Shown: positions 1-64,000 of the stretch, piece after piece
Numbering within the stretch: position 1 is the first letter of the stretch
Layout of the letters: each line of letters opens with the position of its first letter
Notes under the pieces: generated by a model
Database searches by the model: none
What the model was told of the DNA's origin: nothing
The model's input: only the letters and a program-made list of their open reading frames with translations
Origin: Caenorhabditis elegans
Taxonomy: Eukaryota > Nematoda > Chromadorea > Rhabditida > Rhabditidae
Length of the DNA: 64,000 bases
Direction: 5' to 3'
Assembly (NCBI RefSeq): GCF_000002985.6
Contig: NC_003280.10
Span: 5,762,501-5,826,500 of the forward strand
Program-made: the position numbers and the translations under genes

Positions 1-3000
1 TCATGACTACTCATCACTACTAAAGTACTTTTATAACGTCATGAACGGTGTCTGTAAGTGTTCAAAACCCAATTCTATACAAATTTCTTTCACCTCTGCC
101 CGCCTCCTATTCATTTCAAACCCAATTATCATCCTTCGTGGTTTTTTCCTCCTTATTCCTCTTCTCCATCTGTTTTTGCCCGTTTTCCTCGTTCCGATTC
201 CTCTTCGCTCCGAATCTGCGGAGTATCGACGAAAATTGGGCGTCGTCCCGTTTCTGAATAGGAAAATGGTTAGACTTCGGGTGAGGACGGTAGAAAAGAA
301 GAAAAAAAACGAAGAATCGAATCCAGTTGAAACGCAAGAAAAAAGGAGAAAAGCGGAGAAGAAGAATGAGGAGGAGGACGTCGACCAACCGTAAAACGCC
401 CCCATCACTTTTGACTTCAATTTGCTTTTTTCAAGGTTTAGCCCCTCGTGTCTTCCATAACACATCCTTCGAGAAATCGTTATTTTAATTTATTTGTTTT
501 TTAAACATCTAAACTATTTCCTCATTTGCAAAATTCAAATAGTTCATAAAAACAAAAATACAAAACCCCACCCGTAAGACGACATAAAACTGAGAACTAT
601 GCCTAATCCATCAGTTTCATTTTTCTCTTTCTTTTTTTCATCGAAACCATCTATTGAAAACCAGTAGACTCATAGTATTAATTGGTAGAGGTTCAAACTG
701 CACCAAAAAAAATCAGTAAAAAAAAGGCAGAACAACAAGAGCGATAGTTCCTAGTCTGTAGAGTCTGTAGATGATTAATTGAAATTGGATTTATTCCTTT
801 CTGAATTTCAAAATTTGTTCGTTATTGTATTATTAGATGGGTCAACGTTATGTAGCCTTCTATTCATTCAAAAAGCTCACCCGCCTGCATACAGGCGCAT
901 TGAGACCTACCCACTTAGCCGGGAAGAAAGCTATCATATCGGCTATAATTTTTCAATGCTAAATGAGCGCATGATGCCTACCCGCCTACCAGTAGACTTA
1001 CTTACCTTCCTACCTACCTCCTTGCCTATCTCTCTTGCAAGCAGAGTCGTACCTGTAGATAGGCGGGTAGGCATATTTGTGCATGCTAGTTTTCACATTT
1101 GCCTCGAGATTAGAAATTGGCCTCAACTTACCGTATTCTTCCTATTAGACTTGTATCTTCTGGTTCTACTTTGGCAGAATATATCTCGGTTGCTTTAAAT
1201 TTTATCAATAAATTGTCAACTACCAAATATGTACCAAATATGTCTCTATATTTTGGTTGTAGAGAATTTTTTGATAACACTTGAGACAATTGGAAAATAG
1301 GCCGTCAAAGTAGAGTAATTGTGGTGCAGACTTTGTAGGGAAAATACGGTATGCCTCAGCTTTAGTACTGGACGGCGATAATTTTAAACTATTTTTTTAC
1401 AGGTTTCAATGTTTACAAAACTTGTTTACTGACAATGAGTTCTTAATTTTTTTACCACAGCCCAACATTAAAAATGCAAAACCTTAGCCAGCACGGAACA
1501 TTTTCGTAGAACTATTTGATCACTTGTACCTCCAATCTTGTCATCATTCTCACCCATAAATGAAAACAAAATGTTAACAATGTCTTATTCTCCCCCTCTT
1601 CCAATTCCCTCACTAACATCTCCTCATTTTTCCATTTCAAATCATTTCTCTCTTGTCCTTGACTGTGATAATCGGCCACTTCCTATGAGGTAAAAGTAGT
1701 CGTCATCTCTTCTAAATTCTCTCGGAATACGCCTATACGCCAAGCGCATCATTTCAAAAAGTGAAGCGCGCAGAGAGAAAAAAGAAGGAGGAACGCAAAT
1801 AGCAGCTCGTTTTTCGACGGTTCGGCAACAAAATGGGGGCGGAGCAATTGGTGGGGGCGCTTCTCAGGGCCTCTGCCTCATCGACCCCCGGCGCAACAGA
1901 CCGTCCTCACAATACCCTTTCGGTATTCTGTAGGAATGCTTGTGTGTGTGTGTCTTTCCGATTTCATTTTTTTCGCTTCACTTTTTTACTCCGAGCAGAG
2001 CAGGAGCACTGTGTCTTTTTCTACTTTTATTCACTCCACCCCAAAGTTACTTTAAGCTTTCTAAACTATCGTGAATGAGTAACCGAATGGTTTAGGATTT
2101 CAAGTAGTGTCAATTAGAACTTGGTCATACAATTACTCAATAAATTTCCAACTTTATGACTCACTGAACACCCACATGTTTCTTCACATCTTTTGCTAGT
2201 TTTATTATGATTTTAAGTTTGAGTCAACAAGCTTTAGGTATGAAAATATGAATACTAAAATTAAAAAAAAAACAGCAATTCATTTTCAAAATCATTCATA
2301 AAAGTTGAAAACTTTACGAAACAAAATGCAACATAAATTTCGCTGTCCCACTTTTTTTAGAAAGTTTTTCAGATCTGAACAATTAAGTCTTTAAAGGAGA
2401 TAGGCATGAAATCATTCCTTTTTGCCGGCTTTCGTACTTGGTTGCATCCTATTTTTCCTGTGAATTCTAGTAGGTTTCGTGCCTACCTAGAAGGTTTTTA
2501 TTATTTTGCGATCATTTCACGTTGCTCGAAAAAAACAATTATAAGAAGCATTTACTGTAGTCTGCAGAAATAAAAAAAAATCAAGATAATCTTTTAAAAA
2601 AATCATGAATAAAATCATTTAACTTCCATCATTTTCTCGTCATTTTCCACCCAATTCTTGCAAATTTCCCTGCACAATGCGCGAGAAATTCAATCTCTAT
2701 TGTTCTTCCATCTAACAATTCTCCGGAATGTGCTTGGGTGTTTCAATTTGTTTGACAGGTTAACGTTGACTCACCATCATGTCCTTCCACCCATATTCAA
2801 TTCTGATTTCCATGAACAAAAATGGGCGTGTTCAGTCACTCCTCCTCCACCTTATTTGTTTTCTGTTTTTTTGTGGAGTGTACTCAAAAAAATGTTGAAC
2901 ATATATATGAGTGTGTATGTTTGTTGAAAACCGGCCACGCTTATTTGGGTTTTGATAAGGAACAAATTGGATGCCGAAGGATGCAGAAACATTTTTTTTT

Positions 3001-3141
3001 ATCATATTGTTGTTTTAAGGTTTAACACTTTTTATTAAAATTTGTAATTGTTACTTTTTGCTCAGTTTTCTGTATTTTCCCAATTCAGCTTCTATATTTT
3101 CAAAAAAAAAATTTCAGGTAGCGTCAAACTTCTGAAAGAAG
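1..3141. other. Non-coding region upstream of ifb-1
   Basis: No convincing gene. Open frames at 31-465 (-), 41-394 (+) and 779-1198 (+) are low-complexity or lack splice context. Between about 976 and 1072 a 15-17 bp inverted repeat (GCCTACCCGCCTACC and its near complement) flanks a pyrimidine-rich stretch. A locally GC-rich block at about 1815-1900 stands out from the AT-rich surroundings and may be regulatory. The end of the region is presumably the promoter of the long ifb-1 isoform: a TTTCAG acceptor at 3112-3117 lies 24 bases before its ATG and fits a trans-splice site. Confidence 0.5.
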
Positions 3142-6100
3142 ATGTCGTCTCACAAGGAATCTTCCGAGTACGAGATGCAATACAGATCCACCATCCAGCC
3201 AAGAACAGCGGTTCGCTCTCAATCACGTCAGTCTGGAAACTACGTGTCTGGTGGAAATGGAGCAGGATCCGGAGGTTAGTTAGATTTTAAAAAAATTTAA
3301 AGTTGAAAACGGTAAAGATTAAAAAAAATTTCAGCTATTACTATATCCTTTCCTCTGAAAATAATCATCAATACCAGGAGCATTTCTTGTTTCAAATTCT
3401 TGATTTGAAATCCGGATAGTTATATATCTTTTAAAAAAATTTCCTACTGAAGTCTAAGCTTCAGAGATCACTCAATTTCCAACGTATTTTCTATACTTTC
3501 CTGTTAGATTGAGAGTTTCAGAATATACTTTTATTTTTTCAAAAGTAGTAAACCTTCAAGCTATTTTTCTCCTGGACCGGTCTTATAGATGACCTTAATT
3601 CAAGTTGACACTATACATCCGATCAACTATTAACTGAACCAATATTCCAATATTCTTTTTTCCTTTCTTTCTCTATTTCTCTGTTTACATGTTTATCCGT
3701 CTACTACCCATCCATAATTATGTATTTGAATTCAAAGCGAATTAGTGAACAGTCGCATCAATCGAACCGAACACTTTATTCTCTCTCTCTCTCTCTCGTT
3801 CATCCGATTGCAAAAAAATAGTTTGGGTGGTTTTATTAATCAATTGGAAGATGAAGTAAATATTGGTTTTTGCTGTGCTATACAATAGAAATGAGGATGG
3901 AAATATAGACCTGGAGGATGAAAAGAAAATATAAAAACGAGAAAAAGAGAGCAAGAGTCGTTATCAGTGCGAACGCGTTGATTTGTTCTTGGCTAAACGA
4001 AACGTTTTTGAGAAAGGTGAACAGTTTGGTAGAGGATAATATTTTGAGCAGGGATTTTACATTTTTTCTACTCGGAGTTGATCCAAAATCTTCTGCTTAA
4101 AAATATCACTTAAAATCAATTATTTTCGAAATTATAAAAGTTAAAAGATAAAAAGTAATACTTTATGCCTTTAAATGCAATTTTTAATTTAATGAGTTTT
4201 CTTAATATTTGCTCACTTGGCAAGAAACCACACTTTTTCATAGTTTAACAAAAATCTAGAAACAGGTTTTTATGAAGTGAAATTTCTGTGAATAAATGGG
4301 GGAATTCCTCAAAAATTAAACAAATATTAATATTTTTGGAGTTTTGAGGCAAAAATGGGGAAAATTTGAAATTGGCAATTTTAGCATAAAATGTCAGGAT
4401 AATTAAAACTTCAAAAACTGCAGTCGAAATATATTTAATTAAAAGCTAAAAACAGTTTTTAACAGTAAAAATTTGAAATTGAAAATTGTTTGTTAAGTCA
4501 GAGATTTAGGTACGTAAACTTACTACATAGTATTAGCTTCTTATAACTTGCCGTAAGCCTACGCACGTATCTGCTGCCTAAACACAAGTTATCTTTTATG
4601 TTTGTAATTTTTAGTTGTTCTTTGAGCAAGTTAACTCACTGTGAAAATAGAAAATAGGCAGGCATTACCATAACAAAAGAAAAATTGTTCTTTTTTATTG
4701 TTTTAAGCAAATCTGGAGATCAAGATCAAAATATAAGACCACAAGATTTTTTTCCGGCAGCCCATATCGTTTCCTATTCAACCGTCATTAAATCCACTTT
4801 TTCTCATCCAAAAAATCCCATAAATCTCTGGGTTTTCTCGTCTCTCGATACAGTCTCACAATTAGCATAATCACTGAGGAACGCCCTTCATTTTCAAACC
4901 AAAAATCTATTGAATTTAAAAGTTCAAGTTCCATCAAGTTTATAGTGCATGACAGAAAGAGTTGTTAGGCAAATAGTCTTCAACTATGCATATACATAAA
5001 AATGGCAACATTTTTGGAAATAAAATGCAAAAAGCAAATAACAGATTGAAAGAGGCACCAAAATTTCAGACAGTTTTAAATACAATATTTCAATTTTCGT
5101 AACCAGTTGAGATAACATGTATAAAAAGATACATTGAGCCGATTAAGTCAACAAAATGTTTAGTTTGTTGTTTCTTGGGCACACTTTCCGCCAGCCGGCT
5201 GACTGCTCAACACACTTGAAAACTTGACGGACTTTGAAGAAATCCGAGCTTTTATTGATTTTATTCATCATTTATTTTAATTTTGTTTTTTTTTGGGTAA
5301 CGAATTAAAATTAAAAGAATCCCCTGAATAACTTTTAATTTAGAATACAGTTACGAAATAGATGAGAAATAGGTGAGAAAGGAAGGAATGACCACACCCA
5401 AGATGTGACTATTTTGAATGATGAGAAACTGAGACATGGAAAACACCCATTTTTTATGTGTGATTAGTCATTTAGTTTTAATGAGTGAGAATTGGGTGGA
5501 ACAGTGACAAGAACTTATTATACTGATTATCACTTGATTTATGAGATCTTCTCGGATAGAATCTCGGATTTCTCCGATTTATTGCAAGATGGTGTAGAGT
5601 TTTTTTTTTCAATTAGAAATGTCCCATCTTACATTTAAGTTGTCAAAACTAATTTTTTAACCAATTTTGTTCTAACTTGAGATAAGTCAATTTTTGCGGC
5701 CCGTGTTTCAAGATTCTTAAACTTAAAAACATTTTTGAGGACTGGAAATGATGTTTTTCTTAATTGAATTTCTATCAAATTGACAAAAATAAAACAGGTA
5801 CGTTGGCCTAAAAATAAGCCTTCCTACCATTAGATTTAGTTTCTGAAACAAAAATATCTCCCTTACCAAAAAATGTCAAAAATGGAATCCTAGTTAAATT
5901 AATTAGCTTCCCCGCAATTTAAAAAAGATAACAAAAATGAATGATTGAGATCTGATCAAGATGATTATCTTTAGTTGACTCCGCCCACAACAACCTTGAC
6001 GTATTCTTCATCTTCAATTTCTAAGTAAGTAGTGTCTTGATCTCTTTCCACTTTTCTTCCAATTTATCCATTCATTCATAGGCACAGTCAACTCGCAATC

Positions 6101-9100
6101 TGTACGTATGTGTACATGTCCGTTGTCTTCAACTTATCACCATTATATCTTCTTCTCTTTCTCCATTTTCTATCATCGGTGATGATCGGGAAGGCAAAAC
6201 CATTGACACACCTTCATTCTTTTTCTCTAAGTTCTCCACAAATTTAATGCTATTTCTTCGTTGGGTGGAGTATTCAGAAGAGGGTCAGAATTGGTCGACG
6301 GTTTCCGTTATTTTGCATAGTGTTTGTGACACTTACATTTAGTTTCTATACCATTTGTTTTTCATTTTTCATTCAGAAATTTTCGAACTTGTTCCTCATT
6401 ATTTTTTTTCCCTTAATCTTCTAGAAAAACTTTAAAATTTCAAGCTAAAACACATCAGAAATGGAGGCTGAATCAGCGCCACAGGCACCAATGTCAGGAG
6501 GTAAGAATAGAAGAATATCGAAATATAAATTCCCAATAGAAATATAAAAACACTCAAATCAAATCTAATCTCCTAATTATCATTATAAAAACGTTCAGGA
6601 CGCGTGCTAAAGATGGTGACAGAGATGGGATCAGCTACAGTCGGAGGAATTTCACCGGCCTTGTCCGCAAACGCAGCAAAATCGTTCCTTGAGGCGACTG
6701 ATAAGGAAAAGAAGACACTGCAGGGACTCAATGATCGTCTCGGAAATTACATTGATCGTGTCAAGAAACTCGAAGAGCAGAACCGTAAATTGGTTGCTGA
6801 TTTGGATGAGCTTCGCGGAAAATGGGGAAAAGACACATCCGAGATTAAGGTATTTTAGTGAATTTCAAATAAATTTTAAGCAAGCTTCTGCAAGCAAAAA
6901 ACTGAAGTAGTTGTAGAAAAAACATTTATTATTTGATTGTGAATCAGTAATTTCTATTTAGATATATATTCGAAACTTTCAAGATTTTATTTACTATATT
7001 AGAGAATTCTCTCAAACATCCTTAAAATCTTCAACTTACCAGAAGAAAATCTGTGCGCTTCCTGTCCAGTGTTTTTTTAAAATTTCAACCTATATTTTGG
7101 AACAAACTTCTTAAAGCTTCTTTCCTATTCAAATTGTTAATTTCAGATCAAATACTCCGAATCCCTCTCAACAGCTCGTAAGGACATTGACGATGCTGCT
7201 CGTAGAAAGGCAGAGGTTGATGTGAAAGTTGCCAGACACCGTGACGACTTGGCTGAGTACAGATCCAGGTTTATTTATTCTTAATTTTCTGTTGCTTATC
7301 AATATTTATTCAGATACGAAGATATCCAGCAACGCCGTGAGTCCGATCGCGAGAAGATCTCCCAATGGACCAATGCTATCGCTGATGCTCAATCCGAAGT
7401 TGAGATGCTCCGTGCTCGTTTCAAGCAATTGACAGATGAGGAGAAGCGTGTTACAGCTGACAACTCGAGAATCTGGGAAGAACTTCAGAAGGCCAGAAGC
7501 GATCTTGATGATGAGACCATTGGCAGAATTGACTTCCAAAATCAAGTGCAGACTTTGATGGAGGAGCTCGAATTCTTGAGAAGAGTTCACGAACAAGAGG
7601 TTAAGGAACTTCAAGCTCTCCTTGCTCAGGCTCCAGCTGACACCAGAGAGTTCTTCAAAAACGAATTGGCTCTTGCCATCCGTGATATCAAAGATGAGTA
7701 TGATATCATTGCCAAGCAAGGAAAGCAAGACATGGAGTCCTGGTACAAGCTCAAGGTTTCCGAGGTTCAAGGATCTGCCAACCGTGCCAATATGGAGTCC
7801 ACCTACCAGAGGGATGAGGTCAAGAGAATGAGAGACAACATTGGAGATCTCCGCGGAAAATTGGGAGATTTGGAGAACAAGAACTCACTTTTGGAGAAGG
7901 AAGTTCAGAACTTGAACTACCAATTGACCGACGATCAAAGACAATACGAAGCTGCCCTCAACGACAGAGATGCTACATTGAGAAGAATGCGTGAGGAATG
8001 CCAAACATTGGTTGCTGAGCTTCAAGCTCTTTTGGATACCAAGCAAATGCTTGACGCCGAAATTGCCATCTACAGAAAAATGCTCGAGGGAGAAGAGACC
8101 AGGTAATTATTATCGTTATTTAATCAATATTCCCAGCAAGCCAAATTTTGGGCAGTTTTGTTATCATTTTGTTCTAAAACCTTTCTCAAAAGTTTCAAAA
8201 ATATATTTGCAGAGTCGGACTCACCCAAATGGTTGAGCAAGCCGTCAAGACGCATTCTCTCCAACAACAAGAAAACACTGATTCGACAAGATCAGTTCGC
8301 GGTGAGGTATCCACCAAGACCACCTTCCAAAGATCCGCCAAGGGAAATGTGACAATTTCCGAGTGTGATCCAAATGGAAAGTTCATCAAGCTTGAGAACT
8401 CGCACAGAAACAAGGTATGTTGAAGCTTTTTGGTTTTGAAATGTTGAAAATTTTATTTCAGGATGAGAATGTTGGTGAGCACAAAATCAGAAGAAAGTTG
8501 GATGGAAGACGCGAAATTGTCTATTCCATTCCAGCCAATGTTGTTATCAAGCCAGGAAAGAACTTGACCGTAAGTTATTTTTATCATTGTTTTAGAAAAA
8601 AGTGTGTAGCTATGTAAATATTCTTAGTATTTTTTTAGTCTGCCACTATATTTTTGAGAAACCCAGCCAACATAGTCTGAAGCCCGTTAAAAACGTACTT
8701 TCACCTGAAAATTTCCAAAAAAAAAATTTTGAAAGGGAATGGCCAAATTTTGCTAAAATCTGAAATTTTGTGAGATTGTCCATGTAGCAATATCGGAAAA
8801 TCAGTTGTTATTTCTCTAATGCTCTTTATCAGAGTTACAGGTTTTAGAAATTTGAAAATGTTTTCCCCAAGTTTTGAGCCACCATAAGAAATTTGGAAAC
8901 ATTTTCTGAGAGGTCTCATTATGAAATTTAATCGTTTCGGGTTAGTCTAAGGGTTTCTCGCATTTGCTGAGAAACTAATCTACATAATTTCGAAAAGAGA
9001 ATATTCCAATTCCAATAAATTTCCAGATCTACGCCCGTGACCAAGGAGGCATCAACAACCCACCAGAGTCTCTTGTCTTCGATGGAGAGAACACCTGGGG

Positions 9101-9191
9101 AATCGGAGCCAATGTTGTGACGTCATTGGTGAACAAGGATGGAGAGGAGCGTGCAACACACACCCAGAAGACCATCCAATCCGGACAATAA
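3142..9191 (+). CDS. ifb-1: Intermediate filament protein IFB-1, long isoform (A)
   Basis: Exons 3142-3274, 6599-6849, 7147-7268, 7314-8102, 8213-8414, 8462-8569 and 9027-9191 join in continuous phase to 589 codons. The product is a cytoplasmic intermediate filament subunit. A head of about 78 residues precedes a long heptad-repeat rod (about 80-432), opening with the helix-initiation region LNDRLGNYIDRVKKLEEQNR and closing with the termination motif EIAIYRKMLEGEE. A lamin-type globular tail follows (about 480-589, ending WGIGANVVTSLVNKDGEE), as in invertebrate cytoplasmic and nuclear lamin-like filaments. In the family, B-type chains pair with A-type chains in epidermal hemidesmosome-like attachments and other epithelia. 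The symbol rests on the sequence and on dmd-5 lying next door. Isoform A has its own 44-residue Ser/Tyr/Arg-rich first exon and a 3.3-kb first intron. Confidence 0.93.
3275..6460 (+). other. ifb-1 long first intron with internal promoter
   Basis: This is an AT-rich intron with no coding exon that I can support. It contains a CT-dinucleotide microsatellite at about 3780-3797. The 3' part (about 5900-6450) is inferred to hold the promoter of the short isoform, since its first exon starts at 6461. No specific binding site can be named. Confidence 0.4.
6461..9191 (+). CDS. ifb-1: IFB-1 short isoform (B), internal first exon
   Basis: An alternative first exon at 6461-6500 begins with ATG and encodes 13 residues (MEAESAPQAPMSG). 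It ends in GGAG before GTAAGA, the same phase as the long-isoform first exon, so both join exon 6599-6849 at the same Gly. The predicted product is 558 residues with the identical rod and tail. An internal promoter is inferred in the last kilobase of the long intron, because this exon cannot be entered by cis-splicing: no consensus acceptor lies immediately before its ATG. The two heads differ completely in length and composition. Confidence 0.88.
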
Positions 9192-9690
9192 GCTCTCATT
9201 ATTTTTAAACAACTTTTTCTCTTTTAAACAACTCCCCAAAATCACTCAAGTTCTCTAGTTTCTGTCCATAATTTTCTTATTATTCTTGATGATAGACCTT
9301 CTCGACATTTTTTCTTTAAATTGATTCATTGAAACTGCCTAAAACTGACCAAAATATTGAATTGATTTGCTTAAGACTCTTCACTTAAAATCGCTAATCT
9401 GAAATTCATTTTAAAAAACATCAAAAAAAGAACAAAAACGTTTGCAATTCTTTTCATAATACACTGCTTTTCCCGTTCAAACTTCAAGTGTTTCCCCCCG
9501 CTCATTTTCCACCGAAAAATCTTTCTATTCAATGTTTTCTACTTCTTTTTCAATTTTAATAAGATTTTTTATTCAGTTTAGTTTTTTTTAATTGAAGACA
9601 AATCATAAATACAATTTTAAATGTGACCATATAAAAATATACAAAGTATTGGAACTCTGATTCTGACGATAAGAAAAAATATTCAATTTC

Positions 9691-11668
9691 TCAAAATGTT
9701 TTATCATTTTCTCGGTATTCTTCTTCGGCTTCCTCATTTTTCATTAAACGATGACTGTAATCCAATGGAGCAGTTTGTGGGAAAATTGTGCTCGGTGATG
9801 ACGTGGCAATTGTTGGCTGGGCTGAGAAGAACGCTGGTGGAGCTGCGAGGCTCGCAGCAGATGCGAAATCTGACATTGATGGAGTTCCGAAGAAATGCGG
9901 CATCACTGAAAACACTGAAAATAAGTTTAATTTACGAAATAATATTGAATAAGCTCTCTTACTCGGAAATCTCATGAATGGTCTTCCATACACAGGATTG
10001 AACATTGGCATTGAAGAGTATCCATTTGGTTTGAAAACTGGACTTGTTGGAATCACTGAGCCACTGGTATTTGGTGTTGATTCAGATGAGAGCTCAGGTG
10101 GGGAAGAAGTGCTTACAACAGTTTCAGAACCTGTTGGAGAGCTTGGTGAACTCCGTTGTCCCTGTGAGTCTTCGTATTTTTCTTCTGAAAGGTAGTGCAA
10201 GGTTAGTTAAGGTTAATCTTTTAAATGAGAGCAATTGACTTGTAAAGTGCTAATCTAGATTAATCCCATCAATATTGTGAATAGCTTATCCCTCTCAAAT
10301 GCATCTGCTTCTCGTAAAGCTTACAGTGCTCTCTAGCTAATTGACTTACGCAACCAGGTACGGGGATTATGGAGATGGGGTAAAAGTGCACCTGTTTCCG
10401 AATACGCAAAAAGTTTAGCACGAGTGGGGTTCGAACCCACGAGGTGTTATCCACCATTGGAACTTAAGTCCAACGCCTTAACCACTCGGCCATCGTGCTG
10501 GCCATTCGACGCGGCGCTCCGTAGCCTTCACATTACTGCGGGAAGAAGAGAGCGCACTCTCATTTCTCTGTCTCGAACAGGCTGTCATGTCGACTCACCA
10601 GTATTATTATTGTTGTTGGTCGTCGGAGAAGCGTGGTTTTTCCCGTGATGTTCACCGGCATCGAGACGAAGAATATCGAGGAGATCATTCGCTAAAAAAT
10701 AGAAATTAAATAAAAAGTTAGCGTGTTATTCTATAAAAAAAGAGAACAATGTGTCATTGTAGAAGGTGTGTGAGCATACAAAGATGACCCTAATGAACTA
10801 TTAGTATTGTAACAAGTATAGGTCATATTAGTGTCAGGTTACCCAATAGTTAGTCTAGCACCTCGAGCACAGCGGGAAGCTTGTTCAAGACACAACTTGA
10901 ATGAAAAATGACCGGAAATACTTGATCGGGAAAAACACATGCACTGATTCAGCACCAGCATTCCACAGCTTAATCCCCGAATATTTAAATAAGCTGACTT
11001 ACCATTTCCAGCAGAACCCAGAAGTACTTCCAAATCTCTTGCGTCTCTTTCTTCCTGAGATTGCTGACGACGAAGAGCAACCTGAGCAGCCATAACTCGT
11101 TGTCTTTCGGCAATTAATGTGCACTTTGCACACATACAATCCTTCCATTGACAGTAACGTTTGTGACCTGGAAAGTTTATGGAATATTACATTTAAATTC
11201 TAGATTTTCCACGAGAGCACAAATCACGCAAAGATGGCAAGATCGGTGATGTGTTTCCAAAAATTGAAAGTTCTTATAGAGCAACTTATTTTATGGTTTT
11301 AACAGAAGCCGGAGCATCGAGTGTTATTGTCCCCTTATATTTTGAAGTAAGCTTTACTGGAACTATTACATGCACTTGAAAAAAATTTTGTACTTCGATT
11401 AAGGATTAAACAAAATGATTTTTCTGGTAGTCTTGCTTAATTTGACAGCTTGAATCTCGGTTTTTATTTTTTATTCTATGAGACTGATGAATATGGTTAA
11501 TTGTTTTGATGGAATATTAAAATACGAACCTTTCAATGCAGAAGTAGTTCCGTGATTCCGACATCTCGCGCATTTCGGAGTCCTTTGATTCCTCTCTGCA
11601 CGAATTCGAAGAATCTGTTCGAGGCTAGTTGGCGGTAGCACAGATACTGACGACGGAGAAACAGGCAT
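9691..11668 (-). CDS. dmd-5: DM-domain (doublesex/mab-3) transcription factor
   Basis: Exons on the minus strand are 11668-11530, 11167-11003, 10691-10599, 10184-9963 and 9905-9691, all phase-consistent. The DM zinc-binding domain spans exons 1 and 2 (about residues 30-85). It reads [10 protein letters not shown]...[13 protein letters not shown], then [25 protein letters not shown], with the full Cys/His ligand set of the intertwined CCHC/HCCC sites. The rest is Ser/Thr/Pro-rich (about 140-190), followed by a Met/Phe/Ala-rich stretch, and looks disordered. I see no DMA domain. The family binds DNA through the minor groove and controls sex-specific and neuronal fates. Start chosen: the first ATG, just after a TTTTAAACAG acceptor. 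The gene converges with ifb-1 about 500 bases away. The symbol is recalled from its position beside ifb-1. Confidence 0.9.
10417..10499 (-). tRNA. tRNA-Leu (anticodon UAA)
   Basis: The minus strand folds as an 83-nt class II tRNA. All seven acceptor pairs are perfect (AGCACGA with TCGTGCT). The A box reads TGGCCGAGTGG, the anticodon stem is TTGGA/TCCAA around loop CTTAAGT (anticodon TAA), a long variable arm follows, and the B box is GGTTCGAACCC. No intron. It lies in the intron between exons 3 and 4 of dmd-5 on the same strand, but has its own internal pol III promoter. Confidence 0.95.
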
Positions 11669-14600
11669 TCTGTTTAAAATATTTTGTTGTGAATAAGGTG
11701 AAATGTTATAATATCAGAATGAGAGGTAATGGTTCCCAAAAGGAATGCTCAAGTCCCACCCCTTTTGCTCTTCGATCAGTGCTCGCGCGGACCACCAACC
11801 GGAAGAAGCTCCACCCTTTGTGAAGAGGGTGTCGGGGAAAGAGGGGTTACTGTAGGATCAAATGAAACAGATATATCCAGAGATAGTAGTAGAAGGAAAA
11901 GAAAAAATAAGAGACTGTGAGAAAACATTGAGTAATTTGGTAATAATCAAGTGGGTGTATAACAAGGCACTATATTTAGGAATGTTGAAAATATACGGTA
12001 ATCAAATAGTTTTAAATCGAAAAAAACTGGATAAACTGCTCTTTGCTTAATCGCCTATAACTCGACAGTATGTCGCAACGTTTCAACCAACTTTAGCAAG
12101 TTATCGCAAAAGTTGCAAAAGTTAGGTAAAGCTGGTTAAATTTTGGATGATCCCAAAAATGAGCACTGAAAAACTACCGAAAGTTGGCTAAACTTGGTTA
12201 AAAGCTTCTAGCCTTTCTTGAGAAGGTGTGGCGAGTTTCTGATAGTGAGTAGGGACTATCAAATCAAATAAGCCACTTGACCTGCATTTTGTTTTAGGCC
12301 ATGGTTGCCATATTTCAAAATTCCGGAGTTGAAAAATGGTGACGCTTGGAGATATGCATTTTCAAAAACTGTACCCACAAAACATTGAAACTTTAATTTT
12401 GTTCAAAAAATGTGAACACATTCCTATCCTGCTGCAAGTAGCGCAACTTCTCTCAAGATTTGAATGGAAGTTATGGAATCAATATCATCACCATATGCCA
12501 AATCACGAGCCATCAATCACCTGCCAACCACCACAACAAGAAATTCTTAGAATAAAATTGAAAGTGTTTTCAATAAAGTTTACATCTTACTAGATTCGCG
12601 TACACACCAATTTTAGAGGCTGCAATTTGAAATCGTGTGCTCTCTAAACATCAGAATAATTACAAGTTTGCCACAAAAGCATCGGGCCTAACCGCGTAAT
12701 AATCACAAGGTATCATGACAAATAACTAGTAGAGATTGAGATGCTAATTTAAATTACCGCAAAACGTATTAAAGAGGCTAAGGAAGGGTATGCTAACAAC
12801 AATAATCATAACATATGGAGAAGAGTGTTGGTTGTGGACACCCCCTTGTAATTAGAATTTGCGAATGCAAAAGCTCATGCTTGTGTTTTGATTGGATTTC
12901 GGCATGGCCTTTTACACATTAAATATGAAAATAGGTAATCTGTGATAGAGAAGAGAACGGGTGTACTTCTGAACAAGTGTATTACAAGAGAGCTCAAGTA
13001 AAATTTGTAAGCATGGGGTTGAGCGTACATTTTCGAAGTAGTGATCGCGAATTTAACGTCCAAGAACAGATACATAAGAACCACAAATTTCCTGGTTTGG
13101 TGCAAAATTTAACTTAATTACCAATGAATTCTGGAGATAACAGATACACTCTGGCACACTCCAAAACGTTATAATAACCTATGCAGATCTATCAGAAAAC
13201 GTAGACACCTCGTGTAAAAATGAACCTGTTTCCTGTCTGAATTCTACTGAACAGCTGAAATTGTCTGGAACATTAACTGTAAAAACATTGAATAAGATTA
13301 ATTGTTCATTGGTGAGCTCGCCAGGGAAAGTCGTCGTTGAGACTTTGAATAACGAAAATTTTGAAAACATTGCTCTGAATGAGCACCCGACATCGATTAA
13401 TTTGAGAAATTCACATCCCGAATATCATTTGAACTCTGACTTTGAATATCTTGAAGAGTAACTTTTCTAACCTTTTTCCTATAATATACGCAAAATGGTT
13501 CAAATAACCTAAATTGTCAACGACTTCTTTCAAAATTATATCGGCATACAAAATTTTTGAGAAAGTCCTATGAAACTAGGCTTTTTGTGAACATTTTTGA
13601 ATCCACTTGATCGTGTACCATTTTTATTAGAAGCCGTCAATAATCAGTTTTACAACTCACTATTACAACTCACTAACTCAGTATTTTGTTTCAGTGTTTT
13701 CATGCACATCTTCATTTTCTGGTGAACTCCATGAGAAAGTTGGAAAACCGTGAAGGTCGAAAAAATTGTGAAAATGCGCAAGGAATTTAAGAAAAAGTTA
13801 GATAAACTTGCGAGAAAATTTACTCTACTAACAATATCACAGCGTTTTCATCTGTTTCAACTTCAATTGTTTTTCAGTCATGTGATAAAATTTCGAAAAA
13901 ACATGCAACATTTAATAAACTGATTTCATTTATTCATCATCTAAAAACATTTTGCCACCCAGTGCACTCAACGCAGATGTTTTCTTTGCTTCCTGGTATT
14001 AAGAAACACTTTATATCCTAATTCTACAGTAAGATTGTTTTGCAGGTGTGACATATTAGTCTCTACTAATGTGTACTAGCTCTTCCCTTAGTTTCATCTA
14101 TCCTCTTCACGCGATTACTGTAAACAAGAAGCATTGTGATGCTTTTGTGCTCAATATGCTCAATGGAGAAAATGATGGGATGAATATAAATACATATTTA
14201 TGTAAACGATGATGATGATTTGTTGAAAAGAAATTGAAGAAGCCACTGAAGGTGTTGAGAGCATCTGTGTGCATTTTCGGCTCTTCACAATAATTGTTTT
14301 CGATTTCAACTCAAGAGGCAAAGGTTGTGAATGTAATATGTCTCTGTCAAATATGATTTACAAAATATGTTCAGGGAAAAAAGAAGTTAAGGACCTGGGG
14401 GTCTTGAATATTCCGGTTCAAATCGTGGATTCTAGGAAAATAAATGAAAAAAAAAAGTAATTTATTCTTTGTTACGAACCAAAAGTTAACAGATAAATTC
14501 CTTTGTTTTAAGCCAAGTCGGCCAATTCCGCGAGCAGGTTTACAAGTTGAAATGTCTGAAGTTTATTTTTTGCCAGAACCGCATTTTTCCAAATTTTAAA

Positions 14601-15530
14601 CATTCGAGCAATCACATATTGGAAACAAGGAAATTTCAAAATAAATTTTCAACTGCTTAATTAGTTAACAATCAATTTTCTACATTTTTATATAAGTCTC
14701 AGAAATACGCACCAATTTTCTGCTCATACACAATTCAATAAAGAAAATTATTTTGAGATTTTTTTTAATTAAGAAAAATGATAATTTTCAAACTAACTAA
14801 CAAATATACTTCAGATTCTTTATTTGAATTTTTATTTTGTTAAAATGAACTGGTTTAATGAAAAACCCAATATGAATACCTCTAGGTAATTTTTTTTCCA
14901 GAAAAATAAGTGAATGTCTTCTTTTCTATTTTCCGGTTACTCTTTCACACCCCGATCCAATACCATAATCCGCGTAAGACTGCACCTGTAATCCCATTGA
15001 AGTAGGTGTCAGAATACAGTTGATTCCACACCTCTTTTCTGAATTCCACCGACAGTGTCTGTTGACACCACTTCATTATCTTCCAATTGCACAATATTTG
15101 AAACAAACTCCCATTATGTAAACACTGAACAGGTGTTCACAACAAGACTGTGAGAAGAAGGACGTATTAGGTCATAATGGACATATACAGGGCAAATAGA
15201 TGGCATCCCGGAAGGCATTGACAGGGATAAGGAAATAAATATAAGGCTTTTGATATTTTCAATTACCATAGCGACAGCAATTAATTATCTTGCTTTAATC
15301 AATTTGTGAAAAATCACTTTGACAGTGTATATCTCAAATGTCTTTAGTTTAATCAAAATAAATTTAACTGATGAAATACGCCCGAAATCTTTCTCCACAC
15401 TTTTCCAGTTGAAAATCTTTTTGAAATAAAAACCAAAGGCAATTAGGATATGAGTTATCAAAGGAGAATAGTGAAGGTGTATTACCAACACAGGTTATAC
15501 TCATATGCAATTCCTGTTAGAGACAATACA
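11669..15530. other. Gene-poor region between dmd-5 and the inverted repeat
   Basis: No intact gene is seen. The part next to dmd-5 is presumably its promoter. A coding-like but broken stretch at 12757-13461 is listed separately. The frame at 14269-14460 (+) is not supported by splice context. Confidence 0.4.
12757..13461 (+). pseudogene. Possible decayed coding sequence, family unknown
   Basis: Several plus-strand stretches have protein-like composition but do not form one gene. From about 12757 a frame reads through residues such as KRIKEAKEGYANNNN and RRVLVVDTPL. It hits one stop (TAA near 12849) and continues in the same frame to about 12930. A second frame covers about 12934-13119, and a third is open from about 13142 to the stop at 13459-13461 (about 107 codons) without a usable early ATG. 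No splice pattern joins them in phase. This could be a pseudogene, or chance open frames; I do not recognise the family. Confidence 0.25.
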
Positions 15531-17090
15531 TTATTATTTTATACAGTATTTATAAAAGTTGTTTTTTACAATTAAATAGCTAGACAATGCCACATTCTAA
15601 ATTTACCTCAATAAAATAATACCTGCCAGCAAAAGGTGCAAGCCAAGGCTCGGTGGTCCACAAAACTTCCTAAACTCGAAAAACTGCGTATATTTAAACT
15701 GACGTATCTTAAAAAGAACAAGTTTAGACAACAAATGTTTAACTAACAAAATAATTAGAAATATTTTATCTTTCTTCTGCATTACTTTTCGTAGCAAAAA
15801 ACCTATCATTCATTGAGTTGCACAGAGTCAAAGCCATTATTCCAAAATTTACAGAAAATTTTGAGAACTCTTTTGTTTTAGCCTTTATAACTCAACTTTC
15901 ATTAAATTTCAGAAGATAAAATTTGCTGAATTGTGAGTGAAAAATATTTCTCCATATTTTATCAGTTTTAAGTTTTTTGATATTTTCATGTTCCGCCAAG
16001 TTACAGACCGTTTTTCGAAAAAATCCAATTTCGCTCATAAAACTCTTCATATCCAACGTATCGACTTGAAATTTTGAAAAATGATCACTTTTTTGAGGTC
16101 TCTACAATGTCCTAAAAAATCTTTCAAAAAACACCGTCCATCTCCAAAATCGTCCTCCGCTCCGAAAAATGAAATCGGACTTTTGCTTTTCGAAAAATGG
16201 GTTCACGTAAAATGCTTTTTATTTACATTAAAACAATTGAAATACTGAGCAAATTACCAAATAATTACACGTGAGAATTAAAATTATGTTCTTTTTGTTT
16301 AATTTTTAGGTCATTTCAGAGAAGAAATCACCTAACATAAAAGAAACATGAAATTCGTAAATAGCGTGTTCTCAGCTTTCTAAAAATATATTTTTCGACC
16401 CAAATATCCCAATTTCATTTTTTGGTCATTTTCCGAAAGGCAAACATCCGATTTCATTTTTCGGAGCGAAGGACGATTTTGGAGATGGACAGTATTTTCT
16501 GAAAGATTTTTTAGGATATTGTAGAGACCTCAAAAAAATGATCATTTTTCAAAATTTCAAGTCGATACGTTAGATATGAAGAGTTTTATGGCGGAAATTG
16601 GATTTTTTCAGAAAACGGCCTATAACTTGGCGGAACATGAAAATATCGAAAAACTTAAAACTGAAAAAATATGGAGAAATATTTTTCACTCACAATTCAA
16701 CAAATTTTATCTTCTGAAATTCAATGGATGTTGAATTGTGGCGGGTACAGCGAAAGAGTTCTCCAAAAGTTTTCGTGATTTTTGGAATAATGGCTTTGGC
16801 TCTGTGTAACTCTACAAATAATTAACGTATTAAAATAAAAATTAATTTATTAAAAAGAAAACATATTTCTGATCATTTTGTTATTTAAACATTTGTTTTT
16901 TGGACTTGTATTTTTAAGATGTGTTAGTTTAAAGATACGCAGTTTTGCGAGTTTAGGAAGTTTTGTGGACCACCGAGCCTATTACCTTTTGCTGGCAGGT
17001 ATTATTTTAATGAGGTAAATTTAGAATATGTCATTGTCTAGCTATTTAATTGTAAAAAACAACTTTTATAAATGTTGTATAAAATAATAA
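15531..17090. repeat. Large imperfect inverted repeat (fold-back element)
   Basis: The left arm (15531 to about 16205) is matched in reverse complement by the right arm (about 16430 to 17090), with a spacer of about 220 bases. Examples: TTATTATTTTATACA at 15531 mirrors the end at 17090, ACCTGCCAGCAAAAGG near 15622 mirrors CCTTTTGCTGGCAGGT near 16986, and GAGTTGCACAGAGTCAAAGC near 15815 mirrors GCTTTGGCTCTGTGTAACTC near 16794. The arms carry substitutions and small indels. Beyond the outer ends the flanks are unrelated. No transposase frame is present, so this is a non-autonomous palindromic element or an old inverted duplication. Confidence 0.85.
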
Positions 17091-19712
17091 AAAGTCTCGC
17101 TATACTTTTATATTCTCATGAACGAAAATTAAAACGGGTAGTCAAGAAGCAAAGTAGTCAATAATTTTAGAGTCAATGAGAGATTGCTCAAAACTTGACT
17201 ATTCCACTTTTATCTAATCCTTAACCTCATTTGATTAAATGGAAATTTTCTTTTTTTTTAATCTTAATGCGACAAAAACCGACGACCAGCAATTATCTAA
17301 TTTGTGCTCTTTGGTTTGTTTAACCATAGGGCAACTCTAATAAAACTCTAATTTCCAACTTCAATTACATTCTAACAAATACCCCCCATTTCTCTCTTTT
17401 CCAAATGGGCAAGAGTACTTGTGAATTCATCTCTGGGAAATGCAGGCGTCGTCGTCAATTGGACCACCCCAGTACCACCAGCACACTGGAACCACGACCA
17501 TAGAACCGCTCTTCTTCTCTTCTTATTCAGCTGCTCAGTGACCTCATCGTTGTCGCCAAATGTCTGAATCTCTTCGTCTTTTATACTATTTCTCGAGTCG
17601 GTGCATTGAGTACTCTTTCTCTCTTTTTGCTTTGCGAGCAACTGGAGGAAGAAGCACAGCCAGTCACTCTCTCTATCCCATCTCGACTCTTTTTCCATCT
17701 CTTTTTCACTTAAATCTCTCATTTCAATACACTTTCTAACTTTTTTGTCTGTTATCTAATCATCGATTATTCATGGAGAAAATCACTGAAAATGGAAGAA
17801 GAGGTGGTTCTGAGATAACTGAAAAACTTAGTAAATAACATGTTGATTCTGTGTGTCATAAGGGCTCACCAGTAGGACGATTATACTAGATACATAAGAG
17901 AGTGGAGAAGATGAAAAAGAAATGAAAATAGAACTACTGATCTTTGGAACTTTTTTGGGTTTGTTTGAAAAAAGGAGCTCAGCCGCTTTGTTGAAGTTCT
18001 TTTTGAAATTTTTTGGTTCTATGAACTTTGTCTTTCTTTCTTCAACTTGTACGATAAGATTAGTAGGCTCACGTCAAAGTTATGACATTTTCTAAACGTT
18101 TTTTCAACTATTTGAAACAGGAATTTACATATTTTGGATGATGAACAATAATATTTCAAACCAAAAGCTATCGTGGTTACGAGGCACGTCGACTGTGCCA
18201 CTTACCTTTTTGAACATTTTAAAGTGAGATATAGGACGTTGTACTCAATCTATCGTGCTAATTGATTTATTAAATATTCACCAAATACTTATTTTTAAGT
18301 TTGAAGGTTGTTCTGGCACATTGGGGTCGTTGTGCATGAATTGAACATTTTCAGCAGGTTAAAATTTCTAAACATTGCAAACAGGTAAGAAAATCCCCAT
18401 TTTAATTTTTGGGATGCTTTTTTTCAAAGTTTTAAATTTTTCTAGTTTTTGTTGCTTTCAAAAACCTAGAAGCCTTGAACTTCGATCTTGAAATCTCTGA
18501 AATTCTAGGTTTATCTACCATTTTTCATAATATCCCAACGTATTTTTCCATTCTTTCCCCATCATCCAATCCATCTAAAACCTTTTTTCTTCAATTGTTT
18601 TTTCTATAAATTCTCCAACTTTTCAATTTTATTTTCCCCTCCAATCCATTGTTTTTTTGTGTCCAGCTCATCCGTCATTTCGTCATATTTTCTTCCCTAA
18701 AAACTTTACACCTGTCCCTTATTTTTTTTTTAACTGAGCCGACTGGACCATTATGTCAACAAGTATTTCTGCTTGGAGAAGAAAAAACATCGAATGCATT
18801 GGGTCACAACTATACGTAAAAAGTCTTGAGCAACAAGTGAAAAAAACTGAAAAACAAAAGGATTTCTATGGATTTTCCTGAATTATTCATTCCGTTCCTT
18901 GGGAAAAATTCGAATAGCGTCATGTTTTTGCATATACTAGCAGAATATTCTTTGATCTAAAAACCTATAATTTTTAATTCTAGATTTGTGATTATTTCTC
19001 TGAAAATTTAAGCCGAAACTTTCGAAACGGACATCACCACGAACAATTTCTGTAGAAAATACAATTCATCTATGGTTTTTTCATCTCTGTTCTTCAAATA
19101 AAAAGCTCTTTTCATGATTAATACATGTCCTCCTCTAAATCCTCTATGATCTCGAATGTACTGAGCTCATTTGTTTGCTCTTTTTGCCCTCATCATATAC
19201 ATAAATATCGAATAACATCTTATTCCACTCACATCATGCTTTCTTTCTAACCCTGACTCATTCTTCACTTCTCCTGCTCGCATTAATGTTGAATGTGTAA
19301 GAGAATCCAGCTCAAACGGTGAGAAAAGTGAGGAATTCCCATATAATCCGATGTTTGCGTCTATACTCTTTCTCTTTTTTTTCTTCACTGATCTCAAATT
19401 TTTATTTGTTTTGTTTTTTTGCCATCGTTCTTACTCCGTTACCATCTCTTTTTTTCCTCGAAAACAGAATTTGCTTCGTCGAGCCCAATCGAGTCATCCA
19501 TTTTTTGCTATGTTCTGCTCTCTTATTTCCTTCCTCTTGTGCTTGTTCCGAAAAAGCGACGCAAAAGGCTCATCTTCGCGTGTTTGTGCTTGTTTTTGTG
19601 CATTCCTTCCTGAACTCCCAAAGGAGATCGTCGCGGGGATCCGGGAAATGTTAGGGTCGAGATTTGCTGTTCGATCAACGAAACCTGCTTTGAGCAATGA
19701 GCGAAGAAAATT
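17091..19712. other. Intergenic region without a supported gene
   Basis: AT-rich, with pyrimidine-rich tracts at 17370-17720 and 19370-19560. The open frames there (17372-17722 on minus, 19319-19812 on plus) are driven by these tracts, lack splice context and look spurious. Confidence 0.4.
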
Positions 19713-19782
19713 GTATCGACCGGGAATCGAACCCGGGCCGCCCGCGTGGCAGGCGAGCTTTCTACCACTGAACCACCGATGC
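19713..19782 (-). tRNA. tRNA-Gly (anticodon GCC)
   Basis: The minus strand reads GCATCGGTGGTTCAGTGGTA at the 5' end. It has an A box, anticodon loop CTGCCAC (GCC) on a CTCGC/GCGGG stem (one G-T pair), and B box GGTTCGATTCC. Length is 70 nt before CCA. The acceptor stem is not perfect: 5' GCATCGG against 3' TCGATAC gives a C-A mismatch at pair 2-71 and a G-T wobble at 7-66. It is either a variant copy of the abundant Gly-GCC gene or one beginning to decay. Confidence 0.88.
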
Positions 19783-20447
19783 GACAAGAAATTTAACTCT
19801 AATAGACATTGATATAACGCATGAGCCTTGGTCTAGCATCCGGTTTGCGAAGCTTTATTCCTCCATTAATAGATTATTAGAACAACTGCTTGTCGTAGAG
19901 GCATCAAAGATTAACTTGGAAAACAAAGGGGGATTTATAAATTTATAAACAAAACTGTATCTTTTTCTATCTCATTCTGTTTCCGTTTTCCTCACGAGAT
20001 TGATTCTAATAATATTATTTTCCAGATCACTATCACATCGTCTAAATCTCTCACTCACCCACATACTTCTGCTTCTGAATGTCGTCAGAAGTTCCCACAG
20101 TTGCCACGTCATCTGCAGCACCGCCTTCAGAAGGAAGCAAATTCCTCTCATTCAGCGTTTGACAGACTGTGTCTCTGCCATTGACACACTCTTCACGCTG
20201 TTCATTTCTCTGTGTCCTCCATTGATTTTCAACTGAAGGCTAGATACGAGAAAGGGGGTTTCCCCGCGCGTTGCTGCCGCTCGCTCTGGGAATTCTCGTG
20301 CATTTCAATTTTCCCTCGGTTTTTCATTGACATTGACATATTCAGCCTGGGAAGCTAGCTCCTGGTGTCTCGAATAATATTATTTTTCACCTGGTGAGTG
20401 AGAATCGATCATTGAACACACGAACACCATTAGACCCTTTAGGTATC
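19783..20447 (+). other. Upstream region of the SLC22-type transporter gene
   Basis: No coding feature is supported. This probably holds the promoter and 5' leader of the transporter gene. A short frame at 20000-20236 has no homology or splice support. A frame upstream of the transporter start (from 20394) begins with GTG and is not needed. Confidence 0.35.
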
Positions 20448-23400
20448 ATGTCAGCTACAACAGAAGAGAAAAAGTTCCTTATCACCCCTATCAATTTATC
20501 AGATCTTGATACTTCACCTGGAGCTCATGCCAATCATACATATGAAGGTAGTGATCCAGAAGAACCTGAAGAAGTTGATATTCACATTCCAAATGATACA
20601 CAAAGTCTTTGTGTATCAACTGGAAGAGATGAAGATGAAGGAAGATCCATTACACCAAATAATATGGCATATGAGTTCATTCCATTGATTTACAGGTAAG
20701 ATCTAGAGTATTAAACGGTGTTTCAGAAAATGAAATGTGTGAATGAAATCTGTAAGGGTTACTGTAGTTTCTAAAAACTCATCCAAGGGTTTACTTTTAT
20801 TTTCGAGTATTTTATAATTCTAAATTCTGACTCTAGACGCTAGTAATCTTGTTCTCTAGAAATTGACATTGTACCTTAAATATTTTTAAATTAGAAGTTC
20901 ATAAACCACAAGAACCCTATTTTTTATTAAAAACACATTAGAAGGTGATCATAAAGAATAGTTGTATCACCTTATGTCCTTTATTAGTATTGCCCAACTT
21001 TGACAGTTTATGTCTCAATTGTCGTTTGTTCTACACAAAAATTGTCAACTGAAAAAATATTTTTAATTCTATTTCTATTATTTTGTAACCAAAATATAGG
21101 CTCTCAAAGTAAAGTAGTCGGGTGCAATTCTATAAAAGGAAATATGGTAATTTTTTCGAACAGTGAAGTTCATTTACTCCCACTTAACCTTACATTTTAA
21201 GTGAACCTGCTCTGTTCAACATGCCGGATATCTCATATAATCTTCACAAATCATTTGCTGCAAGTGACACTTTGCTTCCTCATATGAGAGTCGTCGCTGA
21301 TGAAATGAGAAATACTTCTGCATCAGTTACAGCTGAACCAGAACCATCCGTATCTCATGCTCCAAGTGTTCTCACAGTTACAGCACCCGAAGATCGGAAT
21401 ATGTATCAATCAGACATTTCTATGTACGGGTAAGTACTAACCCGGATGAACCAATGCTAATCTGGAATGAGTCAATGCTTTGAGCCTTTACAACCCAACC
21501 GTTTTTTTTTTGCTTATTAACTCAGATTTGCTGTTCAGGTGGTAAAGTTTATATTTTCAGTCGGCAAGGTCATAAACCTTCGTTTTCAACTCGAGAAATC
21601 CGCGAACAACATCAGAAAGTACAACAAATATATCGAGATGTAAACAAAAAAGAGCGAAAAGAAGGAAAACCGACGGATCCGATTGACTTTGAAGGAATTC
21701 TTAACATAATCGGTGGATGTCGATGGTGGCAGATTTGGATTTATGTGTTGATTGCACTTCAACAAATTCCACATGCAATGTTCAATTTAAATGTGGTTTA
21801 TATGATGTATGATCCGGAATTTCAATGCATGGTAAGCAGATGTGCTTTGCGATTGGGCATCGGGGAATTAGTAGACTTCCGCTTTTTGATGAAGTTGTTG
21901 ATGATAAGGTTTCCTAGCATTAGGTTTTCATGAACAACATGCTTGGTCAAGCTTATCAAAAGATCATTGTTATGGGAAACGGGCTTCTGAAATGATTTGA
22001 ATAATGTAATAAGCTCTCATTCAATAGATTGCAAGTTCAAAACTTTTCAATTTATATTGATATCAGAAATTTTAGATGGTGCATTTTAAATCTATAAATC
22101 GGTGGGGAGAAGTTACTTGCTACTATTAAAGCTTTACAAAAACTGATAAAAAAATGTGGCACTTATTTTCTAGATTAACATTTTTAATTGCTCAATATTA
22201 TGATTCACTTGAACATGTCTAGTATAGACTAAAGTAGGTTACATTTACTGATATTGATCTATTGTAAATTAAATGTGAATCCGTTTCATGGGCGCTTATC
22301 TTTTAAAAATTCGCGATTTTTATCTGCTAACCTTCATGTAAAGATGGCACGAGGATATCACATGTTTGTAAGACATCCATGAAAATTAAAAAATTTTTGC
22401 TCATCTTGATATTAGTAAAAAATGCTCCAAAAATATTCAGGTACCTGGTTTCAATGACACAAACGACACAACCATCTCCTCTCATGGACCATACCTTTGG
22501 GGTGTTGATGACATTAAAAACATATCCTTTGTATTCCCAAATGCAAATTCTGATGGAGCCTACCAACGGGATTCTGTAAGTTTTTATATTTAAAACCATC
22601 ATTATCCATTTTTTACAGTGTTACTTTTATGAAAGATCAGAAGAACGATACCGACAACTCCGTAGAATGCCTTTAGAAACTGCCATGAGTGAAGCATGGA
22701 AAGATGTCGCGCCAAAGAAAAAGTGTCAAGCTTATCATTTTGAGAAAGACGTAAGATTTTCAAACTATATATTATTGAAATCTTCCATTTTCAACCTTTC
22801 AGGTTATGGTAGAAACAATCGTAACAGATTTCAATTTGGTATGTGACAGTTGGTTCGCAAAAGGTCATGCACATATGTTCTATTCAATTGGATATCTTCT
22901 AGGATGTGTTCTTGGTGGAATTGCCAGTGATAAGTAAGATCTCCATTACACATTTGCAGTTTTATACTCATGTTTTTTTAGAATCGGCCGAAAACCAACA
23001 ATAATAGGCTTTGGAATACTTTCATCAATGCTCGGAGTGTTCCTTCCTTTTAATGATTATTATCCAATGTTTCTTCTGATTCGATTATTATCTGCAATTT
23101 GCAATGAAGCAGCTGATTTAGCAGCTTACACATTGTGCATGGAAATCACAGGTTTGATGGATGTTATATGTGATTTATTTATAATCTTCTGATTTAGGAA
23201 CCAAATATCGTGCGATGGTTGGATCAATGTTACAAGCTCCTTGGGCCCTTGGATATGCTCTCCTTGCACTTATAGCTTATTTAACAAAAAGTTGGAAAAC
23301 CATCCAGGTTTTGAAATATGGTGTTAATTTCGAAATTAACATATTCCATTCAGGTTATTGCGGCAGGACTTCACTTCATGTCAATCATATTTATTTGTTC

Positions 23401-24806
23401 AATTCCGGAATCTCCTCGATGGCTGATGGTTCAGAATAGAGTTTCAGAAGCAGAAGAAGTTATAAGAAAAGCGTGTAGAGAACCTCCATTCCCATTTAAT
23501 ATGTGCACAACTTCAAAATGTGGAAACTTGCCATCCGATTTGGAATTAGTTTCGCATCGGGAGAGGAAATTAAACAAAAAGGTACAGTTCTTTCTTGAAA
23601 TTGTATACCCGGTATATCGAGAGTTCCTGAACTTCTAGTCACGAAAAAAAAAATAATAAAAATAAATTTTAAATAATAATTTTCAGAACGGTGGTAAAAT
23701 AGGATTCCTCGACCTGTTCACAATGAAAGAACTGCGTTATCGAACAATATCCGTGTGCATTGTCTTTATGGCAACTGCTCTTGTGTATTATGGGCTTGTT
23801 ATGGCTCTATCAGACCAGTCCGCACCTGGAAGAACTCTCTTCACTGGTTATTTCCATTTGAATAACGGAATTGCTGGAGCAATTGAAATTCCAACATTGT
23901 TTGCGTGTGTCTGGATGATGCAGTTGGGCAGGAAAAAGTATGCATTTTTATATTTTCAAAAAAGATATGTAACTTGTTTTCACAGAGCTCTAATGTTAAC
24001 ACTGATAACTTCTGGTTTGTTCATCATTGTTGCAATGCTCTCAATGGTTTCTGGCCACTACATGTTAGCTCTGGCATTCATGTATTTTGGAAAGATAGCT
24101 GTACAAGGAGCATTTAATATTCTCTATATATTTACAAGTGAACTATATCCAACTGTTGTTCGTAACACTGCAGTTGGTGTCACTTCAATGGTGGCTCGAT
24201 TTGGATCTGGATTATCGTCCTACATTGCTCTGTTGTCAAACATTTCTCTACCAATCGTTCCAATGATTATTTTCGCTGTGTTCTCATTGTTTGCTGGAAT
24301 GTTGGTGTTCGTATTACCAGAAACTAGTGAGAAGCCACTACCGGAAACATTAGATGTAAGTTCAATAAAGGATTAAAAAAAATTCCTTTTTTTTTCTATT
24401 TTCTAGGATGCTATCAACTTCCTGGAACCTACCAAACAAGTAAACTGCATGATGGGGCGTTTTGGTGTGTTTGGTCATCAAAAAATGACAAAAAGCATTA
24501 GTTTGACGGAAAATCCCAGCACCAATGATATTGCCGAGTAAGTTTTGGACTGGTGATTTCAGTATTTAAATTTTCTGTTCCAGTTTAAAACCATTGAGTC
24601 GACGATCGTCGGCTATAACAAGAAGGATGACGGAACGGGCAAGCGTAATTTATTCAAGAAATGCTAGTTGAATCTTTAAAAGTTTTCATTTTAATTAATT
24701 TAATTATTTTCAGGCGAGTCGTACAAATTCAATAGTACAAGATATTCAAGATATTCAAATTCCATCGGACTTCAAAATGCCCGATTTGGTATCCACCGAC
24801 GAGTAA
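20448..24806 (+). CDS. SLC22-type organic cation/anion transporter (major facilitator)
   Basis: Fourteen exons join in phase to 852 codons: 20448-20695, 21202-21429, 21561-21831, 22441-22575, 22619-22750, 22803-22933, 22982-23151, 23198-23307, 23354-23581, 23687-23937, 23986-24355, 24407-24537, 24584-24644 and 24714-24806. SLC22 hallmarks follow each other in order. There is a first membrane span after an FEGILNIIGGCRWWQIWIYV lead-in. A large glycosylatable extracellular loop (NDTNDTT, NISF) contains several Cys. Motif DFNLVCDSW and the MFS motif GGIASDKIGRKP come next, then the SIPESPRWLM motif after span 6, a second six-span half, and FTSELYPTVVRNTAVG. Family members move organic ions across the plasma membrane. 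Unusual are the acidic N-terminal extension of about 170 residues and the long Ser/Arg-rich C-tail. Possibly B0252.3 (recalled, unverified). Confidence 0.9.
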
Positions 24807-26671
24807 CATTTCAAACTTATCACCCAGTTTTGCGAGCTTACAAGCATTGACACTCCCTTAATTCACATTTTATTCAATACGAGTACGATTGTTTAGTTGT
24901 TTTCCCATCTCATCATTTTTAGCTTTTTAATTCAGTTATTTTTATTTAATCGGGTATTTTTCAAATCCTAGTCATCATCAGACCAAAAAACTACCATTTG
25001 ACATTTTTGAAATCCGGTATTTTGTGAAATTGCAACTATCATTCGCTTCAAATCAAAAATAAGTGCCTCTTGAAATTTATAACCCAGTGAAACATTGTTT
25101 TTTTTCTAATTTTTTTTCTAATTGAAATTCGCATTATTTGAAGTAAAATAAACCGCTTTGAAGCTAAACTTGCAATCATTGAGTGTAATGGAAGTTCAAG
25201 TTTCAGCATATGTTGTGTGCTAAACTTCCACGGGAAAGGTTTTAAGTCACATTCGGCAATTAAAAAAATTATTTCAAAAAAATGTATTAGTGGGACTGTT
25301 ATTTTGGTAGAATTGGAGCCTCAGTATCAAACTGAAACAGTTCTGAAAGTTGATTCAGTTCTGAAAGTTGATTCTTGATTCTCTAAAATATTTGCTGTTA
25401 AAGTTTGATTACTCGCGTTTTTCAAAAAAGTCATTTTTCCACCACTCGGTTTTCAAATGGAATACTTCTGAACAGCAATAAAAACTATTCCATTCTCTTT
25501 TCATTACTTTTTATCTTATTGAAGAGGGTGAGTAAGAGCACTTAATTTCACTCATTTAACTACTCTACATAGTCTTTCTTCGTGTTTTGAGTATTGTCCG
25601 CCAGAATGCCACGTCATCAAGTTTTGCACAAACCTACATGTATAAGGTTTGCTTTGGAAGTTGTTGCAAGGTCAGTACAGTTTCAAAAATTGTTTAAAAA
25701 TTATGTGTTTTTTTTTAACTTCAAGTGTTAATTTTATTTACAGGAACAACAAAAAAATCTGAAAAATGTGGTATAGTTCACAGGAAATAATTTGCTCACA
25801 GTTTCCAACTGAAAATCAGATAATATTTGTTAAAAATTTTATTGCTATTAAGGTCCAAAACAAACTTTCATTATATTTCAGAATAGTTTTCCACGAAGAT
25901 TGTCAAATAAATTTGTCTGAAGATGAATTTATCAATTGGTTCCTACATCGTCTGTGGACATTAGAATCATTGTTTGAAATTCTTGCATTCACAATTGTTT
26001 GCTTTTGGAGTGGCAGAGGACTTCTGTTCGTTTCATTTATACTTTCTTATTTTCTTTCCGTATTGACTAAAATTCAGTGATAATGTCTAGAATATTTAGA
26101 TCAATTTAACAAATTAACATAACTTCAAAGTAGGCATTCTATCCGGTCGAGAGTTTCCAAATTATTAAACATTTTGCAAATGTATCTTTCTCAATTTTAT
26201 TTTTTTTCTAATAAAATGCGTTTCAGGGTGTAAAGCTAACGTAGTCATGACCCGCTAAAATGTATACTTTAAAGATAATGACTTACTAATCTGTTGATGT
26301 TTTTACAATTCCAATTCTTGAATATCTAATAAATTGTATCCTGCTCTAGAAAACTCTCATTATTACTTCAAAAACGTACTCGTTGGTCTGAAAATAATTA
26401 AATAAACATGATGTTACACAATAAACAACGAAGGTGTATCTATGGCAACCAATCCATCATCTACAATTCATAACTATTCCCTTCCTATTTTCTAGTTTTT
26501 CACTCTTCCGTATTTTTTTGCCCAAACAGTCGTCTTGGTGAACTCGTAGACATGACGACCACGAAAACCAATCCTTGACAACCTCTTCTATTTTCAACAT
26601 TCATTTTTCACAGCTTTGTCATTTTTCTTAAATTTTAGGATTCTGAGAAATTTCCTTTTTTTTTCATACTG
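24807..26671. other. Intergenic region between transporter and zinc-finger gene
   Basis: Mostly AT-rich. A short tandem duplication of AGTTCTGAAAGTTGATTC lies near 25338-25375. A possible two-exon small gene (25606-26080) is listed separately; otherwise nothing can be supported. Confidence 0.35.
25606..26080 (+). CDS. Possible small membrane protein, two exons
   Basis: ATG at 25606 opens exon 25606-25670, ending GCAAG before GTCAGT. A TATATTTCAG acceptor leads to exon 25882-26080, and the junction (AG plus A) keeps frame, giving 87 residues. The first exon is basic (MPRHQVLHKPTCIRFALEVV). The second has an acidic stretch (NLSEDEF), then two hydrophobic stretches near residues 50-63 and 66-82. 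No family is recognised. The donor is weak and no conserved motif is seen, so this may be chance. Confidence 0.25.
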
Positions 26672-27628
26672 ATGTCAATAAACTATTTTAAATTTGATTG
26701 CGATGATGATCTGTGCAAATATCATGGAATAGCTCATCTACACTGCGGACACAAACGGTACAGTTCCAAAAATTGTTAAAATTTTTAGGATTAAGCTTAT
26801 GCTTAGGCTTCGGCTTAGGCTTAGGTTTGGGCGGTGGAGGGGACAAGCCCTATTTTTAAGAGATTGCCATTAGGAATAGAAAAATAATGCACAAAAATCT
26901 TGTAAAATCCAGGGCGTAGCTCTTCAGAAGACGGTAATCATTTAATAAATAATATTTTATTGCAGGTGTAACTTTGCATCAAATGATGCTCTTTTGATAT
27001 CAAATCATCTTTCCGTGTTCCATTTAAAAAACTCTGAAATTCCTGACGACCGAATATTCTATCATATCGACGTCTCATGTGGATCTGACAGGTGTCAGTT
27101 TAACCGAAACAGTTCTCATTGGCACTGTGCCAAATGTCAAACGGTATGACTATTCTCTTTCAGAATAATTTTTGAAGTCTGGAAAGCTTCTGTGACACTG
27201 ATCAATAATTCATAGTTTACAGGGATTTGAAATTGTTGGTCTCCATTGTTGTCCAATCACTTCCCTTCCCAAACGGCTTGATGTAGTTTTCAGGTTTACA
27301 ACAACTATTTCATTTTTAAAATTTCAGTCCTGTTCTCGTCCGTTCTGCAAGCTCAAAAAGAAAGCACACTTTCATTGCAAAATTTGTGATCAGGTAGTTT
27401 GGAATACAAAGTAATCGACGAAGAACTGTATATGTTCAGGGTTTCTCGAATAACACAAAATTGGCAAATCATACACATCGGACTCAGAAGCTGCAAAAAA
27501 ATATCTGCATAGAAAATGGAAAATTGAAACCGAAAAAAACCACTCCGAGGGATTTTTTCGTGCTTCGAGAACCTATTAGGTTTACGATGGAAGAACATTT
27601 TGGAGGAGGGAGTGTGAAAGAAGAATAG
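26672..27628 (+). CDS. Castor (CASZ1)-type zinc-finger protein
   Basis: Five exons (26672-26757, 26966-27143, 27223-27282, 27328-27393, 27440-27628) join in phase to 192 residues. Three castor-style fingers with the pattern C-x4-C-x9-H-x-H-C or close to it are visible. The first (about residues 10-48) has CDDDLC...HLHC and SNHLSVFH. The second (about 67-100) has CGSDRC...HWHC and CAKC. The third (about 110-145) has CSRPFCKLKKKAHFHC, CDQGF and NHTH. A basic/acidic tail follows. Castor proteins are DNA-binding transcription factors in neural and other lineages, and this one is far shorter than fly or vertebrate castor. In finger 2 the expected terminal His pair is replaced by HCC. The family call rests on the finger pattern alone. 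Confidence 0.72.
26791..26832 (+). repeat. Degenerate telomere-like hexamer array
   Basis: Seven hexamers in exact register resemble TTAGGC, the C. elegans telomere unit. Units 3 and 5 are perfect, unit 6 is TTAGGT, and the others have one change (TTAAGC, TTATGC, TTCGGC, TTGGGC). The array is in intron 1 of the castor-type gene. Confidence 0.7.
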
Positions 27629-28236
27629 GATCTTAATTTTTTTTTTACTTTTTTACATAAAGTTAAAAAATATATTTCAGCCGAAGTATTTGATATTTGT
27701 TGCGAAATTAATAGTTGTTGTTAAAATTGGACATATTTTGGAGGGTTTTTATATAAATTAAGGTTTTTTAGATCATAATTATCTCCTGTATGTGACTCTT
27801 CAGAAAAAATCAAGTTGACCTATTGAGTAGACGTAATACCTCTATAGTCCCATAAAACTATACGACTTGCTGCTCTGTGAGCACTCTTTCTCACATTCAC
27901 CCAGTGTGCCCCCCATTATTGCATTTATTGGTGAGTACACCCTGAACAACAACACAATAACTAACATCGATCTGAGATCAAGCGCAGATAAGATAGAGAC
28001 GCAGATGAAACAAGAGTCAGTTGTCTGTGCTCTGTGTCTTCAGGACGTTCTTTTGACATGCCATTCGATGATTTGGGTTGATGAAAAGTAAGGAAGAACA
28101 TTTCTTCTTTTTTTGCCTGCAATCATCAAACTGAGCTTTCCGTTTTATTTATTACTTTCTCTCTCCACCTTCTTCTCTTTTTTGTTGTGTTTTTTTTTCT
28201 TTTTAAAGTCTCCTAAGTGGCTTTTTTTGCAGTCAA

Positions 28237-31200
28237 ATGCATCTGAGAACCTTGCATTTTCTAATACTTATTGGGATATTCATAGGAGGTGAGTTAAACA
28301 TATTTTGATCATTGCAGCGGAGTTTTTTTAAAACAAGTTTTAAGCAAACAATGTTTCAAAGTTATTTTTTAAGATTTTTCAAAATTTTAATAGTAAGTCA
28401 AGTGTTGGCAAATTTCCAACTTCATAACCTATTGGGGAATTTTGAGAAATTGAGCGAATACTCGCAGATTTGAATCCATGTAGTGTTTGAATAAAATAAT
28501 CAAAACAGTATATTTTTGGTCGACTTCAAAAAAAAATTAGTTATTTTAAAGACGTATAAGATATTAAATACTTGCCGCTGGTGCTACTCCAATTTTCACA
28601 TTCTGAAAGTTCACTTGCACTTTGCAACAGGCAAGCGTGTAGGTTCAAGATAGTCGTAAGTTGCCTTGAAGGCTTTATTTAATTGCACCAAACACTAAAT
28701 TTTCAGCACAAGAAGTTGATCAACTTTTAATTATTTTTAATTTACAGGTCAGACATTGGGATGTATGAAAAAAGTTTGTGGAAACAATGCAAAAAACGAT
28801 TTTCGTCGCTGCCCGGACACTGATGGATCCTGCGGTAATTATCATACAGAGAGGTGAGAAACTTTTTTATACTAATTTTTTTGTAAAGAAACTTTGTATA
28901 TAAGTGAAAACATAAGAAGTTATTTTTCAATAGTAATGAATTCAGACATAGAAAATAGCGTGATCAATTTCTTTTGTACATCTTTCACGACTCCTTACAA
29001 GCTGAGATTCACTTGAAATAACAATACATCGAAGAAATGTTGCAAGTAAAAATAAAATAATACCTAAAACTGTAAGGGCTCCTAATTTAATAGTTATAGT
29101 TGCTCCGTTTACGAGATCATTGTAAAAACCAGCAAAAAATAAATGAAATAGAGGAGATAACAAACTGAAAACTAACGTTTGAGTAAATAATTTCAAATTT
29201 AAACATCGAATTGAATAAATTTCAAGAAAAAGGGCTAACACTGCTAAGAATGGCCATTTGTCGTCAGGAACATTGGCTAGAAAATCAGAATTTTGAAATA
29301 AAGTATAGTGAATGAAAAGTTGAAATATTGAAATTAATACAGAATGTTGAAAAAGATAAATTAACAATCGATCGATAACTGCACATCTTTGAAGCAGTGG
29401 TGTATCTGGAAATTTAATTTTTCTTTCATTTTTCCTTGATTTTTGAAAATTGGTGTAGCAGTTTTCAAATGAGATTTAAAACTGAAATTGCAATACAAAA
29501 TATTTTTGAGAGCATTTTTGAATATTATAAATTGAATACCAGTACTCCAACACTAAATGACCGCTATAATACATATTTACTTCTCATATAAAAAATAATA
29601 GATTTCTAGAAGATCCAGAGTAACTTTAAATGAAAAAGGAGATTCTAAAAATTTAAATTTACTGAAAAACTTAATTTCCGTATTTTTCCAATTAATTTTC
29701 TACTTCCAGTTGTGATTTTAAAAAGTTTTGAGAAACAAAAATCTTGAAAATAGATCAACTTATTCTAACCAGTTTATCATTGTTATGAATTTTAAAAAAA
29801 CCAGATACCCAATCCAGACAAGATGCAAAACTAATATTGTACTTCACTCAAATTTTGTTTTATTTTAAAAACTCAATGCTGGAATTTTATGAATTTCAAG
29901 AATTCAATTTTGTTATAACCGAAACAAACCTTGAAACGCTTTATCGAAATTTCCATACAAAATATAGATCAACAATCGAAATTCAGAAATTTCCAACTTG
30001 GAAACAGTAGCAGTCGGTCGTTTCATTCTTTTGAAGAAAAACACGAAAAGTGAGCTCACAGATCTTTTGAGCCGCGGAAAAGAGAAAATGAGAAGAAACA
30101 GAGATAAAGTGATGATATCACACACATTCTAACTCACTTTTCAAAAAAAAACAACGGATGATATGACACATGGCTTTTGAAACGAGACAACACTGGTTTT
30201 AATATTAAAATGTCTAGTTTTGAAATTATACAATTTTTTATTTATTTCTAGAGTTTTGCTAAATGTATGTTATAATAGTGACAACTTATTTTTTCAGAAC
30301 ATCAGGAGAAATAATCGATGGAGTGGATGTTCGATGTCATCTCGGAGAGCCAATTTATGCTCCAATTGAAGGAGAAATGTACTTTTGGAGACCATATGGA
30401 GGTAAACGTGAGAAATCATGCGCCGACCAAGGAGTGAGAATTGAGGGAACCGGGCAGTGGCAGGGTACGTTTTGGAACTTCAAATATAAAACTATTGATT
30501 TTTTTAAATTTAAGGCTACGCAGTGCACATATCTTCTGTTAAATTGTCCTTTTTCGGAGGGCATGTTGAAGCTGGAGATGAGATTGGAGAAGCTTTGAAT
30601 CGATATTGTTTCAATGACAGAGGACAAAATGATGTCGAGCCTCATGTTGAGATTCGGTTGTACAAAGAAGGAAGACTTATCGATCCGACTCATCATCTTC
30701 AAAATTGTAATTTTTGTCAAGATCAGGTTATTTAGAATTACTAACATATTTTCAGGCATGTGTACTGGTCAGATCTGTGAATCAAACACTAGAAATGTGC
30801 TCCTTGGTGACCCTTTTAAAACTGACAAGTAAGCACTTGTTTTAGATTTTAATATATTATGGAAGAATTGCATGGGCTAAATTTTTCCCGCTGCCAAAAC
30901 CAATTTTTTTTTTCAAATTCTCTCTCAATTTTTGCCAAATTTTTTACCAACTTGTGTAGCAAATTTATGTTTTCAAGCCAAATAAACCAGTGACAAAGTA
31001 CCAGAAAATAACAATACATATACGTACTATATACTCTAATAATTGGGTACCGCAAAACAACTTGCAATACTAATAGGGGCGTTTTTAACAGAAACAGCTA
31101 TGCATTGAACAATTAATTTCAGACGTTACAACGGAGTTCGTGGTTGGGATGTTGAATGTCAAATGATTGATGATGATGATGAAGATTCACCACGTGCACC

Positions 31201-31775
31201 AATGATCTATTCACCAATTGCTGGAGAAATCGTTGGAAGAATTCGTCTTTTCACTGACTCAAATGGAGCTTACACCGGATGTGATAATGATGGAATTTTC
31301 ATTGTTGGAATTGATGATTGGCTCGGATTTGAGGCAAGGCTGTACAATGTGAAGGCTCGAGCAGACATCGGATTTGGAAGAAAACGAATTATTCAAGGAG
31401 AGCCGATTGCAACTCGGCTGGCATGTGAAAATAGTCCGGACAGTGTGTTTGTAGAGGTAACAGTTTTTTTTAAAGATCAGAATATGCGATTGCACTTTTT
31501 TCTGATCTTCAAGAAAATTTTAAAAATCAGGTTCTAATTTCTATTTGTCAAAGGTTTTTTGCTTTTGATGGCAAATGATAAGTAAGCTAAAAGCTCATGT
31601 CTCTTGAAACCAGTGAAGTTTTTTGTCTTCAAGGAGTATATCCTTCAGAAATATTCACATGGAGTTTCCGTTTTCATCTTTAATTTTTCAGATTCGCTTC
31701 GAAGGCCGAGTAGTCAATATTACTGATATCATAACCGCTGCCAACTGTAAAACTCCGAACTTTCCAGTATTCTAA
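28237..31775 (+). CDS. lect-2: LECT2-like secreted protein (chondromodulin II family)
   Basis: Exons 28237-28288, 28748-28853, 30298-30464, 30515-30706, 30756-30828, 31123-31456 and 31692-31775 join in phase to 335 codons. Residues 1 to about 20 form a signal peptide (MHLRTLHFLILIGIFIGGQT). LECT2 features follow: VCGNNAKNDFRRCPD, GSCGNY, GVDVRC, APIEGEM, GVRIEG, then PHVEIRLY. This is an M23-peptidase-like fold that in vertebrates binds zinc without being a protease. A second, diverged copy occupies about residues 175-335 (GVRGWDVEC, YSPIAGEIVG, DGIFIVG). In C. elegans LECT-2 is a secreted cue for dendrite patterning; the symbol is recalled. Start chosen: ATG five bases after a TTTTTTTGCAG trans-splice-like acceptor. 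Intron 2 hosts a gene on the other strand. Confidence 0.88.
28942..30026 (-). CDS. Multi-pass membrane protein nested in lect-2 intron 2
   Basis: Minus-strand exons 30026-29930 and 29405-28942 join in phase (CAAG then ATACACC) to 186 residues, separated by a 524-base intron ending TTTCCAG. The N-terminus is basic, followed by FRLLIYILYGNFDKAF and DTPLLQR. Four hydrophobic segments come next, at about residues 45-65, 80-98, 103-122 and 132-155, and a basic tail (RSRERC). The frame stays open upstream to an ATG at 30125, so the start is uncertain. I do not recognise the family with confidence; the layout recalls small four-span transmembrane (TMEM) proteins such as TMEM138, which is a guess. 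The gene lies entirely inside an intron of lect-2, transcribed against it. Confidence 0.6.
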
Positions 31776-32054
31776 ACAGTTCCTTACTAATCTCTGAAAA
31801 TGTCTCACAATTGCTTTCTGAATTCTCTTGTTCTGTTATTTCTTTGATCGTCATTACTTGCAATTAGTTTAAATAAATTTGTTAAAAATTTTAAAACAAA
31901 AATTCTTTACGTAAAACTTGAAAAACAATTTTAAAAATATAAATTGTCCCTACTCATCCACGTTGAATGACCCTTGGATGAAAATCAATCGATTGTCTTT
32001 GATTTTATTCATCAAAGTTGTTGCTGTCAAAAGTGCAATAATCATTGTGTGGAC

Positions 32055-33632
32055 ATGCTCACTCGTCTTTCATCTGGAACCACCTGGAATCGGATTGCCG
32101 TTCAAAGCCGACAAATGTCATTTGGTTAGTTTAAAGAAATGTTTACCCAAATGCAGTTGTAAAGATTTTTACTTGCTTTGTCAATGTTTTTGAGTATGTT
32201 ATATGCCAGTTGACAATTGACTGACTTTGACTTGACTTGAAGGAATATTTTCATAGTCTAAGCTAAATAATACGACGTTCCAAAAATGTATCAAATAAAT
32301 AAATCAATTGTTTAATTTCAGAACTGTCCGACACTCAAAAGGAAATTCAGTCCCATGCTATAAAATTTTCGAAGGACGTTCTTGTGCCAAATGCTGCAAA
32401 ATTCGATAAAAGTGGAGAGTTTCCATGGGAAATCGTGAAACAGGCTCACTCGCTGGGATTCATGAACACAATTATTCCGGAGAAGTACGGTGGACCAGGA
32501 TTATCCAATTTGGATACCGCCCTGATTGTGGAGGCCCTATCATATGGATGTTCTGGACTTCAAATTGCTATCTTTGGACCATCGCTGGCAGCTGCTCCGA
32601 TCTGTTTGTCTGGAACAGAAGAACAAAAGAAAAAGTATTTGGGAATGTTGGCTGCTGAACCTATCATTGCTTCGTATTGTGTTACGGAGCCTGGAGCTGG
32701 ATCTGATGTGAATGGAGTCAAGACGAAGGCTGTGAAACAAGGAGATGAATATATCATCAATGGATCGAAGGCGTGGATTACTGGTGGAGGACATGCTAAA
32801 TGGTTCTTCGTTCTTGCAAGAACTGATGACAATCCAAAAACTCCAGCTGGAAAAGCCTTCACGGCATTCATTGTTGATGGGGATACTCCTGGAATCACGA
32901 GAGGAAAGAAGGAAAATAACATGGGACAGAGATGCTCTGATACAAGATCAATCACTTTTGAAGATGTACGTGTTCCAAAGGAGAACATTCTTGGAGCTCC
33001 AGGAGCTGGATTCAAAGTGGCAATGGGTGCATTTGATTTGACACGTCCTCAAGTTGCTGCCAGTGCAGTTGGTCTGGCATGGAGATGTCTTGATGAATCA
33101 ACAAAATATGCAATGGAAAGACATGCATTTGGAACCCCAATTGCCAATGTGAGAAACATATCAGCTTTTCAATAATTATTGTAGAATTTCAGCATCAAGG
33201 AGTTCAATTCATGATTGCGGATATGGCCATCAACCTTGAATTGTCTCGTTTGTTCACATATCGTGCCGCAGCTGAAGTTGACTCTTATGGTGTCTCTTCT
33301 TACAATGCATCAATTGCCAAATGCTTTGCTGCCGATACTGCAAATGTAGCAGCTACCAATGCTTGTCAGGTATGACTCCAAGTGTAAAGAAACTTGCTTA
33401 CACATGTTCAAGAACTCTTTTCTTGAAATATAAGCAGAAATTGTTTCCATCAAACAAGTCTTTTCAGATCTTCGGAGGTGCTGGATTCAACTGCGAATAT
33501 CCTGTGGAAAAACTGATGCGTGATGCAAAGATCTATCAAATCTACGAGGGAACATCTCAAATTCAACGTATGGTCATTGGTCGCACACTGTTCCAGAACT
33601 TTGCAAAGAATGGAACCAGCAAAATGACATAA
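32055..33632 (+). CDS. acdh-8: Medium-chain-type acyl-CoA dehydrogenase, mitochondrial
   Basis: Exons 32055-32124, 32322-33148, 33193-33369 and 33468-33632 join to about 412 residues. The short first exon encodes a mitochondrial targeting peptide: 23 residues with Arg at 4, 13 and 19, rich in Ser/Thr, no acids. The mature part shows the flavoprotein signatures [12 protein letters not shown] and [13 protein letters not shown] (FAD contact), [13 protein letters not shown], and the C-terminal [20 protein letters not shown]. The catalytic Glu is in [15 protein letters not shown]. The reaction is FAD-dependent alpha,beta-dehydrogenation of acyl-CoA in matrix beta-oxidation, passing electrons to ETF. 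Similarity is highest to the ACADM subgroup. The symbol is recalled from position next to this MSP cluster. Confidence 0.92.
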
Positions 33633-34564
33633 TTATTTCTTTCGTACTTTCTACCGTGTTCTCACTAATAAATGTATTTGTGACCGTTCATTTTATTGTA
33701 GTATGTGCCCGTGTGGCTTCCCAGGTTCCGCGGATTTATATAGAACCAAGCTTCTTCACAGGAAAGCGGAAAAATATTGAAAATTATTCAGAACGTTAAG
33801 AGTTGAAAACTAGCGAGTATTTAATAGTTGCTTGAACAGCATCTTCAGATAGTTGAATCAAGCTTTGCATTGTAAAATCATTTTGCAAATAAAATTATTG
33901 AAAGAAATTTCAGATTCAGGAAAAATAGATTTCAAAATATGTTCTTATTTCAAAACTTTTCAAGTTAAAAAAAAAGACGAATCATTTGTTCAGTTAATTG
34001 ATGTTATATTTTAAAAATTAACAATACAATAGTTAACAATATATTTAGATGGATTCTTCAACTGGACATAAACTCATCTTTACTCTTCCGACGCGATTCA
34101 TAAATACGGAATAATTCTGATTCCAACTCAAATTGAAGAAAGTCGAGGATTCAAAGTGCAAAGTTTTTATGTGCAACCAAAACAATGAAAAGAATATTCG
34201 GGCTCATTTCTAATTGTCATACAAACTCAAAAAAAGAACTTGCACTTCAGGAACTCGGAAATTAAGCTCTCTTCAATTATATTAATTTTCAAAAACTGAA
34301 TACAATTTTTTAAAAGCCATTTTATTGTGGAAAGTGTAGTGCTCTATAGGTTGGATTCGATTTGGAGGATTGTATATATTTCTATGATCCCAGCAGTATC
34401 ACAACCAACTCCTGAAGAACGGATCGACTAAGCTAAGTAAGTAACAAGTAGAAACTTTTCCACTCATGGTTTCATATTGGGAAATTGGGCCATTCGACAG
34501 ACCATGTATTTTTAATTATAACAATTAACAAACGATGAGGTAGAAAAATATTTATTTAGAAGTT
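33633..34564. other. Intergenic region between acdh-8 and the first MSP gene
   Basis: Contains an AATAAATG polyadenylation signal for acdh-8 near 33668 and otherwise AT-rich DNA. No further gene or repeat could be supported. Confidence 0.4.
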
Positions 34565-34948
34565 CTAAGGGTTATATTCGATTGGCAGGTTCTTACGACG
34601 GACCATACCATCTCCCTGGAACCACTCGCGGCGGAACTGCTTGGCAGCTCCATCCGGGGTGTTGGTCCATTCGACGGTGATACGGTCGTTGTTGGTGTCT
34701 TCCTGTCCAAATGCGAATGCATCACAGGAAACTGCCAGAAGTACAGCTTCCTTTGGGTCCAGCACTCCACATGGTGGATCAACTCCAAGTCTCTTCATGT
34801 TGGTGGTCTTGATACCGTACCCAATACGGCGAGCAGAAGAGTTGATCACTTTAATGCGATACGTGTGCTTGTCGTCGTACGGAGCATTGAAGACGATCTT
34901 TGTACCCGGTTGGGTCTGGATGTCTCCTGGTGGAACGGATTGGGCCAT
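34565..34948 (-). CDS. Major sperm protein (MSP)
   Basis: Single uninterrupted exon of 127 codons, the exact family length, starting [15 protein letters not shown] and ending [13 protein letters not shown] is the small immunoglobulin-like cytoskeletal protein whose filaments drive amoeboid sperm crawling; released MSP also signals oocyte maturation. Start chosen: the family N-terminus MAQSVPPGD, although the frame is open 11 codons further upstream. It differs from the other two intact MSP copies here by Arg instead of His at residue 31. A TATATAAG box lies about 60 bases upstream (35006-35013). It forms a divergent pair with the copy at 35427. One of the two is probably msp-142 and the other msp-63 (recalled); I cannot tell which. 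Confidence 0.95.
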
Positions 34949-35426
34949 GGCGACTTCTTGTAGGAGTTTTTGGAAACTCAATGAAGAATTTATGAATTCT
35001 TTGAGCTTATATAGGGAGGAATTTTATAAGTCACGTAGATCTTTAACCTAAGTTGTAACGCAAATTTGTAATTTTGAATAAGAAAAAAAAATCATAAACA
35101 TAACATATTTTTTAAAGTTTCAACTATTAAAATAACCAAAAATACAATGAAGTATAACTTGCAACACTTGTAGAGATTCCTAAAAGGTAACTTGGCCTTC
35201 TGTAGAGCACAAGTTCAAGTTTTTTTAAAAGTTTTCCTAGCGCCCTCTTAATAGTTGAAACTTTGTAAAATATGTTATGTCTTTGATTTTTTCTTATTCA
35301 AAATTACGCATTTTTGCGTGAAAAAAGGTTAAAAACCCACGTGGCTAATAAAATTCCTCCCTATATAAGCTCGAAGAATTCATAAAATCTTCATTGAGTT
35401 TTTAAAAACTCCTACAAGAAGTCGCC
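34949..35426. promoter_or_regulatory. Divergent MSP promoter pair inside an inverted duplication
   Basis: The 478 bases between the two start codons are two upstream regions in mirror image. Each has, from its ATG outward, CTCAATGAAG-type leader sequence, a TATATAAG box (35006-35013 on minus, 35362-35369 on plus), a CACGT motif about 25 bases further, and an AATTTGTAATTTTGAATAAG-like block. The mirror continues to within about 130 bases of the centre. The homology includes the coding regions, so the whole pair is an inverted gene duplication. Confidence 0.75.
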
Positions 35427-35810
35427 ATGGCCCAATCCGTCCCACCAGGAGACATCCAGACCCAGCCGGGTACAAAGATTGTCTTCAATGCTCCGTACGA
35501 CGACAAGCACACGTATCACATCAAAGTGATCAATTCGTCGGCACGCCGTATTGGATACGGTATCAAGACCACCAACATGAAGAGACTTGGAGTTGATCCA
35601 CCATGTGGAGTTCTCGACCCAAAGGAAGCAGTGCTTCTGGCAGTTTCCTGCGATGCATTTGCTTTTGGACAAGAAGACACCAACAACGACCGTATCACCG
35701 TCGAATGGACCAACACCCCGGATGGAGCTGCCAAGCAGTTCCGCCGCGAGTGGTTCCAGGGAGATGGTATGGTCCGTCGCAAGAATCTGCCGATCGAATA
35801 TAACCCATGA
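35427..35810 (+). CDS. Major sperm protein (MSP)
   Basis: Single exon of 127 codons, beginning MAQSVPPGD in the context GCCATGGCC and ending IEYNP. The protein is identical to the copy at 47447-47830 and differs from its divergent partner at 34565-34948 only at residue 31 (His here). The role is sperm motility filament and hormone. A TATATAAG box sits about 60 bases upstream and an AATAAATAT polyadenylation signal follows the stop by about 10 bases. Confidence 0.95.
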
Positions 35811-36849
35811 GAACTTCTAAATAAATATTGTTTTACCTCATTGTTTGTTAATTTTTAGGATTAAAATACATTATCTGACTAGTAGCCCATTCTCCCAATA
35901 TGGAGTTGAAAGGTGCCGCCAAATTTGGCGGTTTCTGAGACCTTGCTATTTCTCAGTGAAGAATTAATAATGGAGTTAGAACCTTCTCGAATAACGTTCC
36001 AAGTCTTTATATTTGATAAAAAAAATTTTCAGGTTTAAGTTTGAGTTTGAGAATGATGGAGATAGCTTTCCAGAAGTCACAGATTCCCTGACTTTGAATG
36101 TCATTTATAGGATTTCAGTTGAGCTCGGTGTCACCATGATCATACAGAAACAAGAGTTGCAAAACTTCGGTGTGAACTGATTTTCAAAGAAAACTGACGT
36201 TTCAGTTGTTTGCAGTTTGTGGACTAATGACGATCTTCTGAACATGTGAAAAATACGAGTGGTTTGGAATATTTGTAATCGAATAGTACCCCGCATACTG
36301 ACATCTTTCTATCAATTTGTTCCAAAAATATGCTAGAGAAACCTGTGACAATTTCCCAAGTGCAGTATTGAATTGGCTATGGTTCAATGGAATTAGGAAG
36401 AACAAGGGATTCATACGCTTGCTTTCATTCATACGCTCGCATACGCTTGAAACTTACAGCGTTTTTGAATTTACAAGATCCGGAACTTGAAAGGGTACCG
36501 ATTTCCATATTTTCTTAATTAGTATGTAATGGAATAACCTCTATGCTCACCTAAACATCAATTTGAACACTCCATGGAGAGTGAGGAATCGACCAAAATT
36601 TTTTCGAGCAACTTCAAGTCATTTGCTATAGAGCTATGATAGACCCCAAGCTTTCTTGCAATCTTACGGATACTCCGCCACAACTTTCTGACACATTCTT
36701 TCTTCTGTTTGGAAACAGTTTAGAATGTGCGACAGTTATATGTAGGCTGATTGTGAGAGACTCATTCACTTAATTATTAAATATACAAACAAATATCATA
36801 CAAAAATCGATACAATCTGACTGAATAACTTTATTTTCATAATAAAAAG
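35811..36849. other. Intergenic region downstream of the MSP gene
   Basis: Two minus-strand open frames (36105-36296, 36202-36432) overlap in different frames and have no splice context. No gene is supported here. Confidence 0.35.
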
Positions 36850-37135
36850 TTAAGTACTCTGATCCTCTTGAATTGTTTCAAATTTTTCCAGAAGATCAAT
36901 CCCGATTCCTTTTGATGCAAGAATTATTGGTATTCCAGCAGCTAACGCAATGATCATGAAGAAACACATCATTGACATAATGGTTGTATCACAGCAATTA
37001 GGTCTTTGATGAGAGCCTCTACCATCATCTTCGCTTGCTTCCTGAATATTTCTTGAATTATAAATTTTGTATAAAGAGAAAATATCATACCTCCATTTCA
37101 CTTGTTGAATGCTTTCCATTCTTTTGCTTTCCCAT
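36850..37135 (-). CDS. Small single-span membrane protein (78 residues)
   Basis: Exons 37135-37091 and 37041-36850 join in phase across a 49-base intron (GGAG|GTATGA...TATTCAG|GAAGC). The protein starts MGKQKNGKHS, has an acidic segment (EEASEDDG), then a pair of Cys (PNCCD) just before one strongly hydrophobic helix at about residues 36-58 (IMSMMCFFMIIALAAGIPII). An acidic C-tail (EKFETIQEDQST) follows. An unspliced alternative frame starts at 37119. No family recognised. It sits among sperm-protein genes, which suggests but does not show male-germline expression. Confidence 0.6.
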
Positions 37136-37275
37136 CGCTCAAATCGATAGAGTAAAAATAAAGAAATAAATTAAAACAAGTGGGAAAAACATTTATTTTT
37201 GAAAAAAACATTACGTGATTTTTTAAATACATTTTATTCATATTTTCATTTTTTCCGAATTAACTAAATATGACT

Positions 37276-37534
37276 TTAAAAAAAACTCGCTTTCGTAAAA
37301 AAGCATATTTCGGAATTGCAGTTTCGGAAAACATGAAAATTATCAACAGCAGAGCAAAACTTTGGTAGTTGAAGCGTCATTTTAAGCAATTTGATGAGTA
37401 CCAGGAAAACCGTCATCAGTGAGATTAAACTAGACATTCCAAGGGCCGCTTCACACTTGATGAACGACTCTAAAAAGTGCGCGAAGAAATAACATGCGAA
37501 AGTGCTCCTGTTATACTCCGACTCAATGGAATTA
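37276..37534 (-). CDS. Possible coding exon downstream of the MSP-domain gene
   Basis: An acceptor TTTTTCAATTCAG at 37535-37547 is followed by an open frame of about 85 codons to a stop at 37276-37278. It reads ESEYNRSTFACYFFAHFLES, then MSSLISLMTVFLVLIKLLKM and a Cys-containing tail. The first in-frame ATG comes about 32 codons in and would give 53 residues. It begins about 80 bases after the stop of the MSP-domain gene and about 50 after its AATAAA, so it could be a downstream operon cistron or an alternative last exon. Unsupported by homology. Confidence 0.3.
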
Positions 37535-37615
37535 CTGAATTGAAAAAGAAGACAATATTAAAAACAATTAATTACAAATCATTTATTGGAAGAGACGAGT
37601 GCAATCTTTAACTTC

Positions 37616-38639
37616 TCATTTCTTCGCGCCGTCTTCCTTCTTTTCCTCCTTCTTGTCATCCTTCTTATCATCTTTTTTATCGTCTTTCTTTTCTTCTTTC
37701 TTTTCTCCTTTCCCCTCGTCTTTTTTGCCTTCTTCATCAGATCCATCCTTTTTCTCGTCTTTCTTTCCATCCTTTTCTTCTTTCTTGTCGTCTTTCTTTC
37801 CTTTTTTCTTATCGTCACCCATCTTTCCATCTTCAGCTTCAGTCGGTGGCAGCTCTGGTTTTTTGAAGTCTATGAAGACACGTCGGGTTCCTTCTGATGA
37901 TGCTGCCGCTTTCCACAAATCACGAACTGGAATCTTCTGAAAATTTGTTCTTTATATTATGCAGAAACTCTACGATTACATACTTCCTTTACTGTGTTCG
38001 CAGCCTTGATGTAGTAGACCACGAAGTAGTGCTTATTATTCTCCGGAATGACAGTTGCTGGGTAGTGGTAGACCTGAGAATATAATTTCAATCTCTTTTT
38101 TAAGAATTCAAAACCCGAACCGGAATTGTTAAGCTCTCCTCTGGATTGATATAACCAACTGGTGACTTGATCTTGAAAAGCTGGTTTGAAGTGCACTTGA
38201 TCTTGAATGCATACCGATCCTTGGTCGGATTTGTCAGGTTTAGTGATGCAATGGTCACTTCATCGCCAAGCTTGGGGTTTGTGAATGTTACCTGAAATAA
38301 TTCATAAAATATGTTGCTTCGAGACTTCGAGATCATTGTTTTCTTTTTAAATGAGACCATACCGAAGTATACAATTTTGCGAGGACCCATAATTTTTCGT
38401 TTTGGCGCGGTATTATTTTGATGAAATTCTCATCAATAAACTATGGAACCAAAAGTTTGAATAAATATTCAAGTTATGGCTCAACACGAGTTGTAATATT
38501 GTCAAGCTCTTCTCAATATTTCAACTTTTCAAGTTGTTAGTCTGGAAATATCTGAAAGTCATACCGTTGTGTTTTCGAGCTTGAGGATGAAAACTTCGGT
38601 CTCCTTGCTTTCCTTCTCTTCTTTTTTCTTCTCTGCCAT
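37616..38639 (-). CDS. MSP-domain protein with long Lys/Asp-rich tail
   Basis: Exons 38639-38565, 38291-38121, 38073-37984 and 37936-37616 join in phase 0 to 218 residues. Residues 1-17 are Lys/Glu-rich (MAEKKKEEKESKE). About 18-125 form an MSP-type beta-sandwich domain: LKLENTTVTFTNPKLGDEV, LNLTNPTKDRYAFKIKCTSN, KIKSPVGYINPEESLTIPV, NKHYFVVYYIK. About 155-218 is a run of KKDDKK/EEKKE repeats ending DGAKK. MSP domains self-associate or bind FFAT-like motifs. In nematode sperm, MSP-domain accessory proteins regulate filament assembly, a plausible role here by neighbourhood. No membrane anchor is present, unlike VAP proteins. Confidence 0.8.
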
Positions 38640-39146
38640 CTTTGATGTTCCTGTCTTTGAAGCTTTGAATAATGATTCAAACAGAGAGACATTTGTGTTT
38701 TTATTTTTGAATGAGTTGGAATTCGACGTAATGTACTAATTTAAACAAATAATATTTTAATTATTTGGTAAGTTCACGTTTCTGATATTTTGAAAATAAA
38801 TAATGTTTAGATGCTCCCTTAGAGGAGGAGCTTCTTACTCGCCTCTCCGATCGCCCTGCTCGCGCTCTACTGGCAGCTTTTTGCCCAATTTTCCGTAGCG
38901 ATGCCCACACTTTTTTCCATATTAAATTTTGTAATGTTGCAAAAATTCATGTTTTTCAAAACGGATTAAAATTCTTTAGAAGCAAAGTTGCACAGAATAT
39001 GACCAGCAAGATGGAATAATTCAATAGTTCTTCCTTTTTGTTTTCTGAATAATATTTTTTCGTGAACTTACAATTTCTGAAGTTTAAGAATATGTAGCTT
39101 ATGATGGTGCGTTTAATATTTTATTTGGTGTTCCCCAAACTATTTT

Positions 39147-41180
39147 ATGATGATATTCTTTAACTATATTCTGCTAATCTATTTATTTCTGTCATCAGTT
39201 GGCACAAACTACGTGGCAAGAAAGAAACTGATATGTAAGATACAAGTAATGTGGTTTGTTTTTATAAAAATTTAATTTCATTCACAGTGACTCCTGCCTG
39301 TGACCATGGTGGTTGGCTGAAACAGTTGTATTTGAAAGAATCTGAAACTTGCTTAGAACCAAACTTCTTCAGAGTAAAGAAAAATGGTACAAAACTAACC
39401 TTTAAACAATAATTTTAAAATATTTTTCAGAACACTTTCGGTTAAAATCTGACGATTCTTCTTTAAAAGTTACATGCAAATTATTATCAGATTGCCAACC
39501 TGATGAGTTTTGCTCAACGTTGGGAGTTTGTGATAAAAGTGAGTATTGATATGAGCCCAATGTTTTTCCAGCAATTTTGGAGACTGAAAACGTTTTTTTT
39601 TTCAGAAAATAATGAGTGTCTCTACATATCTTCGGTAAATGTGACATGCAAATCTGATTGTGAAAGGTTTTTATCTAATTTTCTATGAGCTCAAGTATCG
39701 CTTCTCTGGTAGGCAGGCATATATCCAAGAGTACATGCCTATTTGAGAAAGTCCACGTATTATGCCAACCTCCAATTTATGGATGATTGCACTGCGCGAC
39801 GGGATTTTTGTGTAAAGATTAATTTTTCCAGTTCGACATGTATTCTTCTCAACAACATCACTAAAGAGATTCACTGTTGTCCAGCTGATCAAAGTTGTTT
39901 AAAATCAAGTTCAATCTTAAAATAATTAATTTTCAGAAAACTTTTTCTATAATAGATGTTCCAAAACCATCAAATGTGGTGAAAATGAGAAGTGCACAAC
40001 CGACATGGATGGATTCATGTATTGCAAAAAAAGTGAATGTTGATGTCTTCTTTTTGTCGTAAGATATAAAATTAATATGTACTAATTTAGAGAAAAACCA
40101 AAAAATTCCCAAACCAAATGCAAAGTATGAACATTTTCTAAAGGGACCATTAGCCAATTTTGACACCGAATTGTTTGGAAGCTGTGAATCAGGTTAGTTA
40201 AACTTTTATGCATTGTGATGTATATTTTCTTAGGTAACATGAACAAAGTTCCGGCTGACACCGAGTTTTGTCCTGGGAATCCGATACCACTGGGTCACGA
40301 ACAAAAATGTTTTGGAGCAGTTCAGCAAGATGAACTATCTGGAAGCGCTCATCCATCCGGTGTATGCTTTAAAGGGTATTACTGTCCTGTTGGTAAGTTA
40401 AATCTTCGGTTTATAACAAAATATTGTTATATTTCAGTAAATGTGACTGCTCATTCTCTTCCCAAAAAACCTTACATAACTCGTGTCCAATGTGATGCAA
40501 AATGCAAAATTCCGATCAATTGGGCTCACGCGTTTTGCGATTCAAAACTTGGAAAAATTGTTTTTATTGGCACAGAATTCATATTCTCGACAAAACCTCA
40601 ACATGATGATCACAGAAAAATGCCAAAACCAAGAAAATGTTCGATTAATTTGTGAGATAATAATTTTCAGTTTTCTTTTTTTCAGAATTTTCAGTAATAG
40701 TTTTCAAAATTATTTCATATCTTTTCAGACATTGTACAAATGGAGATGTATGTGTGATAGGATGGATCAGGGATGAGAAAAATAAGTTGACGCCGTCAGC
40801 TGAATGCTTGCCAAATCCACTGGTGAGCTATTATTATCACAATAATTGGGAGCAAATTAAAACTATGCTCAAACTTTTGCCAAATATCCCTCCACCACCT
40901 AGTGGAATTAATTGTAGATAACATTAAAAAATAAATTATCTTTCGATATTTAGGTCTTTCGAATTTATAATTGAATAACGTTATCAACTATAGCTACTGT
41001 CTCTAACAGGATTACAAATTTCCATTTATCATTTGATTTCAGAGACCATCAACCATCATCCATGCGAATTATTTGAAAGATTTGATGTACCTCTGGCTAC
41101 TTTTTGGTTTTATGGCATTTTTAACTGTTTTTGGACTTTTGAGACGGAAGAAGACATTTGATGAGAATATAAATAAATGA
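39147..41180 (+). CDS. Cys-rich type I membrane protein, family not recognised
   Basis: Eleven exons join in phase to 406 codons: 39147-39234, 39288-39386, 39431-39538, 39606-39666, 39832-39893, 39937-40032, 40091-40192, 40234-40392, 40438-40651, 40729-40822 and 41043-41180. A signal peptide (about residues 1-21, MMIFFNYILLIYLFLSSVG) leads to an ectodomain of about 340 residues. It contains some 25 Cys in motifs such as SDCQPDEFC, HCCPADQ and KCGENEKC, and several N-glycosylation sites (NVT). One transmembrane helix near the end (YLWLLFGFMAFLTVFGLL) is followed by a short basic tail. The spacing suggests tandem EB- or WAP-like small disulfide modules. The exon 5/6 intron could be 43 or 28 bases; the 43-base form is used here. 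Function unknown; a surface or secretory-pathway receptor-like protein is likely. Confidence 0.75.
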
Positions 41181-41353
41181 ATTTGTTTCATTCAACTTTT
41201 CAAAAATACTGGTACATACATAACATAGTACAAAGGATAGTACATGATCTACCAAGATCTACACATATTATGATCGAATGTGAAATTAAAAATACTTTTT
41301 GCTTTTGGTGAGCCAAAAGCGATGAAAGAGATATATATTAAAAATGAATTGAA

Positions 41354-42962
41354 CTAGATTCGGATTGCAAGTTCAGAGGGTCGATGAACTCGAGATTTTC
41401 GGGAGATTCTCATCACTCGATGATTTCCAACTCTCGAGAATTTTACTGGTTTGAATTGAATCATCATGTCGTTGTCCTGTAATTTTTTAATTTAATGAAT
41501 ATGAGGTAGGAAGGCATGGCAGGCAAGTGTCCCTACAATCATATATTAAAGTTTTGCGTATGTTTCACTTAACCCTACAATCCCGGAACTTACGTCTTTT
41601 GGTTCAAAGGTTTTTTGACACCTTAAGACGCTTAGCAAAACTCAAATATTATTTTTGCTGATAATCATAAAAGACACAACTCAACTCACGTGCCAATTTC
41701 AGGTTATTCTAGGCATTATGTTCTACGTCAACCGAGATTCAATGATTTTGCAAACTAGGTCAATTTATTGCGTCACTTTTCTTGATTTGAAATTTAGAAA
41801 TTTGAATTGTTTCGCAATGTGTTCGATGTTTGTGCAAACACCATCAATTTTCAAATAAGCTCGTAAAATCGGAACTGGGAAAAGTGCAAAAGATATGCTG
41901 AACGAATCGAACGATATTTGTTTCAGTCGTTAAATATTTAATGGTAATATTAATGGAGGCGCGACAAGGTTTTTTGACAAGATACCAAGATAACTGTATT
42001 TTGACCACTCGACGTATTATTTTCTTTCGGGAAGAATAATTAAATAGTTACGGTAGTTTTATTAGGTGTGAATTAGTACAAACTGTCAACAAAATGAAAT
42101 TATCTAAAAATTGAGCATTTAGAAAATGTATAAGTTGTCACGTTCTCTATCGCAAGATCGAGTTAAGACAGAGAACACTTTTTTGGAAATAAAATGTCTT
42201 TATTCTATTCACCCATCTATTGACCCCAGAAGGTTACTGTACTTACTTCAGTCTCATCCATGAGCATCGATGCTGGCTCGTAATAAGTGTTGGGGCAGTG
42301 AGATGGCCGAATGCAGATCCCCTTTTCGCTTCTTACATAACCATCGTTGCATACACATCTCGGGAAGTAGCACTTGGCATGATGAAGATGATTCAGGCAG
42401 TGAGGTGGGCTGTAAAAGACTATTTGAAATTTTACAATCATGTACCATATTGCATCTATTTTTAATGACGAGTTATCACAACCATCCTTCCTTCTGCCGC
42501 TTAAGAATTTCGACACATACATACCTGAACAAGTTCTCGCATGTGCGATCACAATGTCTCTCGGGTCCACAGATCAAGTGATGCTCGTGTTTTTGACATT
42601 CTTCAGCCTTTCGTTCTGATCTCACATGGATTCGAGTGCGAGTTGCTGGCGATCGGACGCGCTGAAATATAGAGAGATTTATGATTAATTCTAAGTAAAA
42701 ATTGTAGCATTGGTGTGTTTACAAACCCGAAAGAAACTCGAAAGAAGAGTTAACAATAAATGGGAAGTATTTATTAATAGTATTAAAACAATTTATTGTA
42801 GTTTAGTTCTGATAACTAAACTTTTGCATCGTGTCACTAAACTCTACAGTAAACTTCGTGAAAACTCACATGTCTTGGTAAAATTCGCCGTTTGTTGTGA
42901 TGGTGATGAAATAGTGAAGCCGATGCAACTGCAATCAACGCACACAACAACAGTAGCCGCAT
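41354..42962 (-). CDS. Secreted TIL-domain (trypsin inhibitor-like) protein
   Basis: Exons 42962-42870, 42661-42525, 42409-42247 and 41476-41354 join in phase to 171 residues. Residues 1-16 are a signal peptide (MRLLLLCALIAVASAS). A basic His/Arg-rich stretch (HHHHNKRRILPRH) and an Arg-rich linker follow. The TIL domain (about residues 54-115) has all ten Cys in the family order, including CGPERHCDRTC, CYFPRCVC, GYVR and CIRPSHC. The family includes secreted serine-protease inhibitors. The acidic tail ends DETE, where a consensus GTAAGT donor begins; the last exon is basic (VMRISRKSRVHRP). Without that splice the frame ends nine residues later at 42217, just before an AATAAA, giving 140 residues. 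ATG follows a TTTTCAG acceptor by about 11 bases. Confidence 0.82.
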
Positions 42963-45822
42963 ACTTTTAGAGTCTGAAAACACATATTTATTTGTATGCG
43001 AATGGCAGAAAAGGAGGGAAACAAGAATGCGAATCAAAAAAGTGATAAGCCAATCATAATTTGTGTACATGTGCTTTCAAAATGTGCCAATTTTAGACTT
43101 TTTTAGACCTTACGACCCAAGTTTACGACAGGAAAAGTGTGATGAATCAGATGGAAATAAAAGAAATGAGACAAGGTGATGATGATGTTGTCAGTTTTTG
43201 GAATTAAACTAATTCAACCCAATTAAGGATAGTACTACTACTACAACTACGAGGTTTTGTAGCAAAATTGAATGGGTATTTCTGATGGCCTTCAGTACAC
43301 AGAAACCAGCGACCCTTGTATTAAAACAATGTAAAGCAGCAGGTGCTAAGAAAGGGCAAAATGACGTGGGATTTATTAGTTTTGGAAAAAAAATGTATAG
43401 AAGAAAAGGAGAAATGAACGGAGTACGGTAGGTTTTGGTCTCAGTCAGACAATTGTTTAATGGTCTCTTGTTAGAAGAGGAGGCAAAAGCTATAAAAGTT
43501 GGTCAATTAGTTGTGATAGCGCCGTGACTTTTAGTTGTTTTTCGGACACGGTGTTTAGACCGATGAGATGTGTAAATTCGAAAAAGTTAATAAGGAATTG
43601 CTAATGTAAGTGAGAAAAATGGAGGTAAAGTACACAAAAATTGGAAAAAATTGAGAGACTGTTATGAAAGGTTAGTTGAAAAACATTTTGAAAATTATGT
43701 GGTCTGTTTCTGCTTATTTTAGTGATCAAGCCTCTTAAAAGTGCTTACATAATCCATACTTCGTCTAGTTTATTAACGACGCTACAGTATGGCTCAACCT
43801 CGTTTAGGGTTTTTTTAAGTTCCGAAAAATGTTGTTAGTTGAATTCAAGGCTAGATAGATAGACTTCTGATATTCTTTGTCAGAAATAATTTTAAATTGT
43901 AATAAATCAATACACACATTGAATACATTTCAGTAGTTCTACAAGAGCACTTGACAGTTCAACAACCATTTTGCAACACGTACAAAATAAATACCAACGT
44001 GAGAACCTGAATCGAAAAGTCAAGAGACTTGGTATGAATTGAATAGAAAAGGACAGACTGACTGGACAGAAGTGGGAGGGAAAATACGCTTGAAATATGT
44101 AGGCAGATGAACCGCAAAAAATCACGCAATTTTGACGTCAAATTGAATGGAGGAATGAAAAGCAGAGCATTCCATGAATTCTGCCTCCTCCCTTCTTTGC
44201 TCCGGGCGGTGAGAGGTTATCAGTTATCAGTTGATTGTGTGGCGCAGAGAAAATCACTAATAGAGCACCAAGAAGAGCAAAACGGGCGATAAGAGAATAA
44301 AAAATAATAGAAAAGTTACACCATGAGTGAAGTGTAGAAGAATTGATCAGAACACAAATTAATTAGGCATTGGAGGAGGTATGTTTCGATTTTTTTTGGA
44401 GCATTTATTTATACTTTCGAAATAAAACAACGATTTATTTGAATGTGCATTAACTTTGTATATTATACATATTGTAAAGCATAAACTTGCCACTGAACAA
44501 AATTTCATGGATATTTGGCCAAGATATTGGGTTTACCAGAAAACTTTCCCGTAAAAACTCTGGTAACATTCCCTTCCTAATAGTGTGCTCAGTATCAGAA
44601 AAATCTTGGTAACTTATTTAAAGATTTGTGATAAGTTTTTAACTTCTGTCAATAAGTTGCAGCGGAATTCTGAGATATATTTGTATGAAACAAAAGTTAC
44701 AGTATATTAGTTTTCAACACTGCAAGAAAATCGTTTTATTGGAAATTGCGAAATATAGTTAACTATTTCGAGAGTTTTCCATGTGAAATGTTTTTATAGA
44801 ATAAAAAAAAATATAAATAAGTGTAATATGTTAAGAAGTTTTCCTATAGGAAATCAGTATAATAATTAAAAGAACAATTAGCAAACAATACGTTTTTCAA
44901 GATGAGACAGCAATACTGTGTACTGAAAGTGTTCCTGGTTTTCAAATTACTACATATTAGCATCTTTTCTACATATCAGAACACCAATCTTCACTTAAGG
45001 GTTACTGTAGTTCAAGGTTCGTGAGGTGACAATAGAATTACGATGGCTCAGTCTAGGCGCCGTCTGACTTAGTCTTAGTGCTCCTAAACGTCGGCGGCTT
45101 CATCAAAAAGAGAACTCTAAGCGGATGAAACTGAATTGACAGGTTGAACACTGAGAGGCCGGAGCTCTTAAACCATTCGAGTATCTCTTATATGACTCCG
45201 CCCTCATTGTTTTCTTTATTTTCTCTGAATCCTCAATTATTTCTTCAATATCTCATTAGAAGCCAGTGGACCACCAAAGTGATTTATGGAATGTACCTGA
45301 TAGAAAAAATAGAGAATGAGTTGAGATGGAGATGGTGAAAATAGAAAGCGACACGCAAAATTGAGTCAATAGGTGAAAAAAAAAACAAGAAATGATTCTA
45401 ATGTTACTACTCGAAATTTGTTTTGTGATGTTGCTCGTAGGCGAACTATTTGCACACTTTTCGTGAAAAAGTGAGAATTAGCTTCCTCTAGACAAGGGAT
45501 TTCAATTGGGTAAATACACCAAAACGGACACATCATATGGACAAAATTTGCTCATGTTCCTATGTTTTGATCAAGCATACTTTGGAAAAGTGATGCACTT
45601 TTGAAAATGGTCTTGATGATTTTGGATTGTTTTCAAGGTGTAACGGTATAAAAAATATTTTTTTAATAATTAAAAATATGCAAAACAGAGTTTTGAAGAA
45701 GCTCCACAACTCTCAAAAATATTGAAAGGTGATCTAGAAATATTGAAGATGATTCAGAGGTCTGAAAGGCTTCTTCTTCACTCTCCGCAGAAAATTGCAG
45801 AGCAATCATCTTAAAAGGTGCA

Positions 45823-45948
45823 TTTTTGCAAATGAAAGAGATCGTCGTAATTTTTAGAACCGTTAAATTTTTTGCAGAGCTGTCAAAGGGTATCATGTTC
45901 TGGTAATTATCCACTATAAGTATTTTCACATCGTTTGAGTCATTCATT
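45823..45948 (+). repeat. 125-bp direct repeat, copy 1
   Basis: Nearly identical to 46400-46524. Both run from TTTTTGCAAATGAA to GAGTCATTCATT with only a handful of substitutions. On the minus strand this copy lies within an open frame (45663-45947) starting MNDSNDVKILIVDNYQNMIP that looks protein-like and may be a remnant of a duplicated gene. Confidence 0.8.
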
Positions 45949-46399
45949 TCAAGCTTTCTGTTGTTATTTTACAATTTCAACACCTTCGCTACAAAAGCTT
46001 TAAAAACAACTTCAAACGGAACTTTTCTGTTTAATCACTTCCGCTGTCTCTAGTACTAGATTGGAATACGATAATTTTATCACTTGCTCGTAAAAAGGAT
46101 GACACAACGCGCCCGACATTAAATGTAGAATGCTGAAAATTTAGAAAACATTCTTGGGTGTGGTTTGTGAAAGAGTTTCGATTTTTGAAAATGAATCATT
46201 TGCAAAAACAATACGGAAATGTGTGAAAGGTTGTGATGAAACTTGATAAGCGAGAACGAAACACCGTGACGATGACGATTTGCAGATGGTAGTTGTTGTC
46301 TGGAATTGAAGAATGTCACAAGGGGTGAAACAACCTTTTTCAGCAAAAAATATTTTAAAGTTAATCATAAATATATATTTTTCATAAATATATTATATA

Positions 46400-46524
46400 T
46401 TTTTGCAAATGAAGGAGAACGTCGTAATTTTTAGAACCGTTAACTATTTGCAGAGCTGTCAAAGGGTATCATGTTCTGGTAATTATCCACTATAAGTATT
46501 TTTACATCGTTTGAGTCATTCATT
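46400..46524 (+). repeat. 125-bp direct repeat, copy 2
   Basis: Second copy of 45823-45948, about 570 bases downstream in the same orientation. The intervening minus-strand frames (46119-46368) also look weakly protein-like, so the pair may mark a partly duplicated and decayed gene. Confidence 0.8.
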
Positions 46525-47446
46525 AAAATTCATAAACTTCATCTGGCAACCTGTCATCTACCTCCATCCAACTCATCCTCATTCACTGTCCCATTTCCAC
46601 CACAAACGATCCAATTCAATTTCATTTGCTCATTTTATCATCACCTGGCCATCACTTTCTTTTCACTCGTTTAAAACACTCAACCTATCGAGGTTATACC
46701 CCTTCATAAATCAGGCGTCAGACGACAAGAAGTGTGTAACTGACGCTTATTTTCGTTTTGAGTTCACAACGAAAACGATCGCCACGATTTTTGAAAGGCC
46801 TCCGGAGGGCGATGATATTCATGTGGGCAATGAATCAAGGATAATGAGATTTTTGTTTAAATTATTTCAATGAGTCATGATACTTGGCAGCAGATGTTTA
46901 AGGATACGGTACCTTCCACTCAACTCATAAGAAATTATTTTGCTGGACTGCGAAGTTGTAAGCTTTAAAAAAGCAAAATCAAACCAATTCTAAAAGCAGG
47001 AAAAGTGTCGCAATCTCTGAAGATCATACCAAGGACACTCTAATTGAACACTCACAAAACTCATTATATTTTTGTCGTTGTCTCATTTTCCAAAGTTTCA
47101 CTTTGTAATGCTTAGGATTGAGCGTTGTTTCGGAAAAATTTGTATCGTTTCCATTATGAATATGTGCTTATGGGAGTGAGCTGATTCAGAATTATATGTA
47201 AGATGAAACAAAAACAAAAAATTCAGAGACCGTTCATTTACAAAGACTGAAGAAAAATAAAGATCGATCGGAAGATTCTTGCAAGTAATGTCTGCAGAAA
47301 TGACAAACCTCGGAATTACCAAATAAGTAATTCAAAGCCAGTGGAGAGTGTCGAACCAGCTGATCTAGAGGATAAGGGACAAGTGAGTCTATTTTTGTTT
47401 GAGAAAGAAAAACAGAGGCATTAAAAATATTTATTTTACAAGGAAC

Positions 47447-47830
47447 CTATGGGTTATACTCGATTGGCAGGTTCTTACGACGGACCATACCGTCTCCTTG
47501 GAACCACTCTCGGCGGAACTGCTTGGCAGCTCCATCCGGGGTGTTGGTCCATTCGACGGTGATACGGTCGTTGTTGGTGTCCTCTTGTCCAAATGCGAAT
47601 GCATCACACGAAACAGCCAAGAGCACAGCTTCCTTTGGGTCGAGAACTCCACATGGTGGATCAACTCCAAGTCTCTTCATGTTGGTGGTCTTGATACCGT
47701 ATCCAATACGGCGAGCAGAAGAGTTGATCACTTTAATGTGATACGTGTGCTTGTCGTCGTACGGAGCATTGAAGACGATCTTTGTACCCGGCTGGGTCTG
47801 GATGTCTCCCGGTGGGACGGATTGGGCCAT
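47447..47830 (-). CDS. msp-64: Major sperm protein (MSP)
   Basis: Single exon of 127 codons, MAQSVPPGD to IEYNP, protein identical to the copy at 35427-35810. Start chosen at the conserved MAQSV context (CCATGGC); the frame is open for 11 more codons upstream. The symbol is recalled as the MSP gene of this clone and is less certain than the family. Its 3' flank (about 47345-47446) is duplicated next to the MSP pseudogene at 56027-56331. Sperm-restricted expression is expected from the family. Confidence 0.93.
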
Positions 47831-47996
47831 GGCGACTTCTTGTAGGAGTTTTTGAAAACTCAATGAAGCATTTGTGAATTCTTCGAACTTATATAGGGGG
47901 CTTCTTATCAGCTACGTAGATCTTCACCGTTTGGTCTTGACGTTTTTAATGAATTTTTACATTTTATCATATTTTTGAAAATAAAAATAAACTTCC
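47831..47996 (-). promoter_or_regulatory. MSP promoter with TATA box and GATA site
   Basis: Reading upstream from the ATG: a TATATAAG box (47888-47895), then GATAAG (47904-47909 on minus), CTACGTAG, and an A/T-rich block ending near 47995. MSP genes are known to carry GATA sites bound by ELT-1-type factors; here only the site itself is seen. The same module occurs without a gene at 54950-55092. Confidence 0.6.
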
Positions 47997-48078
47997 ACGT
48001 GAATTTTTATTTCATTACAAATTGTAATTTGTTATTTCCACGTATATTTCAATCATTCCCGACTTTTGGTTCGCAACA

Positions 48079-49224
48079 ATGCTTACAATTGCTCGTCGTT
48101 TTTCTGGTTCTTCCATCTGCCGAAAACAGATTACTGTCGGATCGAACAATATTCAAGTCATCAAAAATATTCAAGATCGGGAATACGAGGCAATTTGGAA
48201 AACGGTTAGTTTCAGTTCGATATCAATTTATAAAAATTCAACATTGAAATTGCAGATTGGCTCAACTCGTTCCGATTTGAAAAAGGATGATATCAAAAAA
48301 TTCAAAGAAGCTTGGGGCAATGATTATCATCAAACGCTCACATTTTTGAAAGATTCTGATCGATTGATTGCATCCAATTCACATGTTGTATTCCGCCCTT
48401 TGAAGGATAGCAAAGGACTTGAAAACCTCGTTTTTAGAGGAAACTTGTGGATTTCTCCGGATGTTCGTGGATCTGAGATTATGGATATCACTGACAAACA
48501 ATCGTATGATGTTGGTTTCTCAGTTGGAAATAATTCAATGGCTTACGCAACAAAGAAAACAATGGATCAGTACAAGAATCTGACAGGCTCAATGGATCAT
48601 CTGCACAAGTACTACGTCTCGAACTATGACTTTGGTGATCTGTGCATTCCGAAGGATTTGGATACATCTGGAATAGTTGTTAAGGTATTTTAATTCCTCA
48701 CATTTCCAATTAATTCAATTTCATTTAGAATGCTCGCGATGTACCTGATACTGATATCTTGAAGTATGATGCCAAAGTTTTCAAATATGAAAGATCAAAA
48801 TACGTTCTTGGACAAATTCGAGAAGACTTCGGACGAGTTGCATACAACGAGAAAGGCGACGTCATCGGAATTGGAGCAATTTCTGTGTATCCATCTGGTG
48901 AATGTGCAATTACTCCGATGTATGCTGATGACATCCGCATTGCTCGAACAATTCTGAAAAATATTCTCGAGGAGATGACGCTGGACGCTGAAAAGTACTG
49001 GAGACTCCAAATTCGGTCTCATGATCAACATACCGGAAGCTATGGGTAAGAATCATAAGTAACTTCTTCTCATCAGTTTTATCTTTTTCAGATGGATTCG
49101 TCCATTCTTGTCTACAATGACCCATCGTTCAGAAGTTTGCACTTTGATGTGCGACCACAAGGAAAAAGGAATGGACTTCTCCAAAGTTTATAGTACTTTC
49201 CATGCTGATAACTGCCCCATTTGA
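48079..49224 (+). CDS. GNAT-like nematode protein (DUF1248-type)
   Basis: Exons 48079-48204, 48256-48684, 48729-49045 and 49092-49224 give 334 residues. The first intron is 51 bases with no in-frame stop, so its retention would add 17 residues. The N-terminus (MLTIARRFSGSSICRKQITV) is basic and could be a mitochondrial targeting signal. The centre is acetyltransferase-like: LGQIREDFGRVAYNEKGDVIGIGAISVYPSGECAITPMYADD resembles the GNAT strand 4/5 region, and RSEVCTLM lies near the end. This resembles a nematode-expanded family I recall as DUF1248; substrate unknown. The gene is divergent from msp-64 with about 250 bases between them. Confidence 0.7.
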
Positions 49225-49874
49225 TTTTTCGAATAAATATTTTAGTTTCAATTGTTTCACAGAATTATTTTTACTCAAATTACAGAATCAAATCATATCT
49301 CAAATACACTCAAAAACGTGATATTTTCAAAATTCATCTTCATCCGATTCAATTCATTCAATTAGATTCGCGTTTCTTCTACGTTGACGTCCAAATTTTC
49401 TCCCATCTGAAGATTCAGAGCTGAAATTAAGTGAATTCTTCAAATTCTGATTGATTACAAACAAACTTCTAAATCGAATCCTTCTCATTTGCCTGAAATT
49501 GGATGAATCTGTTTTCTATGGTTTTCAACGGTTTTCTATGGAGAAAGAGAAACATCGATCAAATTTTTGTATTTTACCAATGTTTTTTGATTGGGAGAGT
49601 GCCAATAATTGTTTAGGTGATAGAGCAAGCGAACTTCCTTCCAGAAAAATATAGAAAAATACAGAAAAAACCAGAAAAATTGAAAGGAGCAGTTTCAATT
49701 GATATTAATATACCTAGTTTTCGTATTGAAATTCTCAGTAGTGATGTCTTTGCAAAATGATGCTCAAAAATAGTTCGTCTCACAATCCTAAATATCAAGC
49801 CAAATTAAAAAAAAATGCCCAGCAAAAACTTTATTATCATGAAATGTCAAGTATGAGGATGCACCGTTGGCAAT
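49225..49874. other. Intergenic region between convergent genes
   Basis: AT-rich, holding 3' ends of the GNAT-like gene (AATAAATAT near 49232) and of wago-5. No coding feature supported. Confidence 0.4.
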
Positions 49875-52800
49875 CTAAGCATTGATGCGAGTCTTGTTGA
49901 AGACAGTGTTCTTGTATCCGAGTTGTTTTGAAAGTTCCTTGAGATGCTCTTCATGGTATTCATTCGCTTCATTAGGTCCATGAGCCCTGTAAAAAACTAA
50001 TGATATTGGCATTGAAAAAAGGAAACATCCATCTTCTCGGACCAGAGATCTCTTCCACGTTTTGCATACTCGTTGGCAACATAAAGAGGAGTCGGAATTG
50101 AAGTGCTCAGTGCCACGATTTGATGGTGATGGCAAAGAGTGTATGTGAGCTCCTCAAGGCGATCCATCGGAGCGTTACAGTCATCTGCCAGAATAGTGTA
50201 GAGAGGAGTCTTGGCAGTTCCTTGCAGAGTTGTGTGTCCATTGAGGAAGAATTGCTTGCATGCAGGATTGGTGACAGCGCTATCCAAGACGATACCCGGT
50301 GGGATGTTCATCTCTGTCGCTTTTCCGCCGGAACGAAGCTGAAAAGAAGAGATAAAACGGGAATTATAGAATAAATTTACCTGATCACGGAAAAATCTGT
50401 AACTGTGCTCCTTGGTGACGATGATGTAAATCAGATTGATATCTTTGGAGTATCCCTGAATGGTAGCACGTGCCAGTGGAATTTCGTAGGCAAGAATAGA
50501 CGCATGAGAGCCATCCGATGCACCACTTCTATAAATGATGATCCGCTTTGGCAAAGTATTGCGATTCATCTCAAACAGATCGATGGAACTTTTCAAAACG
50601 TCTTCAATTGATGCCATTGTCTGTAAAAAGTTACATTGTGATTAATAGAGATGCTCGATTTTTCTTACATCCTGTCCTGAAGGGGCCAAAACGAAATCTC
50701 CAACAAACTCGTGGTTTGCAACAGCATTTGAAGCGAAGCCAATAATTTGTGGATTAAGATGTCCTTTGTTATCCATCATGTACTTCGTTCCAGCCGGTGG
50801 TGCGGAAACGCCAACTCCGATGATCAATTGTTCGTCGGTCATGCTCTTCTTTGCATCCGAGACCGTGTAGTTGAGACCACCCAACTTCATGTTAGTTTTG
50901 TTGATGACGTTTTCCAGAGTCAATCTCTTTCCATCCTTGACAACAGAGTTGGCTTTGGAAATTTTCATATCCTGTATAACCATCATCGACTTTTGTTCGA
51001 GGGCCTTGTATTTCTCTGAAATTATTTAATTAATATTTTTGAAAAAAAAAAAAATAACGGCTTACTGTGGAGATGAGTGATAGAGTCATCGGTGATCACG
51101 AAGGCAAATTTGCATTTGCTCGCAGCCGCATTTTCCAGTAGGGAAATTATGTTATCCATGTGACAAAGGGATGTTTCACTTGGAGGCTTGATTATCATTC
51201 CTCTCTTCTTGCAAGCATCAATGAACATTCCGGTGAATTGGCTTAAAAAATTAAGTTAATTCGAGAAAACCATATCATTCTTACCTCAGGTCACTAACGG
51301 AGAATCTGGAATTTTGATTTCCAACAGCATACAAAGCCCATAAATCTTGAAAAGCAGCGGGTTTCACAAATGACCCTGGTGGTGGACGCCATTTTCCCAA
51401 CTCAGACTTGACCGTTGATCTCTGGTATCCCAGTTCTTTCCTGAAAAAATGAACATATTTATTGTTAATAAATTGCACAAACTAACCTTCAAAGGCTCTG
51501 AATAAACTTTGATTCCAAGAGCGTTGAGGAGCTCATTCTCCGCTGTGATGTTGACAGCAGTTTTGCCCTTGATGATGATTCTCTGGCGAACATCAGGGAG
51601 AACCGCACATTCCTTCGTCGTCTTCTGAGACTGAGTTTGCTGAGGAATAGTTGCACGCTGATTTTTCGAGATGGTCATCAATTCAGCCGGGAAGTAATTG
51701 TTGTTTCCTCGATCTTTGCAAACCACCAAATTGGCTTTCGGGTATTGAAGATTTATGCTGTATTTGTCCCTGAAGTACTCGGCGATTGAACACGTCTTCC
51801 CATCGGGCAACTCGAATCTCGTCCCTGTGGCACTTTCGTGGAAGATTCCTACGATTCTCAGATGACGCTTTCTGCTCGTGTACATTGAATAGCAATCGAG
51901 TCCTTTAATCACTGGAGTAGCCTTCTCACGAGCCATACTACTGAGCCCGTTTGATGGATCTTGTCCCGTAATCTCAAAGAGCTTCTGGATCACAGTTTGC
52001 TCTTTATGGAAAGCAGCTTTCATGCCATCAATCACAAGAGATGGATTGTTCTGTCCACGACCGAACGGACCTTCAATGAATTGGATCGTCTTCTTGAGGC
52101 CAGGATACAGCGCTTTTCCGTCGCCAACGTCGACACAATCTCGCTGATCAAATCCTTCCTCGGTGGCGTTGAGGAAATATACTTTTCCATGCTCGAAACA
52201 TCCGAAACGCTTTCTGAAATAAAACGATTCTTAAAGCATTTTCGAAACTAACTTACGTTTCCCTCGTGCAATGTTGATTCAAAGCAAGTTCCAGGAATTG
52301 AGTGTATTCACGATTGTTCACTTCAATGTTTTGATCAGCAGTACGCTCGCCCAGGATTTTAGCAGAGATGGTGATGGAATTGTCTCGTGGTGCATGAATC
52401 TCAAGAGAGATGCACGGCAACGTCTTGAGTTCGTCGTTTCCCGTGTCCGCTCCATTGATTTGAAAGACTTTAGACTTTGTCTGGTTGCAATCCAGTTCCG
52501 AGAACAAATTGATCGTAGTGTAGAGAGTGGATTGGCCGTCATATACGATATGATTCCCGTCTTTCATTTTGAAGAAATCTGGGTTCTTCTCCACTGCATT
52601 GAAAAACAGGTTGCAGCATTTCTCACGACGATCCAACACTACGAAGTCCTCTTTTCCTTTTTTAGTGAAGGTCACTTCCTTCGTGGAAGTCAAATCGGCC
52701 TTGGCATGAACCACGAATCTGTGAACTGTTGTTTCCTTGGTAACTTCCACTCCGAAGATGTTTGTTCCAACATCCACTTGTTTACCCAATGTTCCCGGTT

Positions 52801-52982
52801 CGGTTGGCGTAGTGTAGATCTTAGCTCCACTTTCCACCTGCAAATAGGGAAATATAAACAAATTTTCGAAATGCAAAGAAACATACGTTCAATTCTTTCA
52901 GACGATTGATGCATGCATCATTGGCAGTCGTTTGGTAGAGCTTTTGATCATTTTGATCCAACAGGACAACGCCAGTATTCAT
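49875..52982 (-). pseudogene. wago-5: WAGO-class Argonaute, probably a pseudogene
   Basis: Minus-strand exons are 52982-52887, 52837-52257, 52213-51487, 51440-51285, 51241-51066, 51015-50669, 50620-50381, 50338-49986 region and 49986-49875. They encode an Argonaute: N-terminal and linker parts, PAZ (IKGLDCYSMYTSRKRHLRIV, FELPDGKTCSIAEYF), MID and PIWI (VSAPPAGTKYMMDN, YRSGASDGSHASILAYEI, LYVANEYAKRGRDLW), ending NKTRINA. PIWI lacks the slicer Asp-Asp-His: Ser-containing IIGFASN and YRSGAS replace the two Asp, and GTAKTPLYTI lacks His, as in worm secondary-siRNA Argonautes. Damage: the 5' end abuts a transposon fragment and the only in-frame ATG (52982) lies in it. Exon 3 ends in phase 0 while exon 4 needs phase 2, and the last junction has the same mismatch, so canonical splicing meets early stops. 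Other junctions fit. Symbol recalled. Confidence 0.8.
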
Positions 52983-53858
52983 TCAGCCAATTCAACTCGT
53001 GCCTTTCTCAGCAGCAAGAAAATTAAACTCCTTAAATGGCCAGCTTGTTCACCGGACCTCAATCCGATCGAAAATATGTGGGCTTCCCTCGTGAGACTCG
53101 TGTACGCTAATGGAAAACAGTATCCGAATGTTGCTGCTCTTAAAGTCGGAATTGAGAATTCATGGAACGCCATATCAGCTACAGAGATGAAAAATCTGGT
53201 CAATTCGATGCCTAATCGAATCTTTGAGGTCATCGCCAAGAATGGAGGTCCTACGAAATATTGAACTTTATCTAAGTTAATAAAATCTGTTGTGTTTTTT
53301 GATTTCTAGAGGATGGTGAATGCGCGAAGGCCAGTAGTGCTATCTCGTACTAGTAGTATAATAAAAATAAGAGTTGCAAATCTTTAAAAAAATTTCAGAC
53401 CGATGAAATAGATGTTGTAGATCATCTCAGTTGATTCTGGTGCTGATTCAAGTATTGGGCGCCGCGCAGCGCCCTCTAACATAAAATTAGGCGTTTCAGG
53501 ACAATTTTAGAGATCCTATGAATTTCCACTGATAAATTTCTTTTGAAAATTGATTTGCAAGATGTCTGGATCAGTTTGAACTTAAGTCATGAATAAGTTG
53601 TTCTTAGAAAAAGCCAAAAAAAGGGGATTTTATTAGAAAAAATCAAAAATTCGAGGGGGCGCTATAGAAGTTGGGCGGTCGTTTTAGAGACTTTTTGACC
53701 TAGTCTCCTCAGTCTATTGAATTTTTTGATGAAAATTTTGGACAGGGGGTTTTTCGACATTTGGAATCGAATGGCATTAGCAGTTTTTTGTAAAAAATGT
53801 CAGAAAATGGTGAAATGAGAAAAAATAGGGGGGCGCTATAGAAGTTGGGCGCACTGTA
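52945..53858 (+). mobile_element. Truncated Tc1/mariner-type transposon (right part)
   Basis: A plus-strand frame from about 52950 to the stop before 53267 is the C-terminal part of a Tc-type transposase: LIQQDNASIHSA carries the second catalytic Asp and CSPDLNPIENMWASLV the DPN/E box of the DD34E triad. The first catalytic Asp and the DNA-binding domain are missing. The right end is intact: GGGCGCACTG followed by TA at 53857-53858, the typical TA target duplication. The motif GGGGGCGCTATAGAAGTTGGG occurs at 53655-53675 and again at 53829-53849, 174 bases apart, as in Tc3-like elements with two transposase sites per end. The left boundary, where it meets the Argonaute, is uncertain (about 52945-52960). 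Confidence 0.8.
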
Positions 53859-54147
53859 GTACTGATTGCAAAACTATGAAGTTTGTGGTCAAGGTTGGCC
53901 ACATGTTGCAACGTGGAGGGCTTATGATCTGAACTCGGAAGGTTACGGGAAAACAATTATTAGATATTACATTATTTTAAATATTAAAAATCTAAAAAAC
54001 GTTTGAATATCTTATATGAATTTCCAATCACCACGTCAATATTGCTATCTCGTTCAATTTCAAATTTTCATTCATTTTACAATTTGAGTAAGCTTCATCT
54101 CATCGTCTCGAATAGCGATTTTCGTGTCAATTGGACAAAGTTCTAGA

Positions 54148-54753
54148 ATGCCAATTGGAGACTATTTCAATCTCGTTCAGGTATGAATTTTGAGCTCAGA
54201 TTTCCTTTAAAATTTGAATATTTCTGAATTTATTCCTGATTGTGCTGGTCTTCTGCCCATCATGGATCTTGTGCCACGGAAAGAAGAAACCATCGAAAAC
54301 ATCGTCGAGTTGTAAGAAGACCGATTCTATAGAGCCGCCCAAATCGGCAATTGTAAGTTGGAGAATTTCAAGTTCTTTATTTTCATTTTGCAGAAACCTC
54401 CAATAACTGATCCAACACCGAGTATGTTGGCCAAGGCGGGACCAGATGAGAAGAAAGACGAGCCAAAGGATGAGAAAGGAGAGACTAAGAGCCCGGCTCC
54501 AGATGGCGATGCTGCTGCTGCTGATGCAGCAAAACCTGTCGACAAGTCGCAAAAGCCATTCCCCAAGTTTGAGATGCCGACGGAGAGCAAGAAGAAGAAG
54601 AAGATGGCTGAAAATGAGGTTGATAAGAAGGAGAAAATGAAGAATGGGTTCTATCAGGAGAAGTCGGATGAAGATGACACACTTGAGAAAGTGGACAGTC
54701 TAAAGGTTGAACAATCTGATAAAACCAAGAGATCAAAGAAAAATAAGAAATAA
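54148..54753 (+). CDS. Small Lys-rich membrane-anchored protein, family unknown
   Basis: Exon 54394-54753 is well supported: CATTTTGCAG acceptor, frame of 119 codons, Lys/Glu/Ala-rich, ending KRSKKNKK. Exon ending at 54352 (GCAATT|GTAAGT) joins it in phase and encodes a hydrophobic helix (LFLIVLVFCPSWIL) followed by a basic stretch. A likely first exon, 54148-54180, encodes MPIGDYFNLVQ and ends in GTATGA. To keep frame the second exon should start at 54227, but the bases before it are TTTCTG, not TTTCAG. So the 5' structure is unresolved: a non-canonical acceptor, a mutated site, or a different start. If the first exon is right, the helix sits near residues 12-26, with the rest charged and probably cytoplasmic. 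Confidence 0.5.
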
Positions 54754-54949
54754 TATGGGAATTGATTAGTTATGATACACTGAATAAAGGGTTTTTATGA
54801 ATAAAATCGTAGTTTTTTGTTTTGTCAATTTCATAATTTATTCAAAGCCTATTGAATTACTGTATCACTGATTCGCTCAGGATCACTCAGGAGGAACTGT
54901 CTCATTTGCTTTTGCGAATATTTTAGTTGGTGGTATTTTGAAGATTTGA

Positions 54950-55092
54950 TAAAAACTCAATGAACAATTTATGAATTCTATCAACTTATATAGGGAGGGG
55001 GCTTCTTATCAGCCACGTAGATCTTCACCTTTGGGTTGAGACGTTTTTCATTGAACTTTTACATGTTATATTATTTTTAAAAATAAAAATAA
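54950..55092 (-). promoter_or_regulatory. Orphan MSP upstream region, no gene attached
   Basis: This matches the upstream region of the MSP gene at 47447 element by element on the same strand: AAAAACTCAATGAA leader, CTTATATAGGG (TATA box), CTTCTTATCAGC (GATA site), CACGTAGATCTTCACC, GAGACGTTTTT and the A/T-rich block. Where the ATG and coding region should begin (below 54950) the sequence is unrelated. It is a relic of an MSP gene whose body was lost or moved. Confidence 0.75.
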
Positions 55093-56026
55093 TTTTCAAC
55101 GTTTTCTGAGTCAACAAAATTTTTTTTGGTCCCGGCAATCGCCGAATTCTCTGTTGCGATTTGACTAGATCGAATTTTTAAAGGATTGAAGGATTAAAGG
55201 ACGATCCGTTCTTCAAGTGCTATGCACTGCGGATCTGGGATTCAGGTACACTGCCTGGTGGTGATCCCTCTAATTTAACAAACCATATTTCCATCTGTAT
55301 ACACGCAAGACTATTTTTCGAATTCCTCATAACTTTGGAAAATTGCCCAATTTTTGACAAAACCTAGTTTGATACCGTTTAAACCAGGAAAAATACATAC
55401 TTTTACAATATTTCATCAGCTATTTTTTTACGTTTTTAAGTGTAAATTATTCAAAAAAAGACTAGTTTTCTGAAGTTTAAACAAGTTCCTGATGATAATA
55501 AGTCAGTGTAAAACTACCAAATATTGCAAGAATAATAGGGATTTCAGACACCTTTTCAACTGAAGTGTGATTTAAAGAAGGAGTTAAGTGCCAATTCGCA
55601 GAATTGGAGGAACTTTTTTTTATTTTCGGCTGATTTGCTAATTTGCGAAAACGTTGGAAATATTTTTTTTATAGCAAGACACTGAATGGTGTGTATTCTT
55701 GAAATTTTTTCCTGTTTTCTTCAGATATTTTTAATCAAATTTACTCATTTTTATATCAATTCGAGAAACCTAGAATATGTCCAGTTTTCAAGTTCAAATC
55801 CAAATCTCATTCAAATCTCAAAAATTTCAACAAAAATTTTAAAAAACAAAGTTTGCCAAAAGTTTGAAGTTTCAGCAATAGCAGAATTTCCGTTTGCCAA
55901 AAAATATAGTACTATGTATAATTTTCTGAAATTCTAGAAATTCCGCCCAGTCGGGGCGCAACGGAAAACTGGACAATTTACATTGTAAGGGGTCATAAAT
56001 TAATGAAAATTTCTAAAAACGATTAA
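55093..56026. other. AT-rich DNA between MSP relics
   Basis: No gene or clear repeat seen. A frame at 55686-55937 has no support. Confidence 0.3.
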
Positions 56027-56331
56027 TTTTATTTTTATTTTCAAAAATATGATAAAATGTAAAAGTTCATTAAAAACGTCAAGACCAAACCACCAACATG
56101 AAGAGACTTGGAGTTGATCCACCATGTGGAGTTCTCGACCCAAAGGAAGCTGTGCTGTTGGCTGTTTCGTGTGATGCATTCGCATTTGGACAGGAAGACA
56201 CCAACAACGACCGTATCACCGTCGAATGGACTAACACTCCGGATGGAGCTGCCAAGCAGTTCCGCCGCGAGTGGTTCCAGGGAGATGGTATGGTTCGCCG
56301 CAAGAATCTGCCAATCGAATACAACCCATAG
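56027..56331 (+). pseudogene. MSP pseudogene lacking its first 49 codons
   Basis: From about 56089 the sequence is MSP codons 50-127 ([15 protein letters not shown] to IEYNP, stop 56329-56331), with no internal stop. Directly before it, 56027-56087 matches the distal upstream block of the MSP gene at 47447 (A/T-rich block, then AAAACGTCAAGACCAAAC). The TATA box, leader and codons 1-49 are therefore deleted. The 3' flank, through CTTATCCTCTAGATCAGCTGG near 56428, matches the 3' flank of that same gene. An in-frame Met could yield a 77-residue fragment, but the MSP fold would be incomplete. Confidence 0.88.
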
Positions 56332-56460
56332 GTTCCTTGTAAAATAAATATTGTTTAATGCCTGTGTTGTTTCTTTCTGTAAATTGAATATATATACACT
56401 TGTCGCTTATCCTCTAGATCAGCTGGCTTCGTCGCTTCGTTGTTTCTACAGATATTTCTT

Positions 56461-56506
56461 GCAAGAATCTTCCGATCGAATACAACCCATAGAACTTCTA
56501 AATAAT
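56461..56506 (+). pseudogene. MSP 3'-end fragment
   Basis: GCAAGAATCTTCCGATCGAA to the stop matches the last 11 codons of MSP ([10 protein letters not shown] and stop), and the following AGAACTTCTAAATAA matches the 3' untranslated start of the copy at 35427. It sits 130 bases after the MSP pseudogene, so it is a second, separate scrap. Confidence 0.8.
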
Positions 56507-58219
56507 TTTTTTCCTGATTCACTGGTTGCTGATTTTATAATTTGAAAAATAATATTGTCTACCATGTTTCCAAATTTCAAAATATGATATTGTGATATAC
56601 GAACTTTCTTTGAATACTTTGTTACAGAACTTCCTCGCATGTATCATTTTGAGAAGAAGTTGTATGTTCGAGAGCCGTTTCTAGAGAACTAACAGAACGA
56701 ATTTTTTAGATTTCAGAATTATCAACAAGATCATATGCAATGCCTTGAATTCATAGATAAGAGATGATGAAAGATGGAGCTGACTGCATTTGAAAGAACT
56801 TTCATTTTATCTATCTAACAATCTAACAATTATTAATAAACAATTATTCATTTTCATTGTTGTGTTTATCATTCGATTACTCGGAAAACATTTTTATTGC
56901 TCAAAATATATATTTTTCTAGCTAACTGGAGTAGTTTCAAAATTGCCATTCGGTTCAGGATAGGCGGTTTCAGGCTTACTTTTGTTTAATTAGTCCCAGG
57001 TCTTCGAAACTCAATGTTTTATTGTGTCCTGTGTTTCCCTTGATTTTCACTAAATTAATTCTGGGGACATGAGAAGGTAATCTTGGAAAATTGAAATAAA
57101 CTACAGTACTCCTCAAAGACACGATTTTAAATTCAAAAAAATCAGTCGTGTCGAGACCCGGTACCGTATTTTGGGTGTTAAAATCGGAAAATTTCGCCAA
57201 TGGGGATACGATAATTTGAGTTTTATATTCAAATTAGATGTATGATATAGGAAAACATTCCACTAACGGGTGTATTTGATTTATTTTGCTTGTATTTACA
57301 AATAATATATTTCGAATGCTCGCCTGTTTCTTGATATTGTCCTCGTGTTGTTCACGGCCGAAGTTTTTCACAATTATCAATAGAGCGCTTCTGAAAACTC
57401 GTCCGCGACAGTGAAAATTTTAATTTTCAGAATTAATTGTTTTTAATTTAACGATTTTAATTAATTCTCTCATTTACTGTTGCAAGATTTTTTAATGCTA
57501 TCTGTTGAATATTTAATTTTATCACTATTTTCAATAATTACGATGTAGACGCTTTATTTGCAATATATATTGCAAACAATATTACAATATATATTGCAAA
57601 CAATATTGCATTATACGCAGATTATTTTCTCCCGTTTTGACAGAATAAAATTAACTTGACAATGTGTGTGTAAACACAGTGACGACAAACTGCGACAATG
57701 AGTCATTCAGGTTTAGTCTTTTGCGAATTAGTTTATTTATAATAATTATATATTATAGGGTTATTGGGATATTTTTTTATCTCACCGTTAATGAAAAATG
57801 TTAAATATATTCCTGTTTCAAAAATTGGCTACAATTTAAATCAATATATTTGTTTTGTAATCATTATCATAGAGGGCCGGGACTCTTCCCACTGAAACTC
57901 AATACTTTTGCATATTTCACATTCTCTTCCTCCGTTGGTTCACCAAAAGAGAAAAGGGACCGACATGAAAAGGAAACGAAAGCTTAAAAGAGACGGAAAA
58001 TCGATGTACTAGAGTGCTCGGAAGTAGTTGAGAGGCGCAGAGAGAGAGCTTTCATTCAGAAGACACACGACGTTATTCCTCGCAACGCCTTCTTCTTTTT
58101 AACAATCTTCAATACATTTTAGTGAACTTTCTTTTATTTCTGTTTCATTTAAAAATAGTCTTAAATTTCACTATATTTAATTTTTTTCTTTTATTATCTG
58201 GAATGTTTCAGCTTTCAAC
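56507..58219. other. Upstream region of ehs-1
   Basis: No gene supported. A 24-bp unit (CAATATATATTGCAAACAAT plus ATTR) occurs twice in tandem at 57561-57608. The last 100 bases end in a GAATGTTTCAG acceptor eight bases before the ehs-1 ATG, fitting a trans-splice site. Confidence 0.45.
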
Positions 58220-61098
58220 ATGGATGATTCATACGCGATAGCTACACCGCACAATGATGTTTTTAATCACGCATTCGCAGAGGTAAATATTTAACAATTT
58301 GTAATACGTTAACAATTGTTATATTCCAGATGAACCCTCACGGAGCACCAAGAATAGGAGCTGCAGAAGCAGCTACTTTCCTTAAAAAATCAAACTTGGC
58401 GATGCCTGTGTTAGGCCAGATATGGGAGCTTAGCGACTCTCAAAAAGTTGGATCATTAGATAAGAGAGGAGCATTTGTTGCTTTTAAACTAGTCGCAGCT
58501 GCTCAACAAGGTAACTTTTATTACCTATTTGGAATCATATTTTGTTGAAAATACGATATGCTCAAAAGTAACCTTAACAGCAAAATATTTCAGGGAAGCC
58601 CGTCGCCAATTCTTCCCTCTACGATTCTTCCCTTCAGCCACCACGGTTTGCACCACCTGTACCACCAGCAAACATGCAGCATCATTTCCAACCATCGTTC
58701 CCATCGGTTTGACTGAAAAGTGGTTCCTCTATTTCTAAGTGTTATTATTCAGGTTGGCCGTGCTCCTCCAGTGCCACCACCACCACATCCATCACATCCT
58801 TATTCGATCTCTTCTCAACAATCTTCTCCAGCTCATCCATCGTCAGCTTTTCCACCACAATGGCCGATAACACCAACTGACCAGGTAGCAAAAACTGAGA
58901 ATTAAAAACTTTTAAAAAATCTTTCTATTGGCACGAATAGAGAATTGACAGTTATTTTCCTTTACAGATTTGATCAAATATTCTTGTAATTATTTCAGGC
59001 TAAATATGACTCCATCTTCCAATCATTGAATCCTGTAAACGGAAAATTGTCTGGTGCACACGTACGCCCGGTTCTGATGAACTCTGGACTTGATGCTCAT
59101 GCTCTGGCTCGAATTTGGGAACTTTCGGATCAGGACAAAGATGGAAACCTTGATCGAATCGAAATGTCTGTTGCACTTCATCTTGTATACCGATCACTTC
59201 AATCAGACCCGGTTCCTGCACAGCTCCCACCAAATCTCATTCATCCTTCGAAAGCAATGTATGCTCACAGCTCACCGAATTTCGCTGCTCCTCCACATCC
59301 TCCACGTCCGATGATGGGATCGAGAGCAGGATCTGTGACGTCATTGGATGATGTGAACATGAGTCAATCGTATTCTGCAACGATGCCACGTGCATATCCA
59401 CCACAACCAGGTCGTGCTTACTCTGCACAGGCTCATGTGAATGGATCACGAACCAGTGGTGCATCAACTCCGATATCTGCTTCTCACTCGATTCACTCAT
59501 TTCCTGCTGGTGAATGGCCTATCAATACAGGAGATTATGCTGATCAATTTGCTCAAACTGATACGAATAAGGATGGATTGGTTGATGGCATGGATATGAG
59601 AGCTCCCATGATGACTACTGGATTGAGTGCACAGATATTAGCACATGTCTGGGCATTAGCAGATATAAAAAAATGTGGACAGTTGAATTTGGAGCAATTT
59701 GCTTTGACGTAAGTCTTTCAAGTTTACCAAATATCTAGTGTAACTAAATATTAATTTTCAGAATGCATCTTCTTGACATGGCAAAACGAGGCGAGTCCAT
59801 CCCATCAGAACTGCCTTTACATCTGATTCCACCTTCATTCCGCCCACCTACGGAACCTTCAGCTTTGCATCATCCTGCTCAATCAGTTTCAACTCCACAG
59901 CTCCCAGAAGCAACTTCGATGGAAATTAAAGAAGCTTTGGAAGGCGAAAACGAAGAGATGAAGCAGCTCGCAGAGTCTATTCAATCAATGCTGGTGGAGC
60001 GGAAAACTGCAGAAGAAGCTGTTTTACAACTAGAAGCTGATATGACTATTAAGAACTCGAGTATCAAAAATCTGCAGGTTGAATTGGCCACCTTGGAGTC
60101 GACAGTTAAACAGTTGGAGCGACAAAAAGGTGAAGCCACACGAAGATTAGCTGATTATGATACTCAAATAGAACAGTTAGAATCAGCATGTAAAGCACAG
60201 AAAGAAACGAAAGAAGATACCGAGAAACGAATGCAACAAATTGATGAAGATGCAAAGAATGCTGAGGACTGTAAAGCAAATGATGAAAAAGAAATGGAAG
60301 AATTGAAAAAAGAAATTGAAATGCTCGATAATCAATTCAAAACTGTTCGTGGAGAAATTGTCAAAGAAACATCACAAAGAGAGCAAAAGGTGGCCGAATT
60401 GACAACTCTAGAACGAAAAGAAGCAAGAGATCAGATACAAATGGAAAAGCTGGATGCTGCAATCGAGAACACGACAAAACTAACAGAACAAGTATCAGAT
60501 GCAGTCGAAAAATCCGAGGAGGAAATGGTTCAAATTCTGAGGTCGCAACAACGATTATTGTCTACTGTAATCGATCAATCGTTGCTATCCGATGACACTG
60601 TTTATGGAGAAACAGCTGGAACATCATCTCAAAATCATGTTCAACAACCACCTGATCCGTTTGCATCCGCCAGAGCAAGTAGGTTTATATTTTTAAGAAA
60701 CAAAAAGAGTTATGAAAACTTTTATTCTGACTTAAAGTTTTGAAATATGAATATATAACATAAATTCAATTTCCAGATCCTGCTGCTGATCCATTCGCCC
60801 AAGTAGATCAGTTCGGCTCATCTGGACATTTTGATGCCGCTTTCCCAACTGATCCATTTGCTCAAGGAGGCTTCCCATCGGATTCTGGCTTCGCACAATC
60901 GGCTCCCGCAAAACCTGCTCCACCTCGCCCAGCTCCTCCAAAATCTGCTCGCGAAACACCTGTCAATGATCCTTTTGCGTAAGTCTTAGTGAGTATCAAT
61001 TTATTTAAAGTCTAAATAATTTCAGCCCATCACAAGGACAATCAACTCAACCGGCTGGATTCGCTGATTTTGCGGACTTTGGATCGGCTTTCAATTGA
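58220..61098 (+). CDS. ehs-1: EPS15-like endocytic adaptor with EH domains
   Basis: Eight exons (58220-58282, 58330-58510, 58594-58706, 58753-58884, 58999-59708, 59762-60678, 60777-60978, 61026-61098) join in phase to 796 residues. EH-like domains occur at about residues 12-80, 164-245 and 335-410. The second has an EF-hand loop DQDKDGNLDRIE, the third DTNKDGLVDGMD. A Pro/His-rich linker separates the first two. A coiled coil (about 455-660) would dimerise the protein. The C-terminus has DPF motifs (DPFASAR, DPFAQ twice, DPFA) that bind the AP2 appendage. EH domains bind NPF peptides of cargo adaptors, placing the protein at clathrin-coated pits; in worms it acts in synaptic vesicle recycling with dynamin. 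Convergent with tbc-2. Confidence 0.95.
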
Positions 61099-61585
61099 TT
61101 TTTAATAATTATACCTTACCCACTATAAGCCCCAACGCCAGTCAAATTGTTTTACTTTGCCCAAATGTTTACCTGTGCCAAGTCATCGACATAATTTATT
61201 GATGCACATTTTTAAGATTAGTTTTTTTGCACTTTCCCACTTGAATTGTCACTTTTCTAGGTTATGAAATCAGAGCAATAATGTTATATACTGTAGAATA
61301 TGAATATGCATGATTATTATGTAAATTATGAGTTATAATATATAGTAAATGATTTGCAGATTAATTTTATGTTGCGTATTTGATATTTTCAGTCTCATGT
61401 GTAAAAACGGAGCACAAGTAAACGGGTTGAAGGGGGGGAAGTAAACCGTAAAAGAAATTGATAAGGAAAAAGGAGAATCACAGAAGTTTGAAAATAATAG
61501 TGAAAAAGTTGTGTGAAGAAGACATAATTATGCTAGAAATCGAAAGAAAATACAGATTAGATGTACAAGAATGTTCGTGTCGGAT
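61099..61585. other. 3' region shared by convergent ehs-1 and tbc-2
   Basis: Holds the 3' untranslated ends of both genes. No coding feature seen; an AT-rich stretch surrounds 61310-61350. Confidence 0.4.
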
Positions 61586-63983
61586 TTACATACAGTGGCC
61601 AGTATCCTGAAAATAATAATCGCTATATTAGAATTTATTTATATATTACTGTTTACCTTCAATTGTGTCAAATAGAGTTGTCGTTTAGTTTCTATAGTCT
61701 TCTGAGGGAACGGATTCAGTTCGTTGAATGCCACTTGAGCTAGCGACTTGAAGTCAATGATATGTTCTTGAGCTTTGCTGAGACATTGATGAACTGTGCC
61801 TGAAAATTCTTGTTAAAAAACTAATAAATTTAAAGTTGTAAGTCACAAACCAATAGTTTTACATTGAAGAACGTGAGGTTCGCATATTTTGAAAAGTGCC
61901 AGTGCGAATCGAAAAAGAACCTTATTTCCTTCATAGAGGAATGCATCGAATATAGTCAGATAAATAGAATGCGGGAGTACATCTACAAAACACGTCAGGA
62001 ACCAACTGAGCGCGAAAAGTGAAAGATCAACTTCAAGAGCTCTCAAATGTGCAGCCAATTTTGGAAGCTTTTCTGCTACAAGATCGCGGAGAACTTTCTG
62101 ATCGGCAACCGCTCCGATCAGTGAGCTAGTGTAATATCCTTCAGGTTGGAGATGTTCCACACATGCTACAAGGAACCAGAACGAATCCTGCTCATCCAGG
62201 TTTAACAGAGCAATTGCAGCAAGACGATTGAGTCCTTGGCAGTAGCCGACGTGAGAGTTATGGTATCGGAAGGCGTAGAGTACGTTTCGTAGTTTTTCTA
62301 TGTTAGCAGAATCTGGCTCGTCGAAAAGTTTATTCGTGGGCAGAGTTCGAGCGAGGTCAAGATCAATCTGAAAAAATAATATGAGAAACTCGAATTTAGA
62401 ATAATATAAATATACCTGTTTGATGGCTGCATCGTAACTTCCATCCTGCTTCTTTGTTCCAGCCTTTCTGAGCATACTTTGATAGTATCCATTACCCAAT
62501 TCTGCTTGCTTATCCTTCACCCAATGTGTCACAATTATCTTCCATACACGACCTCTGTAGGCAGGTGGTACTCCAGTTCGAATAAGAGTTTTTAGATCAG
62601 GTGAAGACATGATTGCAGTCTGCCGGGATACTGTATTGTTGACAAGGAACGCATCCCACGATTGTAACCATTTCATGTATTCTTCAGATTGTTCCAATTT
62701 CGTTGCTTCCACTACGTCTCCCGCTTTTTTCATGTAAAACGTGGCAGTATCCAAAAGATCATCGCTTTCAGAAAAATCATCCTTTTTATAGAATCCCAAC
62801 TGATCCGTGAGGTTTTGCTGAGATTCTCGAGGTGTTCTTGCCGACTCTTCGAGTAATTCTTTCAACACACCAGGTTCCATTACTGTAGAGCAAAAGTGAT
62901 TATATTATAACAGAAAATTGTTTAAAAACTCACTTTTTCCTGGTTTTGTCGGAGACTTAAAATGGTTTAGAACCATCAAATAACGGCTTTTTAATTGGTA
63001 ATAGCAGGCTTCGAGGTCGAAATTTTGACGAATCAGCTTCTTCTCTCGATCTTCCAGAGATTGAGTGATAGCATGCAATTGGACTATTTCCGCATTCAAA
63101 AACTGATTCTGGGTACGGTATCCTTCTACGAGATCTTGAAGTTCTCCAATATCACGAACATTTTCTTCGTCTAGAACCCTAAAATAAAATACTTTAAAAT
63201 TTAAATTGTAAAAATAAATTCGTACTTCCTGGTAGCTTCTTCACAATCAACTGATGATACATCGACAAGAATGCCTTCAGGAACCTCAACATCCGATACA
63301 AGTCCATTTGCGTCTGCAGGAATATTCGAGCTTCTTTCAGATATCGATCCTAGTAAGTCTTCTCGATTTTCTTCTTCACACATTCGAAGAATAAGCTCTT
63401 CTTTTGTTCGTAATGATTCTCGGAAAGCTTCTACTGATTGTTGCAAATCATTGATCGTATCCTCAAGCCTTACATTTTGATCTTCAAGATCACGAACTCG
63501 TCGAGCATTCATGCTATTCGAAATATGTAATTCGGTGACTTGTCGCTCCTTTTCCAGTATATACTCTCGCATTTCCTCCTTATTATCTCCCATATCCTCG
63601 ATTTTCTGACTAAAATTTCAACAATTTATTATGATTTTAATTAAATAATAAAACTCACAGTGCTTCATTATTTCTTTGAGCTAGTAGAAGAGCAGCTCTC
63701 AGCGAATCGACAACTTCCTCCAGACTTGAAACTTTATCAGACAATTCAATAACTTTCTCTTCAGGAGTTAGATCAACAGAAGATACTGTACCTTTCTGAA
63801 AATTTTACTCATAGTGAATGTTTGATCACTATTTGAACATACTCTACTTCCAACAACTGGTTCATCGGACGTATTTTGCCGACTTCTGCTCCAAGTCGAA
63901 AGATTTCTTCGAATAGCTCGAAAAGGAGCTTCTATACTTTGATCAGCTAGTCGCTTTAATACAGTTTCTGGGCTTTCGATTGT
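61586..63983 (-). CDS. tbc-2: TBC-domain Rab GTPase-activating protein (5' end outside)
   Basis: Minus-strand exons 63983-63843, 63795-63659, 63609-63226, 63178-62934, 62882-62416, 62367-61851, 61799-61657 and 61606-61586 join in phase. The N-terminal part, including any PH domain, lies beyond the right edge. A coiled coil occupies roughly the first 290 residues seen. The TBC domain begins at LIRTGVPPAYRGRVWKIIV. It has the catalytic Arg in IDLDLARTLPTN and the catalytic Gln in YCQGLN, followed by FLTCFVDVLP. These dual fingers stimulate GTP hydrolysis. TBC-2 is known as a Rab5 GAP on endosomes. The last exon of 21 bases (ending GHCM) uses consensus sites; without that splice, translation stops five residues further in the previous exon. 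Symbol recalled from its place beside ehs-1. Confidence 0.93.
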
Positions 63984-64000
63984 CTGAAAGTATAATTTGA

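Follow-up and report, generated by a model that had tools for sequence, protein, structure and literature searches.

The DNA analysed here, referred to as the window, is a stretch of 64,000 nt from C. elegans (C2:5762501-5826500, where we take C2 to be LG II). It carries a WAGO-clade Argonaute locus of nine exons, which we take to be wago-5 (ZK1248.7) on the basis of its position and its neighbours (Table 1). An EH-domain protein and a TBC-domain protein are encoded nearby; the latter is presumably tbc-2, for which we assume the designation ZK1248.10. The former fits ehs-1, which is ZK1248.3 (PMC7460582). These neighbours place the locus among further ZK1248 genes of LG II. Piwi matches were obtained at five separate places on C2, and the LG II part of a published allele list likewise contains five Argonaute genes, namely alg-2, C06A1.4, F58G1.1, Y49F6A.1 and ZK1248.7 (PMC2726613).

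Two nearly identical major sperm protein (MSP) frames lie on the minus strand of the window (47447-47911 and 34565-35023), and a third, partial MSP-like frame is seen on the plus strand at about 56085-56340, beyond the 5′ side of wago-5. This appears to be a sperm-gene neighbourhood, which might bear on the male-gonad expression reported for wago-5 (see below). A DUF1248 protein frame (48028-48693, Pfam E=8.6e-55) is located downstream of wago-5 on the opposite, plus strand.

Table 1. Features of the wago-5 locus and its surroundings, in positions of the window.
Feature	Position	Strand	Remarks
wago-5 (ZK1248.7) gene	49875-52982	minus	WAGO-clade Argonaute of C. elegans
ATG opening the WAGO frame	52980..52982	minus	within transposon DNA, antisense to the element
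Exon 1	52887..52982	minus	codons from the transposon, followed at about 52951 by WAGO codons (start of wago-1 homology)
Exon 2, N domain	52257..52837	minus	wago-1 alignment; ArgoN and HRDE1_NRDE3_N Pfam matches, both under curated cut-offs
Exon 3, PAZ domain	51487..52213	minus	PAZ Pfam match E=1.1e-25
Lesion A, deletion scar	51440..51443	minus	ancestral acceptor and net 23 coding bases lost relative to wago-1
Exon 4, start of MID	51285..51440	minus	frame lost with strong acceptor 51440, kept with weak acceptor 51421
Exon 5, MID	51066..51241	minus	wago-1 alignment
Exon 6, PIWI	50669..51015	minus	Piwi Pfam match E=1.1e-14
Tract identical to wago-1, 95 bases	50766..50860	minus	inside exon 6
Exon 7, PIWI	50381..50620	minus	Piwi Pfam match spanning exons 7-8, E=1.8e-51
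Exon 8, PIWI	50031..50338	minus	ends at the ancestral donor position; wago-1 alignment
Lesion B	50029..50030	minus	former GT donor of intron 8, now GG; GT in aligned wago-1 and wago-2
Exon 9, conserved C-terminus and stop codon	49875..49986	minus	
Tc3-like (Tc1/mariner) DNA transposon, right half	52957..53858	plus	right terminal inverted repeat kept
EH-domain neighbour	58990-59712		fits ehs-1
TBC-domain neighbour	61843-62904		fits tbc-2

All nine exons are colinear with those of wago-1. The PAZ and Piwi matches are above the cut-off, the ArgoN match is below it, and no stop occurs among the 888 codons of wago-5 that were tabulated, a table that leaves aside codons interrupted by introns. This is in agreement with the earlier note, which had described a WAGO Argonaute with open exons. 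Apart from junction A (at intron 3, see below), the only gaps within exons relative to wago-1 are of 6 and 3 bases. The protein encoded by exon 6 matched C1:7237455 with 93% and C1:5371324 with 90% identity, and all other loci with 66% or less. We take these two loci to be wago-1 (L019) and wago-2 (L020), respectively, which fits with the first being intact and the second broken. At the wago-1 locus, a frame of 931 residues stays open across nine exons, which are separated by eight introns of 40-48 bases. Both wago-1 (R06C7.1) and wago-2 (F55A12.1) are assigned to LG I (PMC2726613).

To assess the exon junctions, splice sites were scored with a matrix trained on 22 donors and 22 acceptors from wago-1, wago-2 and the six undamaged introns of wago-5. 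At junction A, the acceptor of intron 3, the alignment to wago-1 shows a 24-base gap at 51442. Exon 4 is 156 bases long in wago-5 vs 176 in wago-1, and wago-5 has a 3-base insertion at 51414. At the junction, exon 4 has thus lost a net 23 coding bases, and the frame is shifted. A strong acceptor (TTTTTCAG/G) now occupies the place of the lost wago-1 acceptor and the codons following it. We scanned donors from 51640 to 51460 and acceptors from 51481 to 51380, allowing introns of 38-250 bases. Within this stretch the pair 51487/51440 had the top score, 20.6. As the earlier note had stated, this join is out of frame: its product stops after residue 480, numbered from the ATG at 52982, so the best-scoring splice sites do not yield the frame of a functional Argonaute.

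The same note had held that no site nearby repairs the frame. Judged by the splice scan, acceptor 51421 would do so, though at a cost. The pair 51487/51421, the best in-frame pair among those listed, scores 7.0, which is 13.6 below the canonical pair. At -1.6, the acceptor itself is weaker than any of the 22 in the training set (1.7 to 11.5), and the out-of-frame acceptor 51440, located 19 bases upstream, scores 12.0. Splicing at 51421 would also remove a conserved L2/MID-entry segment, which aligns to a conserved strand of Argonaute-1 (GRVLPAPILQYG in 4KRE). This segment was clear (E 1e-7 or better) in four of the 11 other Argonaute loci searched (L020-L023) and in weak alignment (E 0.004-0.07) in three (L003, L007 and L008); for the other four (L001, L002, L004 and L005) no alignment was usable.

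The second damaged junction, B, had been placed correctly in the earlier note, but the join given there, 50001/49986, does not describe it. An intron of this kind would be only 14 bases long and would not start with GT, while the eight introns of wago-1 measure 40-48 bases. The actual defect is the lost donor of intron 8 (50030-50029). Scanning donors 50120-49995 and acceptors 50060-49930 for introns of 38-250 bases, we found that donors 50070 and 50043, each combined with acceptor 49986, form the first- and third-ranked pairs (scores 11.3 and 9.0) and are in frame. Here, too, a repair that had been thought missing would therefore be at hand, albeit from weak donors, whose scores of 0.7 and -1.7 lie below the training range of 5.2 to 13.0. 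Conceptually, in-frame sites at both A and B give a product of 903 or 894 residues that is open from end to end. Retention of intron 8 together with the in-frame acceptor at A would give an 881-residue protein that lacks the conserved C-terminus.

The 5′ end of wago-5 carries a third lesion, the largest of them, which the earlier note overlooked: the native start is gone, along with some 20 codons. The homology to wago-1 DNA begins at 52951, ahead of which wago-1 has about 20 native N-terminal codons, and the ATG that opens the wago-5 frame is located in a transposon fragment. When the stretch 48501-58500 was compared by blastn (E up to 1e-5) with the 10 kb around wago-1, the single match was 52951-49872, and no wago-1-like 5′ piece was found past the transposon. 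N-terminal processing by DPF-1 has been reported for WAGO-1 and PPW-2 (PMC10101689), and this feature would be absent from wago-5.

The fragment belongs to a Tc3-like (Tc1/mariner) element and is broken off within its transposase, at the join to wago-5. It has a DDE_3 Pfam match (E=1e-12) and retains one inverted repeat, in which a 23-base motif occurs twice, 174 bases apart. In a longer copy (L024) the transposase matches the Tc3 transposase 1U78 (E=7.6e-44), and the inverted repeats show at least 473 matched bases. The element is not Tc3 itself, as there are many differences from 1U78 over the 135 aligned residues. Identity of the fragment to six copies is 97.9-98.9% (900-905 bases), to one further copy 97.7% (831 bases), and to two deletion-bearing copies 92.5-93.6% (903-904 bases). 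The 21 bases around the ATG at 52982 are identical in seven of the nine other copies; of the remaining two, L014 has one change in this stretch, outside the ATG, and L016 ends short of the ATG. The simplest history is an upstream insertion followed by a deletion from within the element into exon 1.

To evaluate the age of the gene and of its damage we compared substitutions among the three closely related genes. Between wago-5 and wago-1, dS is 0.805 and dN 0.087, a ratio of 0.108 (809 codons); the ratio is 0.109 for wago-5 vs wago-2 and 0.095 for wago-1 vs wago-2. A dS of about 0.8 to wago-1 combined with a low dN/dS indicates that the wago-5 copy is old and that purifying selection acted on it for a long time. 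Three disabling lesions thus lie on a background of purifying selection (omega about 0.11). In the Tc3-like fragment, four of the 862 sites that could be compared carry private substitutions (0.46%), and the length of the wago-5 branch works out by arithmetic at roughly 0.57 synonymous changes for each site. By this count the element would have arrived, and the 5′ end hence been truncated, within approximately the final 1% of the wago-5 branch, an estimate with a wide error as it is based on four changes. Conversion among the element copies could make the fragment seem younger than it really is. The fragment is also not unusually young among the copies, the nine others having 0 to 12 private changes. 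From these comparisons the breakage looks young, while the gene copy itself looks old. The term “young pseudogene” used in the earlier note is consistent with the omega of about 0.11, the open exons and the four private substitutions of the 5′ fragment, though that description got one junction wrong and missed the 5′ truncation.

Branch omega values from singleton changes are 0.154 for wago-5, 0.052 for wago-1 and 0.064 for wago-2, and the wago-5 branch differs from the other two pooled (Fisher p about 9e-5). This nonsynonymous excess could mean that decay has gone on for longer than the transposon implies. Long neutral decay does not account well for its distribution, as most of the excess is found outside PIWI. 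In exons 6-8, where it is slight, there are 12 nonsynonymous and 52 synonymous changes in wago-5 vs 10 and 62 in wago-1 and wago-2 together; in the remaining tabulated exons the counts are 66.5 and 89.5 vs 19 and 75. The counts for exons 6-8 are to be read with the 95-base tract in mind, which sits in exon 6 and depresses both classes of change in wago-5 there. Relaxed or altered constraint before the breakage is at least as likely an explanation of the excess as long neutral decay.

The tract itself stands out of a wago-5/wago-1 alignment of about 80% identity. A run of 95 bases was not reached in any of 5000 codon-order permutations (mean 33.5, maximum 77). Sites at which wago-5 shares its base with wago-1 but not with wago-2 number 10 within the tract and 104 elsewhere; those shared with wago-2 alone number one and 109. 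This pattern suggests a probable ectopic gene conversion between wago-5 on chromosome II and wago-1 on chromosome I.

Parts of this picture have been published. According to the passages on wago-5 in Seroussi et al. (2023, PMC10101689), the WAGO-5 protein was undetected by microscopy and by Western blot of a fusion, the tiling-array signal was low, and the gene is targeted by WAGO-1-associated 22G-RNAs; the authors state that their own data support wago-5 being a pseudogene. That wago-5 is a probable pseudogene and a WAGO-1 22G-RNA target is therefore already known, and the suggestion in the earlier note that the locus is a target of small RNAs was in print. A study of wild isolates, in the part dealing with the gene, describes wago-5 as “not expressed at all” in five strains, yet leaves it outside the pseudogene list and counts it among the putatively functional Argonautes; with N2 as reference, it gives a nucleotide diversity of 6.59E-4 and “pseudo” alleles in 48 of 403 isotypes (PMC10763538). 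Male-gonad-specific expression of wago-5 has also been reported (PMC6383947), the gene has been tagged N-terminally (PMC6218216, PMC10101689), and it is mutated in the MAGO12 strain (PMC10154208, PMC5635688). In part of this literature, as far as its passages on the gene go, wago-5 is still treated as coding. In the main-text passages surveyed on wago-5, no transposon or splice lesion is described there. Going beyond these passages, we set out how the lesions are built, date them relative to the history of the gene and point to a possible reference bias in the calls for wild isolates.

Taken together, wago-5 is very probably an old duplicate of wago-1 that was a working Argonaute gene for the greater part of its history and was recently broken in the lineage of the reference genome. 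The three lesions are of different kinds, the exons between them are open and bear the signature of selection, and the fragment at the 5′ end is close to other copies of its element. In the sequence of events that we infer, a Tc3-like element would have inserted upstream of wago-5, and a deletion from within it into exon 1 would have taken the native start, about 20 N-terminal codons and any promoter. Intron 3 would have lost its acceptor to a second deletion, and intron 8 its donor to a base change. Splicing at the strongest sites at A would then end translation early, after about residue 480, leaving most of MID and all of PIWI unmade, and the lesions and 22G-RNA silencing may jointly keep wago-5 off, so that no working WAGO-5 protein would be expected. 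The start in the transposon and the two damaged junctions may also explain why N-terminal tags gave no signal.

As a counterpoint, there are frame-restoring splice sites at both junctions, and the ATG supplied by the transposon is in frame. Wago-5 could accordingly be a functional male-germline Argonaute of about 900 residues that uses this ATG together with acceptor 51421 and, at B, either of the donors 50043 and 50070. Each of the two in-frame products is open throughout, the two donors belong to the first- and third-ranked pairs at B, and the signature of purifying selection and the reported male-gonad-specific expression (PMC6383947) likewise speak for it. We nevertheless consider it unlikely, since the acceptor that it requires scores below every training acceptor and competes with one scoring 12.0, and since its use costs the segment aligned to the conserved Argonaute-1 strand. 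Moreover, the reported fusion protein was unseen, and targeting by 22G-RNAs suggests silencing (PMC10101689).

The reported targeting (PMC10101689) would also suit a mainly non-coding role, in which wago-5 is a transcribed pseudogene whose stretches shared with its relatives seed 22G-RNAs that also regulate wago-1. Of 3056 22-mers in the locus, 119 have an exact counterpart in the wago-1 region and 79 in the wago-2 region, and the 95-base run is identical to wago-1. However, the 22-mers in common with wago-1 make up only about 4%, and gene conversion accounts for the long run without any regulatory role; we regard this explanation as very improbable. We give hardly any credence to the idea that the lesions reflect faults in the assembly of the reference. 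The three differ in kind, one of them being a 902-base transposon fragment with private changes of its own, and the N2 genome is a finished one. The breakage of an old, long-working wago-5 remains the reading that we favour.

It is conceivable, if rather doubtful, that wild C. elegans still segregates intact wago-5 alleles and that N2 carries a recently broken one. Wild-isolate calls made against the N2 reference may then be inverted at wago-5: working alleles would be scored as high-impact because they were called against a broken reference, and the 48 of 403 “pseudo” isotypes reported (PMC10763538) would include such alleles. Wago-5 would in that case be a male-germline Argonaute that is absent from the standard strain of the field.

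Among the known genes, wago-1 is the intact counterpart of wago-5. The two share nine exons and the same intron places, and the same residue is encoded in 742 of 886 aligned codons, but wago-1 has its own start, its intron-3 acceptor and its intron-8 donor, all three of which are gone in wago-5. Wago-11 (Y49F6A.1) resembles wago-5 in having been judged a pseudogene because its protein was undetected, and differs in that low mRNA by RT-PCR is reported for wago-11 only (passages on both genes in PMC10101689). Wago-2 (F55A12.1, LG I) is the closest relative of wago-1; like wago-5 it is broken, with a mobile element near its 5′ end, and it is listed among the pseudogenes in the wild-isolate study as far as its passages on the gene go (PMC10763538). 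The element is a different one, a near-palindromic repeat within exon 2, and wago-2 has in addition an in-frame TGA in exon 5. The insertion (L020:2847-3636, about 790 bases) has arms that are about 90% alike, and some of its pieces match other copies in the genome at up to 99-100% identity. Of the three genes in the WAGO-1 group, two have thus been broken in this genome, each with a mobile element near its 5′ end. Elements of this kind are what Argonautes silence, and the group offers a small case in which Argonaute turnover brought about by them can be tested.
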